DNA of 64,000 nt from Gemmatimonadaceae bacterium (GTDB lineage Bacteria > Gemmatimonadota > Gemmatimonadetes > Gemmatimonadales > Gemmatimonadaceae): positions 461,897 through 525,896 of the forward strand of contig JABAQJ010000002.1 of the NCBI GenBank assembly GCA_019186945.1, written 5' to 3'. Shown here piece after piece: positions 1 to 64,000 of this stretch (its first letter is position 1; every line of letters begins with the position of its first letter). Below the pieces are notes generated by a model. It had not been told where the DNA came from. It did not search any database and was given only the letters and a program-made list of their open reading frames with translations. The position numbers were made by a program, and so were the translations under genes.

Positions 1-262
1 GCGTCACGTCACCGGCGTCAATCACGCGGGCGCCGGCTGGAAGAGTCGCCGGGTTGACGCTGACGATTCGGCTGCCCTCGATCACGATGCGCGGGTTAGC
101 CACCAGCTGGCCAGTCGTCACATCGACCATGCGGGCAGCCCGTAATACCACCGGTGTCGTTGCGGGCGCCGGCTTCTGAGCGATCGTCGAGCGCGGACAG
201 AGCCCGGCGATGGTCGCGAGCCCAACAACGAGAACGAGTGAAGTGGCGCGTGAAGGAACCAT
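1..262 (-). CDS. Secreted amidohydrolase, N-terminal part (cut by left edge)
   Basis: Reading leftwards from an ATG at 262-260, the frame stays open to the window edge. It begins with a hydrophobic signal peptide (VPSRATSLVLVVGLATIAGL) ending near an A-Q-K cleavage region. Next comes the opening beta-strand region of metal-dependent amidohydrolases, with ARMVDVTTGQLV, then IVIEGSRIVSV and AGARVIDAGDVT. In the family this precedes the HxH metal-binding motif, which would lie outside the window. The likely product is a periplasmic imidazolonepropionase- or prolidase-like amidohydrolase; the substrate cannot be inferred. It lies 53 bp downstream of another, broken amidohydrolase on the same strand, so the two were probably an operon. 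No clear Shine-Dalgarno sequence is visible at this ATG. Confidence 0.75.
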   Translation of the reverse strand, partial: MVPSRATSLVLVVGLATIAGLCPRSTIAQKPAPATTPVVLRAARMVDVTTGQLVANPRIVIEGSRIVSVNPATLPAGARVIDAGDVT

Positions 263-315
263 GGATGTTCAGCATGTGGACGGAGACAATCGACGCAATC
301 GCATTGCGGTCCAAA

Positions 316-1230
316 CTACTGCCGCGTGCCGGACGAGTGCCACCACGGCGTCGGCGGCGCCTTCCTTACTGGCCCGATCTCGGCCAGCCCCATGGCGTCG
401 TAGAGACGTCCGTTCTTCATGACGTAACGGATCGAAGTGGTGTTGCGAATGTTCTCCAGCGGATTCGCGTCCGCACCTGCAGGTCGGCCAACTTCCCGGC
501 TTCGAGCGATCCCAGGTCGCCGCCAACACCGATCGCTCCGCGCCCAGGATCGTACCGACACGAATGACATCGAGCGGCGCCATGCCACCGGATGCCAGCG
601 ACCACATCTCCCAATGCACGCCCAGCCCCTGCATCTGACGGTGGCCGCCCAAGACTACTCGACCGCCAGCTGCAAGGATCTCCCGCGCCTGCTGCGCCAT
701 CGCCACCTGGACGTACTGGTCGTCCCGGAACCACTGTGGGCGACGCAGGGCGCGTTGCGCGATGTCGGCCGGCGGCATGAAGCGCCGGACCCTGTGGTCC
801 GCACCGATGTCGTAGTGCTCGTACCAGTAGTTCTAGGTCCAGGGACCGCCGTACGCGACCGGCAGCGTGGGCGTATAGGTGATGCCGCTCTGCGCCACCA
901 GTTCCACCACGTCCCTGGACAGCGGATAGGTCGGGTAGTTGTGTTCGTGCCCGGGATAACCGTCGAGCAGTTCCGTGATGTTCATCTTGAGGTCGAGGCT
1001 GCCTTCGGTCGTCGGCATCAGGCCGAGTTCGCTGGCCGCCATGATCACCCACTGACGGACGTTGCGCTGGCCCGTTTCGTACTGCTTTATGGTTGGCGTC
1101 GCATAGAACTCGGAGTATCGGCGAAGGATGTTCCGCGCATCGTCGAGCGACCGGATGCGCTCGAGCGGGTTCGGCTCGCAGTCGCAGTGAACCTTGGGGG
1201 TCGCACTCCACGATGTCAGTGTCGGTCAAA
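316..1230 (-). pseudogene. Broken PD40-type amidohydrolase (C-terminal half)
   Basis: Three reading frames together recover the C-terminal half of a secreted amidohydrolase of the kind usually fused to a TolB-like PD40 propeller. Recognisable pieces are CEPNPLERIRSLDDARN, ETGQRNVRQWVIMAASELGL, PLSRDVVELVAQSGITYTPT, GLGVHWEMWSLASGG, LEAGKLADLQV and NTTSIRYVMKNGRLYD. An in-frame TAG lies at 835-833, where GGPWT is followed by NYWYEHYD; the family usually has Glu there, so GAG to TAG is likely. Frame changes occur near 540 and near 475. The N-terminal propeller and the first metal ligands are absent, and sequence above about 1230 shows no family similarity. I judge it a pseudogene; the exact 5' limit is uncertain. 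Assembly or base-calling error is the alternative for the frameshifts. Confidence 0.8.
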
Positions 1231-1483
1231 GGCCAGTGTCACCTCTCGCACGGCCACCGAGCGTTCTCGCTCCGCCTCCTGTAGTCATCCGCCGAACGAT
1301 GGATGCCGGGCGACGGTCAAACATGGCTGGCGTCGTCCTGTAACGTCGCAAGACGAAATCTGACGTTGGCGCGCCATAGGGCGCACGCAAGGGCCAGCGC
1401 CGCCTCGTGTCAGCGCTATCGCAAGCTCCCTTGGTAAAACGTTTTGGACAACTGGCAATCCCAGGTCGACGGCGGCACGATCA

Positions 1484-3415
1484 ATGCTCCGGCCTGAACC
1501 GATTCTGGGTCACGTGAGGAGTCAATTGAGCGATGGTTCTCTGAGGGTCGTCGGCGCCTGGAGGCTCCCGGTGAGGATTCTCCTCTCGGGTTTGTGGTTC
1601 GCGATTTGGGCCGCATGGGGTGAGTTGGCCATCCTCGGCTTCCGCAAGTACGTGCTCCATCGGCCCACGTTTTCGATGGATCAGAAGATGTCGTTGCTGT
1701 CGGACTACCGTGTGTTCTGGATGGTGCCGCTGGCCGATGTCCTGGTGTTCCTGATCCCGATCGCCTTTCTCGCGCTCCTCGCCCGGCGCTGGTCGGGGCC
1801 GCGCACGCTCTTTGCCGCGACGGCCGTCTTCGCGACTCTCACCGTCCTCAGTCTCCTCTTCAACTTCACGTGGCTGCATTGGGGCGCAGCTATCCTGCTC
1901 AGTGCAGGAGCGGGAATCCAGCTTGCCCGCTTCGCGACCCCGCGAGCCGACGCCCTGCACGCAGTCGTCAGGCGGTCATTGCCGGTCATGGTGCTGATCA
2001 TAGCCCTGGCCGGCCTGGCATCCACCGGTTGGAGAGAGCTGAAACAGCGTCGGCTGCTGGCAAGCGTTCCTGCGCCGCCAGGCTCACCCAACGTGCTTCT
2101 GATCATTCTCGACACCGTGCGCGGATTCAGTTTGAGTACATACGGCTACGAGCGTGAGACGACCCCCAATCTGTCGCGAATTGCCAGCGAAGGAGTACGG
2201 TTCGAGCGCGCGTTCGCTACGGCTCCATGGACGCTGCCATCGCACGCCAGCATGTTCACCGGCAGGGCGCCGCACGAACTGTCGGCGGACATGGTGAGCC
2301 CGCTCGATGGAGAATGGCCGACGCTCGCCGAGGCAATGAGCGCACGAGGGTACGCCACGGCCGGCTTCGTAGCCAACCTTGGCTACTGTACGGCCGAATC
2401 CGGCCTCGACCGCGGGTTCTCGCACTATGAGGATCTGACGACGTCGTGGTTGCTCGTCGCGCACTCGTCGTCGCTCATCCGGGTGACTGCCACCAAGGCT
2501 CTGGTGAGCCTCCTCGGCGGCGGCGAACGTTCCCGTCTGTACCGGAAAGACGCCGACCAGATCAATGGCGATTTCCTGCGGTGGATCCCCACCAGCGAGG
2601 GACGACCGTTCTTCGCGTTCCTGAACTACTACGATGCCCATCGGCCGTACCTGCCGCCATCTCCGTACGAACTGAAGTACTCCGCGAACATCCGCGATCG
2701 GTTCCGCGTCGTGGCCAGCGGTTCCAAGAGCAAGCTGCCGCCCGAAGCAGCGCAGGTGCTCACCGACGCCTACGATGGGTCTCTCGTCTACCTCGACGAC
2801 CGCATCGGAAAGCTGATGGCCGAACTGGAGGCGCGCGGCACGCTGGAAAACACCATCGTGATCGTCACGGCTGACCACGGAGAACAATTTGGCGAGCACG
2901 GCCTCTTTTTTCACGCCAACAGCTTGTACACGCAGCTCCTTCAGGTTCCCTTGATCATCACCGGCAAGGGTCGTGTGCCGCGCGGTCTGACGATCCCCAC
3001 GCCCGTCAGTCTCATCGACGTTCCGGCGACGATCCTCGCCATGACCGACCCTGAGGGAAACGAGGACTTTCCCGGCGAAACACTTGGTCGCCTGTTGTCC
3101 GCCGATTCCACTGCGTCGCAGCGGCATCAGCCGCTGGTTGCCGCGTTGGGCACGAAGGCCCAGATGATCGAGTACTTCGCACCCAAGGATGGCCTGCGAT
3201 CGATCATGATCGACGGCCTGCACTACATCCAGGGCGGGAGGAGCAGGAGGGGCGAGGTGCGGGAGGAACTGTTCGATCTCGTGCAGGATCCGCGGGAGGA
3301 ACGGGATCTGGCAGCGACGGACAGTGGGCTGGCCGTGCTGCCTCGCTTTCGCGCGGCCCTCGACTCGCTGGTACCGATGGCGCGCCGCGGAACCGTCGGT
3401 GCTGGCGGTCGCTAG
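1484..3415 (+). CDS. Membrane-anchored sulfatase/alkaline-phosphatase superfamily hydrolase
   Basis: The 643-residue protein has about four hydrophobic segments in residues 30-185, then a periplasmic alkaline-phosphatase-fold domain. NVLLIILDTVRG (about residue 205-217) supplies the first metal ligand, the nucleophile region reads APWTLPSHASMFTG (about 250), and DHGEQFGEHG (about 465) supplies the distal metal ligands. The sulfatase signature C/S-x-P-x-R is replaced by T-L-P-S-H. There is therefore no formylglycine cysteine and a Thr sits at the position, as in phosphotransferase-type relatives. It may act on cell-surface phospho- or sulfo-esters; the substrate is unknown. The start is the first ATG and lacks an obvious ribosome site, so an internal start is possible. 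The REP-like element follows immediately downstream. Confidence 0.85.
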   Translation: MLRPEPILGHVRSQLSDGSLRVVGAWRLPVRILLSGLWFAIWAAWGELAILGFRKYVLHRPTFSMDQKMSLLSDYRVFWMVPLADVLVFLIPIAFLALLARRWSGPRTLFAATAVFATLTVLSLLFNFTWLHWGAAILLSAGAGIQLARFATPRADALHAVVRRSLPVMVLIIALAGLASTGWRELKQRRLLASVPAPPGSPNVLLIILDTVRGFSLSTYGYERETTPNLSRIASEGVRFERAFATAPWTLPSHASMFTGRAPHELSADMVSPLDGEWPTLAEAMSARGYATAGFVANLGYCTAESGLDRGFSHYEDLTTSWLLVAHSSSLIRVTATKALVSLLGGGERSRLYRKDADQINGDFLRWIPTSEGRPFFAFLNYYDAHRPYLPPSPYELKYSANIRDRFRVVASGSKSKLPPEAAQVLTDAYDGSLVYLDDRIGKLMAELEARGTLENTIVIVTADHGEQFGEHGLFFHANSLYTQLLQVPLIITGKGRVPRGLTIPTPVSLIDVPATILAMTDPEGNEDFPGETLGRLLSADSTASQRHQPLVAALGTKAQMIEYFAPKDGLRSIMIDGLHYIQGGRSRRGEVREELFDLVQDPREERDLAATDSGLAVLPRFRAALDSLVPMARRGTVGAGGR

Positions 3416-3449
3416 CGTCGCAATTCTCCAATTGCCAATTGGGGTTGCC

Positions 3450-3730
3450 AATTGGGGTCAGACTCCATCGGGCTAATTGGGGTCAGACTCCATCGGCACC
3501 AGCAGGGCGGCATGCCTACGCATGCCGCCGTGTCGCCGATCGAGACTCCTCCCTCGATAATGCAAGCGACCGATGGTTGCGCTCGGCAGGCCGCGGCGAT
3601 CAGTCCGCAGTCGCCGCGGCAGCAACGAAGCGTTGCGGACCCATGCGACCGTGAACACCCGTGCGTTGGGACCGTTCGAGCCGCGGAATGGAGTCTGACC
3701 CCAATTCCAGAATGGAGTCTGACCCCAATT
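3450..3730. mobile_element. REP/MITE-like element with paired inverted repeats
   Basis: Two direct copies of AATTGGGGTCAGACTCCATC start at 3450 and 3475 (25 bp apart). Two inverted copies, AATGGAGTCTGACCCCAATT, occupy 3687-3706 and 3711-3730 (24 bp apart). Each unit is itself an imperfect palindrome centred on GGGGTC-A-GACTCC. A further partial unit, GCCAATTGGGGT, starts at 3434. The interior contains a hairpin (CGGCATG...CATGCCG, about 3509-3528) and no convincing gene. This layout resembles REP doublets or a non-autonomous element mobilised by a Y1 REP-associated transposase encoded elsewhere. It fills the gap between the sulfatase gene and the 3' end of the M14 peptidase gene and could also act as a terminator for both. 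Confidence 0.75.
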
Positions 3731-3734
3731 GGCG

Positions 3735-6455
3735 CTACCGGCTCGATCTTCCCATAGTTGCGGCTGGCGGCGCAGCCGCTGGCCTCGCAGCATCAGCGAC
3801 GGCCTTGCCGTAGAAGGCGGCGTTGAACACCACGCGGAACGTGCCGAAAGGCTGCCCGCGCCACTGCGGCCGGAAGCCAAGCAGCACCACATGTACCTAG
3901 CCATTATCGACGTCGAGCGCGACGGCCTTGCCCTGTATGTACTTCTCCCCCAGCAGATATCCCGACAATCGCGGCGAACCATCAGGCGCGAAGGCCGCCA
4001 GTACACGGCCGGAGAAACCGTCCAGCGTCGAGAAGACGGGGCTCCCGTCGACAAAGACCTTGGCGCGCCCCGGCATCCCCGCCATGACCGGGTGCGTGGG
4101 GTCGGTGGTAACCTCCAGGATCGAGCCGCTGGAGAAATACTGCCGTCGCGAGAGCGTGTCGACCGCGTTCTTCACCTTCAGATGCAACGCAGCGATCGCC
4201 CAATCGGCACTCGCGTTCAGACAGACCAGCGTCCCGCCGCCGCGCACGAACGCGTCGACGGCCCGCTCGCCCGCATCGCCCAGACCACCCGCGTAACGAA
4301 ATGGCACGGTTCCCGGTGCGAAACCGTCGCGAATCGTGCGCGCCCGATCGGAGGCCATGAGGATGACGTCGAATCGCGAACCAAGGTCGCCGCCCCGCAC
4401 ATCCGCATTGCTGATCGTGGTGTAGCTGAACCCATACTGGTCCAGCAGCCACTCCATCCAGCCCTCGTCCATGCTGGCGGTGTACGGCTTGTACAAGGCA
4501 ATCCGCGCCCGCACCGGCGCGGCATTGGAACCGGCGGACACACGCTCCGCCCGTACCGCCAGCTCGGACGCCCACTCGGCTATCCGTGCCGGGGCCACGC
4601 CACTCAGCAGATAACGACCGGATCGCCCGCCTGTCCCCTGAGCAAAACGAACGGTTCCCCCAGCCGCCAGCGCCCGGTTGATCGCGCGGAACGAGTTGTT
4701 CTCCGCAGGATCGACGGCAACGAGCTCGCCTGCACCGGTAATACGACCGGCTGGTGCGACGATGCCGGCAGCAATCGAGTCCGTGGTCAGCGGCGCATCA
4801 TCGGCGCTGACGTCACTCGGCCTTCCCTTCGCCAGTACCAGCGCGGCACGCGTATCGGCATCGAGCGGTGTGCGCACCTCTACGACGCGAACACCCATCT
4901 GATAGGGCAGCGTCCAACCCGCCGCGTCGTACGGCTGCTCCGGAGGTCCGTCGGGAGACTCACGCAAATCCGGGTAGTCCTGGATGTCGAACAGCTGCCT
5001 GACGAGTTCAGCGTACTCCTGGTCCATCGGGATCACCCACGATCCCCTGGGATAGCGAAGACCGTCGAACGTGGCGTCGCGCTGCAGGATGCTGACACGG
5101 ATGCCGTTGAACGCGAGCCGCCGGAGCAACTCCACGGCCGCCATGGGATCGCGTTGCTCCTGTGGGATCACATAGGCATAGGGCGCACCATTGCGATAGC
5201 GCCTGATGGCATCGCGCCCAGCCTGGTATCGGTTGTACAACAGGTCCACTCGGTACTTGGATGCGTAGGAAAGCACCGCCATGGAACCGACTTCCATATA
5301 GTCGATAGCATCCCCTATGCGCCACCAGCCGCCGGGCCACGGGCTGGCGTAGAGCGACTGGGGACGAAGGTCGCGCATCTCGCGCGGAAAGTCGTCGATC
5401 GTATAGAAATGCGGCGTCGCGTACCGGTACAACGCCGTCTCCGTCCAGAAAGAGGCGATGTTCTGCAACATCGGCATGTAATCGATGTAGCCTGGGTACC
5501 AGGCGTCGAACCCGGTGCCCATGTGCGTTGCACCTGGCATGCCTCGCGACTCGAGCTCCTGAGCGATCGTCATCCCGATGGTGTTCACCTCGCGAGACAT
5601 GATCGCGGGAACACGCGGTGCAATCGGCTCGGCGAACGGCGGCAGCCAGATGCGCGTCGGAAATGGCGCCGTCTGATGCTGAACGTAGATGATCTGCGGC
5701 TCCCAGTCGCGCCATGTACGCGTCACGACTCGCGACTCCACCACGTTCAACATGTAGGCATCGCGGTTGTTGTCGTGCCCGATGTACTTCTGGTAGAGCT
5801 CGTGGAGCGGAGAGACTTCGTACGGCGTACCGACATTCTCGCGATACCAGTCGACGACGATGTTCTGTCCATCCGGATTGATCGACGGCCACAGGAACAG
5901 CACCACGTCGTCGAGGATCTCCTTCGTGCCCGGTTCGTTCGCTTTCGACAGGAGGTTGTAGGCGAGCTGGATCGTGTGTTGCGAGCCGGCGACCTCCGAC
6001 GCGTGCAGCCCGCCGCTGATATCCACGAACACCTTGCCCTCGCTGGCGAGCTGTCGCGCCGCCTGGTCGGTCAGGTTGCCGGGGTGTGCGAGCTGGCGAG
6101 AGATCTCCTTCAGTCGATCGAGCTTGGCAAGGTTGGCTGGAGAGGAGATGATCGCCAGCGTCCACGGATGCCCCGTCGACGTCTTGCCAACGTTGACGAG
6201 CCGCATGTAGGTGCTGGCCCGAGCCGCCTGCTCGAACCAGCGGATGGACTCGTCGTAGCTTGCCAGCTTGAGGTCAGTGCCGACGGGGAAGCCGAGCACG
6301 GACTCCGGGGTCGGGATCGCCGCTACCTGCGCTTCGGCGGCAACCGAGGCGCCAACAACCAGCGCCAGAGAAGGAACGAGGCGAACCACGTGGCGAGCCG
6401 AAAGCATGGGAACGAGGGCGAAGGAAAGTTCCTGGGGTGGTGAGATGATGCGCAC
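3735..6455 (-). pseudogene. Secreted M14-family zinc carboxypeptidase with one internal amber codon
   Basis: The frame opens with GTG at 6455 (alternative ATG at 6407, directly before the signal peptide LSARHVVRLVPSLALVVGAS). It encodes an M14 metallopeptidase: HASE near residue 151 gives the first Zn ligands, and a His in IIYVQHQTAPFPTRIW is a likely third ligand. A glutamine-amidotransferase-like C-terminal domain follows. Reading stops at TAG 3899-3897 after VALDVDNG, giving 852 residues. The same frame then continues VHVVLLGFRPQWRGQPFGTF to a second TAG at 3737-3735, about 53 more codons that match the usual family C-terminus. So either one nonsense mutation removed the last strands, or the codon is a sequencing error or is read through. 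The catalytic part is intact and the protein may still work. Confidence 0.75.
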
Positions 6456-6880
6456 GATAACGGGATTTCACCAGCCGTGCGACACGATCGCGGCGATGGT
6501 TCCGGGCCACGAGCGGCAGTCCCACACTGCCCGCCGACGGATGGCTTGGCGGGAACGGATCGATTATGGGCAAGGCATGAGGTCAATCCGCCAGCAGCAA
6601 CCTCGCAATACCTGCCATCGCGTTCCGGCGTTTCGCCGACCTTCCTCCCAGACTCCCTCCTGGGCTGCCCAGAATGGGAGCTGCCCACAGCGGCAGCATG
6701 GACCACCTTGGCGCGCTATTCGGAACCGGTATGCGGCGGAAGCGCAAGCCACGTCAGTCCTGAGCGCGGTCACCGTCCCAGCAGTCCGTGCAGAGCTTTG
6801 CCAGTCAAAGAAATCGAGCCGGCTTTCGCGCTCGCCACCTCCCTCGGGTCACCTACGGCATCGTCAGGCCGGCCATCGAA
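6456..6880. other. Gene-poor gap upstream of the M14 peptidase gene
   Basis: These 425 bases lie between the start of the minus-strand peptidase gene and tRNA-Lys. Several overlapping open frames exist on both strands, but none shows a recognisable domain, a credible ribosome site or a signal peptide. The peptidase promoter presumably lies here. I see no RNA fold that I can name. Confidence 0.5.
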
Positions 6881-6953
<73 letters not shown>

Positions 6954-7007
6954 GCCGCCTGCGCCAGCACGCGGCTCCGGAATCTAATCCGCGACCGGCC
7001 GCGATAC

Positions 7008-7757
7008 CTAAGGCTTCGCCGCTGCCACGGGCGCCAGCGCGCCAAGGATGATTGACGCCAGGTCTTCCGCATCCGAGGCGTGGATTCGGTGCGAACCGCT
7101 GCGCTGGATCGGCATTACCAACGCCCGCTCCACTCCCCGACACGCCGAGTCCTTCTCGTCTTCGCCATAGATGCATATCATGCGCTTCCCGCGGAGCCGC
7201 TCGAGTTCCGGAGCGACCGGCAAGTCGGTCGGCCGGTGCGATTCCATCAGCAGGTCCATCCAGTGGAACTCGAACGATGCCCGCAGCGACATCCCCAGAA
7301 GCGCTACCAGCGCAATTCGGTCTCGCAAGTCCTGTCCGATCCGGTTGGCAATGAACGGCACCACGTCCGCGCCCCGGGAGTAGCCGATCAGCACGACGTC
7401 GTCGCGCTGCCACGCGTCCGAATAGTGACGAATCACCCGTTCGGCATCAGCCGCCATGGTCGACGGTGTTCGCTTCGCCGCTCGCAGGTAAGCCCGCACG
7501 TCGAGCGCTACAACGGGAAGCCCATTGGATGCCAATTCCCTGGCCAGCCCGCGGTCCGCGTCCACCCAACCGCCATCCCCAGTGACCAGGATCGCGAGGG
7601 ACCGCCCCGCGACATGCGACGGTACCTCGTGAATCGGCAAGTCCACGACGGATAGCGACAACGAATCGTTCGCCGCAACCTGAAGCGCACGCGCGACAAC
7701 CGGTGTCGCAAGCATCGCCAGAGTTGCAAGGCTTTGAAGCTGCCGTCGACAGATCAC
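7008..7757 (-). CDS. AcvB/VirJ-like alpha/beta hydrolase
   Basis: This 249-residue exported protein has a short signal-like N-terminus (LQSLATLAMLATPVVARA). The VirJ domain follows: LAILVTGDGGWVDADRGLA, the nucleophile elbow GYSRGADVVPF (Ser near residue 125), and a C-terminal GSHRIHASDAEDLASIIL that supplies the active-site His. Characterised family members act in the periplasm, for example AcvB hydrolysing lysyl-phosphatidylglycerol; whether this one does so is inference. GTG at 7757 overlaps the TGA of the preceding frame (GTGA, 7757-7754), which supports this start and implies translational coupling to the upstream remnant. In AcvB, two such domains are joined in one chain. Confidence 0.85.
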   Translation of the reverse strand: MICRRQLQSLATLAMLATPVVARALQVAANDSLSLSVVDLPIHEVPSHVAGRSLAILVTGDGGWVDADRGLARELASNGLPVVALDVRAYLRAAKRTPSTMAADAERVIRHYSDAWQRDDVVLIGYSRGADVVPFIANRIGQDLRDRIALVALLGMSLRASFEFHWMDLLMESHRPTDLPVAPELERLRGKRMICIYGEDEKDSACRGVERALVMPIQRSGSHRIHASDAEDLASIILGALAPVAAAKP

Positions 7758-8100
7758 CGCAGTCGCACCGAGGTTCGGCCCTCGATCGGGTAGGCATCGT
7801 CCGGCCGACGACGCGAAAGGGCAGAATCCATCGCCTTCACGATACTGGCAAGCCGGACCGGGCCATCGACGAACCCGTGACCATGTCCATACAGCGCGAC
7901 ATGGTGCGCTCCCCGTACCCGGTCGACGAAATCCGCGGGTGGCAGCGTGCGGAGCGCGCGCGTGGTCGAACCTATGCCGGAGATCTCCAGAACCTGCAGG
8001 TGACGCATGTCACCTGGATGGATCCTGGGCACATCGGACACCGAGGCTTGCCGAGGACCTGTGCCGCGCGAGAGGTGCGCCATGGAAGGCTCGCTCACAC
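7754..8100 (-). pseudogene. Truncated upstream alpha/beta-hydrolase domain
   Basis: A minus-strand frame coupled to the VirJ-like gene ends with FVDRVRGAHHVALYGHGHGF and then ASIVKAMDSAL. This resembles the C-terminal end of an AcvB first domain, where the catalytic His sits in a GHGF-type motif. Only about 100 residues are plausible and no N-terminal hydrolase strands or nucleophile elbow are found upstream. I therefore read it as a 5'-truncated remnant, or a domain whose start was lost by frameshift. The GTGA overlap with the next gene is the best evidence that this frame was translated. The left and right limits are approximate. Confidence 0.4.
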
Positions 8101-8192
8101 AACGCGCTGAAGCGCGAGATGAAACATGACGCAAGATTGAGCCTTGCCCCTTAATGCATGATGACGTTCGAGGCATCCCGCTACTCCTCAGC

Positions 8193-8200
8193 GCCTAACG
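8193..8200 (-). repeat. Intergenic copy of the CGTTAGGC octamer
   Basis: This is one of the few copies of CGTTAGGC outside a coding frame. It lies just beside the hairpin at 8203-8239. The other copies are listed in the findings. Confidence 0.7.
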
Positions 8201-8202
8201 AC

Positions 8203-8239
8203 CGCACGCCGGCCGCGAGTATGCCGCGACCGGCGTGCG
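8203..8239. terminator. Strong GC hairpin
   Basis: CGCACGCCGG (8203-8212) is complementary to CCGGCGTGCG (8230-8239), giving a perfect 10-bp stem with a 17-nt apical region. It lies between the small Ala/Lys-rich gene and the hydrolase remnant on the minus strand, so it could end transcription of the former. There is no T-run. Confidence 0.5.
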
Positions 8240-8397
8240 CTGTTCGGCGAAGGGTTCCGGATTCAGCCGCCCCGGCGCTCGCGAACGAACGAGCCTGCCA
8301 GAGCAGCGGACGCTCCGCAATACTGAGCCCCCCGACTCGAGTATGCGAAGCGCCGCATATGGGCCCGCCACCCTTGCGGGCTACGGAGCCCGGCCCT

Positions 8398-8655
8398 CTA
8401 TGAGGCCTTCTTGTGCCGCTTCGCCTTCATCTTGGAGACCTTCGCGGACGCCTTGGCGCCGACGGCCTTGCCGCTATCCGACTTCGCCACGGTGGTCGCT
8501 TTCGCCTTCTGCTGCCCAGTAGTAGCCGCAGCCTGAGTCGCCGCCTTGTGTTGCCCGGCGATGGCAGGCTTGGCCGTCGCCTGCTGCTGCGCGCCTACGA
8601 TCGGCGCGGCGATCGCGAGGCCTGCCAGCATTGCCAGGATGGTGCGCTTCTGCAT
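8398..8655 (-). CDS. Small secreted Ala/Lys-rich basic protein
   Basis: The 85-residue protein starts at ATG 8655 with a good ribosome site (GCAGGAGCACAGT before the ATG). It has a cleavable signal peptide (KRTILAMLAGLAIAAPIVGA, then Q-Q-Q). The mature part is low-complexity Ala/Lys/Gln/Thr and ends in a basic tail, KMKAKRHKKAS. It resembles histone-H1-like composition, but the signal peptide places it in the periplasm. No enzyme motif is seen. It is divergent from the two-component genes, 173 bp away, so the response regulator may control it; this is inference. A binding role towards acidic polymers or envelope is possible but unproven. Confidence 0.75.
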   Translation of the reverse strand: MQKRTILAMLAGLAIAAPIVGAQQQATAKPAIAGQHKAATQAAATTGQQKAKATTVAKSDSGKAVGAKASAKVSKMKAKRHKKAS

Positions 8656-8828
8656 ACTGTGCTCCTGCTCGGAGAATGGTTCGATCGCCTTGGTTCGAAT
8701 ACGGCGATGTGGTGCGTGCCGGTGCCGTACATCTCGTCCATGCTGCGGCAGCACGACGTGCAGGAACCTGTCAGGTGCCACCTCTACGGCGGCTAACAAC
8801 CCACGACTTTTCTCGGGGAGCCGTTTTC

Positions 8829-9551
8829 ATGCGATTGCTGGTGGTGGAAGACGATGCCCGGCTTGCCGATATGCTCGGCCGGTCGCTGCGCGAGAAGGGC
8901 TACGCGGTCGACCTGGCGCCGGACGGCGAACAGGCGACCTACCTGGCGGCCGTGAACACCTACGATGCCGTCGTGCTGGACGTAGGTCTGCCGGACAGGA
9001 GCGGGACGGAAGTGGCACGCGAGATCCGGCGACGCGCCAACCCGGTCCCGATCCTGATGCTGACAGCGCGCGACTCGTTAGGTGATCGCGTCAAGGGACT
9101 GGACGCCGGCGCCGACGACTACCTCACCAAGCCCTTTGAGCTGGAAGAACTGTACGCGCGTCTACGCGCCCTCCTGCGACGGATGCCCGCGATGCTGCCG
9201 TCGATCCTGCAGGTGGCTGACCTGGAGATAGATACTGCCGGGCAGACGGTGCGGCGCGCCGGGCGCGAACTCCCGCTCACCGGGAAGGAATACGTCATGC
9301 TCGAGTATCTGGCGCGAAGCGCGGGCCGCGTCGTTGGCCGGGCCGAACTGTGCGAGCATGTCTGGGACGAGAACCATGACCCATTCTCCAACGCCATCGA
9401 AGTCTACATCAACCGATTGCGCAAGAAGGTCGACGAGGGGTTCGAGACGCCGCTAATCCATACCAGGCGCGGCGCCGGATACCTGCTCGCGTCGCTGGAA
9501 CCGAGCGAAGGCGAGGGAACCGAGGCCGCCCGGAATCCGCATCGGACCTGA
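8829..9551 (+). CDS. OmpR/PhoB-family response regulator
   Basis: The 240-residue protein starts at ATG 8829, after CGGGGAGCC. The receiver domain has acidic residues in VVEDDARL, phosphoacceptor Asp51 (VVLDVGLPD), T in LTARD and Lys in YLTKPFE. The C-terminal winged helix is complete, with recognition-helix region SNAIEVYINRLRKKVD and wing IHTRRGAGYLL. It is the transcriptional partner of the histidine kinase that begins 2 bp after its stop. The signal sensed is unknown. Confidence 0.95.
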   Translation: MRLLVVEDDARLADMLGRSLREKGYAVDLAPDGEQATYLAAVNTYDAVVLDVGLPDRSGTEVAREIRRRANPVPILMLTARDSLGDRVKGLDAGADDYLTKPFELEELYARLRALLRRMPAMLPSILQVADLEIDTAGQTVRRAGRELPLTGKEYVMLEYLARSAGRVVGRAELCEHVWDENHDPFSNAIEVYINRLRKKVDEGFETPLIHTRRGAGYLLASLEPSEGEGTEAARNPHRT

Positions 9552-9553
9552 CG

Positions 9554-11041
9554 ATGCTCCACCCGATCCGTGCCCGGCTGGCAGGGTGGTATGCCGGCGT
9601 CTTTGCTCTGTTTCTTGCCCTGTGCGGCGCAGCATCCTACGGATTCCTCTCCTACACGAGTCGCGAACGGATCGACGAGTTCCTCGCTGAGACCGCGGCC
9701 GCGGTCGCGGGCGCGATGGAGTTCGAACGCAAGAACGGCGCAGATCCCGAACAGGCTATCGACAACGTCCTCAGGGAGTTCCGACTGCGCGAGACGCAGA
9801 TTGCGGTCTTCGATCGCCAGGCGAACGCGATGCGTGACGCCCACCTCCTGCTCGACTCCGGCACGACAGCCCAACGCGTCAACGTCGCCCCGCTGCTGCA
9901 GGATCCCGGGCCCCTCCTCAGTGCCGCCGGTTCCGTGCCATCGGTAAGCACGCACCGCCAGGACAGACAGCTGATACGCCTGTACCTGCTGCCCTATACG
10001 CTTGGAGCACGCCCGCTGGTGATTGGCGCCGCACAGAGCATGCGCGCGCAGCAGCGAATGCTGCGTGAGGCGGAAATCGTGCTGGCGGTTGGCATCCCTG
10101 TGATGATCGCGCTCGCATCGATCGGCGGATACATCCTCGCGCGCCAGGGGCTGCACCCAGTCGTCGCCATGAGCGAACGCGCGGAGGCAATCGGAGCAGC
10201 GAACCTGCATGAGCGACTCCCGGTGCGGAACGCACGCGACGAACTGGGACGCCTGGCCACGGTCTTCAACCTGCTGCTCGCGCGCATCGAAAGCTCGTTC
10301 GAGCAGCAGCGGCGCTTCATGTCCGACGCTTCACACGAACTACGCACGCCCGTCGCGATCATCAGTGGCGAGAGCGAACTGGCGTTGTCCAGGACCGATC
10401 GCGACACCAGGGAACTCCGTGCCTCCCTGGCTGCAATCAAGGATGAGAGCGCACGACTTCGGGGCATCGTCGACGACCTGTTCTGGCTGGCGCAGTCGAA
10501 CGCAGGCGAGCCGGCGTTCCGGCCGGAGGAACTGTATCTGCGGGATGTCGTGGAGGTGTGCCTCCGTGGCGCGCGCACTCTGGCCTCGGTCAAGGGAGTC
10601 TCGCTGAAAGCGGACCTGTGCGACGACGACCTCGCCCTCCGTGGCGACGAGGCACTGCTCAAGAGGGTGGTGATGAACCTCCTCGACAATGCGATCAAGT
10701 ACACGCCCACGGGGGGGCGAGTCACGCTGTCCACCAGTCGTGAGGAGCTTATGGCTGTGGTCCTGGTGTCAGACACCGGACCCGGGGTCTCCGTCGAGGA
10801 CCGGGAACGGATCTTCGACCGCTTCTACCGGTCGCCGTCGATGGTGGCCAGGGGCTCGCGTCCATCGGGCGCCGGTCTGGGGCTGGCGATAGCGCGATGG
10901 GTGGCACGGGCGCACGGCGGTGACGTGACGCTGGCGAGCGCCGAGCCCACGGGATCGGTCTTTCGACTGCAGGTTCCGCTCCCATTGGCGAGTACAGACA
11001 AGAACCGGGTCGTGAGCGGACGAGCCCACGACCCGGTCTGA
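9554..11041 (+). CDS. Two-component sensor histidine kinase
   Basis: The protein has 495 residues. A first membrane segment lies at about 9-35, a periplasmic sensor region of about 135 residues follows, and a second membrane segment sits near 175-195. HAMP comes next, then HisKA with His260 in SDASHELRTPVAI, then HATPase with N box NLLDNAIKYTP, G1 box SDTGPGV, F box IFDRFYRS and G2 box GAGLGLAIA. It phosphorylates the adjacent response regulator. The 3' end of the coding sequence contains a 10-bp inverted repeat (11005-11014 with 11028-11037), which could serve as a terminator-like hairpin ahead of the convergent OmpA-type gene 17 bp away. Confidence 0.95.
   Translation: MLHPIRARLAGWYAGVFALFLALCGAASYGFLSYTSRERIDEFLAETAAAVAGAMEFERKNGADPEQAIDNVLREFRLRETQIAVFDRQANAMRDAHLLLDSGTTAQRVNVAPLLQDPGPLLSAAGSVPSVSTHRQDRQLIRLYLLPYTLGARPLVIGAAQSMRAQQRMLREAEIVLAVGIPVMIALASIGGYILARQGLHPVVAMSERAEAIGAANLHERLPVRNARDELGRLATVFNLLLARIESSFEQQRRFMSDASHELRTPVAIISGESELALSRTDRDTRELRASLAAIKDESARLRGIVDDLFWLAQSNAGEPAFRPEELYLRDVVEVCLRGARTLASVKGVSLKADLCDDDLALRGDEALLKRVVMNLLDNAIKYTPTGGRVTLSTSREELMAVVLVSDTGPGVSVEDRERIFDRFYRSPSMVARGSRPSGAGLGLAIARWVARAHGGDVTLASAEPTGSVFRLQVPLPLASTDKNRVVSGRAHDPV
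11005..11037. terminator. Hairpin at the 3' end of the histidine kinase gene
   Basis: CCGGGTCGTG and CACGACCCGG form a perfect 10-bp stem with a 13-nt loop. It lies inside the last codons of the kinase gene and 22 bp from the end of the convergent lipoprotein gene. There is no T-run, so intrinsic termination is not assured. Confidence 0.45.
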
Positions 11042-11058
11042 AAGCACCGAAGAGTCGT

Positions 11059-11721
11059 CTACTGGATGCTGCTCGTGACCTGACCGCTGGCGGCAGGCGT
11101 TTCCACGACGAACACGACGCGGCGGTTGGCCTGCGCTCCCGGCTGTTCCTTTTCGGCTCCGGGTGCAACCTGGCGATCTTCGCCGTAGCCGACCGTCTTG
11201 ACGCTTACGCCGGCGAGCCCGGCCTGGGCGAGATAGGCGGCCACGTTGTCCGCGCGGCGGCGCGAAAGGTCGAGATTGTACTTGGTTGATCCTGACGGGT
11301 CGGCGAATCCTTCCACCGTCAGCATCGACCCGCCGTAGTACTTGTTCACGATCCGGACGAAACGATCGAGCAGCGGCCGATCGTCGTCGCGCACTGACGC
11401 GTCGTCATAGGCGAAAGTGACCGGCATGGCGAACTTCATCCCGTCTTCCATCGCCGTGATCTTCGCGCCGAACTCCGTGCGGAGCGCCGTCAGGTCGCGA
11501 CGGAGCGCTTCGACATCGGTCTTGACGGAGGAAATCTCGGTGCGCACGGCCGCGAATTCGGACGTCATGGTATTGCTCAAGCTGCTGTCCCCGGAGGCTC
11601 GGGCCGTCCGTTCGGCAGCGACCCCCGTTTCCACCTGTTGGCGAACGAACCCCTTGGTCGCGCACGCGGTCAGGCTGAACGCACCGAGCGCGACCGCCGC
11701 TAGCGTTTTGACACTGCTCAT
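11059..11721 (-). CDS. OmpA-family lipoprotein
   Basis: The 220-residue protein has lipobox L-T-A-C, so Cys20 would be lipidated. A heptad-like, Lpp-type coiled region at about 30-100 (SSVKTDVEALRRDLTALRTE) is followed by a C-terminal OmpA domain. That domain contains FAYDDASVRDDD, LTVEGFADPSGSTKYNLDLS and RRADNVAAYL, which bind peptidoglycan in the family. It probably anchors outer membrane to wall. The NR segment in AQANRRVVFVVE is the usual end of the OmpA fold. It is convergent with the histidine kinase gene and transcribed alone. Confidence 0.9.
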   Translation of the reverse strand: MSSVKTLAAVALGAFSLTACATKGFVRQQVETGVAAERTARASGDSSLSNTMTSEFAAVRTEISSVKTDVEALRRDLTALRTEFGAKITAMEDGMKFAMPVTFAYDDASVRDDDRPLLDRFVRIVNKYYGGSMLTVEGFADPSGSTKYNLDLSRRRADNVAAYLAQAGLAGVSVKTVGYGEDRQVAPGAEKEQPGAQANRRVVFVVETPAASGQVTSSIQ

Positions 11722-11938
11722 GACTCACTCCACGTGAAGAGTGTTGGCTGTATACCGACAACGCGTCGCGGGAAATCGCGATCCCCCGGAAGCGCGAGCG
11801 GAGTATATGCGCGTGTCAATCATTCGCGCGTGACGGCAGTCACAACCGCCGCGGCCTCATGAAAGTTTAATCCTGCTGGCGGCCGGGAGCGCCGATTCCG
11901 GTGACCGTGTGGTGCGATGCAGCTGGCGGCGAGCCCGG

Positions 11939-12553
11939 CTATTCCAGGTCCAGTTCCAGCTGCCTGATCCGGAAGCTGGCGCGATGATGCGGCGTGGCGC
12001 CCCAGAGGTCCAGTGCCCCGACATGCTCGGCCGTGGCGTAGCCCACGTTGCGCTCCCACGCATACCGGGGGTACCGGACCGCGAGGGCGCGCATCAACCG
12101 GTCGCGCGTAACCTTGGCGATGATCGAGGCGCAGGCGACGGAGTAGCAGCGTGCATCGGCATCGACGATTGCGGTATGCACGATGCCCAACGTGCGAATC
12201 GGTTTCCCGTCGATCAGAACGTGGTCCGGCGCAATCTCCAGGCGGCCGACCGCCCGCCGCATCGCCAGTGACGTGGCGTGATAAATGTTGAACCTGTCGA
12301 TCTCGCGGACCGAGGCCGCACCGACGCCGATGCCTAACGCCACGGCCCTGATGCGCGCCGCCAGCGCGTTGCGCTGGGACTCCGCCAGCGCCTTCGAATC
12401 CGCCACCCCGCGAATGGCGCGACGATCCGGCGGCATGATCACCGCACATGCGACGACGGGGCCCGCAAGGGGGCCCCGTCCAACTTCGTCGACACCTGCC
12501 AGACACGGACCGTGAGCGGCCCGTAGCTCACTCTCGCAGCGGCTCCAGCGCAT
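11939..12553 (-). CDS. rnhB: Ribonuclease HII
   Basis: This 204-residue enzyme cleaves the RNA strand of RNA-DNA hybrids and misincorporated ribonucleotides. The catalytic DEDD set is recognisable: Asp and Glu in AGVDEVGRGPLAGPVV, Asp in VLIDGKPI and Asp in AIVDADARCYSVACASIIAK. Length and order are normal for the family. It lies 38 bp after rplS and is the last gene of the ribosomal-protein/tRNA-modification cluster. A copy of CGTTAGGC (12332-12339, minus) is read as Leu-Gly in RAVALGIG. Confidence 0.95.
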   Translation of the reverse strand: MRWSRCESELRAAHGPCLAGVDEVGRGPLAGPVVACAVIMPPDRRAIRGVADSKALAESQRNALAARIRAVALGIGVGAASVREIDRFNIYHATSLAMRRAVGRLEIAPDHVLIDGKPIRTLGIVHTAIVDADARCYSVACASIIAKVTRDRLMRALAVRYPRYAWERNVGYATAEHVGALDLWGATPHHRASFRIRQLELDLE

Positions 12554-12591
12554 CGCGGTTCGGTCGCTGGTGCTCGGCGGCCGCCCCGGCG

Positions 12592-12972
12592 TCAGGCCGG
12601 CGGCGTCTCCGTGACCGGAACCGAAACCCGGAGCTTCTTCTCCCGGATACGAGTCGCCTTGCCCGTAAGGTGGCGCAAATAGTACAGCTTGGCCCGCCGC
12701 ACCCGACCGCGCCGGACAACGACGATGTCCGCGAGTAACGGACTGTGAACCGGGAAAATGCGCTCGACTCCGACACCGTTGGAAATCTTCCGAACGGTGA
12801 ACGTCGCGCTGACGCCAGATCCACGACGGGCGATGCAGACGCCCTCGAACGCCTGAAGGCGCTCCTTGTCCCCTTCACGAACGCGCACGCTGACGCGCAG
12901 CGTATCGCCGGCGCGGAATGGAGGAATCTTCGTGCGCAACCATTCCTTCTGGGTCTCGATAAACGGATGCAT
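12592..12972 (-). CDS. rplS: 50S ribosomal protein L19
   Basis: The 126-residue protein carries the L19 signatures [54 protein letters not shown] and [12 protein letters not shown] chose the ATG at 12972 (MHPFIETQ) because L19 proteins begin just before this helix; a longer in-frame start at 13005 adds eleven unrelated residues. It stabilises the 30S-50S interface. It lies 132 bp downstream of the inserted lipoprotein gene and 38 bp upstream of rnhB. Confidence 0.95.
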
Positions 12973-13104
12973 ATGACGACCGGGTCGTTGCCCGCAAAGG
13001 GTCAATCCAGAGAGACCCGTAACGTAAGCCTCTCCCGCACCTTACGGTAGCCCATGGAGAGCCCCAGGCTGGCTCACGCGCCGTGCTGGGCCGCGATCCC
13101 GGAG

Positions 13105-13659
13105 CTAACGACCTCCGAGCGGTCCGGCAAGCGTGCCCGAAGCAGGCTGATTGCCGCGAATCACCACTCGGTACTCCTCCGGATGCTCCCGAATCCGCGC
13201 GAGCAGCGCCTCCGGAGGGAGGAACCGCGACAAGCTCGCCGTACCCCGGACCGAAATCCGTGCGCCGCGCATCGTCACGTCGGCGAACAACGTAGCGATC
13301 ACGTCGAACGTGCTGTCGCTCGCGACATGCACTACCTGTGCCTGCGTAAATGTGTGGCGACTTGAATTGACGATCCGAACCCGGTACTCGATGACGTTGT
13401 CCGGACGTAGCGACAGAGTCGCTGATCCACTGGTGACAGCCGGTTTCTCGGCCTCGCTACCAGATACGGCATACAATGGGATGGAGAACGAGGACCGCTC
13501 GGCCGCCACTGGGCGAACGGCGGCCCCAGCCGGGATCGCTCGCAGAACATGGCTGGCGTTCCTTGTCACTCCAGAACATGCCGTCGCGCCCCAAACGGTA
13601 GCGGCAGCCCCTAGGAGCAAGGAATGCGGTCGGCGTCGGCAAGCGGTAGCGAGTCTCAC
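13105..13659 (-). CDS. CHRD-like domain lipoprotein within the trmD-rplS operon
   Basis: GTG at 13659 overlaps the trmD stop (GTGA), giving 184 residues. The N-terminus is a lipoprotein signal, LLLGAAATVWGATAC. The rest is one beta-rich domain similar to CHRD modules: ATLSLRPDNVIEYRVRIV, a central strand pair, then LPPEALLARIREHPEEYRVV and SGTLAGPL. The long C-terminal alpha segment before the final strand is typical of CHRD. Such proteins are exported; the function is unknown. Finding a lipoprotein coupled to trmD in a ribosomal operon is unusual. The CHRD assignment is by motif layout only. Confidence 0.7.
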   Translation of the reverse strand: MRLATACRRRPHSLLLGAAATVWGATACSGVTRNASHVLRAIPAGAAVRPVAAERSSFSIPLYAVSGSEAEKPAVTSGSATLSLRPDNVIEYRVRIVNSSRHTFTQAQVVHVASDSTFDVIATLFADVTMRGARISVRGTASLSRFLPPEALLARIREHPEEYRVVIRGNQPASGTLAGPLGGR

Positions 13660-14327
13660 GCGACCCCCGACGTGCCGTGGCGCTCCCGCGACAGCCGTTC
13701 GCCCTCTTCCCGCCGCCAATCGGCAATCCGCTTGTGATCGCCGGACAAGAGCACCTCGGGCACACTCAACCCGCGGTACTCGACGGGACGCGTGTAGCTC
13801 GGTGCCGAAAGCTCCCGGTCGAAAAACGAATCCGAATAGGCGCTGTCCAGGTCGGACATGGCGCCGGGGAGGAGGCGCACAGTGGCGTCGATGATCGCCA
13901 GTGCGGCCGGTTCTCCACCTGACAGCACGAAGTCACCTAACGAAACCAGTTCCGTGGCCAGACCATCGGCGACGCGCTGGTCGACGTCCTTGTAGTGCCC
14001 GCACAGCAGGAGCAGTTCCTCGCAGCCGGCATAGCGCCTGGCATGGTCCTGCGTGAACGGCGTGCCACGGGGAGTCAGCAGCACCACGGGGCCGGTCGGT
14101 CGAAGTGCGTCGACAGCTTCAAAGAACGGCTCGGGCTTCATCACCATGCCCGCACCGCCGCCGTACGGGTAGTCGTCGACAGTGCGATGTCGGTCATGCG
14201 TGAAATCGCGAAGATCGACGATACGGTACTCCACCGCCCTGCACGCGGCAGCCCGCGCCGGAATGCTCAAGGAGAGCGGTCCGGCGAAGAACTCGGGGAA
14301 GATCGTGAGCACCGAAAGTCGCAGCAT
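13656..14327 (-). CDS. trmD: tRNA (guanine37-N1)-methyltransferase
   Basis: The 223-residue protein starts LRLSVLTIFPEFFAGPLSLS. The SAM-binding trefoil-knot region includes LLLCGHYKDVDQRV, LVSLGDFVLSGGEPAAL and SDLDSAYSDSFFD. It methylates G37 of tRNAs and prevents +1 frameshifting. It begins 1 bp after the rimM stop and overlaps the following lipoprotein gene by GTGA. The second line of the knot carries the CGTTAGGT variant of the recurrent octamer. Confidence 0.96.
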   Translation of the reverse strand: MLRLSVLTIFPEFFAGPLSLSIPARAAACRAVEYRIVDLRDFTHDRHRTVDDYPYGGGAGMVMKPEPFFEAVDALRPTGPVVLLTPRGTPFTQDHARRYAGCEELLLLCGHYKDVDQRVADGLATELVSLGDFVLSGGEPAALAIIDATVRLLPGAMSDLDSAYSDSFFDRELSAPSYTRPVEYRGLSVPEVLLSGDHKRIADWRREEGERLSRERHGTSGVA

Positions 14328-14328
14328 T

Positions 14329-14886
14329 CTAATCGAGAAAACCTTCCGGCAATTCTACCGTGATTCGTCTTTCCCGGGGATCGACCTCACGAACGAACAC
14401 ATCGTGAAAGGGAATCAGTATTTCCTTGCGCTCCTGCCGCACCTCAAGCATGACGCCCTGCGGCAGTTCGTACCAGCCCTCTACCAAACCCAGGTCGGCA
14501 CCGGAGGTGGTTGCAACCTGCATGCCGATCAGCTCGTGGCGGAAGACTTCGCCGTCGCGGGGCGCATCGAGCTCGGAACGGAGCACGAACAGCATGCGAC
14601 CGCGGAGGGCGACCGCGCTGTCCCGATCGGCCACGCCCTCGAGGTGCACACGGATACTCCTCCCTCGGCTTGCGGCCTGACTGACGGTAAAAGGCCGTAG
14701 CGTCCGGGGTTCCGGGCCCTGGGAATCGCCGAGGAACACGCGGGCGCCGGGCGCGAAGACAACGTCCGGCGCGTCGGTGTGCGACTCGACCCAGAAGTCA
14801 CCTCTGACCCCGTGGGCCTTCCTGATGTGTCCGACAATCGCCAGGTCCGGAAGCGCGACTGCCGGACCCTGCGATGCGTGAGGCAC
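14329..14886 (-). CDS. rimM: 16S rRNA processing protein RimM
   Basis: The 185-residue protein begins at GTG 14886. The N-terminal RimM domain has AIVGHIRKAHGVRGDFWVES, and the C-terminal PRC-barrel has HELIGMQVATTSGADLGLVE and EVRQERKEILIPFHDVFVRE. It binds S19 and matures the 30S head. It lies 9 bp after rpsP and 1 bp before trmD, the standard gene order. Confidence 0.95.
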   Translation of the reverse strand: MPHASQGPAVALPDLAIVGHIRKAHGVRGDFWVESHTDAPDVVFAPGARVFLGDSQGPEPRTLRPFTVSQAASRGRSIRVHLEGVADRDSAVALRGRMLFVLRSELDAPRDGEVFRHELIGMQVATTSGADLGLVEGWYELPQGVMLEVRQERKEILIPFHDVFVREVDPRERRITVELPEGFLD

Positions 14887-14895
14887 GACCCGGTA

Positions 14896-15216
14896 CTACG
14901 CCTCTTCGGCGCGTTCCGCGAGCGGTATTGCGCTCGCCTGTCGCCTGATGGCGACGCGCGATTCGTGGCGTGCCTTGAGGATGCCGGCGCGCCGCAGGAT
15001 GGAGCGCACCGTGTCGCTTGGCTGTGCGCCAACGTTCAGCCAGTGCTCGATGCGGGCGACGTCGAGATTCACGCCCTGGTTGTCCTTGGCGCGTGGGGCG
15101 TACTGGCCGACGATCTCGATGAAACGTCCGTCACGCGGGCTTTGGGAGTCGGCGACAACGATGCGGTAGATCGGCTGCTTCTTGCGGCCGACACGTCGAA
15201 GGCGAAGGCGAACCAT
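14896..15216 (-). CDS. rpsP: 30S ribosomal protein S16
   Basis: The 106-residue protein starts at ATG 15216 ([20 protein letters not shown]). The family signature [18 protein letters not shown] follows, then the [21 protein letters not shown] helix region. A longer upstream frame is not S16-like and was excluded. The basic C-terminal extension is short. It is the first ribosomal gene of the rpsP-rimM-trmD set, 114 bp downstream of ffh. Confidence 0.96.
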
Positions 15217-15228
15217 GAACCGTGTCCT

Positions 15229-15236
15229 CGTTAGGT
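15229..15236 (+). repeat. Intergenic CGTTAGGT octamer
   Basis: This variant of the recurrent CGTTAGGC motif lies 12 bp upstream of the rpsP start, outside any coding frame. Confidence 0.6.
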
Positions 15237-15330
15237 CTGTACGATCGAGCAACTGCGGCGGGCTCCTCGCGACATCCGGCATTTCCGGTGCGCACCCGCA
15301 TTTCCCCGCCCAATCCGACGGGCGATGCCG

Positions 15331-16662
15331 CTACCTCATTCCGAACATCCCGGGTGGCATGCCCATTCGGCCCCCGGACGAGGCCTTCTTCATCATCTTC
15401 TGCATATCCCGGAACTGCTCGAGCAGGCGATTGACTTCGCTGATCGGCCGGCCGCTTCCTCTGGCGATGCGCGCGCGGCGCGATCCATTGAGCAGCGATG
15501 GCGTCTTGCGCTCCTCTGGCGTCATCGAGAGCACGATCGCCTCGACGTGCCTGATGCGCCTGGGATCGAGGTTGGCGTTCTTGAGCATCTTCGCATTCAC
15601 GCCGGGCAGCATCTTCAACACGCCCTCGAGCGGGCCGAGCTTCTGCATCTGCTTCATGGCTGTGAGGAAGTCGTTCAGGTCCACGCCTTCCTTGCGGACC
15701 TTTTTCTCCAGCTTTTTCGCCTCGGCGGCGTCGAACGATTCCTGCGCCTTCTCCACCAGGGAGAGCACGTCGCCCATCTGCAGGATGCGTCCGGCCATGC
15801 GCTCCGGATGGAACTCTTCCAGCGCGTCCGATTTCTCTCCGACGCCGATATACTTGATCGGCTTCTTCGTGGCACCGTAGATCGAGAGCGCAGCACCGCC
15901 GCGGGCGTCTCCGTCCATCTTCGTCAGGATAATCCCGGTAACGCCTAACGTGTCGTTGAAACCCTGAGCGATCCGGACGGCATCCTGGCCAGTCATGCCG
16001 TCGGCGACGAGGAGGATCTCATCCGGTCGGACGGCTTCCTTGAGGCGCACGAGTTCGCGCATCATCTCGTCGTCGATCTGCAGGCGCCCAGCCGTGTCCA
16101 GAATGACGACCCGGTCGCGCGCTCGTCTGGATTCCTCGATGCCTGCCTTGGCAATCCGGACCACATCCTTCGTCGTTCGGTCTACATGGACGGGGACTTC
16201 CAGCTGGGCGCCGAGTGTTTCGAGCTGGTCGATCGCGGCCGGCCGGTAGACGTCGGCAGCGACGAGGCGTGTGGGGCGGCCTTCCGCTTTCAGCCGGCGT
16301 GCCAGCTTGGCAGCCGACGTGGTTTTCCCCGATCCCTGCAGGCCGACCATCATCACCACCGTTGGCGGGACCGTCGAGAGCTTCAGCCCCTCACGGCGCT
16401 CGCCCAGCATGGCGGTGAGTTCGTCATGCACGACCTTGACGAGTTGCTGCGCCGGCTGGATGGAGCGGAGCGCGGCCACACCGACGGCCTTCTTTTCGAT
16501 CCGTTCGAGGAACTCGCGCGTCAGCTGAAACGAGACGTCGGCCTCGAGCAGGACGCGTCGGATCTCGCGAAGGCCGTCCTTGATGTCGGCATCGGTCAGG
16601 ACCCCGCGACCACGGAGCTTCGTGAAGACGCCGCCGAGCTTTTCGGAGAGTTCGTCAAACAT
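15331..16662 (-). CDS. ffh: Signal recognition particle protein Ffh (SRP54)
   Basis: The protein has 443 residues. The N domain is followed by the G domain with GLQGSGKTTSAAKLA (G1), DTAGRLQIDDEMM (G3), TKMDGDARGG (G4) and GVGEKSDALEEF (G5). The Met-rich M domain ends in MQKMMKKASSGGRMGM. It targets nascent membrane proteins to FtsY with 4.5S RNA; no SRP RNA is visible nearby. It is divergent from lon across 281 bp. Gene order ffh-rpsP-rimM-trmD-rplS-rnhB is a conserved bacterial arrangement. Confidence 0.97.
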   Translation of the reverse strand: MFDELSEKLGGVFTKLRGRGVLTDADIKDGLREIRRVLLEADVSFQLTREFLERIEKKAVGVAALRSIQPAQQLVKVVHDELTAMLGERREGLKLSTVPPTVVMMVGLQGSGKTTSAAKLARRLKAEGRPTRLVAADVYRPAAIDQLETLGAQLEVPVHVDRTTKDVVRIAKAGIEESRRARDRVVILDTAGRLQIDDEMMRELVRLKEAVRPDEILLVADGMTGQDAVRIAQGFNDTLGVTGIILTKMDGDARGGAALSIYGATKKPIKYIGVGEKSDALEEFHPERMAGRILQMGDVLSLVEKAQESFDAAEAKKLEKKVRKEGVDLNDFLTAMKQMQKLGPLEGVLKMLPGVNAKMLKNANLDPRRIRHVEAIVLSMTPEERKTPSLLNGSRRARIARGSGRPISEVNRLLEQFRDMQKMMKKASSGGRMGMPPGMFGMR

Positions 16663-16943
16663 AGCGAGCCGGGAAAGGTATCCGAGTGCCTTCCCGAATA
16701 CCAGCTACAGCATGTCTGGTACGCTGGCCCCGCCGAGCCACCGAGCAAGACTGCCGGCATCGTTGCCGATGGCGCGGTCCATCCGTTGTGCTTTCGGGGC
16801 GGCGACGACTCCCCTAGGGGGGCCGTGAGCCGAGACTTACTTTTGTCCGTCGGTTGTGGCGACGATGGATGGCGCTCGGTCGGCGCGCCGATCCGTTGCA
16901 GCCGGCGCCGGGATCGCGAACGAACTCAGCCAGCACAATCCGA

Positions 16944-19391
16944 ATGCCTCGTCCACAGCGTCGCGACGAAATCCTCGGGTCCGAACTGCCGCCGACTCTG
17001 CCGCTCATGGCGCTCCGTTCGACCATCGTATACCCACTCGGTACGATCGCCGTGCAGATGGGATCGCCGGAGAATATGGCGCTCCTCAGATCGCACGAGG
17101 AGCCGGGCCTGATCGTCGCGCTCGTGGTGGCCAGCGGAGACCTGGACGAGGCTATCGATCCGCGCAAGTTCGTGGATCGTGTTGGCGTCGCCGCGCGGGT
17201 GCACGAGCGGATCAATCTTCCGGGCGACACCGTGCAGATCACGCTGCAGGGTTTGCGACGAATCACCGTCGAGTCGATCGAGCAGACGGAGCCCTACGCG
17301 ATCGCGGGTGTACGCGCCGCCAGGGAATCGCTGGCGGAACCAGCCGAACTCGACGACCTGGTGGCGCGTGTCGTTGCAGCTGCAGAGTCCCTTGCCGACA
17401 TGGTGGAACGCATTCCCGACGAGGTTCCGCAGATCCTGAAGATGAACGTCTCGGACCCGGGGCGCTTCGCCGATCTGGCGGCGACCAACATGAACTTCCG
17501 TATCTCGGACAAGGACGAGGTATTGCAGCGATTGGACGTGGGGCAGCGGCTGCGGTTCATCCTGTCGAGGCTGGAGCGTGAAGTGGCGCGGGCCCGCGTC
17601 ATGGAAGACGTGAAGAAGCAGACCGAGGTGAAGATCGAGCAGCACCAACGGGAGTTCTACCTGCGGCAGCAGTTGCGCGCGATCCAGGCCGAGCTGGGCG
17701 AGACGGACCCTGGAGAAAAGGAGTCGGTAGAGCTTCTGAAGAAGATCGACGACGCGCGGCTTCCGGAGCGAGTTGGCCAGGAGGCGCGCCGTGAGACGGA
17801 GCGGCTGAAGATGCTGTCGCCGGCGTCCAGCGAGTACCAGGTGATCCGGACGTACCTCGACTGGATCCTCGCACTGCCGTGGCACAAGCGATCCGGTGAC
17901 GAGCAGATCGAACTGGCCAAGGTGGAGGAACTGCTGGACACCCGACACTACGGGTTGTCGGAGGCCAAGGAACGCATCATCGAGTTCCTGGCGGTGCGCA
18001 AGCTTCGCGGAGGAGATCCGCATGGCCCGATCCTCTGCTTCGTCGGGCCACCGGGCACGGGAAAGACCTCGTTAGGCGAGGCGATCGCCAAGGCGATCGG
18101 GCGTGCGTTCTACCGGATTGCCGTGGGTGGCGTCCGGGACGAAGCCGAAATCCGTGGACACAGGCGCACGTACGTCGGCGCGATGCCCGGACTCCTGCTG
18201 CAGGGGCTCCGCCGCGTGGGCGTGCGGGATCCTGTCCTGATGATCGATGAGATCGACAAGATGTCCGGTGGCGGCGCATCGGGCGATCCGACGGCCGCCA
18301 TGCTGGAGGTGCTGGATCCGTCGCAGAATCATGACTTCGTCGATCACTACCTGAACCTGCCGTTCGATCTGTCGAGCACATTGTTCATCTGCACGGCCAA
18401 CAACTTGTTCGACATACCGCCGGCGCTGCGCGACCGACTCGAGGTTATTCGCATCGCCGGCTATACTATCGAGGAGAAGGTGGAGATCGCGTGGCGGTAT
18501 TTGCTGCCGCGGCTGCTCGAGGAGCACGGTATCACCGGCGCCGACATCCAGTTCACTGACGACGTCCTGGGGTTCATATCGCGTCGCTATTCCCGGGAGG
18601 CAGGGTTGCGGAACTTCGAACGCAACCTGGCGGCGCTGATGCGGAAGCGTGCTCGGCGGAAGGCGGAGGGCGACGACGGAGCGTGGCTAATCGACTTGGC
18701 AAAGGTCGACGAGGTGCTGGGAGCACCACGGTTCGCGGCGGACGAGGCGGAGCAGGAGCCCGAAGTGGGAGCCGTGACGGGCCTGGCGTGGACCGCGACC
18801 GGTGGGGATTTGATGACGATCGAGGCGATTCGGATGCCGGGTGCCGGGAAAATGACAGTGACCGGCCAGTTGGGCGACGTGATGCGCGAGTCGGTGGACG
18901 CAGCATACTCCTACGTGCGTTCCCGCGCCGAATCGCTAGGCGTGTCGGTGGCGCGCCTCAGGGAGTCGGACCTCCACATCCATTTCCCGGCGGGAGCGAT
19001 CCCGAAGGACGGGCCCAGCGCCGGCGTCGCCGTGACGCTGGCCGTTGCCAGTGTGCTGAGCGGCCGCCGGGTGCGACGCGACGTGGCCATGACCGGCGAG
19101 GTGACGCTCAGGGGAAAGGTGCTGGAGATCGGCGGCGTGAAGGAGAAGGCGTTAGCCGCCTACCGCGCCGGAATCCGCCAGGTCCTGTTGCCGTCCGGCA
19201 ACCGAAAGGATCTTCGCGACATCCCCATGGAAGTGCGCGACAACATGACATTCACGTTCGTCAGCACCATGGATGAAGTGTTGCAACTGACACTCCTGCC
19301 GGGCAACCCGCCGACGGCGAGCGACATCACACTCGGCGACATGCCGGAGCCGCTTCCCGTTTCGGTCGAATCAGCGCCGCCGCGGCCGTAG
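16944..19391 (+). CDS. lon: ATP-dependent protease Lon
   Basis: The protein has 815 residues from ATG 16944 (PRPQRRDEILGSELPPTLPL). The N-terminal LON substrate domain comes first and a coiled region near residues 210-250 follows. The AAA+ module has GPPGTGKTSLGEAIA and LMIDEIDKM, and the C-terminal protease domain has the Ser in KDGPSAGVAVTLA and Lys in GGVKEKALAAYRAG. It degrades damaged and regulatory proteins in the cytoplasm. Frames reaching upstream to 16854 are not Lon-like and overlap the ffh-lon promoter region. The 281-bp divergent intergenic region contains a CCCCTAGGGG palindrome (16811-16820) but no heat-shock operator that I recognise. Confidence 0.96.
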   Translation: MPRPQRRDEILGSELPPTLPLMALRSTIVYPLGTIAVQMGSPENMALLRSHEEPGLIVALVVASGDLDEAIDPRKFVDRVGVAARVHERINLPGDTVQITLQGLRRITVESIEQTEPYAIAGVRAARESLAEPAELDDLVARVVAAAESLADMVERIPDEVPQILKMNVSDPGRFADLAATNMNFRISDKDEVLQRLDVGQRLRFILSRLEREVARARVMEDVKKQTEVKIEQHQREFYLRQQLRAIQAELGETDPGEKESVELLKKIDDARLPERVGQEARRETERLKMLSPASSEYQVIRTYLDWILALPWHKRSGDEQIELAKVEELLDTRHYGLSEAKERIIEFLAVRKLRGGDPHGPILCFVGPPGTGKTSLGEAIAKAIGRAFYRIAVGGVRDEAEIRGHRRTYVGAMPGLLLQGLRRVGVRDPVLMIDEIDKMSGGGASGDPTAAMLEVLDPSQNHDFVDHYLNLPFDLSSTLFICTANNLFDIPPALRDRLEVIRIAGYTIEEKVEIAWRYLLPRLLEEHGITGADIQFTDDVLGFISRRYSREAGLRNFERNLAALMRKRARRKAEGDDGAWLIDLAKVDEVLGAPRFAADEAEQEPEVGAVTGLAWTATGGDLMTIEAIRMPGAGKMTVTGQLGDVMRESVDAAYSYVRSRAESLGVSVARLRESDLHIHFPAGAIPKDGPSAGVAVTLAVASVLSGRRVRRDVAMTGEVTLRGKVLEIGGVKEKALAAYRAGIRQVLLPSGNRKDLRDIPMEVRDNMTFTFVSTMDEVLQLTLLPGNPPTASDITLGDMPEPLPVSVESAPPRP

Positions 19392-19564
19392 CCGCGGGAG
19401 ACGCAGTTACATGGACGACACCGATCGTCGGCCCGTGGGCGTGCAGCTCTCCCTGACGGATCGCGCGTGCGCCTCCGGACGACCGATCCGGCGCGGAGAG
19501 GCGGTCACGCACCCCAGTGGATTCGCAAGTCGTGACCGTGGCCCCGAAGTTCTCGCTCCCGGCG

Positions 19565-19602
19565 CCCTTCGCTGTGGCACTAGCCCTTCGCTGTGGCACT
19601 AG
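19565..19602. repeat. 19-bp perfect tandem duplication
   Basis: CCCTTCGCTGTGGCACTAG occurs at 19565-19583 and again at 19584-19602. The second copy covers the stop codon of the minus-strand gene ending at 19599, so its TAG is duplicated 19 bp further on. Confidence 0.9.
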
Positions 19603-20174
19603 CCAAGGGGGATTCCTCCCGCCGGGAGCGCGAACTCGCGCGAGAGATCGATCGACTTCTCGCGAGGCGCCATCAACGGAAAGGGGCCACTGGCGATGGC
19701 GACGGAGGCCTTCAGCCTTCCCGACTTGAAGCCCGTGATGCACGCATCGCGAATCACGAGCGTGGCCGCCTCGACCTTCACTGTGCCGACGACATCGAAA
19801 CGCATCGCCGGCAGGTCAACGCCGTTGAGGCTGATCGCTACCGTTGGGTGCAACGTCAGGCCGACGGTGTGATCGTACAATGTGATTTCGCCGACAACCG
19901 GTTTCGCCGCCGGACCCCGCTTCGCGGCCGTGACCAGTTCCCTCCGCTGGCGCCAGGTCTCCTTCAACAGGTCGGCGACTGGCCTCCTGAGCGCGCTACC
20001 CAGCAGGCCCAGTATGTCTTCGCCCAAGGCTGTCCCGGACAATTGGTTCACGGCGCGTGCCCGGCTCGTCAGCGCATCCACCAACTTCCTTCGTTCGGCG
20101 GCGCTCAGGGCAAGCCCCTTCGCCTCGGCGTCGAGCCCGGCAACCGCCTCGAAGGTGAGCAAGTCGTCAGACAT
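19599..20174 (-). CDS. Unknown protein coupled to the PASTA gene
   Basis: The protein has 191 residues and no signal peptide or membrane segment. The first 85 residues look helical (LSAAERRKLVDALTSRARAV, DLLKETWRQRRELVTAA). The rest looks like a beta-rich domain (GEITLYDHTVGLTLHPTVAI, VGTVKVEAATLVIRDACITG). I recognise no family. ATG at 20174 lies 8 bp inside the end of the PASTA gene, so the two are translationally coupled. The cytoplasmic tail of the PASTA protein is a possible partner; this is inference. The stop codon lies in a 19-bp tandem duplication. Confidence 0.7.
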   Translation of the reverse strand: MSDDLLTFEAVAGLDAEAKGLALSAAERRKLVDALTSRARAVNQLSGTALGEDILGLLGSALRRPVADLLKETWRQRRELVTAAKRGPAAKPVVGEITLYDHTVGLTLHPTVAISLNGVDLPAMRFDVVGTVKVEAATLVIRDACITGFKSGRLKASVAIASGPFPLMAPREKSIDLSREFALPAGGIPLG

Positions 20175-22152
20175 TGTGCCACTCCTCCGATGCGATCATC
20201 GTCGGCGCTTCCGTGTGGACCACGACCGGGTCGCGCGTCACTTCGATCGTGAGGTACAACGCCCGCTCGACGATCGATCGGTCGGTGGCGCGATCTATCG
20301 TGGCGGCGTCAGCCGGTCCGGTCACCAGCCGCAGACTGACGGACGGCACGGCGGTGGTGGGCGGACGTCCCGGCCACGCCAGGATGACGACACCTGCGAG
20401 GAGGACGATACCGGCCGCCAGCAGTGCGATCGGAGGAACGATCGGGATCACGAGTCGCGCCGCCACGGTGCTCGAGCCGCGCACCACTGCGTCGAACGGC
20501 GGGAACTGACTGTCGACGGTGGCGCGCAGGACCAGGGCGCGCCGCGGCGGGAGCAGCGGCATCGAGAGTCCATCGCGACGCGCGCGATCCCGCGCCCGAC
20601 TCTCCGTCAGCCCAAACAGATTCGGCACACGTACCACGAGACTGTCGGCTACCAGACCCACCGTGGAATCGGCCGAGGCGATCGCACCCGGCGCCGGATC
20701 CTGGTCCACTACCACGGCGGAGGTATCGAGGAAGCCACTGATCGCGACACGGCCGAAGCCCTCCCCTCGCAGGACGCGCTGTGCGCTATCCAGCGAGAGG
20801 CGCCGGACATCGGGTAGGCGCAGACGTGGCGGCGAGTGCGGTTCCATGCCGATCGTAATCGCGACCGCAGCACCGGCTGGCAACGTGTCGCCGGCAGCCG
20901 GACGCTGGCGAAGGACCAGGGCCGTTGTATCTGACGGCTCGACATCCACGGCGCCCAGGGAGAGCCCGGCGGCGGCAAGGATCGAGTCCGCTCCGGCAAG
21001 CGTACGACCTCCAACGTCGGGTACGCGAAGGGAGATGACGCGCTCCGGATACCCGATCGTCAGCTCCACTTGCGATCCAGCCTCGACCAGCGTTCCCTCT
21101 TCGGGATCGGTGGCGATCACGCTCCCGGTGCCGCCCCGAATCGCTCGTCGCCGGACCCCGCGCAGCGCCAGTCCCACCGACGCGAGAAGGCTCTCGGCCG
21201 ACGCTTCGGTGCGGCCGGACAGACTTGGCACGGCCACCAGCGGTGGCGGCATGGCGATCGTGAGATCTACGCGATCGCCAGGATGGGCGCTCGACCCCTC
21301 ATGCGGTTCCTGGTGTTCGACGCGGCCGGATGCGCCCCGACGCGCGATGGCAATGATTCGCCCGGTATCCAGGCCGATCCGGAGGAGAACATCGCGCGCC
21401 TGCGCGATCGTCAACCCGTAGAGTGCCGGTACAGAAACCGACGGCAGGGCGAGATGCGGACCTCGCGATACCCAGACGACGACATCGCTCCCCGGCGGTA
21501 CCCGCAACCCGGATTGCGGACTCTGACGGAAGACGCGGCCGGCAGGCTGCAAGTCGGAATAGTCCATCGAGTCCGCCGCCAGCCGCAACTTGTTGGCGCG
21601 AATGACTCGCAGCGCCGTGCGCCGCTCCATCCCGTAGAGGTCAGGGACGATCGCATCCTGAGGCACGAGAGTTGGCGGAGTATCGCGTTCTCCTTGCGTG
21701 CTCCCGGTCGGCCGTGGGCGCGAAGTGTCCGTTCCAGGCGAAAGGCGTCGCGGGCGAGCACCCTGCCCCAGGATCGCTCCCGCCATCGCGGATCTCCGGG
21801 GAATCGCGACCCAAAGCGTGTCGACCTTCGTGATCGCAACGGGCCTTCCGGCGGCGGGACGCTGCCGGAGCACCTGGTTTGGCGGAACTCCCGGAGCGAC
21901 CGAATCGATCTGCACGATGGTATGTGCGGTGAACGAAAGTGCGGCACGGGCGGACGCGACGCTCATGCCGACAACGTTCGGGATTCGCCGCTGCTGCGCC
22001 GTGCGGGCCTGGCGCTGGAGCGTGACAGCGTTCGTCGCGGCGCTCGCTCGGCGGCTGTCCGGCCGCTGCGCGCCCAGCGGTGCCACGACAGCAGCGTCGC
22101 TCCCGAGCGCCATCAGCAAGAAACCGAGGTGCCAGCGACAGGACATGGGCAA
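20167..22152 (-). CDS. Seven-PASTA-repeat membrane protein without a kinase domain
   Basis: The 661-residue protein has an N-terminal signal peptide (WHLGFLLMALGSDAAVVA). Seven PASTA-type repeats follow, opening with IPNVVGMSVASARAAL, VPDLYGMERRTALRVI, PALYGLTIAQARDVLL, VPSLSGRTEASAESLL, VPDVGGRTLAGADSIL, LPDVRRLSLDSAQRVL and VPNLFGLTESRARDRA. A membrane segment near 575-605 (PPIALLAAGIVLLAGVVILA) and a cytoplasmic tail of about 60 residues end the protein. PASTA modules in PknB kinases and PBPs bind muropeptides or wall. Here they are on an exported type I protein with no enzyme domain. It is followed with an 8-bp overlap by an unknown gene. Confidence 0.85.
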   Translation of the reverse strand: MPMSCRWHLGFLLMALGSDAAVVAPLGAQRPDSRRASAATNAVTLQRQARTAQQRRIPNVVGMSVASARAALSFTAHTIVQIDSVAPGVPPNQVLRQRPAAGRPVAITKVDTLWVAIPRRSAMAGAILGQGARPRRLSPGTDTSRPRPTGSTQGERDTPPTLVPQDAIVPDLYGMERRTALRVIRANKLRLAADSMDYSDLQPAGRVFRQSPQSGLRVPPGSDVVVWVSRGPHLALPSVSVPALYGLTIAQARDVLLRIGLDTGRIIAIARRGASGRVEHQEPHEGSSAHPGDRVDLTIAMPPPLVAVPSLSGRTEASAESLLASVGLALRGVRRRAIRGGTGSVIATDPEEGTLVEAGSQVELTIGYPERVISLRVPDVGGRTLAGADSILAAAGLSLGAVDVEPSDTTALVLRQRPAAGDTLPAGAAVAITIGMEPHSPPRLRLPDVRRLSLDSAQRVLRGEGFGRVAISGFLDTSAVVVDQDPAPGAIASADSTVGLVADSLVVRVPNLFGLTESRARDRARRDGLSMPLLPPRRALVLRATVDSQFPPFDAVVRGSSTVAARLVIPIVPPIALLAAGIVLLAGVVILAWPGRPPTTAVPSVSLRLVTGPADAATIDRATDRSIVERALYLTIEVTRDPVVVHTEAPTMIASEEWHNV

Positions 22153-22280
22153 CGAAATCCGTCCGTCTCGCGCGTCACGCGCAAGATACCTTGATTCGAC
22201 GCGGCTCGCAGGGGCGGTCCGCGGACGACTGAGGTCTCACGGTCGAGCCACGGCCGCGCCTCGGTCGAACAGGTCGCGAA

Positions 22281-23588
22281 TCAGAAGAAACGCTGCGCCA
22301 CGTACAGCAGGAGTCCGGCCAGTCCGCCCACCAGAGTACCATTGATGCGGATGAACTGCAGATCCCGGCCGATCGCCAACTCGATTCGTCGTGAGGTCGC
22401 CTTTGGATCCCACTGGCGCACCGTATGCGCGATCAGGTCAGCGACCTCCTGTTCGTAACGCCTGACGACTGCGACGACGCCTTCGGAAATCCAGCCATCG
22501 ATCCTGGCCTTGAGCGCCGGATCGTTCAGGATAGCCTCACCCATTGCGCTGAGCCCGCGCTGGATCGCATCCGGATTGAATCCTTCAGGTGACTCGGCGT
22601 GGCGGGCGATCGAGCCCTTTGCGTCACGCCAGAGCGACGCCGAAAAGGCCCGAACGGCCTCCGCATTCAGGATCTCTTCCTTGATCTGCTCGGCCTTGAG
22701 GATGACCTCCGGCGATGCCTGCAGTTTCACGATGAACTCGTCCAGGGCGAGATCGAAGCGTTGGCGAAGCGGGTGATTCGGATCGTTGTGCACATCCTGC
22801 ATCGTGCGGTCGAGCGCAGCGACGATCTTTCTGGCGATGCGGTCGTCGATCGCCCCGGGGATCCACCACGGGCTTTCCGACTCGACGCGTTCCCGGATGA
22901 GATCCTGATTCTCGGCGATGGCGCGGGCGGTGAGGCGGATCGCATCGTCGAGCAGCGCCTGATGACGGTTTCCGGCGGTAAACACGGACAGCATGCGTCC
23001 AAGGATCGGGGCGACCTGCATGCCGCGGATACGTTCCAGCACGGCGTGGCCGATCAGCCCCTGCACGTAGTCGTCACGGAGGACGTTGGCGCCCGCGGAC
23101 AGGCCACGGGCGACCTGGCGTGCGATCGCGCGGCCGCTGGACGGGTCCATCATCCAGCGGGCGATCCTGTCCGCCGGCTGCAACGAAGCCAGTCGATGGG
23201 CGACGACGTCTCTGTTGAGGAAGTTGCGCTGCACGAACAGGCCGAGCGTGACGCCGACGCGGTCCTTTCTGGTCGGGATGATCGCCGTATGAGGGATCGG
23301 GATGCCTAACGGGTGCTTGAACAGAGCCGTAACGGCAAACCAGTCGGCCAGTCCCCCCACCATCGCCGCTTCCGCCGTGGCACGGACGTACCCCAGCCAC
23401 GGGAAGGACGGTTCGAGCAGGCGCGACACGACGAACACGGCTGTCGATAGCAGCAGCAGGCCAGTGGCCCAGCGCTTCATCCGATCGAGTCGTCGCTGCC
23501 GTTCCGCCTCGTCCTCCGGCCGCACGGGTTGCGGCTGGGACAGCGCCGCAGCTCCGACAGTCACCGCCCCGTCCCCACTCGTACGCAT
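22281..23588 (-). CDS. DUF445 family membrane protein
   Basis: The protein has about 435 residues from ATG 23588 (alternative GTG at 23612). One membrane segment lies near residues 40-60 (WATGLLLLSTAVFVV). The DUF445 hallmark GGLADWFAVTALFKHPLGIPIPHTAIIP follows, then a long helical region and a C-terminal hydrophobic end, NGTLVGGLAGLLLYVAQRFF. The biochemical role of the family is unknown; topology suggests a large domain tethered at both ends. It lies directly behind the HELVH lipoprotein gene. CGTTAGGC occurs within the hallmark (HPLGIP). Confidence 0.88.
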   Translation of the reverse strand: MRTSGDGAVTVGAAALSQPQPVRPEDEAERQRRLDRMKRWATGLLLLSTAVFVVSRLLEPSFPWLGYVRATAEAAMVGGLADWFAVTALFKHPLGIPIPHTAIIPTRKDRVGVTLGLFVQRNFLNRDVVAHRLASLQPADRIARWMMDPSSGRAIARQVARGLSAGANVLRDDYVQGLIGHAVLERIRGMQVAPILGRMLSVFTAGNRHQALLDDAIRLTARAIAENQDLIRERVESESPWWIPGAIDDRIARKIVAALDRTMQDVHNDPNHPLRQRFDLALDEFIVKLQASPEVILKAEQIKEEILNAEAVRAFSASLWRDAKGSIARHAESPEGFNPDAIQRGLSAMGEAILNDPALKARIDGWISEGVVAVVRRYEQEVADLIAHTVRQWDPKATSRRIELAIGRDLQFIRINGTLVGGLAGLLLYVAQRFF

Positions 23589-23613
23589 GGGAACCTCGGT
23601 CGCGCTGCGCACG

Positions 23614-24864
23614 TCAATCGTGGAGCGTGACCGTCTTCAGGTTCAACACATCGGCGGACACTCCGGCGGGGACATCCGCCAACACAACCGCCGGCCGTCC
23701 TCCGATCTCCACGGCCGTCACGGCGATCGTCCGCCCGTCCGCCGCGTACGTCCGCCGCTGTTCGGTCGCCGTTTGCGGACGCATCGTGCCGAAACGCTTG
23801 AGCAGGCCCGTGTCCAGGAGGTCGAAAAACTCTCCCGCGTCGACCGCGGAGTCCCAGACCGTTACCCAGACAATGCCATCGCCACGGCCGGTGTTCACCA
23901 GCATGAACCGATCGCCATCCCACCCGCTGGCTCCGCGCACGGCGCCATTCTGGTCCTTCAGGTACTCGTACAGGAGCAACCGCGTCTCGAACTCGCCCAG
24001 CCCGTTCTGATAGACCGACCGTCCAGACGACGGCGGCGGCAGCACGACGGTCGTCGGCTCGTCGGGTGCATCGCCGAAGAAGCGATCCTCGTGCATCACC
24101 TGCTCGGTGGAGACGGGCAGCTTCTCGAATGGCGGTACATCCGGGTAGTGCCCCTTGAATCGCCGAATGAACTCGGCGCCGCTCAAGTACGGGAAGAGCA
24201 GCGTCTCCTGCAGTATCAACGGCGCGGACGCGAACGTCGGCATCGATGCCTGCGAGTCTCGTATGAGCTGGCGGACGCGGTCCCAGCCACCGGGGAGTGC
24301 CGTGGCGAGGTTGATTCCGCCCAACTGTTCGAGCGTCGCCTGCCCCTCGATCACCGCCTGCGACGCCATCTGCCGATCGTTATCCGTGCGCGATTTCTGC
24401 AGCGAATCCAGATTCACGTACTGATCCTGCAGGGCATGCACGAGTTCGTGCCGGATCGTGATCTCGACGATTTCCGGAGCGGCGCCCTTGACCACGTAGA
24501 GCGTCTTGGCTGACGGATCGTAGTATCCCGCGACCTGCTCAGTCAGCAGGTCGAGCATGAACTTGCGCAGATCCAGCGAATCCGGCAGGAGCCCCAGACG
24601 CTTGTATGCGCGCTCCGTGCCGGTGACCTCGCTGTCGGGGAGCTCGGTGTTGAAGCGTTGCTCCAGGAACTGGCGCACTTCGTCTCTGGTCCGTTCCTCG
24701 AGCCTGGGTGGCTGCTTGAACTTGAGGCCAATCGACCGCTCGAGCCTGGGTACTGCGTCCGCCACCTGCGACGCATACGGCCCTCCGTCACCGGCTCGGC
24801 GTTCCCCACCACCGCAGGCGCCAAGCGCGAACAGCGTCAGACAGATTGCAGCATTTCGACCCAT
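23614..24864 (-). CDS. Lipoprotein with HELVH zinc-protease motif
   Basis: The 416-residue protein has a lipobox, F-A-L-G-A-C, so Cys17 would carry lipid. A gluzincin-like HExxH lies at 139-143 (RHELVHALQDQ), and downstream EGQATLEQLGG could supply a Glu ligand. The preceding stretch DLLTEQVAGYYDPSAKTLYV resembles secreted or DUF-type metallopeptidase domains. It probably acts at the periplasmic membrane face. Its start overlaps the end of the AAA ATPase gene by 28 bp, indicating coupling. The substrate is unknown, and the third zinc ligand is my guess. Confidence 0.8.
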   Translation of the reverse strand: MGRNAAICLTLFALGACGGGERRAGDGGPYASQVADAVPRLERSIGLKFKQPPRLEERTRDEVRQFLEQRFNTELPDSEVTGTERAYKRLGLLPDSLDLRKFMLDLLTEQVAGYYDPSAKTLYVVKGAAPEIVEITIRHELVHALQDQYVNLDSLQKSRTDNDRQMASQAVIEGQATLEQLGGINLATALPGGWDRVRQLIRDSQASMPTFASAPLILQETLLFPYLSGAEFIRRFKGHYPDVPPFEKLPVSTEQVMHEDRFFGDAPDEPTTVVLPPPSSGRSVYQNGLGEFETRLLLYEYLKDQNGAVRGASGWDGDRFMLVNTGRGDGIVWVTVWDSAVDAGEFFDLLDTGLLKRFGTMRPQTATEQRRTYAADGRTIAVTAVEIGGRPAVVLADVPAGVSADVLNLKTVTLHD

Positions 24865-26036
24865 GTCACCTGATGTCCCGTGGCAACCGCGACCACGCGC
24901 GCGATATCCGCGCCCCGGACGACGATGCCACGCAAGAGGAGCTGTTCACGGATTTCCCGATCCAGGGTGGCAAGATCGTCGGTTGGCAGCGTTGCTGCCA
25001 TCGGGTCGGCCGATTCCGATGGCACCGAGACGGCCGCAGGACGCGACGGTGGCGTGGCGGCGGGCGCCCCGACCAGCATAGCCTCGATTTCTGCCCCGAA
25101 CCGTTCCAGGGCGGCGAATCCGTCGCGAGCGATTTCGGATACCTCCTCGCTCACCAGGTCGTCAGGCGACTCCGCACGAGCCCGCTCCTGGTCACGTCGC
25201 TGCGCCATGCTGCGCAACAGCGCGCGCCGGCGGCCAACAAGCGGTTCGACGTCTGCTGAGTACTGGGCAATCGCTTGGAGATGCGCGCACGCCTCATCCA
25301 ATGCGTCGATCGCCCGATCAGGCCGACGGCGATCGGTTTGGTGCTCGTCCGTCAAGCGGACCGCGGCGTGAACGGCGTCGTCGCTGATTACGACATTGTG
25401 GTGTCTCTCGAGACGCAGGAGCCGCGCTCGGAGGATGTCCATGGTCGCTTCCGCGGAGAGTTCCCGTACCAAGACGCGCTGGAAGCGACGTTCCAGCGCG
25501 GGATCTCCACAGATCCAGCGCTCGTACTCCTCGCTCGTCGTCGCACCGATGACTCGAAAGTCGCCTCGGACCAGAGCTGGCTTGAGCATATTGGCGGCAT
25601 CCATCGCCACGCCAATCGCCGTCCCCTGTCCGATCAGATTGTGCAGTTCATCCACGAACAGGATCACATCCGGATCGGCGCTCACTTCGGCAACGAGTAC
25701 CCGGATGCGCTCCTCGTATTGGCCGCGGTAGGACGTTCCGGCAAGCAACGACGTGTGGTCCAGCGCCAGCACGCGAGCGCTTCGCAACGCCAGCGGAACC
25801 TGACCGCCAGTCAACCGTTGGGCCAGGCCTTCGGCAATCGCGGTCTTGCCTACACCGGCCGGTCCGACGAGCGCGGGATTGTTCTTGCCTTGGCGCAGCA
25901 GAATATCGATTACGCGGGCGATCTCCTCGTCACGACACCGCACCGGTTCGAGCCGATCGGCCCGGGCATCCGCGGTAAGGTCTCGGGTGAATTGCGCGAG
26001 TGCCCCAGTCAGGGGCCGAGAGAGGTCGTCGTTCAC
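24837..26036 (-). CDS. One-ring ClpB/ClpC-type AAA+ ATPase (D1 only)
   Basis: GTG at 26036 overlaps the prepilin-peptidase stop (GTGA), giving 399 residues. No Clp N domain is present. The D1 ring is complete: Walker A GPAGVGKT at 58-65, pore loop in [15 protein letters not shown], Walker [11 protein letters not shown], sensor [13 protein letters not shown] and Arg finger [11 protein letters not shown] shortened coiled middle region follows. The protein stops in a segment ([23 protein letters not shown]) that in ClpB/ClpC links D1 to D2, so D2 is wholly missing. With no ClpP-docking tail it may be a remodelling ATPase rather than a proteolytic one. Coupling to a protease lipoprotein gene is notable. 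Confidence 0.85.
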
Positions 26037-26887
26037 GGGACGAGGAGGACGCTGCGAAGGTACCAGTCGATCAGAGGCTGTCCCCAAAGCAACGCGGCGA
26101 GCGCTGCTGGGGCAAGGAAGACACCGAACGGTACCTGAGGCATCGGTTCGCGTACGCCCGTTTCGATGAGCTCCAGTTGATCGCCGAGCCGCCGACGCCA
26201 TCTGACAACGGGGTACACGATCGCGATGAAGCCGATCGCACCGAGCAGCGCGCCGAGGAAAATCGTCAGGAGCGTTCGCGGTGTACCAAGTGCCGCTCCA
26301 ACCACAGCCATGAGCGTGACGTCGCCGAAACCCATCGCTTCTCGCTTGAGCATGACTTCACCGAGCCAACCGACGATGGAGATGGCCCCAGCCCCGACGC
26401 ACGCCCCGACCATGGCATCGTACGGCGACGCAAACGCCGACGTTTCGCCGAGGAGAGTGAAGATGACTGCGGTCGCCAACGTCCAGACGATCCCGAAGAC
26501 AGTAAAACCGTCAGGAATGAGGTAGTGCTTTGCATCCGTGAGGGCGATCCCGAACAGCGTCGTGCCAAACACCGCAACGCGGAGAGCCTCAGCCGTCGGG
26601 CCAAAGCGCATGACGGCCGCCAGCCAGCCCGAGGCGACCAGCAGCTCGACCAGCGGATATTGTCCGGAAATGGGCAGTGCGCAGCGACGACACTTGCCGC
26701 GCAGGATCAACCAGCTCGCGATCGGCACGTTGTCGTACCACGCTATGCCGGTGCCGCACCGCGGGCACCGCGATCGCGGCCTTACGACCGAGAGGTCGAG
26801 CGGCCAACGCGCGACACATACGTTGAGGAAAGATCCCACGCACGCCCCGACCACGAAGGCGTATACGCCAAGGACTGTATCCGTCAC
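26033..26887 (-). CDS. Type 4 prepilin peptidase (A24)
   Basis: The 284-residue polytopic protein begins with [17 protein letters not shown] four-Cys zinc site, CPRCG...CRRC, follows. The catalytic aspartates are in [16 protein letters not shown] and the GxGD motif [12 protein letters not shown]. It cleaves and N-methylates prepilins or pseudopilins in the inner membrane. No pilin or secretion gene is in the window. The start overlaps the methyltransferase stop and its end overlaps the AAA gene, both as GTGA. It would be PilD or GspO; the target system cannot be told. Confidence 0.93.
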
Positions 26888-27639
26888 ACGCGCAATTCGT
26901 ACAGGAGAATGCCGGCCGCGACGGCGACGTTGAGCGATTCCACGTCTGGCGAAATCGGCAACGCGATGAGTCTGTCGGCAGCGTCCTCCACATGTCGCGA
27001 TAGACCGGCGCCTTCGTTTCCGACGGCGAGGGCAAGCCGCGTTGGCACCACGGACGGAAGAGGCGACCCCTTGGCATCCGCGGCCCAGAGCGGCGTCTCG
27101 GTTTCACGCAGGAACGGATCGAGCTCTTCCCACGTAACATGCATCGCCAGATGACGGAAGTGCGCACCCATTGAGCTACGGACGACTTTCGCGTTCCAGA
27201 CGTCAACGGTTCCCGGCAGGGCCAGTGTGGCAGTCGCCCCGAGGGCCGCAGCCGTACGAAGGAGCGTGCCGACATTGCCTGGATCCTGGACGGAATCCAG
27301 CACGAGTAGCCGCGTTGACGGCCGTTCGCGCAGGTCGGCTAGCGTCCGTGATGGGATTCGGGCGATCGCCAGCACACCCTGCGGCGATTCGGTTTCCGTT
27401 GCGGATTGAAAGTCGCGATCGTTCACGTCTGCGATCTCGACGCGACGTTCGGCGACGATGGCTCGGAGCGCGACGCCACGCGGCGATTCTGACAGTCTTG
27501 GCGCCGTCAGAACGCCGACGACTTCCAATGGAGATCGAAACAATTCCTCGGTCGCGCGCACTCCTTCCACCACGAACAACGCGTCGCGTTGGCGTGCCTT
27601 GCGGCGTCTCAAGTCCCGGGCTAAGGTCAAAATGCGCAT
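26884..27639 (-). CDS. SpoU/TrmH-family RNA 2'-O-methyltransferase
   Basis: The protein has 251 residues from ATG 27639. An N-terminal substrate-binding domain is followed by the SPOUT knot with its three motifs: VLDSVQDPGNVGTLLRTAAA, LALAVGNEGAGLSRH and ISPDVESLNVAVAAGILLYE. It methylates ribose in rRNA or tRNA; specificity is uncertain (RlmB- or TrmH-like). A longer frame runs antisense across the M48 gene and was rejected. It is the first gene of the minus-strand run towards 19599 and is divergent from the M48 lipoprotein by 60 bp. Confidence 0.9.
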   Translation of the reverse strand: MRILTLARDLRRRKARQRDALFVVEGVRATEELFRSPLEVVGVLTAPRLSESPRGVALRAIVAERRVEIADVNDRDFQSATETESPQGVLAIARIPSRTLADLRERPSTRLLVLDSVQDPGNVGTLLRTAAALGATATLALPGTVDVWNAKVVRSSMGAHFRHLAMHVTWEELDPFLRETETPLWAADAKGSPLPSVVPTRLALAVGNEGAGLSRHVEDAADRLIALPISPDVESLNVAVAAGILLYELRV

Positions 27640-27699
27640 CGGTCTCTTGGCGGATAGAGCAGGTCGGTGGCCGACCGCTGCGTTTTCCTTCGAGGTAAT

Positions 27700-28488
27700 A
27701 TGACGCGTTTTGTCGTCGTCGGAGCGCTCGCACTTGTGGCTGGCTGCGCGATATCGACGCAGCAGGAAGTCGACATGGGGAAGCAGTACGCGCAGCAGAT
27801 CAACGCGCAACTGCCGATTATCCGTGACCCCGAGGTAAATCGCTACATCAATGTGCTCGGGGACTCGATCGCCCGCGTTGCCGACGAACGTTCCCTCGAC
27901 TGGCACTTCGCCATCGTCGACAGCAAGGAAGTGAACGCGTTCGCTGTGCCGGGTGGGTTCGTGTACGTCAATCGAGGTCTGATCGAGCGTGCGACGAAGC
28001 TCGATATGCTGGCAGGAGTACTGGGCCATGAGATCGGGCACGTCACCCAGCGGCACTCGGTCAAACAGATGCAGAAGGCGCAGGGAGCGGACATCGGGAT
28101 ATCGCTGGCGTGCATACTCACCGGCGTTTGCAACAATGGAGTGGCGAACGCAGCCATCCAGGTCGGAGGCGCAGCGGTGTTCGCCAGGTTCAGTCGCGCG
28201 GACGAAGCGGATGCGGATCGCGTGGGAGTCCAGTATGTGATGCGTGCGGGAATCGACCCGCGAGGCATACCGGAGATGTTCCAGGTACTGCTGGACGAAC
28301 GGAAGACGGCACCCGGCGCACTGGACGCGTTCTTTCAGACGCATCCGATCGAAGAGAGCCGTATCGCTGCGACCGAGGCTCAGATTGCCGGTATTGACCC
28401 TGCAGTGCTGAACTCTCTCACCAGGGATTCGCCGCGCTACCAGGAGTTCAGGCGGCGACTGACGTCGCTGCCTTCGCCGAGGCGCTGA
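27700..28488 (+). CDS. M48-family metalloprotease lipoprotein
   Basis: The protein has 262 residues from ATG 27700 with ribosome site GAGG 5 bp upstream. The lipobox is L-V-A-G-C (Cys16). A HEIGH zinc motif lies at 110-114, and a second Glu is present in ADEADADRVGVQYV. MQKAQGADIG and a short hydrophobic stretch follow the motif. It resembles BepA/LoiP-like periplasmic proteases that maintain outer-membrane protein quality. A GC-rich hairpin terminator follows at 28493-28526. Confidence 0.92.
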   Translation: MTRFVVVGALALVAGCAISTQQEVDMGKQYAQQINAQLPIIRDPEVNRYINVLGDSIARVADERSLDWHFAIVDSKEVNAFAVPGGFVYVNRGLIERATKLDMLAGVLGHEIGHVTQRHSVKQMQKAQGADIGISLACILTGVCNNGVANAAIQVGGAAVFARFSRADEADADRVGVQYVMRAGIDPRGIPEMFQVLLDERKTAPGALDAFFQTHPIEESRIAATEAQIAGIDPAVLNSLTRDSPRYQEFRRRLTSLPSPRR

Positions 28489-28492
28489 CAAG

Positions 28493-28526
28493 CGACGCGC
28501 CGCTCCCGGACGGGGACGGCGCGTCG
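28493..28526. terminator. Bidirectional terminator hairpin
   Basis: CGACGCGCCG (28493-28502) pairs with CGGCGCGTCG (28517-28526) around a 14-nt loop. It sits exactly between the convergent M48 and surface-lipoprotein genes. There is no strong T-run. Confidence 0.6.
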
Positions 28527-28537
28527 TGCATCAGTCG

Positions 28538-30913
28538 CTAGTTGACGGTGATGGTCTTCGCCAGCGTGTTGTTCGAGCTTGCAGGATCCGGCTGTTGCGC
28601 GATGACGCTGATGGTCTTGTTGAAGGTTCCGCGTTGCGCGGCCTTGAGCGTCAGCGTGAGCACGGCGTTCGCACCCGATGCCATACCCGGGAGAGTGCAG
28701 GTCAGGCCGCTGGCGCTGGCAGTGCAGGATGCGCCCACAACGCCGAGGTACTGGAAACCGCCAACAGGTTGAAACGTCACAGTCGCTCCCGTACTGATCG
28801 TCGGGCCGTGGTTGGTAACGCGGAATCCAACGGTGAACACCTGGTTAAGGGTGAGTGGGGGCGGCCCCTTGGAGATCTTCACGTCGAGGTCGGTGCTGCC
28901 GTCGTTGTCCGCGATATTCGCGACGAGTAGAGCGACCGGCGCGTTGTTGTAGCTGGCGTCAGCGCTGGACACGACATGGGTGACCGAACCAGTATGCGGT
29001 GGTTCGATCGCGGCATCGTCCACGGCCGTAGCCGTTATGAACTGCGGCATCTGCCAGGCCGACGGCGTGAAGACGAGCGCTGGCGCGGCCGTAAGCTGTG
29101 CATCCGGGGTTGGCGTCACGGTGACGCTGGATGTCGGTGCGTGATCGAGACACACGGCGTAGGAGGATCCCGGCTGGCCTTCTGCGAGCGCGAGCGGATT
29201 GGACCCGATCGATACCTTGGCCGTCGGATCGTATCCTGCGAGCGACACCTTCTTCGGTGCGATATTCTGGTAGATCGTTCGGAAAGCGTGCCCCGCCCCT
29301 GGTGTCAATCCAGTCACGGTCGAGAACGCCCCGGAGCCTCCAGCCGACGAGTGCAGTAGCACGTCGTAGACGAGCCCGCAGCTGGCACTCGCCGGTGTTC
29401 CCACGATACTCAGCGTTCCGTTCATGGTCGCTTGCCCGCTCACCACGAGTTGATCGTACGTGACACCGGCCTGCGACCCGGCGACATCGATCGTCAGGGT
29501 TCCCGTGGCATCGGGAGAGAAACCCGTGACGTTCAGCGTTCCGATCGGATCGCCAGGATCAACAGTGCCGCCGTTAGTGACGGCGACGGTCGAGACCGAA
29601 CCGGTACCGCGGAGGTGTCCTCCGTTGATGATCAGTGAAACGAGCGAGGCCATCGTCCCGCCGGCATGCGACCGGTACGTCGCACCGGACGTCACGTGGA
29701 ACTGCGAACCGCCCACGGCCCCCACGATCCCATAGTTGTCGAAGAACCCGGCGGCCTTCTCGAAGTACACGACGCCGTTCAGCTCGAACGTGCCGTGGTT
29801 CTCGATGTCGATCGCGTAGTGGAACGCCTGCGGCGTAACGACCTTCGGCTTCACGGCTCCGTTGTTCACCAGAGTGCCGCTTCCCGCGATCGTCACGTTC
29901 GTACCGCTGAAGCTATACATGTTGGGCCGAACGATCCCATCGACCACGGGGCTGCCGTTCCACGTGATGCTGCTGTTGCCGGGCTGGCCAGGTCCCGTGA
30001 TCCACAGTGTCGTTCCCGATGGCACGTCGCCCGTAATGCTGGTGGCCCCCGCCGACGTGGCGGCAATGGCGATTTCCTGCGCTCCGGCGAGCGACGCTGC
30101 GAGGACAAGGGACGCGCCGTTCAGTCGAACGACCGGGAGCTGCGTCGATGGCGAGAGTGCGATCGTACCCCCGGAGAGCGTGTACGTCCCGGATCGCATG
30201 GCGAGAACGGCCTGAGTGGGGGCGGACACGGATCCGCCAGACTGCGTGAAGCTGGCGGCTCCGGTGGATGCCAGGATCTCGATGCCCGTACCACCGGCCA
30301 ATGTTATCGCTCCGGAATTGACGTACACACCTGCGACCTTGTCCAGCGTCAGCAGTCCCGTGATGTTCATGCTGCCAGTGTTCGTCAGGTCCGACGTCAG
30401 CGTGTTACCCAGGCTGCAATTGCCGCATAAGGTGGCCACGTTGATGGTTCCGGCGTTGGTCACACCGGCTCCTGCCGATACCTTGGCGCCCCCAGTGAGG
30501 TTGTAGCTGAATGTTGCGCCCGTGGCGATGTCGATTGCCATCGTCACGTCGAAAAGAACGTCTGCGCCCGCCATGGTGAGCGTAGGGTTCGCGCCGCCCC
30601 CACCCAGAGTCAATCCGGTGACCGCCACGGGTGTCGCATCGTTGGCGGGGTTCATGGTCACGGTATACGCGCCGGCGGCATCGACGCACACGACGTCAGA
30701 CCCGCCCGGGACAACGGCCGGGCTCCACTTGGTGCTGTCGAACCAGTTCCCCGACACGCCACTCGCCCAATGGACGGTACAGGCCGGATTCGAGATGACG
30801 TGACTCCCCCATGGCCCGGCATTCTCATCCCGAAGAGACGTTCCGACTGGAGAGTCGGAGCACGCCAGGCCAAATGCCGCCACGACAGCCACGGTTGCAC
30901 ATACGCGCCTCAT
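28538..30913 (-). CDS. Large surface lipoprotein with Calx-beta-like and DUF11 domains
   Basis: The protein has 791 residues from ATG 30913, with GGAGA 6 bp upstream. The lipobox is F-G-L-A-C. The N-terminal part begins with a GNWFDSTKWSPAVVPGGSD motif typical of right-handed beta-helix surface proteins. It continues as Gly/Thr-rich repeats of short strands to about residue 550. A Calx-beta-like segment (LALAEGQPGSSYAVCL ... VVSSADASYNN) and a C-terminal DUF11/CARDB-type domain (FTVGFRVTNHGPTISTGATV) follow. It is probably displayed at the cell surface for adhesion or matrix binding. It is divergent from the ECF sigma/kinase pair, sharing the 169-bp promoter region with them. Confidence 0.85.
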   Translation of the reverse strand: MRRVCATVAVVAAFGLACSDSPVGTSLRDENAGPWGSHVISNPACTVHWASGVSGNWFDSTKWSPAVVPGGSDVVCVDAAGAYTVTMNPANDATPVAVTGLTLGGGGANPTLTMAGADVLFDVTMAIDIATGATFSYNLTGGAKVSAGAGVTNAGTINVATLCGNCSLGNTLTSDLTNTGSMNITGLLTLDKVAGVYVNSGAITLAGGTGIEILASTGAASFTQSGGSVSAPTQAVLAMRSGTYTLSGGTIALSPSTQLPVVRLNGASLVLAASLAGAQEIAIAATSAGATSITGDVPSGTTLWITGPGQPGNSSITWNGSPVVDGIVRPNMYSFSGTNVTIAGSGTLVNNGAVKPKVVTPQAFHYAIDIENHGTFELNGVVYFEKAAGFFDNYGIVGAVGGSQFHVTSGATYRSHAGGTMASLVSLIINGGHLRGTGSVSTVAVTNGGTVDPGDPIGTLNVTGFSPDATGTLTIDVAGSQAGVTYDQLVVSGQATMNGTLSIVGTPASASCGLVYDVLLHSSAGGSGAFSTVTGLTPGAGHAFRTIYQNIAPKKVSLAGYDPTAKVSIGSNPLALAEGQPGSSYAVCLDHAPTSSVTVTPTPDAQLTAAPALVFTPSAWQMPQFITATAVDDAAIEPPHTGSVTHVVSSADASYNNAPVALLVANIADNDGSTDLDVKISKGPPPLTLNQVFTVGFRVTNHGPTISTGATVTFQPVGGFQYLGVVGASCTASASGLTCTLPGMASGANAVLTLTLKAAQRGTFNKTISVIAQQPDPASSNNTLAKTITVN

Positions 30914-31082
30914 GAGTCTTCTCCGCGCAAGGGTGAATCGACTTCTCCGGCTTGCGATGCCCGCCCGTCGCGCGCTCGGCGCCGATAACGCGCAATTCGG
31001 GTGTCGATTCGGCTCATCTCCCATTGCGACACCTCGGAAGAGGCCGTAGCGTCGGGTTGCGAACCCCTTCCTTCTAGTGTGG

Positions 31083-31658
31083 ATGGCTCCCGAAGACAGT
31101 CAGGACGTCACGTCGCTACTCCTCGATCTGCAGCATGGCCGGCCAGAGGCCATGGACGATCTCATCCCGCTGGTCTACTCGCAGCTGCGCACACTGGCCG
31201 CCAGCTACCTGCGGAACGAACAACGCCAGCATACGCTGCAACCCACGGCGCTGGTCCACGAAGCCTTCCTCCGGCTTGTCGATCAGCGGACGGCCACATG
31301 GCAGAACCGCGCCCATTTCCTTGGCGTCGCCGCGCAGGTCATGCGCCGCATCCTGGTCGACCATGCACGGCGTCGAACCGCCGGGAAGCGCGGTGGGGGG
31401 AAGATCGTTACGCTCGACGAGGAACTGACGCCGCAGGCGGAACGGCTCGACCTCGTGCGGGTGGATGAAGCGCTAGATGAACTGAAGGCCGTCGACGAGC
31501 GGCAGGCGCGGGTGGTCGAATTGCGCTATTTTGGCGGGCTTTCCATCGAGGAGACTGCACAAGTCCTCGACGTCTCCCCGGCCACGGTCAAGCGGGACTG
31601 GGTTCTGGCCAAAGCGTGGCTCTTCCGCGCCCTGAGGGACGGACAGGACACGTCGTGA
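31083..31658 (+). CDS. ECF-type RNA polymerase sigma factor
   Basis: The protein has 191 residues from ATG 31083 (a GTG lies two codons earlier). Sigma region 2 has DLIPLVYSQLRTLAASYLRN and TALVHEAFLRLVDQ, followed by HFLGVAAQVMRRILVDHAR. Region 4 has LKAVDERQARVVELRYFGGL and SIEETAQVLDVSPATVKRDW. The layout matches the ECF group found beside TPR-containing Ser/Thr kinases, where no anti-sigma gene is present. The kinase gene follows after 56 bp. Phosphorylation by that kinase as the control step is inferred from this pairing in the literature. Confidence 0.92.
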   Translation: MAPEDSQDVTSLLLDLQHGRPEAMDDLIPLVYSQLRTLAASYLRNEQRQHTLQPTALVHEAFLRLVDQRTATWQNRAHFLGVAAQVMRRILVDHARRRTAGKRGGGKIVTLDEELTPQAERLDLVRVDEALDELKAVDERQARVVELRYFGGLSIEETAQVLDVSPATVKRDWVLAKAWLFRALRDGQDTS

Positions 31659-31714
31659 GCCGATCGCGCCCCGGAAATGCGCGTTAACCGACGGCTCGAC
31701 TTCCCCACGCAACA

Positions 31715-34318
31715 ATGACCGTTTCCCCTGAACGCTGGCAGGTCATCAAGACAGTCTTCGGCGAGTCGCTCGATGTCGACGCAGCGGAGCGAGCGGACTT
31801 CGTAGCCGCACGCGCCGGCGGCGACCGCGAAGTTGAACGCGAGGTCAACAGTCTGCTCCTCGCCCTCGCGCAGGAGGCCGATCTGTTCGAGCGGCCGGCT
31901 CTTGCCTCACTCACCGTTGACGATGCCGCGGACTTCCCGCCACCTGCAACGCTGCTTGGGCGCCGAGTCGGGTCGTACGATGTACTGCGCGAGATCGGGC
32001 ATGGCGGCATGGGCGTGGTATACGAGGCGGCGCGCGCGGACGATCAGTTCAGGATGCGCGTCGCCATCAAGACGATCTGGCGCGGTATCGAGAGTGCGGC
32101 AATCGTCGGCCGCTTCCGCCAGGAGCGCCAGATCCTCGCCGCGCTTTCCCATCCCAACATCGCGGCATTGCTGGATGGCGGTGTGACGGACGATGGGCAG
32201 CCGTACCTGGTAATGGAGTACGTGGACGGCGCACCCATCGACTCCTGGTGCGACCAGCGACTCCTTCCGGTCCGCCAGCGTATCGGCCTGTTTCGCCAGG
32301 TTTGCGATGCCGTCCAGTACGCGCATCGCAACCTGATCGTGCACCGCGACCTCAAGCCCGGGAACATCCTCGTCACTGCCGACGGCACGGTAAAGCTGCT
32401 GGACTTCGGTATCGCGAAGCTGCTCGGCAACCGCGAGGATGGCACGGACTCCATCACTCGTGGCGCTTTGCATCCGCTGACGACGGTCTATGCCAGCCCC
32501 GAACAGGTCCGTGGCGAGACCATCACCACGGCCTCGGACGTGTATTCGTTAGGCGTCGTGCTCTACGAACTCCTGGCCGGCCGGCCGCCGTTTGCGCAGA
32601 ACGACCTTTCGCCGCTGGAACTGCAGCGGCATATCAGCGACGAGCCCCCACGACGGCCGTCCGGCGCGGTCACTGCGGTGACGGCCTCACGAACCGGAGA
32701 GCCCACGCCGATGAAGCTGGCACGACAGCTCGAAGGTGAACTCGACGCCATCGTCCTCATGGCGCTGCGGAAGGAGCCCGAGCGTCGCTATTCCTCGGTC
32801 GAGTTGCTGTCGCAGGATCTCGACAGGTACCTCGCCGACCTGCCGGTGGTCGCCCGTCCGGACACGATCGGCTACCGCGCGCGAAAGTTCGTCCGCCGCC
32901 ATGGCGCCGCGGTGGCGGCGGGCGCGGTGGCCGCGGTCGCCCTGCTCGCCGGGAGCATTGGCACCGCGATGCAGGCGCGAGTCGCCGAACGCGAACGTGA
33001 CCGCGCGCGAACCGAGGCCGCCGCCGCCCAGCGCGAACGGGAAAACGCCGAGCAGGTCAGTCAGTTCCTGCAGGGCGTCATCGCCACGGCCGACCCGTCC
33101 TGGGACGCACCGACACAGCGGCTTGGCGGCGACTCGGCCAACAACGCCATGCTCGATGCCGTCGCCCGCCGCGTCGATTCGGAGTTGCTCGGTGTGCCAC
33201 AGGTGCGTGCCACGATCCTGCGCACGTTAGGCAGGGCGAATGCCGCACGCGCCCGTGTGGCGGTGGCCGAGACGCAGCTCACCGGCGCCCTTGCCCTGCA
33301 CCGCCAACAGAACGATGCCAGCGGACTCCGGGACGTCGCGATCGACCTTGCCGCCCTCGGTTCGTTGTACGGTCAGGTAGGACGCCTCACGACGGCGGAC
33401 TCCGTTTTCCGATTGTCAGCGGAGACTCTGGGTCGTCTTGGCGATTCCTCATCCATCGATTTCGCTCGTACGTCGAACGACTGGGGCCTGGTGGCGTTGG
33501 CGCAGGGTCGCGTCCGCGACGCCGCACCCCGCATCGACGCCACGCTCCGCGCCCTGCGCGGGCTCGGCCGCGACACCACGGGAGAATACGCGATAGCTAT
33601 GGGCAATGCCGCACTCATCGCGGACAACCTCGGCCGAATCGACGAGGCCGAGCGGCTCTATCGCAGCAGCCTCGCTGTCTTCGCGCGCGTCCGCGGCCGC
33701 GACTTCTACGAACGTGGCTTCTCGTTGCACAACCTTGCCATCGTTCTCACACTCAAAGAACAGCACGCGGAGGCGCTGTCCCTGATGGCCGCCGCCGACA
33801 GCGTGTGGACATTCTTCCTGGGCGCGAATCATCCCAATGTGGCGGTTAGTCAGATCGGTCTCGCCAAGGTTCTGCACCAGGCGGGTCGGGACTCGGCGGC
33901 GCTATCGCATCTTCTTCGCGCCGAAAACATCCTGCGACGAAACAACATGCCGAAGGACCATCCGGATATGGCACGGCTGGATGCGGTCTATGGCCAGGTC
34001 TTGCTTGGTCTGGGTCGACTGGACGCAGCCGAGCGCCGCCTCGCTCACGCGATCGCCATTCGTCGTGTTACGCTGAAGCCGCGCGACTGGCGTTTGGGGG
34101 ACGTCCTTGGCTCGATGGGTGCCGTTCTGGTCGCCAGGCATCGTTATGCAGACGCGGAACCCATGCTTCGCGAGAGCTACTCGATGCTCGATGAGGAGTT
34201 CGGACCGCTACACCCCCGAACCGTTCTCATGGCCAGAAACCTGATCCTGCTGTACGATGGATGGAACAGGCGGGCTACTGCCGACTCGATCCGCGCCACC
34301 CTGGCCAAGGCGAGGTAG
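31715..34318 (+). CDS. Ser/Thr protein kinase with membrane segment and TPR repeats
   Basis: The 867-residue protein has a short helical N-terminal region that precedes the kinase domain: IGHGGMGVVYEA (Gly loop), VAIKTIW (Lys), VHRDLKPGNILV (catalytic) and LLDFGIAKLL (metal). A membrane helix follows near 395-415 (VAAGAVAAVALLAGSIGT), then an external region with several TPR units (GRIDEAERLYRSSLAVF, QHAEALSLMAAADSVW). It is a transmembrane sensor kinase, presumably coupled to the preceding ECF sigma factor. The last 111 bp overlap antisense with the end of the nucleoside-phosphorylase gene. Two CGTTAGGC copies lie in it (32547, 33225). Confidence 0.93.
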   Translation: MTVSPERWQVIKTVFGESLDVDAAERADFVAARAGGDREVEREVNSLLLALAQEADLFERPALASLTVDDAADFPPPATLLGRRVGSYDVLREIGHGGMGVVYEAARADDQFRMRVAIKTIWRGIESAAIVGRFRQERQILAALSHPNIAALLDGGVTDDGQPYLVMEYVDGAPIDSWCDQRLLPVRQRIGLFRQVCDAVQYAHRNLIVHRDLKPGNILVTADGTVKLLDFGIAKLLGNREDGTDSITRGALHPLTTVYASPEQVRGETITTASDVYSLGVVLYELLAGRPPFAQNDLSPLELQRHISDEPPRRPSGAVTAVTASRTGEPTPMKLARQLEGELDAIVLMALRKEPERRYSSVELLSQDLDRYLADLPVVARPDTIGYRARKFVRRHGAAVAAGAVAAVALLAGSIGTAMQARVAERERDRARTEAAAAQRERENAEQVSQFLQGVIATADPSWDAPTQRLGGDSANNAMLDAVARRVDSELLGVPQVRATILRTLGRANAARARVAVAETQLTGALALHRQQNDASGLRDVAIDLAALGSLYGQVGRLTTADSVFRLSAETLGRLGDSSSIDFARTSNDWGLVALAQGRVRDAAPRIDATLRALRGLGRDTTGEYAIAMGNAALIADNLGRIDEAERLYRSSLAVFARVRGRDFYERGFSLHNLAIVLTLKEQHAEALSLMAAADSVWTFFLGANHPNVAVSQIGLAKVLHQAGRDSAALSHLLRAENILRRNNMPKDHPDMARLDAVYGQVLLGLGRLDAAERRLAHAIAIRRVTLKPRDWRLGDVLGSMGAVLVARHRYADAEPMLRESYSMLDEEFGPLHPRTVLMARNLILLYDGWNRRATADSIRATLAKAR

Positions 34319-35119
34319 GGCAGCAACGAAGTCGATCACGAGTTGCTCGAAGCGCGCCGCCGCGTGGCGTGTCGCGCGGAGGACATCGGCATGATCGACC
34401 TTCCCTGGAGACATTCCCGCGGCCGGGTTCGTGATGCAACTGACGGCGGCCACCCGCATCCCGAGCGCCCGGGCCACCAGCACCTCCGGCACCGTCGACA
34501 TGCCGACCGCGTCCGCGCCCAGGCGGTCCAGCATCCGCACCTCAGCGGGCGTCTCGTACGCCGGTCCCTGCAAACCGGCGTACACGCCGTCGTGCAGGCG
34601 CAGGCCCCGGGCCCGCGCGCACTCGTGCAGCAGCGCACCGAGCTCGACGTCGTACGGCGCCGACATGTCCGGGAACCGGACCTGACCCATGCCAACGGGA
34701 CCGATCAGCGGATTCGTCCACATCAGGTTGATGTGATCCCGGATCACCATCAGGTCGCCTGCGCCCATGCTTCGCCGGATGCCGCCGGCGGCATTCGACA
34801 GCAGGAGGACTCTGGCGCCTAACGCATGAACGAGGCTTACCGGAAAACCCGCCCGCTCCGCCGAATGTCCCTCGTACATGTGAAAACGTCCCGCCAGCGC
34901 CAGTACGGGGCGACCGCCGAGCCGTCCGGAGATAAGTTCGCCGGCGTGGCCATCTACGGCCGGCACCGCGAATCCCTCGATGTCACGGTACGGCACGGTC
35001 CCCAATCGCTCGATGCGATCAGCCAGGCCGCCAAGCCCCGAGCCGAGAACGATGGCGAGGTCCGGCGGCGTTGCTTCGAGTCGCTCGCGAAGAGTAACCG
35101 CGACCGCCGCAGCGTTCAT
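34208..35119 (-). CDS. Purine nucleoside phosphorylase
   Basis: The 303-residue protein starts at ATG 35119, which overlaps the adenosine deaminase stop (ATGA). Class II trimeric PNP motifs are present: LAIVLGSGLGGLADRI, AGRFHMYEGHS, LLSNAAGGIRRSMGAGDLMV, GLQGPAYETPAEVRML and VGMSTVPEVLVA. It phosphorolyses inosine and guanosine and their deoxy forms to base plus (deoxy)ribose-1-phosphate. The last 35 or so residues (LGQGGADRVGSSPPV onward) exceed the family length and are read antisense to the kinase gene. This suggests loss of the original stop. It is the last gene of the nucleotide-salvage operon. Confidence 0.93.
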   Translation of the reverse strand: MNAAAVAVTLRERLEATPPDLAIVLGSGLGGLADRIERLGTVPYRDIEGFAVPAVDGHAGELISGRLGGRPVLALAGRFHMYEGHSAERAGFPVSLVHALGARVLLLSNAAGGIRRSMGAGDLMVIRDHINLMWTNPLIGPVGMGQVRFPDMSAPYDVELGALLHECARARGLRLHDGVYAGLQGPAYETPAEVRMLDRLGADAVGMSTVPEVLVARALGMRVAAVSCITNPAAGMSPGKVDHADVLRATRHAAARFEQLVIDFVAALPRLGQGGADRVGSSPPVPSIVQQDQVSGHENGSGV

Positions 35120-36171
35120 GGCCCGCGACGCAGCAACGCGATCGCCGCTTCCGCTTCCGCCACCAGGCGGCGGCGCTCTGCTTCCGGAAGAAACGCGCTC
35201 TCGAATCCGTTGAGCGCGATGCGCGCCAGCTCCTCGAACGTACAATCGAGGGCCCTTGCAGCGTGTTCGTACTCGTCGACAAGTGTCACACCGCTCATCA
35301 GCCGGTTGTCGGTATTCAACACGACATTCATGCCGCGATCGATGTACGCCCGCGCCGGATGCGCCTCGTACGACCGGGCCGCCCGCGTCTGGACGTTGCT
35401 GGTAAGGCATATCTCGAGCGGGATGTGAGCGTCCAGCACCTCGTCGGCGAGCGCGTCGTCGTCGATCAGGTGTGTGGCGTGCCCCAGTCGCTGCACTCCG
35501 CAGACGTGGAGCGCCTGCCTCACGGAGCCGGCGCCATCCCCTTCCCCGGCATGGCAGGTGCATGCCAGCCCATGCCGGCGAGCGTACGCGAATGCTTCGG
35601 CGTGATCGGCGGCCGGATGGTTGCGCTCGGCTCCCGCCAGATCGAACCCGACGACGCCCATGTCACGACAGTCGACCGCCAGCTTCGCCAGATCGAGGGA
35701 TACCGCCGGTTCCCACGTCCGCAGCGCACAGACGATGATGCGTCCCACGATGCCAAACTCGCGCTCGGCTCGGGCCAGGCCGCGCATCGGCGCCGCGACC
35801 GTCTCTTCCAGCGACAGGCCGCCTTGCCGGTTCAGGACGGGCGCAAAGCGCGTCTCGATGTATCGAACGCCCTCTCTTGCCGCATCCTCCGCCAGCTCAT
35901 ACGCGATCCGTTCGAGGGCATCCGCGGTCTGCATCACGGAGAGCGTCACGCCGAAACGTTCGAGATACTCCTCCAGGTTCTCCGCCTGTCGGACGACCAT
36001 GTATTCGCCGAGCGCCTCGGCGTCGTCGCGGGGCATCGGTACTCGATACTCGCGACCGAGTTCGAGCAGCGTCGCCGGTCGCACCGAACCGTCGAGGTGA
36101 CAGTGCAGCTCGGCCTTGGGGAGACGTTCGAGGAGCGTACGTGTGATGACCGGCGCCACGCCGTGACTCAC
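35116..36171 (-). CDS. add: Adenosine deaminase
   Basis: The 351-residue protein starts at GTG 36171, which overlaps the preceding small gene (GTGA). Zinc-hydrolase motifs are AELHCHLDGSVRP (HxH), ACTCHAGEGDGAGS (His and catalytic Glu), RLGHATHLIDDD and VVLNTDNRLMSGV (Asp ligand). It deaminates adenosine and deoxyadenosine to (deoxy)inosine, which the coupled phosphorylase then splits. The two genes share four bases. No signal peptide is present, so it acts in the cytoplasm. An adenine-deaminase-like specificity is possible but the length favours adenosine. Confidence 0.93.
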   Translation of the reverse strand: MSHGVAPVITRTLLERLPKAELHCHLDGSVRPATLLELGREYRVPMPRDDAEALGEYMVVRQAENLEEYLERFGVTLSVMQTADALERIAYELAEDAAREGVRYIETRFAPVLNRQGGLSLEETVAAPMRGLARAEREFGIVGRIIVCALRTWEPAVSLDLAKLAVDCRDMGVVGFDLAGAERNHPAADHAEAFAYARRHGLACTCHAGEGDGAGSVRQALHVCGVQRLGHATHLIDDDALADEVLDAHIPLEICLTSNVQTRAARSYEAHPARAYIDRGMNVVLNTDNRLMSGVTLVDEYEHAARALDCTFEELARIALNGFESAFLPEAERRRLVAEAEAAIALLRRGP

Positions 36172-36395
36172 TCCGCTCCCGCCGAGCGCACGGACACGAC
36201 GCGAAGGATCGTCCCTGCGACTAGAGGCGTCGTCGTGTCGAGCGGTAGCCCGCGCGAATCGGTGATCGCGCGCGTGCCGCCCGCGACATCTTCAGCCAGA
36301 ACGGGGTCGAGCACGCGAACGGCGTCGAGCGCCGTGCTGCGGGCGGGCGCGTCGATCGGGCGAGCGTTCACATATACGCGGACGGACTCGGTCAT
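36168..36395 (-). CDS. 75-residue unknown protein in the purine-salvage operon
   Basis: ATG 36395 overlaps the nucleotidase stop (ATGA) and its own stop overlaps the deaminase start (GTGA). Coupling on both sides makes it a real gene despite its size. The predicted strands (ESVRVYVNARPID, RAITDSRGLPLD and ILRVVSVRSAG) suggest a small beta-grasp-like domain, like ThiS or MoaD, but the C-terminal Gly-Gly is absent. It could be a subunit or regulator of the enzymes beside it. I recognise no family. Confidence 0.75.
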   Translation of the reverse strand: MTESVRVYVNARPIDAPARSTALDAVRVLDPVLAEDVAGGTRAITDSRGLPLDTTTPLVAGTILRVVSVRSAGAE

Positions 36396-39300
36396 GGTGT
36401 CGTTGGCACCAGGCGGCGGTCGGTTGGAGCGCGCACAGGCTCTGGCTGCGAACGAAGATAGTCGATCAGTGCGTCAAGGTCGACGATGTTCAACGGTTCG
36501 ATCCGCACCGCGGTACCACTGAGGTTCAACCCATCGCCCCCGGCAACCAGGAAATCCGACAGCACCAGTCGATAGGTTGCCTCGTCGTCGATTGCCCGGC
36601 CACTGGCCAGTCTGACTTCCGTCACGCGACTCCCCGCGGGACGCGATGGATCGTACCGCACCTGGGCCCCGCTCAGGTGGGCCCGAACGGGACTGTGGCT
36701 CACGACACGCTCCAGATAGTCGCGAAGGGCGCGGCCGGTCACCGTCAGCCGCACCAACCTGTTCCCGAACGGCGCGACTTCGAACAGCATGCCGTAGGTC
36801 ACGAGACCGGTATCCAGCGACGCACGGACGCCGCCGGTGTTCATCACCGCCACGTCGCCGCCACCCGCTGCGCGCTGGGCGTCGGCGATCAGATCGCCTA
36901 ACGTACCGCGGCTGCCGGACGACATCCGCTCGCCGATCCGGACGATTGGCTTGCTCATCCGCTCGCGCAGCGATGCGGTGGCGGATTCGACGACCGACGA
37001 AACGACCGAATCCGCGGATGCAGCGCCCGCGGGAAGCACGTCACGCAATGCGATCGCGGAATGGCCATGGTTCGGCTGGATGTCGATCACCCCCAGGGTA
37101 GTTCCGCGCGAACGTGCCTGCACGATCGCCGCGCCTTTCACCACGGTCGCGACGGCAGAGTGCGTGTGACCGCTCACGAACGCGTCGATGCGCTCAGTCA
37201 CACGCTCAGCCAGCGTGACGATCTCCCCCTCGCAATTCCGGGCATCCTGCCGGTTGCAGAATGCCCCCGCGTGGGCCACCACCACGACGTATTGCGCACC
37301 GCGGGCACGAAGCGCGCGAGCGCGCTCGTCGACGATCGGCGCCGGATCGACGAAGCGCAGGTCGGCGACCAGAGTCGGGTTGGTCGTGCTGGACGTTTCC
37401 ACAGACGCCAATCCGATCACGCCGACGCGTACGCTGCCGGCCATGAGAAGCGTGTCGTCCGGAATCCAGGGTACATCGCGACCGTCGGCGTAGCGGACGT
37501 TGGCGCCGAGGATCGGATAGCGTGCATCTCGCATCCGCTGGCGGAGCGTTTCCTGGGTCCAGTCGAACTCGTGATTGCCTAACGCGGCCGCTGCAAGCCC
37601 CAGGCGATTGAACAAACGCACCACAGGCAGGCCGAACGTCAGATTCGACGCTGGCGTCCCCTGAAACTGGTCGCCGCCATCGAGGTAGATGCTCTCGCAG
37701 GCGGGCGCGACGCATTCTTGCCGGGCGCGCGCCACCTCGGCGGCGAGCGCGAGCGCACCGCCACGCACCACGCCCTCGGCATCCCGCCGCGGCTCGAGCG
37801 CGCCGTGAAAATCGTTCGTGGCGATGACCCGCAGGCGGGGAATCGACGCTGCTCCGCCTGGAGCGGCCTGCATCGAACGGTACGCAACGGCGCGCGCTTC
37901 CGCCGGTTCCAGACGCCAGTTCCTTGTCGCGTAGTCGCGCGGGTCCAGTGTCCCCCGACGTCTCACTTCATCGATCAGGAGCTGCCGAATGTCCTCCTGA
38001 CGGTCGTACACGACCGGTGCGCCCGTCAGCATGCCGTAGCCGCCACTCCCGGCCTGACGGTAATTGTTGAGCGCCAGCGTGAACGTATCCGAGTCCACCA
38101 CTGGGCGTCCGCCGACATCGAGTCGCGTCAGTCGACTTCCAATCGGACGCGCGATGTCGATTGTGTAGTCTGCGCCGGCAACTATGTCGAAGTTGTAGCC
38201 AGGAATCGTCTGATCGACGCTCCCAAGAGGCGCTGCCGTCGAGCTGGTGTCCCGAAAGTAACGGGCGCTGTGCTCCAGGTACGCCCGCAACTCCGCGCCA
38301 CTCACCCGCACCGCACGCAGCGTGTTCTCGTACGGATACAGCCGTGAAACCTCGGCCACGGGAATCGCTCCTGAATCCAGGCGGGCGCTCAGTGAAAACG
38401 ACGCCGTCGCCGCCAGGTTGGCGCCGCTGCGGCGTCGCATCACTTCGAGCATGAAGTCGACCAGCGGCGTGTCCGAAACGCGAGAGGAGTCAGCCCGCCA
38501 GCTTACTGTCGTCGTGCCGATCGGCGCCCGAACGTAGCGAAGCGTCGCAGTGTGTTGACGCGCGGTCGCGGCCAGCACGGCCGGGCTCTCCACATGCCCG
38601 CTCGTCGGCACCAGCTGGCCACGATGACTTCGCACCCGCCACGAACCACCATCGCGTTCCAGCGTCAATGTCGCCAGCGCCACCGAGCCCGCCCAGTTCC
38701 GCGGCTGCAACAGCAGGGTGTTGCCCACCGTGGTGTCAGCCATCTCCTTATGCGTGTGCCCGTACACGATGGCATCAATCGCCGGCACGGCCTCGGCCAG
38801 CCGTGTGGCGACATTTTCCCCGCTGAGACCCGTCGATGCGGTATCGTAGCTCGCAGGTTCGTTCAAGCCGCCGTGGATCACGGCCACAACCACGTCCACT
38901 CCTCGGCGCTCGAGCGTTGTGACCTCGCGGGAAATAGCTTGCACCATGTCGCCGAGCGTCAGGCGCCCGCGCAGCCGATCCCGATTCCAGATCGATGCCC
39001 CCGGCGTGGTTGCGCCAACGATCCCGATGCGGACACCAGCGCGAATCACGACACGGCTGGCGGCGTAGGGGCGGCTTCCGTTCGGCCCACGCGCATTGGC
39101 CGACAGCATCGGGAACCGCGCTTGGCGGCGCGCGCGTGCCAGATAGTCGAGACCGTAGTCGAACTCGTGGTTGCCGATCGCTACGGCATCGTACCGCATG
39201 ACGTTCATGGCCGCCACTGAGGCGATCGGTTGGTCCTGGCGGACGCGAGCGCTGACGAAAGCCAGCGGGTTCCCCTGCAGGAAGTCGCCGGCGTCCACCA

Positions 39301-39544
39301 GCACCACACGACCTGGGTTCGCCTCCCGCACCGAATCGACGATCGTCGCCGCCCGCGCCAGACCTCGCGCGGTGTCCGCCATGTCGCCGTAGTAGTCCCA
39401 TCCACGCACCCGTCCGTGCACGTCCGTGGTGGCGGCGATAACGATCTCAACGTCGCGGCGAATCTCCGCTGGCCGCTGAGCGGCACCGACCACGGGAGAC
39501 AGGCACGCTGGCAGCCAGTATAGCAGACGTCGTCGCATCGCCAT
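36392..39544 (-). CDS. Tandem double-module 5'-nucleotidase / 2',3'-cyclic phosphodiesterase
   Basis: About 1050 residues run from ATG 39544 (alternative ATG 39538). The signal peptide LLYWLPACLSPVVGAA is followed by two complete modules in one chain. Module 1 has AATTDVHGRVRG, VDAGDFLQGNP, IGNHEFDYG and VYGHTHKEM. Module 2 (from about residue 560) has ATNDFHGALEP, LDGGDQFQGTP, LGNHEFDWT and VSGHTHSAV. Each metallophosphoesterase part is followed by a 5'-nucleotidase C-terminal substrate-binding part. It would hydrolyse periplasmic nucleotides or cyclic nucleotides to nucleosides for import. Frames reaching further upstream run antisense to uridine kinase and were rejected. It heads the coupled operon with add and PNP. 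Confidence 0.9.
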   Translation of the reverse strand: MAMRRRLLYWLPACLSPVVGAAQRPAEIRRDVEIVIAATTDVHGRVRGWDYYGDMADTARGLARAATIVDSVREANPGRVVLVDAGDFLQGNPLAFVSARVRQDQPIASVAAMNVMRYDAVAIGNHEFDYGLDYLARARRQARFPMLSANARGPNGSRPYAASRVVIRAGVRIGIVGATTPGASIWNRDRLRGRLTLGDMVQAISREVTTLERRGVDVVVAVIHGGLNEPASYDTASTGLSGENVATRLAEAVPAIDAIVYGHTHKEMADTTVGNTLLLQPRNWAGSVALATLTLERDGGSWRVRSHRGQLVPTSGHVESPAVLAATARQHTATLRYVRAPIGTTTVSWRADSSRVSDTPLVDFMLEVMRRRSGANLAATASFSLSARLDSGAIPVAEVSRLYPYENTLRAVRVSGAELRAYLEHSARYFRDTSSTAAPLGSVDQTIPGYNFDIVAGADYTIDIARPIGSRLTRLDVGGRPVVDSDTFTLALNNYRQAGSGGYGMLTGAPVVYDRQEDIRQLLIDEVRRRGTLDPRDYATRNWRLEPAEARAVAYRSMQAAPGGAASIPRLRVIATNDFHGALEPRRDAEGVVRGGALALAAEVARARQECVAPACESIYLDGGDQFQGTPASNLTFGLPVVRLFNRLGLAAAALGNHEFDWTQETLRQRMRDARYPILGANVRYADGRDVPWIPDDTLLMAGSVRVGVIGLASVETSSTTNPTLVADLRFVDPAPIVDERARALRARGAQYVVVVAHAGAFCNRQDARNCEGEIVTLAERVTERIDAFVSGHTHSAVATVVKGAAIVQARSRGTTLGVIDIQPNHGHSAIALRDVLPAGAASADSVVSSVVESATASLRERMSKPIVRIGERMSSGSRGTLGDLIADAQRAAGGGDVAVMNTGGVRASLDTGLVTYGMLFEVAPFGNRLVRLTVTGRALRDYLERVVSHSPVRAHLSGAQVRYDPSRPAGSRVTEVRLASGRAIDDEATYRLVLSDFLVAGGDGLNLSGTAVRIEPLNIVDLDALIDYLRSQPEPVRAPTDRRLVPTTP

Positions 39545-39736
39545 GAACGTTAGCGGCTCAGCCAAGTGCAGGCGACTGCGTGCAGCGTGTTGACGCCTCC
39601 GCCTGAGATCGCGAGCTTCTGCCCATGAACATTGCGGGCCAGGCTTCCGATTAAGAACCGTGACAGCGGCACCTCCATCCCGGTTGGCAGGTATCGGACA
39701 TCGCGGTCGCACCTCGGCTGACGGCCGTGCCACCAC

Positions 39737-40363
39737 GTGAAACCGCTCATCATCGGAATCGCGGGCGGGACAGGGTCCGGGAAGTCCACAGTGGCGCGGA
39801 AGGTCGCCGATGCCCTGCGAGGCAGGTCGGCGGCGTTCATCGACATGGATGCGTACTACCGGAACTTCGCGCACCTCCCTGTCGAGGAGCGACGACGCAT
39901 CAACTGGGACCACCCGGAAACCATCGACATGGAGTTGCTGGTAGGTCAGCTGGAGCGACTGGCTCGAGGGGAAGCTGTCGACAAGCCCGTGTACGACTTC
40001 GTGACGCACACCCGCAGTCCGCGCACGGAACGCGTCGACGCGGTGGATGTCATCGTGGTAGATGGGATCCTGCTGTTCGTCGAGCCGCGGCTGCGTGACT
40101 TGTGCGACGTGAAAGTGTTCGTCGATGCGGACGCGGATATTCGCCTGATCCGACGCATCCAGCGAGACTCCGTGGAGCGCTCCCGACCCCTTGACGAGAT
40201 TCTCGACCAGTATCTGACTACCGTGCGGCCGATGCACCTGCAGTTCGTCGAACCGAGCAAGCGATGGGCGGACGTGATCGTTCCCCGCGGTGGGCACAAC
40301 AGTGTGGCGATCGAGATGATCGTGGCGAAAATTCAGCAGCGACTGGAGCAGCGCGGCGTATGA
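39737..40363 (+). CDS. udk: Uridine kinase
   Basis: The protein has 208 residues from GTG 39737. The P-loop is IAGGTGSGKSTVA. IDMDAYYRNFAHLPVEERRR is followed by INWDHPETIDMELL, and the uridine-binding region reads PVYDFVTHTR. VDGILLFVEPRLRDL and a lid RIQRDSVERSRPL complete the fold. It phosphorylates uridine and cytidine to their monophosphates. It is divergent from the nucleotidase operon by 192 bp, so nucleoside salvage is handled on both strands here. Confidence 0.95.
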   Translation: MKPLIIGIAGGTGSGKSTVARKVADALRGRSAAFIDMDAYYRNFAHLPVEERRRINWDHPETIDMELLVGQLERLARGEAVDKPVYDFVTHTRSPRTERVDAVDVIVVDGILLFVEPRLRDLCDVKVFVDADADIRLIRRIQRDSVERSRPLDEILDQYLTTVRPMHLQFVEPSKRWADVIVPRGGHNSVAIEMIVAKIQQRLEQRGV

Positions 40364-40461
40364 CGGATGCGAGCGTGGGGGCCATGGGCCAGCGGATCGT
40401 TGCAACGGGTTGCGCGTCGTTCGGCCGGTCTCTCGTCGTCGTTTCCTGACCGTACGGGACC

Positions 40462-42009
40462 GTGCGACTCGCAGCCATCGACATCGGCTCGAACTCCATT
40501 CGGCAGCTCGTCGCCGACGTGACGCCAACCGGCGAAATCCGCGTCATCGACGAAATGAAGGCGGCCCCTCGCCTCGCGTCCGGGCTCGATCGCAACGCCC
40601 GGTTGTCGGAGGCCGCCATGCGTCATGCCCTCGAGGCGGTGACGCGCATGGCGACGCTCGCTCGTCAGATGGGAGTTAAGCACATCGATGCCGTGGCGAC
40701 GAGTGCCGTGCGTGAGGCGTCCAATCGCCGTGAGTTCCTCGACAGGCTGCGGCAGGAGACAGGTCTTCGCGTAAGGGTGCTCGACGGCGAAGCAGAGGCG
40801 CGGCTTTCCTTCCGATCCGCCCTCGCCCACTTCGACCTGGGCGCTGGTCGGGCTGTCGTGATGGACATCGGCGGCGGTTCGCTGGATCTGGCGCTCTCCG
40901 CCGATGGCCTGGTCGAGCGTCTCGTCTCGCTGCCATTCGGTGCGATCCGGATGACCGAGCAGTTCCTTGGCAATCGCCCGCGCCGGAAAGACGTCCGGAG
41001 ACTGCGCTCGCACGTGCGCGACGACATTCGCCGCGCGCTCCCCGTGCGCGACTGGCGCGGCGCCCGGGTCATCGGGTCCGGCGGCACGTTCACGAACCTG
41101 GCCGGAATGCACCTGTACCGGCAGGGTTTCACATCGGCGGTGGGCCGTGTGCATGGGACGCGAGTGCCGCGAGAGGAACTGGAGCATATCATCGATCTCC
41201 TGCAGGATACCTCGCCGGTCGAGCGACCGAACATCGCCGGACTGAATCCCGGCCGTTCCGACATCATCCTGGCCGGCCTGGCCGTGGCCGCCGAGGTACT
41301 GGCGCGCGTCGACGCACGCGAACTGATGGTATCCAGCTACGGGCTTCGCGAGGGTATCCTCCTGGAGCGCGCACGTATCAGTCCCCAGCCGGCCGACCCT
41401 GGGGAGGGTCGCGAGCGCGGCGTGCGTACCTTCGTCGAGCGGTGCCACTGCGACGTGAAGCATGCGCAACAGGTGCAGCGTCTGGCGCTGCAGATGTTCG
41501 ATTCCTTCGGCCACCGGCTGGGTTGCGAGCCGTCGGAACGGCAAACGCTGGCAGACGCCGCGCTGCTGCACGACGTCGGATATCACATCAACTACGACGG
41601 CCACCACAAACACTCGTTGCATCTCATCCGGCACGCGGACCTGCCGGGCGTTCCGCCGGACGAAAAGATCGTGATGGCACATGTTGCCCGCTACCACCGA
41701 GGCGCCGCACCGCGGCGCTCGCACCTCCCCTACGGAACGCTGGACAAGGCCACGCGCGCCCGAATCAAGAGGCTGTCGGCCATCCTGCGGGTGGCCGACG
41801 GGTTCGACCGTGGCCACATTGGCGCCGTCCGGAGCGTGAAGGTCCGATGGCTGGATCGTGCTTTGCGGCTGACGGTTGTAGGGAATCCGCGCGCGCGCTC
41901 TGTGCGGCTGGAGCTGTGGGGAGCGAGCCGAAAAGCGGGATTGCTGTCGAAGCTGGCCGGGATCCCGGTGGAAATCGTCGCACCTGACGGGCGAGTGGCG
42001 AACGCATAG
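40462..42009 (+). CDS. Ppx/GppA-family exopolyphosphatase with HD domain
   Basis: The protein has 515 residues from GTG 40462. The ASKHA ATP-binding fold gives AAIDIGSNSIRQLVADV, MDIGGGSLDLALS and VIGSGGTFTNLAGM. The C-terminal HD domain has LADAALLHDVGYHINYDGHHKH and VAHVARYHRG. It releases terminal phosphate from polyphosphate or from pppGpp; which one is not decidable. A PPK and a phosphate carrier lie 2-6 kb away on the other strand, so the polyphosphate cycle is clustered. Confidence 0.93.
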   Translation: MRLAAIDIGSNSIRQLVADVTPTGEIRVIDEMKAAPRLASGLDRNARLSEAAMRHALEAVTRMATLARQMGVKHIDAVATSAVREASNRREFLDRLRQETGLRVRVLDGEAEARLSFRSALAHFDLGAGRAVVMDIGGGSLDLALSADGLVERLVSLPFGAIRMTEQFLGNRPRRKDVRRLRSHVRDDIRRALPVRDWRGARVIGSGGTFTNLAGMHLYRQGFTSAVGRVHGTRVPREELEHIIDLLQDTSPVERPNIAGLNPGRSDIILAGLAVAAEVLARVDARELMVSSYGLREGILLERARISPQPADPGEGRERGVRTFVERCHCDVKHAQQVQRLALQMFDSFGHRLGCEPSERQTLADAALLHDVGYHINYDGHHKHSLHLIRHADLPGVPPDEKIVMAHVARYHRGAAPRRSHLPYGTLDKATRARIKRLSAILRVADGFDRGHIGAVRSVKVRWLDRALRLTVVGNPRARSVRLELWGASRKAGLLSKLAGIPVEIVAPDGRVANA

Positions 42010-42043
42010 CCAGACCGGCGCGACATCCGGCGCGACGCACCCA

Positions 42044-42988
42044 TCAATCCTGTTCCACCGCGCGGCCCAGCGGCGAAGTCCGGCTCACCCTATCGAAGAA
42101 CGTCCACGCCGCCAGAGCAACACGTGCGATCGCCTGCTCGGCGGCACGGTCGTCCCCGCCGTAGGCCGTCATGACGGCAATGGCAAACGGACGGCCGGGC
42201 ACGAACACGATCCCGGCGTCGTTCCTGACGGCATCGAGATCTCCGGGTTTGTTCGCCACTTGCACGTCCGGCGGCAGGAAGCGCGGGATGTAACTGCTCT
42301 TCTGCGTTGCCAGCATGCTGAAGTAGTCCCGGGTCGCTGTCTTCCCGAGCAGGTCGCCGCGGTACAGCGCCGCCAACAGCGTCACCAGCTCGTGTGGTGT
42401 GGCGGTATTCTCCCTATTCTCGCGCACCGCGTTCACGTCCATCATGCGACGGCGCAAGCGCGTCGCGGTGAGCCCGGCATCGCGCAGCAGCGCGTTTACA
42501 TTGTCCATCCCCACGCGATCGATCAGGACGTTCGTCGCCGAGTTGTCGCTGACGGCTATCATCATGGTGGCGAGGTCACGGTTCGTGAGGCGGGTGACGC
42601 CGGGTGTGAACCCCTGCATGATGCCGCTCCCGCCAACGCCGTCCTTCGCGTTCACCGTATGGAGATCCGTCAGGCGCGCGCCGCCGGACGCGCGTTCGTC
42701 CTGCCTATACAGCTCCGCCAGCACCGCGATCTTGATCGTGCTCGCTGTCGGGAAAATCTCGTCCGCGTTGAGCAGGAACGCGCGTTCGTCGGTGAGATCC
42801 ATGACCGCCACGCCGACGACCGCATCCGTTTCGTTAGCCACGCGACGGATACTGTCGGCCATGCGCGCCCACAGCACGTCCTGCTTGGCGCGCGTCGACT
42901 GCGGGGTGTCTTGCGCAGCCAGTATCGGCGCGAAAGCGAACGCGACGGTGAGGCTGGCGAGGGCGAAACGCCGGGATGTGTGTCTCAT
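42044..42988 (-). CDS. Class A beta-lactamase-like serine hydrolase
   Basis: The protein has 314 residues from ATG 42988. The signal peptide reads RFALASLTVAFAFAPILAAQ. The active-site SxxK is in PTASTIKIAVLAE, SDN in IAVSDNSATNVL, and a possible Glu in ENRENTATPHE. The KTG box is replaced by KPG in VANKPGDLDAVRNDAGIV. It is likely periplasmic and binds penicillin-type substrates. The Pro at the KTG threonine position may lower beta-lactam hydrolysis, so a wall-peptide or ester role is possible. It lies 92 bp after the membrane-protein gene. It is chromosomal, with no mobile element near. Confidence 0.88.
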   Translation of the reverse strand: MRHTSRRFALASLTVAFAFAPILAAQDTPQSTRAKQDVLWARMADSIRRVANETDAVVGVAVMDLTDERAFLLNADEIFPTASTIKIAVLAELYRQDERASGGARLTDLHTVNAKDGVGGSGIMQGFTPGVTRLTNRDLATMMIAVSDNSATNVLIDRVGMDNVNALLRDAGLTATRLRRRMMDVNAVRENRENTATPHELVTLLAALYRGDLLGKTATRDYFSMLATQKSSYIPRFLPPDVQVANKPGDLDAVRNDAGIVFVPGRPFAIAVMTAYGGDDRAAEQAIARVALAAWTFFDRVSRTSPLGRAVEQD

Positions 42989-43080
42989 GATCGGGTGCCT
43001 GGAGCGACCGACATCTCCGTCTGGTCGACGAACGTGGCCGTGGGAGGACGTGACTGGGTGCCAGGCGATGGCGCGGAGGA

Positions 43081-44301
43081 TCACAGCGCCACACGCGCCA
43101 TGGCCATGGCGTAGAGCAGCGGCCCCCACGTCAGGATCCGCGGGATCGCAGTGCTGCCGCGCTCAGCGTTCACGCGTTGCACCAGAATCGGGAAGCGGCG
43201 TTGCACCCACACGGTGGCCAAAATCAGGAGCAGCCCAAGGATGGCGAGCGCGACCGGGATCGACAGATAGGCCTTGAAGACGTCCATGGCGAGGTAGGCA
43301 AGGTATCCGAACAGGGCGAGCAATCCGAACGCGAGGTGTGTGCGCCGCCTGGTGCGAAGAGATACGACTATCAGCGTGGCGGCTACGCCCAGCAGGAGAT
43401 GTCGCCATGCTCCGGACTGTGTCCATATCGGCACGTAGCCGACGACCAGGGCCAGCAGACCGCCCAACCAGAGGAAGAACGCGAAGTCGCCGTCGCCTTC
43501 TCCTGTGGACGCCCGCCTCCGCGTCTGCCATCGATCGACTTCTCCAGCGACCGTGCAGACAAGCAGCCCGTCCGCCAGCATCAACCACCGGTCGAGCGCG
43601 CCCGCCGCCGAAGTTCCCGCGATCGCACCCGAGACATGGAATCCGAGCGCCCAGAGGACGATCGTGATGGGAACGGTGAGTGCAACGCTCGGCCGCCAGT
43701 GAAACAGCGCGACGGCGGCCAGCAGGGTAGCAACGTCGGCGGCCGCCCACTGCAGTGCCATCGGCCGACTGGAATCGCCGATGTATTCGCTTACCGTACC
43801 CGCGGGCCAGAACCCTGTCACGTTCTCCAGACACCATGCAAGGATGGTCACCAGCGGAACGACGAGCATCAGTGCGATCGCCGACGCGTGCCGGAATCCG
43901 CGCCGGTCGAGCCAGACATGAGCTCTCAGGAGCACGGCCATGTACGCGCCTGCGACGAGCAGGACGCCCCACGCACCGAGCCGATCCCAGCGCTCGACGA
44001 GGAACCAGAAGGAAGCGAACACCACGAGCATTGCCCCGACGACGTAGGCAACCGTGACGGAGTTGAGCCCCGGAGCGGGGTCTCGGGCGGGTACGGTTAG
44101 CGGATCGGCGGCACCGCTCGATGCAGCCAGGGCGTTATCGCCTTCACGCGTCGCGCCTGCGCCCGGCTGCGCCGAGGCACTGCCGTCCATCAGTTCATGC
44201 TGGAGGCTGCCTAACGATTGCCGCAGGGCGTCGTCGATGATTCCGCGTTCGAGCGCGCGATCGAGCAGGTTCTCGATCGGATCGATGGATCCCGGCGTCA
44301 T
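43081..44301 (-). CDS. Polytopic membrane protein of unknown function
   Basis: The 406-residue protein has a soluble N-terminal part of about 80 residues (PIENLLDRALERGIIDDALR, then an Ala/Gly/Pro-rich linker), followed by about ten hydrophobic helices (VTVAYVVGAMLVVFASFWFL, AWGVLLVAGAYMAVLLRAHV). The layout of a short N-terminal helical domain followed by a membrane block resembles DUF2157-type proteins, but I am not certain. CGTTAGGC is read as Leu-Gly in RQSLGSLQ. It starts 53 bp after the polyphosphate kinase gene ends. Confidence 0.75.
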   Translation of the reverse strand: MTPGSIDPIENLLDRALERGIIDDALRQSLGSLQHELMDGSASAQPGAGATREGDNALAASSGAADPLTVPARDPAPGLNSVTVAYVVGAMLVVFASFWFLVERWDRLGAWGVLLVAGAYMAVLLRAHVWLDRRGFRHASAIALMLVVPLVTILAWCLENVTGFWPAGTVSEYIGDSSRPMALQWAAADVATLLAAVALFHWRPSVALTVPITIVLWALGFHVSGAIAGTSAAGALDRWLMLADGLLVCTVAGEVDRWQTRRRASTGEGDGDFAFFLWLGGLLALVVGYVPIWTQSGAWRHLLLGVAATLIVVSLRTRRRTHLAFGLLALFGYLAYLAMDVFKAYLSIPVALAILGLLLILATVWVQRRFPILVQRVNAERGSTAIPRILTWGPLLYAMAMARVAL

Positions 44302-44354
44302 CGGTAACCCTCCGTTGGTGGCGCTCCGCCGACCGGTTCGAGGAAGCGCTGGAT

Positions 44355-46583
44355 CTACGGCACGTGCGGCGTCGCCGGCGGACCGCGCTTGCGCGCCGTC
44401 CGTCGCTTGCCATTGCCCACGGGAGCCGGTTCGGCTCGCGGTTCAGGCGTCGGCGGCAACGTCGTCGCACGCATTTCGGACGTGGTGTAGCGCGAGTCGG
44501 CGCGATCCATCCCCCATGGATCGCGCAGCAGTCGGCGGTGCGCACCGCGATCCGGTTCATCGCCCGGTTGCCGCTGCACGTAGGAGCAATCCGGACGCAG
44601 ATCCCACGCCTGCCGGTTGTCTTCCAGGTAGGTCGTCAGCAGCGAACGCAACCTGGGATGCAGCGCCACGTCCTCCACCGGCACGACCACTTCCACACGA
44701 CGCTCCAGATTGCGCGGCATCCAGTCCGCCGACCCCATGAAGAACTCCTCCTCGCCGCCGTTCCAGAACGCGAAGATGCGCGAGTGCTCGAGGAAACGCC
44801 CCACACAACTGATCACGCGGATGCGGTCGCTGACGCCGGGAATACCGGGGCGGAGACAACAGATGCCGCGGACGATCAGGTGGATATCCACGCCTGCTCC
44901 TGATGCCTCGTACAGCGCGGCGATAACCTCCGGCGATACGAGCGCGTTCATCTTGGCAACGATGCGTGCCGCCTTGCCGCTCCGCGCATTCCGTGTCTCG
45001 CGCGCGATCAGATCCAACAACCGGTCGCGCAGGTTCGCCGGGGCCACCAGCAGCTTGCGGTAACTCTGTTGTCGCGAGAACCCGGTCAGCAGGTTGAACA
45101 ACTCGGACACATCCGCCCCGATCGCCGGGTGGCACGTGAACAGTCCAAGATCCGTGTAGATCCGGGCCGTTCGCGAATTGTAGTTTCCCGACCCGATGTG
45201 CACGTACCTGCGGATCCCGTCGGGATCCCTGCGCACTACCAGCGCGACCTTCGCATGCGTCTTGAGCCCGGGCACGCCGTACGCCACGTGAACGCCGAAG
45301 TTCTCGAGCGTCCGCGCCCAGTTGATATTGTTGATCTCGTCGAATCGCGCCTGCAGCTCCACGAGCACCGCGACTTGCTTGCCGCGCTGCGCCGCTTGCG
45401 TCAACGCCTCCACGATCGCCGTGTCGCCAGATGTGCGATACAGCGTCAACTTGATCGCGAGAACGTTCTCGTCGGCAGCAGCCGTTTCCAGAAAGTTCTC
45501 GACCGTGGCCGCAAACGACTCGAAGGGATGATGGACGAGCAGGTCACGCTCCCGCATCGCGTCGAAGATCGTCCGCTCGGGATCGCGCACTTCCGGCGGC
45601 GTCACCGGCGCATACGGCGTGTCTCGCAACTCCGGGATCTCCAGGGCCGCCAACGTCAGAACGTCAGCGACGTCCAGGAGCGTCCCGGCCTCGAAGACGT
45701 CCCGTTCGGCCAGCGGAAGCGTCCCGGAGTCCGCGGTCGCCCGTAACTCAGCGAGGAGCACGTCCCGAAGGCGCGGCGGCATTCGCTCGTCCACCTCCAG
45801 ACGGACAATCTCGCCGAAGCGACGCTGGAGGATCTGCTCCTCTATCATTTCCAGCAGGTCGTCTGGCTCGTCCGGGGCGGGCACGTCCATATCGGAGTAA
45901 CGCGTAATCCGGAACGTGTTCGCAGACTGGATCGACATCCCCGGGAAGAGCGATCCCACATGGGCGGCAATGAGATCCTCGAGCGGGACGAAGTGCAGAT
46001 GCCGAGCCAACGGTACCCAACGCGGCAGGCTCCTCGGCACTTTCACGCGAGCGAACAGTTCGTCTTCGCGCTCAGGATCGCGAAGCAGGACCGCCAGCGA
46101 GAGCGAGAGATTCGAGATGTACGGGAACGGGTGGCCGGGATCGACAGCCAGTGGGGTCAGTACCGGAAAGACGTGCTGCTCGAAGTAGGCATCCAGCGTC
46201 CGCCGTTCGTCCGCTGTCACGTCGTCCATACCGACGATCCGGATCCCGTGCAGGGCAAGCGCCGGGAGCACATCCTTGTGCAGACACCCGCGTTGTACGG
46301 CGAGAAGCCCGCGGATCCGCGAATCGACGGCATCCAGTTGAGCCTGCGGACTCATGCCATCCGGTGGCGTGGCGTGGACACCGGCAGCGACCTGTCGCCG
46401 CAGACCAGCCACGCGAACCATGTAGAACTCGTCCAGATTGCTGCTGAAAATACCAAGGAACTTGAGACGCTCCAGTAGCGGCGTGCGCGCATCCAGCGCT
46501 TCCTGAAGCACGCGCGCATTGAAGTCGAGCCACGAGAGTTCGCGATTTATGAACAGATCCGGGGCGACTGGCGTTTCATGCAT
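44355..46583 (-). CDS. ppk1: Polyphosphate kinase 1
   Basis: The protein has 742 residues. The N-terminal domain has LFINRELSWLDFNARVLQEA, and SSNLDEFYMVRVAGL follows. The catalytic His is in YVHIGSGNYNSRTARIYTDL, and the second His is in ISCVGRFLEHSRIFAFWNGG. The C-terminal 45 residues are a basic, low-complexity tail (GKRRTARKRGPPATPHVP). It synthesises polyphosphate from ATP. It lies downstream of the phosphate transporter and DUF47 genes, and the exopolyphosphatase gene is close by. Confidence 0.96.
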   Translation of the reverse strand: MHETPVAPDLFINRELSWLDFNARVLQEALDARTPLLERLKFLGIFSSNLDEFYMVRVAGLRRQVAAGVHATPPDGMSPQAQLDAVDSRIRGLLAVQRGCLHKDVLPALALHGIRIVGMDDVTADERRTLDAYFEQHVFPVLTPLAVDPGHPFPYISNLSLSLAVLLRDPEREDELFARVKVPRSLPRWVPLARHLHFVPLEDLIAAHVGSLFPGMSIQSANTFRITRYSDMDVPAPDEPDDLLEMIEEQILQRRFGEIVRLEVDERMPPRLRDVLLAELRATADSGTLPLAERDVFEAGTLLDVADVLTLAALEIPELRDTPYAPVTPPEVRDPERTIFDAMRERDLLVHHPFESFAATVENFLETAAADENVLAIKLTLYRTSGDTAIVEALTQAAQRGKQVAVLVELQARFDEINNINWARTLENFGVHVAYGVPGLKTHAKVALVVRRDPDGIRRYVHIGSGNYNSRTARIYTDLGLFTCHPAIGADVSELFNLLTGFSRQQSYRKLLVAPANLRDRLLDLIARETRNARSGKAARIVAKMNALVSPEVIAALYEASGAGVDIHLIVRGICCLRPGIPGVSDRIRVISCVGRFLEHSRIFAFWNGGEEEFFMGSADWMPRNLERRVEVVVPVEDVALHPRLRSLLTTYLEDNRQAWDLRPDCSYVQRQPGDEPDRGAHRRLLRDPWGMDRADSRYTTSEMRATTLPPTPEPRAEPAPVGNGKRRTARKRGPPATPHVP

Positions 46584-46707
46584 ACGTGCGAGGAAACGAG
46601 ACAGCCCCGGGTGACGGCTGGGGGCGACCGGCAGTAGAGAAAGATACCGCCTCGATGATCCCTTCGGGACGGACGACAGCTATCCCGGCCCCTCGGGCTG
46701 CTTTTTC

Positions 46708-47742
46708 CTACAACGGATGAAATGCCTCGAGCAGCCGTAGCGCCAGCGCGGACATCAGCGCGGCTGCCGGGATCGTCAGAACCCATGCCCAGACGATCCG
46801 GCCAGCTACTCCCCAGCGCACCGCCGACAGGCGCGTCGTCGCCCCCACACCCATGATCGCCCCGGTGATCGTGTGCGTCGTACTGACCGGGATTCCGAAC
46901 GTCGTGGCGATGAGGATCGCCAGAGACCCCCCGGTCTCGGCCGCGCATCCGCCAACGGGACGCAGCTTCGTGATCCGCGAGCCCATCGTGTGCACGATGC
47001 GCCACCCACCGAACAGCGTACCGAACGAGATAGCCGTGTACGCCCCGATCTCTACCCAGTAGGGCACGACCTCCGCGTTCTCCAGGTAGAAGTGGCGCAT
47101 CCACCCCGTTCCGTCGGCGAGCACGGCCTTGGACGACACCAGCAGGCCAACGATGATGCCCATCGTCTTCTGCGCGTCGTTGGCTCCGTGCGACAACGAG
47201 AACAGTGCCGCACTCACCAGCTGCAGCCGCTTGAAAATGGCGTCCACACGGTACGGCGACGAATGCTGGAACAACTGGTAGAACAGGACCATGAATGCCC
47301 AGCCCGCGCCCATTCCGATCAGGGGCGACACGACGATGAATACAACGGTCTTCGTCCACCCGGACACGATGATCGCGCTGAACCCCGCCTTCGCGACTGC
47401 TGCTCCCGCATAACCGCCAATCAGCGCATGCGATGAACTGCTCGGCAGCCCGAACCACCACGTGATCAGGTTCCACACTATCGCCCCCAGCAACCCGCCC
47501 AACACGACGTTCGGTGTCACGACGCTCACGTCGATCAGCCCGTTCCCCACCGTCCTGGCGACCGCCGTCCCCACGATGAACGCGGCAGCGAAGTTGAAAA
47601 ACGCCGCCCAGGCCACAGCCGCCAACGGACTCAACACGCGCGTCCCGACCACGGTTGCGATCGAATTGGCCGAATCGTGGAATCCGTTGATGAAGTCGAA
47701 CAGGAACGCGATCCCGACGATGACCAGGATGTACGTCGTCAC
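46708..47742 (-). CDS. PiT-family inorganic phosphate transporter
   Basis: The protein has 344 residues from GTG 47742 and about ten membrane helices. The family repeats are present at both ends: DFINGFHDSANSIATVVGTR and SLSHGANDAQKTMGIIVGLL. Loops PSSSSHALIGGYAG and PVSTTHTITGAIMGVG are characteristic. It carries phosphate with a cation. It starts 2 bp after DUF47, which in many bacteria accompanies PiT as a regulator. Confidence 0.95.
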   Translation of the reverse strand: MTTYILVIVGIAFLFDFINGFHDSANSIATVVGTRVLSPLAAVAWAAFFNFAAAFIVGTAVARTVGNGLIDVSVVTPNVVLGGLLGAIVWNLITWWFGLPSSSSHALIGGYAGAAVAKAGFSAIIVSGWTKTVVFIVVSPLIGMGAGWAFMVLFYQLFQHSSPYRVDAIFKRLQLVSAALFSLSHGANDAQKTMGIIVGLLVSSKAVLADGTGWMRHFYLENAEVVPYWVEIGAYTAISFGTLFGGWRIVHTMGSRITKLRPVGGCAAETGGSLAILIATTFGIPVSTTHTITGAIMGVGATTRLSAVRWGVAGRIVWAWVLTIPAAALMSALALRLLEAFHPL

Positions 47743-47744
47743 GG

Positions 47745-48356
47745 TCAGGTGTTCTTCAGGGAGATGCTCTCCAGCAGGATCGCCACGGTATTGCAGCTGT
47801 CAATCGCATGCTCGAGCGTGTCGTACAGTTCCTTCCACTTGATCACATGCAGTGGATCCGGAGAGCCCTGGAAGAGCTGCCCCACCGCATCGTGGTACAG
47901 CATGTCGCCTTCCTCCTCGTACCGCTTCACTTCGCGCGTCCAGCGGATGACCGAGCGCGGATTCTTGATGTCGGTGACGGCCTTCTCGAGGGAGTCCACG
48001 GTCTTGACGAGGATATCGGCCAGGTCTCGCGCCGCGTCCTGCGTGGCCTCGATGTGAAACATCTGCGCTCGCCGTGCGGTGCCGTCGATCAGGTCCACAA
48101 CGGTATCGAGCGCCGATGCCAGGTTATGGATGTCTTCACGATCCAGCGGCGTGATGAAACTGCTGTCCAGCCTCGTGCTCACTTCATGCGTCACGTCATC
48201 GGCTTCGTGCTCGACTGCCTTGATGGCGGCGGCGAAGTGCTCGAGTTTCGAGGCGTCGGTGAACAGGTCACGGAGCAGGACGGCCGCCTCCTTGTTCTTG
48301 GCGGCCAGCTGATTGAACAGGTCGAAGAAACCTTTGTCACGCGGGATGATGCGCAC
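47745..48356 (-). CDS. DUF47 PhoU-like protein (PiT accessory)
   Basis: The protein has 203 residues from GTG 48356 (RIIPRDKGFFDLFNQLAAKN), a typical length and opening. It is helical throughout: EHEADDVTHEVSTRLDSSFI, TPLDREDIHNLASALDTVVD and IKWKELYDTLEHAIDSCNTV. These acidic clusters bind metal in PhoU-like folds. It regulates or assists the PiT carrier encoded 2 bp downstream. A frame extending to 48434 is not family-like, so I chose the GTG. Confidence 0.92.
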   Translation of the reverse strand: MRIIPRDKGFFDLFNQLAAKNKEAAVLLRDLFTDASKLEHFAAAIKAVEHEADDVTHEVSTRLDSSFITPLDREDIHNLASALDTVVDLIDGTARRAQMFHIEATQDAARDLADILVKTVDSLEKAVTDIKNPRSVIRWTREVKRYEEEGDMLYHDAVGQLFQGSPDPLHVIKWKELYDTLEHAIDSCNTVAILLESISLKNT

Positions 48357-48503
48357 GAGGCTCGGAGATGTTGGGAGGGAAACGCCCGGTAAGCCATCGC
48401 AGACACGCGGGGATCGAGGCGGAACCGGCCTCAAACTTACGGGCAGTCACGCTTGGCGGGAGGGAGCGCGGCACCGGCTCGTCACGACGCTGGCGGCATT
48501 CGA

Positions 48504-49478
48504 CTAGTACGATGACGGCTCTCCCGACGGGCCCGGTCGAACGGGCGACTGGCAATGAGTACACGACGCACCATGCGCCTGCGACAGCGAGAGAATCTCC
48601 GAGAGTGGTAGGGGGCCTTTCCCAATACACTCGGCCATCGCCACACCGCTGGATGTGCCAATACGGGTCGCACCGCTCGCTATCATGCGAAGCGCGGTTG
48701 AGCAGTCACGCACCCCGCCAGAGGCCTTGACCCCAAGGGCGTCACCCACGACCAGGCGCATCAGGGCGACCGCTTCTGCGGAGGCGCCTCCGGCTGGGTG
48801 GAAACCCGTGCTGGTCTTTACGAAGTGCGCCCCGCACTCCTTCGCCAATGCGCTCGCCTTGATGATCTCGACCGGCGTCAGAACGGCAGATTCGATGATG
48901 ACCTTTACGAGCCGGCCGCCACTACCGCGGACAACGGCGGTGATGTCGTCGGCGACATGCCGCCAATCTCCTCCCTTGATGTGTCCGATGGCTGCAACCA
49001 TATCGATTTCGGTTGCCCCCTGGTCTACGGCCAGTGCCGCCTCGTTCTGCTTGATCCGGGACGCCGACGCACCCAGAGGAAATCCGACCACGGTGGCGAG
49101 GCCAACCCCGGATCCTCCTAGGGCGGTGGCGCAGTGCGGCACCCACACCGGGTTCACACACACCGCAGCGAAGCGCTGCTCGCGTGCTTCCTGGCAGAGC
49201 GCGTCGATGTCGGCGTGCGTGGCTTCAGCCTTGAGCAGGGTATGGTCGATGAAATCGGTAATGCGCTCTGCACGTCCGTCGAGGCGGGGCCGATGCGATG
49301 CGGATGGCGAACCATTTTCTGGCGATGGGCCGATGGCTGCTGCAACAGGGAGATGAGAGAGGATGGAAGCGGCGGCGTTATCTTCCTTTTCGGGGGGGGC
49401 CCCCTGCCGGCTGCCCAAATCTCGTGCCGCCAGCTCCGACGCCACCCTGGCCGCCAGTTCTCTCAGCCGCTCGCTCAT
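48504..49478 (-). CDS. deoC: Deoxyribose-phosphate aldolase with N-terminal encapsulation-like extension
   Basis: The protein has 324 residues, about 75 more than usual DERA. ATG 49478 overlaps the EutN-type stop (ATGA), so the long form is translated. Residues 2-22 (SERLRELAARVASELAARDL) form an amphipathic helix. A 50-residue Ala/Pro/Ser/Gly linker then precedes the barrel (ITDFIDHTLLKAEATHADID). Key residues lie in GLATVVGFPLG, LVKVIIESAVL and HFVKTSTGFHP (Schiff-base Lys near 220). It cleaves 2-deoxyribose-5-phosphate to glyceraldehyde-3-phosphate and acetaldehyde. A helix-plus-linker is how enzymes are targeted into bacterial microcompartments; the adjacent vertex genes support that reading. 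Confidence 0.92.
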   Translation of the reverse strand: MSERLRELAARVASELAARDLGSRQGAPPEKEDNAAASILSHLPVAAAIGPSPENGSPSASHRPRLDGRAERITDFIDHTLLKAEATHADIDALCQEAREQRFAAVCVNPVWVPHCATALGGSGVGLATVVGFPLGASASRIKQNEAALAVDQGATEIDMVAAIGHIKGGDWRHVADDITAVVRGSGGRLVKVIIESAVLTPVEIIKASALAKECGAHFVKTSTGFHPAGGASAEAVALMRLVVGDALGVKASGGVRDCSTALRMIASGATRIGTSSGVAMAECIGKGPLPLSEILSLSQAHGASCTHCQSPVRPGPSGEPSSY

Positions 49479-49807
49479 CGTGGCGGCTCCGTGCTTCCGC
49501 TGGCGCCATCCGCAACTGCTCTGCCTCCCTCCGCGACGTGGAGCTGGACGTCGTCCACGACGCCCGCGATCACCGCCTGCACGGGAATCCGGTCATTCCT
49601 GAACAGCGTACGCGCCGCGTTCCCCTCCTGCACAATCAGCACTCGCTCGCCAACACCCACTCCGACCACATCCAGCGCGATCACCTCGGCCCCACCCTCT
49701 TCCGTGCCATCCAATGCCAGACGCTTCACGAGCAGCAACTTGTGCCCGCCAAGGTTCGGATGCCGATGTGTCGCGATGACGTCACCCACAACACGTGCGA
49801 GGTACAC
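49475..49807 (-). CDS. EutN/CcmL-family microcompartment vertex protein (first)
   Basis: GTG 49807 has GGAG 6 bp upstream and gives the family opening YLARVVGDVIATHRHPNLGG; 110 residues result. A TTG at 49822 is also open, but an in-frame TGA lies just above it. Further family features are KLLLVKRLALDG, DVVGVGVGERVLIVQEGNAA and a final AVIAGVVDDVQ. Pentamers of these proteins cap the vertices of bacterial microcompartments. It is coupled to deoC (ATGA). It is distinct in sequence from the second copy, so two vertex types may be made. Confidence 0.9.
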   Translation of the reverse strand: MYLARVVGDVIATHRHPNLGGHKLLLVKRLALDGTEEGGAEVIALDVVGVGVGERVLIVQEGNAARTLFRNDRIPVQAVIAGVVDDVQLHVAEGGRAVADGASGSTEPPR

Positions 49808-49876
49808 GAGAGCTCCAGCCAATATGGTTCAGCGTGCATGACGCCCATGAAAGCTCGCTGCCGGACACGGCGCGGT

Positions 49877-50179
49877 CTACTCTCGCACCGCCAATCCGTC
49901 CGCCAACTCGCAACGGTCCACCCTGGCCACGATACCGGCGTCCACTGCCACGAACGGCTCCGCAAGAGTGAGCGTCGCTTCACGTGACGTCACGTAGACC
50001 ACGACTTCACCCGGGCCCGCCCCTATCCCGTCTACAGCGACGAGCGGCTTCCCTGCCATGGCCCCATCCGCACCCAGCGGCTGAATCCACTGCAGCGTGA
50101 CGCCAGCGAGCGTCTCCTGCTTCACCGTGGCCACCACGCGGCCGATTACCCTGGCAAGTTGCAAAATCGTCTCCACCAT
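49877..50179 (-). CDS. EutN/CcmL-family microcompartment vertex protein (second)
   Basis: ATG 50179 is preceded by ACAGGACAC and gives 100 residues. It begins VETILQLARVIGRVVATVKQ, then LAGVTLQWIQPLGAD, VAVDGIGAGPGEVVVYVTS and VDAGIVARVDR, the same one-domain OB-like barrel as the first copy. It lies 69 bp upstream of that gene and 31 bp after rhomboid. No hexameric shell protein (BMC-H) is in the window, so shell facets would need genes elsewhere. The N-terminus is a few residues longer than in the first copy. Confidence 0.9.
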   Translation of the reverse strand: MVETILQLARVIGRVVATVKQETLAGVTLQWIQPLGADGAMAGKPLVAVDGIGAGPGEVVVYVTSREATLTLAEPFVAVDAGIVARVDRCELADGLAVRE

Positions 50180-50210
50180 GTGTCCTGTCGCTCGCACGCG
50201 GCAGCGGAAC

Positions 50211-50993
50211 TCACCGCGCGTCGGGATCGAAAGCCGCTCGGGTGTCGCCTAACGCCACGCGCCGGCGATGCAGTGTGTCGTCGACGAAAAGCCTAACCAT
50301 CAGCACGCCTGCCACGAAACCGCCCACGTGCGCCCAGACCGCCACACCACCGGAAATCCCAGGCTGCAACGCCGTCAGTTGCGGAATCGCGGACAGCAGT
50401 TGCCACCCGAACCACCACAGCAATACCAGCCAGGCCTGGATCGGGATCACCTTCCAGAAGATTATGAAGATGAACAGCATGCGCACGCGAACTCGCGGAT
50501 ACAACACCAGATACGCTCCAAGAACCCCGGAAATCGCGCCGGAGGCCCCCACCGTCGGTACTGGAGAAGCCGGATCCATGAAACCGTGCACGCCGGCAGC
50601 GATCAGCCCGCACATCAGGTAGAACAGGAGGAAGCGACCGCGCCCCATGCTGTCCTCGACGTTGTTCCCGAAAACCCAGAAAAAGAGCGCGTTGCCCAAC
50701 AGATGCACCCAGCTGCCATGCAGAAACATGGAGGTCAGCGGCGTGACCGCGTTCACCGGCTCGTTGTCCACGAGGCAGGCAATTCCTCGACCGATGGGTA
50801 CCGAAAAACCTATCGGACGCGTATGAAAAAGCTCGGCCGGAACCATCCCGTAGTTGCACACACTGGCCGCCACCTTGTATGCGTCCAGCCCTGCCCCCTG
50901 AACGAGCACCCAGACTGCAGCCATCGCCCCCAACAGCAGGTAAGTAACCACCGGCGTTCGGATGGTCGGGTTCTCGTCGCTGAGCGGTATCAT
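50211..50993 (-). CDS. Rhomboid-family intramembrane serine protease
   Basis: The 260-residue protein has about six to seven helices. The family WVHLLGNALFFWVFGNNVED precedes the catalytic Ser in TVGASGAISGVLGAYL. The His is in VAVWAHVGGFVAGVLMVR. It cleaves transmembrane substrates in the inner membrane. The insert of about 45 residues between helix 1 and the HGSWVHLLGN loop is usual for this type. It precedes the EutN genes by 31 bp on the same strand and is divergent from dnaK by 210 bp. Confidence 0.92.
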   Translation of the reverse strand: MIPLSDENPTIRTPVVTYLLLGAMAAVWVLVQGAGLDAYKVAASVCNYGMVPAELFHTRPIGFSVPIGRGIACLVDNEPVNAVTPLTSMFLHGSWVHLLGNALFFWVFGNNVEDSMGRGRFLLFYLMCGLIAAGVHGFMDPASPVPTVGASGAISGVLGAYLVLYPRVRVRMLFIFIIFWKVIPIQAWLVLLWWFGWQLLSAIPQLTALQPGISGGVAVWAHVGGFVAGVLMVRLFVDDTLHRRRVALGDTRAAFDPDAR

Positions 50994-51203
50994 TCAGGCC
51001 CGGTGCTGGTGTTGATCAATCTGCCAATTCGACCGATCGGATGGGAACGGATCGGCTTCAGAACGTCAGACTGGCGCAACCGATCGGTCCTGTGCTTGCA
51101 AAGAGTCCGAGCACTCGAACGTTGAAGTTGGCCCGACGGGTTTCCCGTCTTCACTTGGACTATGCTGGGCGCGCGGCGTCCAGCGGTCAACACTGAGGCA
51201 GAG

Positions 51204-53141
51204 ATGGCGGACAAAGTCATTGGCATTGACCTGGGAACGACGAACTCGGTCGTTGCGGTCATGGAAGGGGGCGATCCGGTCGTCATTCCCAACTCGGAAG
51301 GCGGACGGACGACTCCGTCGGTCGTCGGGTTCTCGAAGGACGGCGAGCGTCTGGTAGGCCAGATTGCCAAGCGTCAGGCTGTTACCAACCCGAAGAACAC
51401 GGTCTTCTCGATTAAGCGCTTCATGGGCCGCAAGGTCTCCGAGATCGCTGAGGAGTCCCGGCGGGTTCCGTACGTCATCGCCTCCGGACCGAACGATACA
51501 GCGGCCGTCGAGGTCGCGGGAAAGCGTTACACGCCACCCGAAATCTCGGCTATGGTTCTCCAAAAGATGAAACAGACGGCAGAAGACTACCTCGGCTTTT
51601 CGGTATCCAAGGCAGTCATTACCGTGCCCGCCTACTTCAACGACTCGCAGCGACAGGCAACCAAGGACGCCGGCAGGATAGCCGGACTGGACGTGCTCCG
51701 CATCATCAACGAGCCGACCGCGGCTGCTCTCGCCTACGGGCTCGACAAGAAGGGCAAGGACGAAAAGGTAGCTGTGTTCGACCTTGGCGGCGGTACCTAC
51801 GATATTTCCGTGCTGGAGTTGTACGACGTCGAGGGCACCCGGCAATTCGAGGTCAAGTCGACGAACGGTGACACCCACCTCGGTGGCGACGACTTCGACC
51901 AGCGGGTGATGGACTGGCTGGTGGCCGAGTTCAAGCGCGATCAGGCGATAGACCTGTCGAAGGATCCGATGGCGATCCAGAGACTCAAGGAAGCCGCGGA
52001 GAAGGCGAAGTGCGAACTCTCGTCGACAATGTCGACGGACATCAATCTCCCGTTCATCACCGCGGACCAGTCCGGACCGAAGCACCTCAATTATTCGCTG
52101 ACACGGGCCAAGTTCGAGCAACTCGTGGATGATCTCATCCAGCGCACACTCGAACCGATGAAGAAGGCCCTGGCTGACGCGAGTCTCAAGCCGACCGATA
52201 TCGACGAGGTGTTGCTCGTTGGCGGGTCAACGCGAATCCCGAAGATCCAGCAGGTCGTGAAGGATTTCTTCAACAAGGAACCCAACAAGGGCGTCAACCC
52301 GGACGAGGTCGTCGCAATCGGGGCCGCCGTGCAGGGAGCCGTGCTCACGGGCGAGCAGAAGGACGTGTTGCTGCTCGACGTCACGCCACTCTCGCTCGGC
52401 ATCGAGACTCTCGGTGGCGTCATGACCACGCTAATCCCGCGCAATACGACGATCCCGACTCGCAAGGTGGATACGTTCTCGACCGCGGACGACAACCAGA
52501 CGACCGTGGAGATCCACGTATTGCAGGGAGAGCGTGAACTGGCCCTCCACAACAAGACGATCGGCAAGTTTCAGCTGACAGGCATTCCTCCGGCTCCGCG
52601 CGGCATGCCGCAGGTCGAGGTGACATTCGACATCGACGCCAACGGGATTCTCCACGTCTCCGCCAAGGACAAGGCAACGAACAAGGAGCAGAAGATCCGC
52701 ATCGAGTCATCGAGCGGTTTGTCGAAGGACGAGATCGACCGCATGGTGAAGGACGCCGAGCGGAACGCGAACGAAGACAAGCAGAAGCGCGAGGAGATCG
52801 ACACCCGGAACCGACTCGACTCGCTGTCCTACGAAGTCGAGAAGAACTCGAAGGAGTGGGCGGATCGGTTGAGTCCGGAGATGAAATCGCGGCTCGAGGG
52901 CGCAGTCGAGCGTGCACGCAAGGCGCATCGCGGTTCCGACATGGGCGAGATCAAAGCCGCCCTGGAGGAGCTGACAGCAGCCTATCAGGAGGCTGGCCGG
53001 TCGCTATACTCGCAGGCGCAGAGCGCACCGCCGGACGGAGCACCCGCTGGCGAAGCCACGCAACCCGGTGGCGAGACCGGCGGTAAACCCGAGGACGTCG
53101 TCGAGGCGGACTACGAGATCGTGGACGAGACGAAGAAGTAG
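51204..53141 (+). CDS. dnaK: Chaperone protein DnaK (Hsp70)
   Basis: The protein has 645 residues from ATG 51204 ([14 protein letters not shown]), with GAGG 7 bp upstream. The ATPase part has [48 protein letters not shown] and [12 protein letters not shown]. The substrate-binding part and a lid end in YEIVDETKK. It folds proteins with GrpE and DnaJ, whose genes are not here. No CIRCE operator is found upstream. A strong terminator follows and an HtrA protease gene is next, so protein quality control is grouped. Confidence 0.97.
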
Positions 53142-53149
53142 ATGCCGGC

Positions 53150-53186
53150 GGGAGTGACACGATGCGCCTCGTGTCACTCCCTGTTT
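53150..53186 (+). terminator. Rho-independent terminator after dnaK
   Basis: GGGAGTGACACGA (53150-53162) pairs perfectly with TCGTGTCACTCCC (53169-53181) around a 6-nt loop, and TGTTT follows. Confidence 0.88.
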
Positions 53187-53429
53187 AGCACCCGCGCCCT
53201 ATGTTCCTCTGTGCCATCGGACGGCTCGCGATTGTTGTCCTGCGGGGCGTACCGGGCGTTCCGGCAGCGTGTGGCTGGTTGCCCCACGTGACGGGATGAC
53301 GTCAGTCTTCGGATGCATGCGACGTGTAAGGAAACCGTCGGTGAGTTCCTCGTGACTACTGGTGTAAGGCACAGAACTTGAACATCGTGTTGGCAAGTGG
53401 CAGGCGCTCTTTCCGAATGGGTATCGCAC

Positions 53430-54998
53430 ATGACTGGATCATTTTCGACGCGCGCCAAGATCGGTGGCGGACTGGCGATCGCGTTTCTTTGCGGGTTGAT
53501 ATTCGCCTCCGGGTTTGACCTGACGAAGTTCGGTTTTGCGCAGGGAAGCCGCCCGATCGTTCGGACGGCGAGCGCGATCTCGACGCCCTCCACGGTGGGC
53601 GACCTGAACAACGGGTTTACCGCGATCGCGGAAGCCGTCACGCCTGCGGTGGTGTCCATTCAGGCGGAGAAGACCGCGCGCGAGACGGTGCAGCAACAGC
53701 AGCGGAGGAATACGCCTCCCAACTTCGAGGATTTCTTCGATCAGTTCGATCCTCGCCGGCAGCAGCAACCACGTGAGGCGTCCGGGTCCGGATTCATTGT
53801 CAGTAAGGACGGATACATCCTCACCAACAACCACGTCGTCGCGGACTTCGATCTTGTGACGGTGCACCTGGTGGACCATCGTGCGTTCAAGGCGAAAGTC
53901 ATCGGCCGCGATCCGTCGACTGATGTCGCCGTCATCAAGATCGACGGCACGAATCTGCCGACCGTCGCGTTAGGCAACGACGACGCGGTGCGCATCGGCG
54001 AGTGGGTACTGGCCATCGGCAATCCGCTCGGCCTGGACTTCACCGTGACGGCAGGGATCGTGAGCGCCAAAGGACGCGGCAGCCGGGATCTCCCGAACCT
54101 CAACAACGACCCGTACGCTGTCTCGGACTTCATCCAGACGGACGCGGCGATCAATCCCGGCAACTCGGGCGGCCCACTGGTCAACGTCCGGGGCGAGGTG
54201 ATCGGCATCAACAGCGCCATCGCCTCGCAGACGGGATACTACTCGGGCTACGGGTTCGCCATCCCGATCACGCTCGCCAAGAACGTGATGGATGACATCG
54301 TCGAGCATGGCCGCGTACGGCGCGCCGTGCTGGGCATCCGTATTCAGGACGTGGAACCGGCAGATGCGGCAGTCGCCGGCCTAAAGGACATCTCCGGCGT
54401 CAAGGTCGGTGGCTACAGCGGCGACAGCTCGCCCGGAGAAAAGGCCGGGCTGCAGCCGGGTGACGTGATCGTGCGTGCCGACGGAAAGCCTGTGGACCGC
54501 GTCAGCACCCTGCAACGCATCATCCGCTCGCACCAGCCTGGCGACGTCGTGGAACTCGAGGCGATGCGCTACGGCCAGAAAAAGTCGTTCAAGGTGAAGC
54601 TGACGGAAGCCCAGCCGGAGAACGCTACGGTCGCCCGGGCGACGACACCGAACGAAGATGCCTCGAACGGTGCCACGGCGGAAAAGCTCGGCCTGACGCT
54701 GGAGCCCGTGACGCCGGAAGTGGCACGGGCCAACCGGATCCCGGATAATCGGCGCGGACTGCGAGTCGTCGGCGTTTCGCCAAACGGCGCGGCCCGCGAT
54801 AGATTCATCCCCGGCTCCGATATCATCGTGGAAGTCATGTATCCCGCGCCACGCAGACCGATCAACAGCGTTGCCGACCTGCAAAGCGTGCTCGGCAAGC
54901 TCAAGGATGGCGACTACATCAGCGTGCTGGTATACGACTCGCGCCCGAATGTGCGGGACACACGCGTGGAGAACATCAGGATCGGCGGCCAGTTCTAG
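53430..54998 (+). CDS. HtrA/DegP-family serine protease with two PDZ domains
   Basis: The protein has 522 residues from ATG 53430. An N-terminal anchor (KIGGGLAIAFLCGLIFASGF) and a Gln/Arg-rich linker precede the trypsin-like fold. The triad lies in LTNNHVVADF (His), STDVAVIKIDG (Asp) and NPGNSGGPLVNV (Ser). PDZ1 (GVKVGGYSGDSSPGEKAGLQ) and PDZ2 (LRVVGVSPNGAARD) follow. It degrades misfolded envelope proteins. The upstream 288-bp gap contains the dnaK terminator and no gene. CGTTAGGC is read in VALGNDD. Confidence 0.95.
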   Translation: MTGSFSTRAKIGGGLAIAFLCGLIFASGFDLTKFGFAQGSRPIVRTASAISTPSTVGDLNNGFTAIAEAVTPAVVSIQAEKTARETVQQQQRRNTPPNFEDFFDQFDPRRQQQPREASGSGFIVSKDGYILTNNHVVADFDLVTVHLVDHRAFKAKVIGRDPSTDVAVIKIDGTNLPTVALGNDDAVRIGEWVLAIGNPLGLDFTVTAGIVSAKGRGSRDLPNLNNDPYAVSDFIQTDAAINPGNSGGPLVNVRGEVIGINSAIASQTGYYSGYGFAIPITLAKNVMDDIVEHGRVRRAVLGIRIQDVEPADAAVAGLKDISGVKVGGYSGDSSPGEKAGLQPGDVIVRADGKPVDRVSTLQRIIRSHQPGDVVELEAMRYGQKKSFKVKLTEAQPENATVARATTPNEDASNGATAEKLGLTLEPVTPEVARANRIPDNRRGLRVVGVSPNGAARDRFIPGSDIIVEVMYPAPRRPINSVADLQSVLGKLKDGDYISVLVYDSRPNVRDTRVENIRIGGQF

Positions 54999-55035
54999 CG
55001 GCGGCCAGCTCCAGCCCAGAGAACGGTTCGTCAGA

Positions 55036-55068
55036 CAGCGGCCCGTGGACCACGTCCGCGGGCCGCTG
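55036..55068. terminator. Bidirectional terminator between htrA-type and permease genes
   Basis: CAGCGGCCCG (55036-55045) and CGGGCCGCTG (55059-55068) form a perfect 10-bp stem with a 13-nt loop. They lie between two convergent genes. Confidence 0.65.
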
Positions 55069-55084
55069 GCCACATGATGGAATC

Positions 55085-56509
55085 TCACCCGGAGTGCTCG
55101 CCTCGAAACCGCGCTCGCCAGAACAACACCCCCCCGACCAACACAAAGAGCGCCGCCCCGCCCACTACCTTCAGCTCGAACTGCCACACGCTCGGCGTCC
55201 CTGGGGGAGGAACGCAGGCAAGCCCCATCGCCAGTAGAGTCAGCAGTATCCCACTCATCCCCAAGAGGCGGATGCGCCAACGCGCCCATGCGGTCGTCGC
55301 ACCAGCACGCAAATCCGGGTCGGACAGATACACGAGAAACAGGTACACGAACGGTATGAAGTAGATCAGGATCATGGTGTCGAGCAGGACCAGGTACGCG
55401 TGCTCGACCGTCGTGCCTTTGCCGATGACCGATAGAAGGAGGAACAGCGTGGCCAGTGTCGATTGGACGAGGACGGCGACATACGGCGTCTTCCACCGGC
55501 TGTGCAATCGCCCGAAGGCCGGAGGGAAGTAGCGGTCCAACCCGATAGCGAACGCGACCCTGGCCGGACCGGCCAACCATGCGCCTACGCCGCCAAGGTT
55601 ACTCACGACGTACAGTACCGCGCTCAACGTCACGACCCACGCCAGCGAGCCCGTCGCATCAAGCCCGGCCTGTAGAGCCTGCAAGAACCCGGAGACGACG
55701 TTCACCTTCGCTGAGGGGACGATCCAAAGGACCGACGCCGTCCCCAGCAGGTAGAGCCCCACGATAGCCGGTGCGGATACGAGAACCGAACGCGGCAGCG
55801 TCCGACGGGCGTCCGCAACCTCTTCGCTCATCGTCGCCCCAAGCTCGATTCCGGTGAACGCGAAGGCGATCGACGCCCACAAGTTCAATTCCCTCCGCTC
55901 GCCAAGGTCCGGGATCACCGTACTCCAGGCAATGTCGTTCGCTGGTGAGCGCGTCACCATCGCGTAGCAGCCCAGGGCTATCAACACCAGGCCCGGGATC
56001 ACCAGGCAGATCGCCCCCACGTTCTGCAGCCACTTGCCCGTCCCCACGCCGACTACGTTGAATGCGGTCGCCAGCCACAACATCGCCAGCGTCGCGGTCA
56101 GGACGTAAGTCCAGTTGTCCTCCAGACCCGTGCCACCCTTGCCGATCGCATAGGTCGCCATCACGGCCGAAGCCATCAGAAGGTTCGGGTAATACAGAAG
56201 GTTGTTGACCCAGTAGCACCAACCGCAGAGAAACCCGTGGCCCTCGCCGAATGCCGCCTTCGTCCAGGCGTACACGCCGCCCTGCTGAGGGTGGCGCGAC
56301 GACAGTTCGGCGACGGCCAGCCCCAGCGGAACGAAGAAAAAGAGCGCCGCCAGCACCCACAGAGACAGCACGCTCGGACCGGCAGCGGCGGACGTTGCCA
56401 GCCAGCGAAGGCTCGTCACCCCGACGACGTTGAGCAGAACCAGATCGCGAAGACCGAGAACCCGTGGAAGGCGGACACCGGCCGCCGACGACGACGCAGC
56501 GCCGGTCAC
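55085..56509 (-). CDS. APC-superfamily amino acid permease
   Basis: The protein has 474 residues from GTG 56509, overlapping the aminotransferase stop (GTGA). It has about twelve helices with the APC opening LGLRDLVLLNVVGVTSLRWL. Helix 6 is TGIELGATMSEEVADARRTL, and GLDRYFPPAFGRLHSRWKTP precedes the last helices. It would import or exchange amino acids or amines. Its place behind two class III aminotransferase genes points to an amine or omega-amino-acid such as GABA; this is inference. Confidence 0.92.
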   Translation of the reverse strand: MTGAASSSAAGVRLPRVLGLRDLVLLNVVGVTSLRWLATSAAAGPSVLSLWVLAALFFFVPLGLAVAELSSRHPQQGGVYAWTKAAFGEGHGFLCGWCYWVNNLLYYPNLLMASAVMATYAIGKGGTGLEDNWTYVLTATLAMLWLATAFNVVGVGTGKWLQNVGAICLVIPGLVLIALGCYAMVTRSPANDIAWSTVIPDLGERRELNLWASIAFAFTGIELGATMSEEVADARRTLPRSVLVSAPAIVGLYLLGTASVLWIVPSAKVNVVSGFLQALQAGLDATGSLAWVVTLSAVLYVVSNLGGVGAWLAGPARVAFAIGLDRYFPPAFGRLHSRWKTPYVAVLVQSTLATLFLLLSVIGKGTTVEHAYLVLLDTMILIYFIPFVYLFLVYLSDPDLRAGATTAWARWRIRLLGMSGILLTLLAMGLACVPPPGTPSVWQFELKVVGGAALFVLVGGVLFWRARFRGEHSG

Positions 56510-57840
56510 CGGGATCCGGCGGCCAGGCACTCGTCGATGATCCCGAGCCCGGTGTCGATGTCCTGGGCGTCGACCACGAGCGGCGGTGCCAGCCGCAAGG
56601 CGCTCTTGCCCGCGCCTAACAACAGCAACCCGCGGGAAAACGCGCGCTCAACCAGCGCACGCACCACGTCGGGAGCCGGCTCACGCGTCCCCCGATCGCG
56701 GACGAACTCGATCCCGACCATCAGGCCGCGCCCACGCACGTCACCGATAATGGCGTGCTTCTCCATCAGCGCCCGCGCGCCATGAAGCAATCGCTCTCCC
56801 ATGGCGGCCGCGTTGGCCATCAATTCGGTCTCCACCGCATCGAGCGTCGCCAGCGCGGCGGCGCAGCACACCGGGTTCCCGCCAAACGTGCTCCCGTGCG
56901 CACCACCCTGCCATCGGTCAATGCTTTCGCGAGCGATCATCGCCCCGATGGGCATTCCCGATCCCAAGCCCTTCGCCGTGAGAAGGATGTCCGGTTCAAC
57001 GCCTTCGTGATCGCAGGCCCACATCTTCCCCGTCCTTCCGATTCCGCACTGGATCTCGTCGAATACGAGGAGGATGCCGTACGCGTCGCACAGCTCGCGG
57101 AGCGACCGGAGAAAACCGTCTGGCGGCACGATATACCCGCCCTCGCCCTGAATCGGCTCGACGAAGATCGCAGCCACGTCGTGCGGATCCACGTGCCGGG
57201 TGAACAGGTCGGCCCGAATGTTGTCCACGCACGCCAGACCGCAGCGATCGGCACGCGAGCACCAGGCGCATCGGTATCGGTACGCATACGGGACGTGATG
57301 CACGTCGGGAAGCAGCGGCCCGAACCCGGCGTGTTGTCGCGCCTTGCTACTCGTCAGGCTCACCGCCCCGGTCGAACGTCCGTGGAATGCTCCGTGAAAC
57401 GCCACCATCGCCGTGCGACGCGTCGAATGGCGGGCGAGCTTGATCGCTGCCTCCGTAGCCTCCGTCCCGGAATTTGTCAGGAACACACGCTTCTTCGTTG
57501 GACCAGGCGCTAGCTTCGCCAGCCGCTCGCATAACGCGGCCATGCTCTCGTAATAAAAGTCGGAGCCGCAAATGTGCAGGAATCTGGACGCGGCCTCCTG
57601 CACCGCGCTAACCACGCGAGGATGCCCGAACCCGGTCGAAGCCACCGCGATCCCGGCCATGAAATCGAGATAACGATTCCCGTCGACGTCCTCGACCATC
57701 GCTCCCTCGCCTCGCGCCACTACCAGCGGGTATTCCTTGATATAGCTGTGCGACGTCCAGGCGCGGTCGCGATCCACGATCGCCCGGGCGCGCGGGCCCG
57801 GCGGCATGGTCACCATCGCCGGATAGTTTCGCGTCGTCAT
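56506..57840 (-). CDS. Class III aminotransferase (4-aminobutyrate type)
   Basis: The protein has 444 residues. ATG 57840 overlaps the stop of the preceding aminotransferase (ATGA). PLP-fold motifs are VFLTNSGTEATEAAIKLAR, FHGAFHGRSTGAVSLT, VFDEIQCGIGRTGKMWA and the PLP-Lys in LLTAKGLGSGMPIGA. A four-Cys insertion, CAWCSRADRCGLAC, follows YAYRYR; such insertions occur in related GABA or acetylornithine aminotransferases. It most likely moves an amino group from GABA or a similar omega-amine to 2-oxoglutarate. It is the middle gene of a three-gene operon. Confidence 0.9.
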   Translation of the reverse strand: MTTRNYPAMVTMPPGPRARAIVDRDRAWTSHSYIKEYPLVVARGEGAMVEDVDGNRYLDFMAGIAVASTGFGHPRVVSAVQEAASRFLHICGSDFYYESMAALCERLAKLAPGPTKKRVFLTNSGTEATEAAIKLARHSTRRTAMVAFHGAFHGRSTGAVSLTSSKARQHAGFGPLLPDVHHVPYAYRYRCAWCSRADRCGLACVDNIRADLFTRHVDPHDVAAIFVEPIQGEGGYIVPPDGFLRSLRELCDAYGILLVFDEIQCGIGRTGKMWACDHEGVEPDILLTAKGLGSGMPIGAMIARESIDRWQGGAHGSTFGGNPVCCAAALATLDAVETELMANAAAMGERLLHGARALMEKHAIIGDVRGRGLMVGIEFVRDRGTREPAPDVVRALVERAFSRGLLLLGAGKSALRLAPPLVVDAQDIDTGLGIIDECLAAGSR

Positions 57841-59201
57841 GACTTCCTGTGTGTGAAGGTCTCGCCCCGACATTCGTCCAGAGCTGTTCGGAACCGAGAG
57901 ACAATCTCGGCAATCTCGTCGCTGCCGATCGTGAATGGCGGTGCTATCAGGACCAGATCGCCGTTCACGCCGTCAGCATGGCCGACGTTAGGCCAGACAA
58001 TCAACCCTGCGTCCTGCGCCGCCTGAGTGAAGTGCTCGGCGAACCGCTTGGCGCGTGGTATTGGTGTGCGGGTGGACTTGTCCGCCACGAACTCGATACC
58101 AGCCAGAAGTCCCCTTCCGCGGATGTCGCCGACAAGTGGGTGATCCCGCAAGACGGCGAGCGCCTCGAATAACACCGGAGACATCGCCGCCACTCGCTCC
58201 ACCAGACGGTGCGCATCGAGGTAGGACAGTGCTGCGACGCCGCCAGCACAGGTCACCGCGTGATGCGAGAACGTCTGCGCATGCACGAAGGCACCCGAAC
58301 CTTCGGCGATCGGGGCTACGACTCCCTCGGTCGCCAGAATCGCCGAGAGCGGCGCGTACCCGCCCGATAGAGCCTTGCCGATCGTGACAATGTCTGCGTT
58401 TACACCCCAATGCTCCAGAGCCAGCCACCGACCGGTACGGCCTGCCCCGCAGAGAATCTCGTCGGCAACGAACAGGACGTCGTACGCATCGCATATCTCC
58501 CTGATGCGCTCGAAGTACCCTCGCCGCGGAACGCTCGCGCCCGTCGAGCTTCCGCCCACCGGCTCGGCTATGAACGCCGCAACGGTCTCGGAACCTTCGC
58601 GACGAATCGCTTCCTCCAGAACGTCTCCGGAGCAAATTCGACAACCCGATGCCCCCGCACAGCTGCACCGATACGCATAAGGCGCAGGAATGTGCACCAC
58701 GTCCACCAGCCACTCCCGATAGAGTATCCGATAGTGCTCGCGTGCAGACGCCGACAGCGCGAGCAGCGTGTTCCCGTGATAGCTCGGCGTCAGCGCGATG
58801 ACTTTGTGCTTGGACGGACGCTTCCGCTCGACCCAGTGTTGGCGCGCAAGCTTGAGCGCCGCCTCCACGGCTTCCGATCCGCTGCCGAGGAAATAGGACT
58901 TCCCGTAGGCCGGCGATCGCTGGCACAGGTCCGACGCGAGTCGCTCGACAGGCTCGGATGTGAAGGCGGTGCCGTTGACGTAGGCCACTCTCTTTGCCTG
59001 CGCCGCCATCGCTTCCGCGATCTCGGCCACGCCGTGGCCGACGCTCACGACCATTGCACCGCCGGTAGCGTCGAGGTAGCGCCTGCCTGAGGTGTCTACC
59101 AACCAGCAGCCCTCGGCGCGATCGATCAGCGGATACGATCGCCGGAGGTTTCGGTAGAAGACGTTCGAGTCGGGATAGCGGTGTGGCTGCAGCGGTGGCA
59201 T
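57837..59201 (-). CDS. Class III aminotransferase (second, paralogous)
   Basis: The protein has 454 residues from ATG 59201, with GGAG 8 bp upstream. A longer open frame to 59348 adds residues unlike the family. Motifs are YFLGSGSEAVEAALKLARQH, PSYHGNTLLALSASA, FVADEILCGAGRTGRWLA and Lys in IVTIGKALSGGYAPLSAI. It also has a Cys cluster (RCSCAGASGCRICSG) where its neighbour has one. It may act on an omega-amino acid or polyamine. The pair are different subfamilies of one superfamily, so they may handle successive steps. CGTTAGGC at 57986 lies here on the non-coding strand. Confidence 0.9.
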   Translation of the reverse strand: MPPLQPHRYPDSNVFYRNLRRSYPLIDRAEGCWLVDTSGRRYLDATGGAMVVSVGHGVAEIAEAMAAQAKRVAYVNGTAFTSEPVERLASDLCQRSPAYGKSYFLGSGSEAVEAALKLARQHWVERKRPSKHKVIALTPSYHGNTLLALSASAREHYRILYREWLVDVVHIPAPYAYRCSCAGASGCRICSGDVLEEAIRREGSETVAAFIAEPVGGSSTGASVPRRGYFERIREICDAYDVLFVADEILCGAGRTGRWLALEHWGVNADIVTIGKALSGGYAPLSAILATEGVVAPIAEGSGAFVHAQTFSHHAVTCAGGVAALSYLDAHRLVERVAAMSPVLFEALAVLRDHPLVGDIRGRGLLAGIEFVADKSTRTPIPRAKRFAEHFTQAAQDAGLIVWPNVGHADGVNGDLVLIAPPFTIGSDEIAEIVSRFRTALDECRGETFTHRKS

Positions 59202-59351
59202 GACTCGGGCTCCGGGGCGCGGCGCCAATGTGTAGCTCGAGTGCGGTTTGTCGCCAGTAGGATCGGCTCGAACCGGTTCGCTGTACCTGAACTTCCGCCA
59301 CGAGTATTTTCCGCGCGTGTCCACCGTTTCGAACGACAACGTGGCCACGAT

Positions 59352-59433
59352 GCGGAAGTGGCGGAATTGGTAGACGCGCTGGACTTAGGATCCAGTGGGG
59401 CAACCCGTGCGGGTTCGAGTCCCGCCTTTCGCA
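59352..59433 (+). tRNA. tRNA-Leu (anticodon TAG)
   Basis: The acceptor stem pairs GCGGAAG with CTTTCGC, with one G-T pair and discriminator A. The anticodon arm is CTGGA-CTTAGGA-TCCAG with anticodon TAG. A long class II variable arm (TGGGGCAACCCGT) and T arm GGGTTCGAGTCCC follow. No CCA is encoded. Confidence 0.95.
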
Positions 59434-59478
59434 TGGGCGGCAACGTGTGTCGCAGTAAACCCTTAACCTGAGGACAGG

Positions 59479-59931
59479 ATGCCTATGCGGCCTGCGCTGT
59501 TCGCAATAGTGCTGCTATCCAGTGGCTGCTACACGTACCAGCACGTGGACACGGCGGCCGCGCCTGCTACGGCAGTCGCTAGAGTGGAACTGACGGATCA
59601 GGGATCCGTGGCGCTCACTCAGTCTCTTGGGGAGTCGGTGACCTACGTCGAAGGACCGGTCACGCAGAACGCGGGATCGTTGCTAGAAATCTCCGTGACG
59701 TCGCTCCGACGGCGTGGCAGTAACCTGATGTTCGGATGGCCGGGCGACCGCATCTCGATTCCGTCTTCGAACATTCGCGATGTGTCCTTGAGGACGATGA
59801 ACCGCGGTCGGACGACCGCGGCGGTGATCGGCGGCACCGTCGCAGCGATCGCCACGCTCGTGGTGGTAGCCAAGAGCACCAGCATTTTCGGTGGCGGCGA
59901 CGGAAAAGTCATCCGGCCCAATATCCGTTAG
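59479..59931 (+). CDS. Small lipoprotein of unknown function
   Basis: The protein has 150 residues (ATG 59479; the ATG at 59485 is equally placed behind AGGA). The lipobox L-L-S-S-G-C is at the end of a hydrophobic leader. The middle is beta-rich (ARVELTDQGSVALTQSLGES, GDRISIPSSNIRDVSLRTMN), and a hydrophobic helix near 112-128 (TTAAVIGGTVAAIATLVVVA) precedes the C-terminus. It probably sits in the periplasm or outer membrane. It follows tRNA-Leu by 45 bp and ends before a strong terminator. I recognise no family. Confidence 0.8.
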   Translation: MPMRPALFAIVLLSSGCYTYQHVDTAAAPATAVARVELTDQGSVALTQSLGESVTYVEGPVTQNAGSLLEISVTSLRRRGSNLMFGWPGDRISIPSSNIRDVSLRTMNRGRTTAAVIGGTVAAIATLVVVAKSTSIFGGGDGKVIRPNIR

Positions 59932-60002
59932 TCGGCCGGTCGTCCCAGATGCGCGACTGATTGGGTAAGCCGAACACGCCGCGGTGGAGCGTCGTGAAGC
60001 GA

Positions 60003-60030
60003 AGCGGGGCAGGATCCTTTCGGATCCTGC
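60003..60030. terminator. Strong bidirectional terminator
   Basis: GGGGCAGGATCC and GGATCCTGCCCC form a perfect 12-bp stem with loop TTTC. It lies between the small lipoprotein gene and the convergent susD-like gene, 29 bp from the latter's stop. Confidence 0.75.
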
Positions 60031-60058
60031 CCCACCTTGTTGACGCTACCTGGAGTCG

Positions 60059-61456
60059 TCAGTTGCAGACACCTTGGTACTTTGTGCCCTTCACTCCACT
60101 GAGGAACTCGTTCGATTCACGCTCCGACAAGCCGATCGGGAAAAGGCATCCCGGCAGCCTGACGGCTGTCGAGTTTGGATTCCATTCCGGATCGACGATC
60201 TTCCAGCGGTACATGTCGTTCAGGCGGCGTCCCATGAACAGCAGAGCGACGCGGCGCTCGAACTCCAGCACCTGACTGCGTGTTTTGGCAACGGCACCCT
60301 GATACGTGCCTGCAACGTATGCGGGCGCCAGTCCCTTGGTCGCACGGAAGTCGTTGATGGCGGCATCGAATCCGTTCAGGTCGTTCGCCGCGAGCTTGGC
60401 TTCGGCGATCAACAGCCGCATTTCGTTGTCGGACACGATGCGAAGGGGCGGCAGATTCGGATCGCCTGAGTATTTACAGGTTGGATCGCAATCCGCCAGG
60501 TTCACCAGCGCAATGTTCTCCTTGGAGAACGGCTCGAGCTTGCTGGTCTCGACCAGATCGGTCAGGACCATTTTCGAGGGCTTGTTCGTGGTGCCGAGGT
60601 TGACGAAGAACGTCGACGTGGTGATTTCCACGCGGTTGTTCATCTCGAAACCGAACGGCGGATTGCCCGTGTTGGTATTGGTCACGAGCACGTCGTAAGC
60701 CGTGAGCCCGGCATTCAGTGCGGCCTGCGCATCCGCGGCGTAGCCGTTGTCGGCTACGAGCGGATCCGACGGCGACGCCGGCACCGGGTTCAACTTCGCG
60801 AACACGCCCTTCGCGTGCTTCACGCGTGCGCTCATGCCCAGCAGCGTTGCCTTGTAGCTGCCGTTCATGGCGATGCCCTTCGCGATCGCGCTTTGCGCGC
60901 TGTCGTACATCTTCGACATGTTGGCCGTCCCGACTGGCGAGCCGGCTTTCGTTCTGTCGGAGATAGTGAAGTCGTCGTACATGTCCCCGATCATGGCGTA
61001 CATGACCGCCTTGTTCAGGTACGCGCGTTCGAGATTAGCCGCGTCCTTGAGCTTCCCAGCCTTCTGGAAGCCCTCGAGGAGTAGAACGGCATTGTCAGCA
61101 AGCCAACGCGCTTCGTTGACGTTGAACGAGGCGGCGTTCGTGTATTCGTTGGCTGCGTTGCCGCCGAGCCCCTGGTCCAGCTGCTGATAGTCGTCCCGCG
61201 AGCCACGGAAAATCGTCTCGTCCGTGATCGCTGCATAAGGCGTGAAAATCGACTGCAGCGCACGCACGGTGCTGTTTTCCGCACCGTTGATGATCGTTGG
61301 GGCGGCAGCAGGATCCTCCAGCGCCTCCGCCGTCACGTTGTTCGGGTTGTCGACCTCCAACAGGCTGCTGCACGCAGCGAGTGCCAGGACCGCGAGCGAT
61401 GCCGCCGTAGCGCGCACCGAGGTGCGCGCCAGGCGGGACATGGTAAGAGTTGTCAT
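60059..61456 (-). CDS. SusD/RagB-family outer-membrane lipoprotein
   Basis: The protein has about 465 residues from ATG 61456 (GGAG 9 bp upstream; an ATG at 61471 is in frame). The lipobox is L-A-L-A-A-C. TPR-like helical family features are NANEARWLADNAV-type helices, ERAYLNKAVMYAMIGDMYDD, NEMRLLIAEAKLAANDLNGF and VLEFERRVALLFMGRRLNDM. It is the surface lid that hands substrate to the adjacent SusC barrel, whose stop lies 15 bp upstream. The substrate is unknown: glycans and peptides are both known for such pairs. Confidence 0.92.
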   Translation of the reverse strand: MTTLTMSRLARTSVRATAASLAVLALAACSSLLEVDNPNNVTAEALEDPAAAPTIINGAENSTVRALQSIFTPYAAITDETIFRGSRDDYQQLDQGLGGNAANEYTNAASFNVNEARWLADNAVLLLEGFQKAGKLKDAANLERAYLNKAVMYAMIGDMYDDFTISDRTKAGSPVGTANMSKMYDSAQSAIAKGIAMNGSYKATLLGMSARVKHAKGVFAKLNPVPASPSDPLVADNGYAADAQAALNAGLTAYDVLVTNTNTGNPPFGFEMNNRVEITTSTFFVNLGTTNKPSKMVLTDLVETSKLEPFSKENIALVNLADCDPTCKYSGDPNLPPLRIVSDNEMRLLIAEAKLAANDLNGFDAAINDFRATKGLAPAYVAGTYQGAVAKTRSQVLEFERRVALLFMGRRLNDMYRWKIVDPEWNPNSTAVRLPGCLFPIGLSERESNEFLSGVKGTKYQGVCN

Positions 61457-61471
61457 GTATGATCGCTCCAT

Positions 61472-64000
61472 TTAGTAGCCGAGGCGGATCGAGAGCGCGA
61501 CACGCCGTGGGATTGGCATGCCGAAGCCGTCGATGCCTTCGTTGAAGTTGTTCTGCAACCCGGCCCCGACGCCCGCCGAGTAGATGTTGATTTCCGGATC
61601 CTGGCCGATGTACTTCGGCGCCCACAGGGTCAGGTTACGGCCCGTCAGCGAGAGCGACAGATCGCGCGCGCCCAGCCGCTCGGCGAGCGAACGAGAAGCC
61701 GTGTAGGTGATCGAGAGCTCGCGCCAACGCACCCAATCGCCGGGTGACTGTTGGTTGAGACCCGGGTACCCGTTCAGTGCGACGATGTCCAGCCAGTCCT
61801 TGGCAGCCGCCAAGCGCTGCTGCGCCGTGCTGGCGGGATTGATCATCACCTCTTCGACCTTCGCGGACGCGAGCGTGTTCTCACCGCGCGCGTTCGAGTT
61901 CCGGAAAGCGCAAGTCAGGCAACTGTACTGATAATCGCCCGCCTTGTACTCGAACAACGAGTAGAGCTTCCAGTTGCGGCCGATGTTGAGCGAGCCACCG
62001 AAGGAGCCCGTCCAATCCGGGAACGGCTTGCCGCCGTAATGGTCCAGCGGGTCGCCGTCGCCATCTTCGTCCACGCGGTAGATGACGTTACCGGCGATCA
62101 GCTTGGGCAAGCCAACCGGTCCGGCGAGCACCGCGAGGATCTGTGCTTCAGTGTCCGCCTTGCCATCGCCGTTGAAGTCATAGGCGAGTTCTCCGGGGTT
62201 CAGGCACTGATAGGTCTTCCCAGCCGGGCGTTCGGAGCACGGACGCGCCAGCTTGGAGTTGAACATCGCGCCAGGCGTGTAGCCTTCCTTGATGTAGTTG
62301 CGGTATCTGGGATACGAACCGCCAACCTTGATTTCCGCAGCGCCACCTAACGAGGTCACGGTCTGCTTCAGATACGCGCCGTTCACGAACACGTCCGCGG
62401 ACAGGTTGGCGCGCTGGATCAGGAATGCCTTGATGCCGATTTCCTGACCGCTGGCTTCCATCTCGCCGATGTTCGACAGCTGCGTGTTCTGGAAACCGCC
62501 AGAGATCGGGTACTGCTTGTCGACCAGCAGATCCTTGACCTTGCGGTTCCAGTACGTGTACTGCAGACCAAGCTTGTCGCCCCAGATACCGACTTCGGCT
62601 CCACCTTCGATCTCTGTGGAGACTTCCGGCTTGAGGTCCGGGTTGCCGATGTTGCCCGGCGAGAGACCGGAGCCCGCATCGCCCGACAGCGGGTTGAAGG
62701 TGGTCAGCTTGTCGAACGCGCCAGGCTGCCGGCCCGACTGACCCCACGCACCGCGGAGCCGCACGGACGAGATGCCCAGCATCGGCTTCCAGCCTTCACG
62801 GTCCGACGGCACGACGGAAATCGAGGCCTTGGGATACAGAACGCCCGAGGAACTCTTGCCGAACGTGGAACTGAAGTCGTAACGAGCCCCACCGGTCAGG
62901 TAGATCCAGTTCGTCAGGCCCAGCTGCTCCTGCACGAAACCGCCGCCGTTCACCGTCTCGCGAATCACCTCGAGGGCGACCGGATCGTCACCGGCCGACA
63001 CGACGTTGATGCCTGGGCCCGGGAAGTTGTGGTTGAACGCGCCCGGCTGCGCCGAACGCGAGAAGAAGCCCTGCACGCCGACGACGAACGACGAGTTCAT
63101 TCCGAACAGGTCGCGGCTCCAGTTGAGCTTGGAGTCGAGCGTCATTTCGCGCTGGTTGCGGTCCTGCACCGTGCGGTTCCCGGCGGGGTCGTTGTTGTAG
63201 ATCCCATTGAAGTCGGTACCGAACGGCTGCCACGAGAAGTTCTGACCGCCGGTGTAGTCCACACCACCGGTGGTGCTCCACGACAGATCCTGCCACGGCG
63301 TGTAAGTCACGTCGATGGAGCTGACGACGCGGTCGATCTTCTGCTGGGTGCGAATGTACATCAGTTCTTCCGGCGAGCCGAAGCCCTGCACGCCGAAGGT
63401 GTTTCCTGCACCCTTGCAGGTGCCGTCGCCCACGTTGCCGACAGCGCCATCGTTGCAGGCGGAAAGCTCGGGCTTACCGAACAAGGCCTGCGTCACGGGG
63501 GCATAGATGTTGTTGGCGTTCTGCGGCGTCTCCTGAGACGTGTTCGTGTACGCCGAGCGGACACCGATGCGCAGATTGTTGTATGGGACGAATCCCAGGT
63601 TGATCGTGGCGTTGGCACGACGAACCTCGTCAATGGCCGGCCCGTACTGCGTGCCACCGAACGGACCATTCTCCTTGTAGTAGCGGCCGTTCACGAAATA
63701 CGTGATCCCCTCGGTACCGCCCGTGATGCTGAGCGATCCGGTCGTGGACTTGCCCACGTCGTAGAACCGCTTCACGAACGGCTCGTCGAACTTCTTGTAG
63801 GCCTGGATGTCCGTACGGCCGAAGAACGCGTTGAGCGCGCTGGCGTCGGCCGCGGTCTTGGGAACGCCCCAGTTGGAATCGAGGCGATCGTCCGGGTAGC
63901 GGAGAAGGTCGCCCTGCAGCTGGAAGTCCCATTTCGGCTTTCCGGCCGAGCCCTTCTTCGTGAAGATCTGGATGACGCCGTTCGAGGCTTCGGTGCCATA
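61472..64000 (-). CDS. SusC/RagA-family TonB-dependent receptor (cut by right edge)
   Basis: The frame is open to the right edge (843 codons including the stop). It enters the window in the plug domain, whose YGTEASNGVIQIFTKKGSAG is a SusC hallmark. A 22-strand barrel region follows, ending in a typical aromatic C-terminus, RRVALSIRLGY. It imports a ligand with SusD across the outer membrane using TonB energy. Barrel strands include ITGGTEGITYFVNGRYYKE and WRELSITYTASRSLAERLG. The signal peptide, carboxypeptidase-like domain and TonB box lie outside the window. It carries CGTTAGGT at 62345. Confidence 0.94.
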   Translation of the reverse strand, partial: YGTEASNGVIQIFTKKGSAGKPKWDFQLQGDLLRYPDDRLDSNWGVPKTAADASALNAFFGRTDIQAYKKFDEPFVKRFYDVGKSTTGSLSITGGTEGITYFVNGRYYKENGPFGGTQYGPAIDEVRRANATINLGFVPYNNLRIGVRSAYTNTSQETPQNANNIYAPVTQALFGKPELSACNDGAVGNVGDGTCKGAGNTFGVQGFGSPEELMYIRTQQKIDRVVSSIDVTYTPWQDLSWSTTGGVDYTGGQNFSWQPFGTDFNGIYNNDPAGNRTVQDRNQREMTLDSKLNWSRDLFGMNSSFVVGVQGFFSRSAQPGAFNHNFPGPGINVVSAGDDPVALEVIRETVNGGGFVQEQLGLTNWIYLTGGARYDFSSTFGKSSSGVLYPKASISVVPSDREGWKPMLGISSVRLRGAWGQSGRQPGAFDKLTTFNPLSGDAGSGLSPGNIGNPDLKPEVSTEIEGGAEVGIWGDKLGLQYTYWNRKVKDLLVDKQYPISGGFQNTQLSNIGEMEASGQEIGIKAFLIQRANLSADVFVNGAYLKQTVTSLGGAAEIKVGGSYPRYRNYIKEGYTPGAMFNSKLARPCSERPAGKTYQCLNPGELAYDFNGDGKADTEAQILAVLAGPVGLPKLIAGNVIYRVDEDGDGDPLDHYGGKPFPDWTGSFGGSLNIGRNWKLYSLFEYKAGDYQYSCLTCAFRNSNARGENTLASAKVEEVMINPASTAQQRLAAAKDWLDIVALNGYPGLNQQSPGDWVRWRELSITYTASRSLAERLGARDLSLSLTGRNLTLWAPKYIGQDPEINIYSAGVGAGLQNNFNEGIDGFGMPIPRRVALSIRLGY

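What the first reader, a model, noticed from the sequence alone, without database searches (positions are those of the whole stretch)
48504..50179. DERA with encapsulation-like N-terminus coupled to two EutN/CcmL vertex genes
Seen: deoC carries about 75 extra N-terminal residues, an amphipathic helix then a low-complexity linker. Its ATG overlaps a EutN-type gene, and a second distinct EutN-type gene precedes that. Known: EutN/CcmL pentamers cap bacterial microcompartments, cargo enzymes are targeted by terminal helices with flexible linkers, and DERA makes volatile acetaldehyde. Sugar-phosphate-type loci pair DERA with shell genes. Inference: this is a satellite microcompartment locus, split from its hexamer genes, for deoxyribose-phosphate use. 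No BMC-H, aldehyde dehydrogenase or alcohol dehydrogenase gene is in the window.
Basis: partly seen in the sequence, partly recalled or inferred. Interest (0 to 1): 0.85.

Follow-up and report, generated by a model that had tools for sequence, protein, structure and literature searches.

The report
Scattered deoxyribose-degrading bacterial microcompartment
This bacterium of the phylum Gemmatimonadota appears to build a protein-walled compartment that breaks down the DNA sugar deoxyribose without leaking toxic acetaldehyde, and unusually its genes are split over at least three distant places, one of them the operon found here.

Summary
The DERA at 48504-49478 has an N-terminal helix (residues 3-23), a disordered linker (25-68), then a normal DERA barrel with all catalytic residues. 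It overlaps one EutN gene and follows a second. The missing parts are elsewhere in the same genome. Locus C6:1.3-5.2 kb holds two BMC-H genes, an acetaldehyde-type acylating AldDH and PduL, both with terminal targeting helices. Locus C6:110 kb holds a third EutN coupled to a phosphopentomutase-cytidine deaminase operon. This three-locus layout recurs in relatives. Shell-less relatives keep dnaK/rhomboid-deoC but lack the EutN pair and, apart from two relics, the helix. A second RpiB, 126 kb away, carries a module shared with PduL. The best reading is a dispersed, SPU-like nucleoside/deoxyribose metabolosome with no iron alcohol dehydrogenase, no acetate kinase and no BMC-T. DERA compartments (SPU) and scattered 'FRAG' shells in Gemmatimonadetes are both published. 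The link between them, with deoB-cdd as feeder, appears new. No experiment was possible; encapsulation is inferred.

The parts
48504..49478 (-). deoC, deoxyribose-5-phosphate aldolase with N- and C-terminal extensions
   Evidence: TIGR00126 equivalog 240 bits; catalytic D159, K221, K251 invariant in 13 relatives; Foldseek to DERA structures, TMt 0.93-0.97
49410..49472 (-). predicted encapsulation helix of DeoC (residues 3-23)
   Evidence: AF2 helix; matches a profile built only from PduL N-termini, score 12.5 against a null 99th percentile of 6.4-8.3
49275..49406 (-). disordered linker of DeoC (residues 25-68)
   Evidence: pLDDT <50; lowest conservation of the protein, mean column identity 0.14 against 0.38 for the helix and 0.68 for the core
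48552..48575 (-). C-terminal H302-x3-C306-x2-C309 motif of DeoC
   Evidence: 13 of 13 shell-bearing relatives have the Cys pair, 0 of 14 shell-less orthologues
49475..49807 (-). EutN-a, BMC-P vertex protein (GTG start at 49807; upstream TTG at 49822 possible)
   Evidence: PF03319 82 bits; best solved relative is the Haliangium BMC-P 5v74
49877..50179 (-). EutN-b, second BMC-P vertex protein
   Evidence: PF03319 77 bits; best solved relative 5v74
50211..50993 (-). rhomboid-family gene upstream in the same direction; a conserved neighbour, not a compartment part
   Evidence: Conserved next to deoC in shell-bearing and shell-less relatives; family name from sequence by eye

Best explanation
The operon is a satellite of one bacterial microcompartment whose genes are scattered over at least three loci. 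Shell: two BMC-H and three BMC-P proteins, no BMC-T. Cargo: DeoC, the acylating AldDH and PduL, each drawn in by a terminal amphipathic helix; probably also RpiB-2. Nucleosides from DNA are deaminated (Cdd) and phosphorolysed (thymidine phosphorylase), and DeoB gives deoxyribose-5-phosphate. [quoted passage not shown] With no acetate kinase in the genome, acetyl phosphate is probably turned back to acetyl-CoA by cytosolic Pta and respired. Shown: genes, domains, genomic distribution, shared helices. Inferred: encapsulation, flux, fate of NADH.
For: BMC-H pair, AldDH and PduL in the same genome. Third EutN overlapping cdd in an alr-deoB-cdd operon. The three loci recur: all three found in 10 of 15 genomes, with gaps where assemblies are fragmented or incomplete. 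PduL occurs in 14 of 26 shell genomes and 0 of 272 others. A PduL-derived helix profile scores 9.9 or more in 12 of 13 DeoCs and in 0 of 14 shell-less orthologues. Shell-less relatives have dnaK/rhomboid-deoC with no EutN. AldDH is closest to TIGR02518 acetaldehyde dehydrogenase (acetylating). Thymidine phosphorylase and Pta present, acetate kinase absent. Consolidated loci in the same phylum join RpiB-DeoC-BMC-H-BMC-P-AldDH-BMC-T-BMC-P-BMC-P.
Against: No experiment shows a particle or encapsulated DeoC. Few independent evolutionary events: four pairs on the tree, one on well-supported branches. DERA N-terminal extensions also occur without shells: Thermotoga maritima DERA has about 40 residues before the aligned core. 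No iron alcohol dehydrogenase in the genome, so NAD+ recycling is unexplained. Two shell-less genomes keep a relic helix. The hydrophobic moment of the helix alone is not significant in most sequences.
Confidence: 0.82

Rival explanations
1. The compartment is real but DeoC is not cargo: the long N-terminus is an ordinary DERA extension and the EutN pair merely sits beside a housekeeping deoC.
For: Thermotoga maritima DERA has an N-terminal extension of about 40 residues; rhomboid-deoC linkage exists without EutN.
Against: The helix matches the PduL helix of the same system, and is absent or decayed in the shell-less orthologues with the same neighbours. The same architecture sits in shell-linked DeoCs of other phyla.
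Confidence: 0.1
2. [quoted passage not shown]
For: PMC8217296 describes that satellite and EP-like aldolase extensions; BMC-P triplet present; HO BMC-P is the closest solved relative.
Against: No BMC-T in the genome, whereas Haliangium has three (PMC4207490). PduL is present here. The AldDH is a different subfamily from that of the consolidated loci.
Confidence: 0.12
3. The compartment handles another aldehyde (for example from ethanolamine or a lactaldehyde precursor) and deoxyribose use is a side activity.
For: AldDH scores below the curated cut-off of its best family (536 against 620 bits); substrate was not tested.
Against: DeoC is the only aldehyde-making enzyme found with the shell genes; cdd, and deoB wherever the contig reaches it, is coupled to the third BMC-P in the 12 relatives checked.
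Confidence: 0.08
4. The scattered shell genes are decaying remnants that no longer make a compartment.
For: Most relatives lack shell genes (25 of 298 genomes have EutN); relic helices in G225 and G198.
Against: All shell and cargo frames are open and conserved in genomes of different genera and families; BMC-H1 is about 80-93% identical between genera.
Confidence: 0.03

Closest known systems
SPU (sugar phosphate utilization) microcompartments, PMC4207490 and PMC8217296
   Same: DeoC-type aldolase with acylating AldDH and PduL; proposed use of DNA breakdown products; a Gemmatimonadetes single-cell genome was among the first examples
   Different: SPU loci hold RpiB, DeoC and shell genes together. 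Here they lie in at least three distant loci and RpiB-2 is 126 kb from deoC with no shell gene beside it
FRAG microcompartments, PMC8217296
   Same: BMC-P triplet, shell genes at several genomic locations, reported from Gemmatimonadetes, AldDH near some shell genes
   Different: FRAG types were reported without an obvious aldehyde-producing signature enzyme; here DERA fills that place
HO (Haliangium ochraceum) microcompartment and its two-BMC-P-plus-aldolase satellite, PMC8217296
   Same: Satellite composition and EP-like extension on the aldolase
   Different: No BMC-T here, PduL present, third BMC-P tied to deoB-cdd
dnaK/rhomboid-deoC of shell-less Gemmatimonadota
   Same: Orthologous DeoC and neighbours
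   Different: No EutN pair, no intact helix, no Cys-pair tail

Membership tests
Bacterial microcompartment (general) | BMC-H (PF00936) and BMC-P (PF03319) genes in the genome | tested here: met
   2 BMC-H and 3 BMC-P over the curated cut-offs
Bacterial microcompartment (general) | Shell particles containing cargo | not testable with these tools
   Needs microscopy or purification
Satellite locus (PMC4207490, PMC8217296) | Shell genes of one kind only, distal from other shell genes of the genome | tested here: met
   Window has only BMC-P; BMC-H genes are on contig C6
SPU | DeoC-type aldolase (PF01791) in the compartment gene set | tested here: met
SPU | RpiB (PF02502) in the compartment gene set | tested here: inconclusive
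   Two RpiB genes, neither near shell genes. RpiB-2 has an N-terminal module shared with PduL's C-terminus (E 7.8e-10), conserved in 3 other shell genomes
Complete metabolosome core | AldDH, AlcDH (PF00465) and phosphotransacylase | tested here: not met
   AldDH and PduL present; the only PF00465 match is AroB, below cut-off
FRAG | BMC-P triplet and shell genes at several locations | tested here: met
   Three loci, three BMC-P; the three BMC-P classes form separate groups on a tree
FRAG | Shell proteins falling in the published FRAG clades | not testable with these tools
HO | BMC-T shell proteins (Haliangium has three) | tested here: not met
   Both PF00936 genes are single-domain BMC-H
Encapsulation peptide | Short terminal amphipathic helix joined to the enzyme by a disordered linker | tested here: met
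   AF2 model, profile match; amphipathicity alone weak
Encapsulation peptide | Needed for packaging | not testable with these tools
   Needs expression tests
DERA (deoxyribose-phosphate aldolase) | Equivalog score and catalytic Lys/Lys/Asp | tested here: met
   240 bits against 117; K221, K251, D159 invariant

The most novel reading that the evidence does not exclude
A respiratory rather than fermentative nucleoside metabolosome. It has no iron alcohol dehydrogenase, no acetate kinase and no BMC-T; it hands acetyl phosphate to cytosolic Pta; its parts are coupled one by one to the steps of deoxynucleoside breakdown (BMC-P with deoB-cdd, BMC-P pair with deoC, BMC-H with AldDH-PduL). The Cys-pair (His-Cys-Cys) tail of DeoC, matched by Cys clusters in the linkers of other shell-linked DERAs, would be a metal or redox element specific to compartment DERAs.
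Probability: 0.3. Interest if true: 0.72.

Novelty: new variant of a known kind. Interest (0 to 1): 0.56.

Why it matters
Scattered FRAG shells were catalogued without a signature enzyme that makes the aldehyde. This case supplies one (DERA with a targeting helix) and a substrate route (deoxynucleosides through DeoB), so their function becomes directly testable. It also gives a clean comparison: relatives that keep deoC with the same neighbours but have neither shell genes nor an intact targeting helix.

Tried and rejected
Helical hydrophobic moment as proof of a targeting peptide: p<0.05 in only 3 of 13 sequences, so dropped as proof. The PduL-helix profile does not recognise the AldDH C-terminal helix in most sequences; that helix is judged by eye only. 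Fe-ADH match at C4:380906: rejected, it is AroB. YbgC-like thioesterase beside PduL: conserved, but its role was not assessed. RpiB-2 was not found in the shell-less stretches fetched, but those stretches did not contain its landmark genes either, so this says nothing. Independent-pairs test: too few events to reach significance. L136, labelled Deltaproteobacteria, has the same rhomboid-EutN-EutN-deoC order; mis-binning or transfer could not be told apart, so it was not used as evidence. Paper search for 'FRAG' returned noise.

Full report
WHAT IS THERE. The window lies in a 3.95 Mb genome (G000, 100% complete by the tool's estimate). A genome placed in the same order by the tool, G015, carries DeoC on a 215,871-base contig, the same length as SHZT01000004.1, titled 'Gemmatimonadetes bacterium isolate Baikal-deep-G155', so the window is from Gemmatimonadota. 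On the minus strand stand rhomboid (50211-50993), EutN-b (49877-50179), EutN-a (49475-49807 with the GTG start) and deoC (48504-49478); deoC and EutN-a overlap by ATGA. Both EutN proteins pass PF03319 and match solved BMC-P pentamer proteins, best the Haliangium shell 5v74. DeoC passes the curated DERA model and its catalytic residues are invariant in 13 relatives.

THE EXTENSION. AlphaFold2 on 13 relatives gives a helix at 3-23, disorder at 25-68, a barrel with pLDDT above 90, and helices at 292-310. Mean column identity is 0.38 for the helix, 0.14 for the linker, 0.68 for the barrel: a conserved helix on a freely drifting tether. A profile made only from PduL N-termini scores 4.0-23.6 in the 13 DeoCs with shell genes (12 of 13 at 9.9 or more). 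It scores at most 4.7 in 14 orthologues without shell genes; the null 99th percentile is 6.4-8.3 (Fisher p 7e-7, not corrected for relatedness).

THE REST OF THE COMPARTMENT. C6:1343-5188 holds BMC-H1, BMC-H2, AldDH, PduL and a YbgC-like thioesterase. AldDH ends in a helix-like peptide after a linker and PduL begins with one. C6:110 kb holds a third EutN whose ATG overlaps the stop of cytidine deaminase, behind phosphopentomutase. These three gene orders recur across genera and families of the phylum. EutN occurs in 25 of 298 genomes, nearly always in three copies. PduL occurs in 14 of 26 shell genomes and in none of 272 others.

THE NATURAL COMPARISON. In relatives without shell genes, most deoC genes directly follow rhomboid beside dnaK; the EutN pair is absent and the helix is absent, with relics in G225 and G198. 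G225 belongs to the same genus as shell-bearing G271. On the DeoC tree the shell-less rows need four changes of state, so loss or gain happened several times, but only one independent pair lies on well-supported branches. The direction is therefore not proven, though relic helices nested beside shell-bearing rows favour loss there.

THE CONSOLIDATED COUSIN. Six other genomes in the phylum (G020, G050, G119, G124, G175, G220) have RpiB-DeoC-(unnamed protein)-BMC-H-BMC-P-AldDH-BMC-T-BMC-P-BMC-P gene content, in one piece or two. The three BMC-P classes of both layouts group together on a tree (few columns). In G130 such a locus lies 1.6 kb from rhomboid/dnaK. Scattering of one ancestral locus is the simplest reading, but its direction was not tested.

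RPIB-2. The genome has two RpiB genes. RpiB-2 (C1:384445) begins with LITERDV...TPAALDVARKLGI, a module that ends PduL; the PduL-tail profile finds it at E 7.8e-10. The consolidated-locus RpiBs carry it too (E 6e-5 to 0.016), and RpiB-2 of G029, G081 and G015 keeps it. Its status in shell-less genomes was not testable with the searches left. It weakly resembles the N-terminus of EutQ (E 0.03, below cut-off).

METABOLISM. Thymidine phosphorylase is present, acetate kinase absent, Pta present, iron alcohol dehydrogenase absent. Hence acetyl phosphate leaving PduL is most easily turned back into acetyl-CoA by Pta. This is inference, and how NADH is reoxidised is open; zinc-type alcohol dehydrogenases were not searched.

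KNOWN OR NEW. SPU compartments with DeoC and RpiB were named in 2014, with a Gemmatimonadetes single-cell genome among the examples (PMC4207490). They were expanded in 2021, when scattered FRAG shells in Gemmatimonadetes were listed without an obvious aldehyde-producing enzyme, and HO satellites with two BMC-P and an aldolase were noted (PMC8217296). No held paper ties phosphopentomutase to a microcompartment shell as far as the search shows (the two hits concern other matters by title and abstract). Supplementary tables of the 2021 catalogue could not be read, so the FRAG link rests on its main text. This is a new variant of a known kind.

Noticed in passing
window 48552-48575 (DeoC C-tail); shell-linked DeoCs in L141, L142, L148, L164, L173, L202, L205, L210, L213: DeoC carries H-x3-C-x2-C near a C-terminal Tyr; shell-linked DERAs of other phyla carry Cys pairs in the N-terminal linker instead. 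Cys pair outside the barrel in 12 of 13 shell-linked against 4 of 67 other loci. Possible metal or redox site.
   Followed up: partly
L006:4351-4833 (BMC-H2): BMC-H2 has a conserved C-terminal helical domain (KVVELR..AR....FPIKGR..A.A.RDELL..F) behind a disordered linker, with no Pfam match; perhaps a lumen-side binding domain.
   Followed up: partly
L217:1216-1932 and PduL C-termini: Shared module LITERDV...TPxARDxAxxLGI at the N-terminus of RpiB-2 and the C-terminus of PduL, also in RpiBs of consolidated loci.
   Followed up: partly
L085:6296-6934: A 212-aa protein between DeoC and BMC-H in consolidated loci has no Pfam match; by eye its end looks like a degenerate BMC domain.
   Followed up: no
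L136: Contig labelled Deltaproteobacteria UBA9160 has rhomboid-EutN-EutN-deoC, DeoC 66% identical to the window's: mis-binned contig or transfer.
   Followed up: partly
L006:1343-1771: A YbgC/FadM-type acyl-CoA thioesterase follows PduL in the BMC-H locus of most relatives checked; its role in the compartment is unknown.
   Followed up: no
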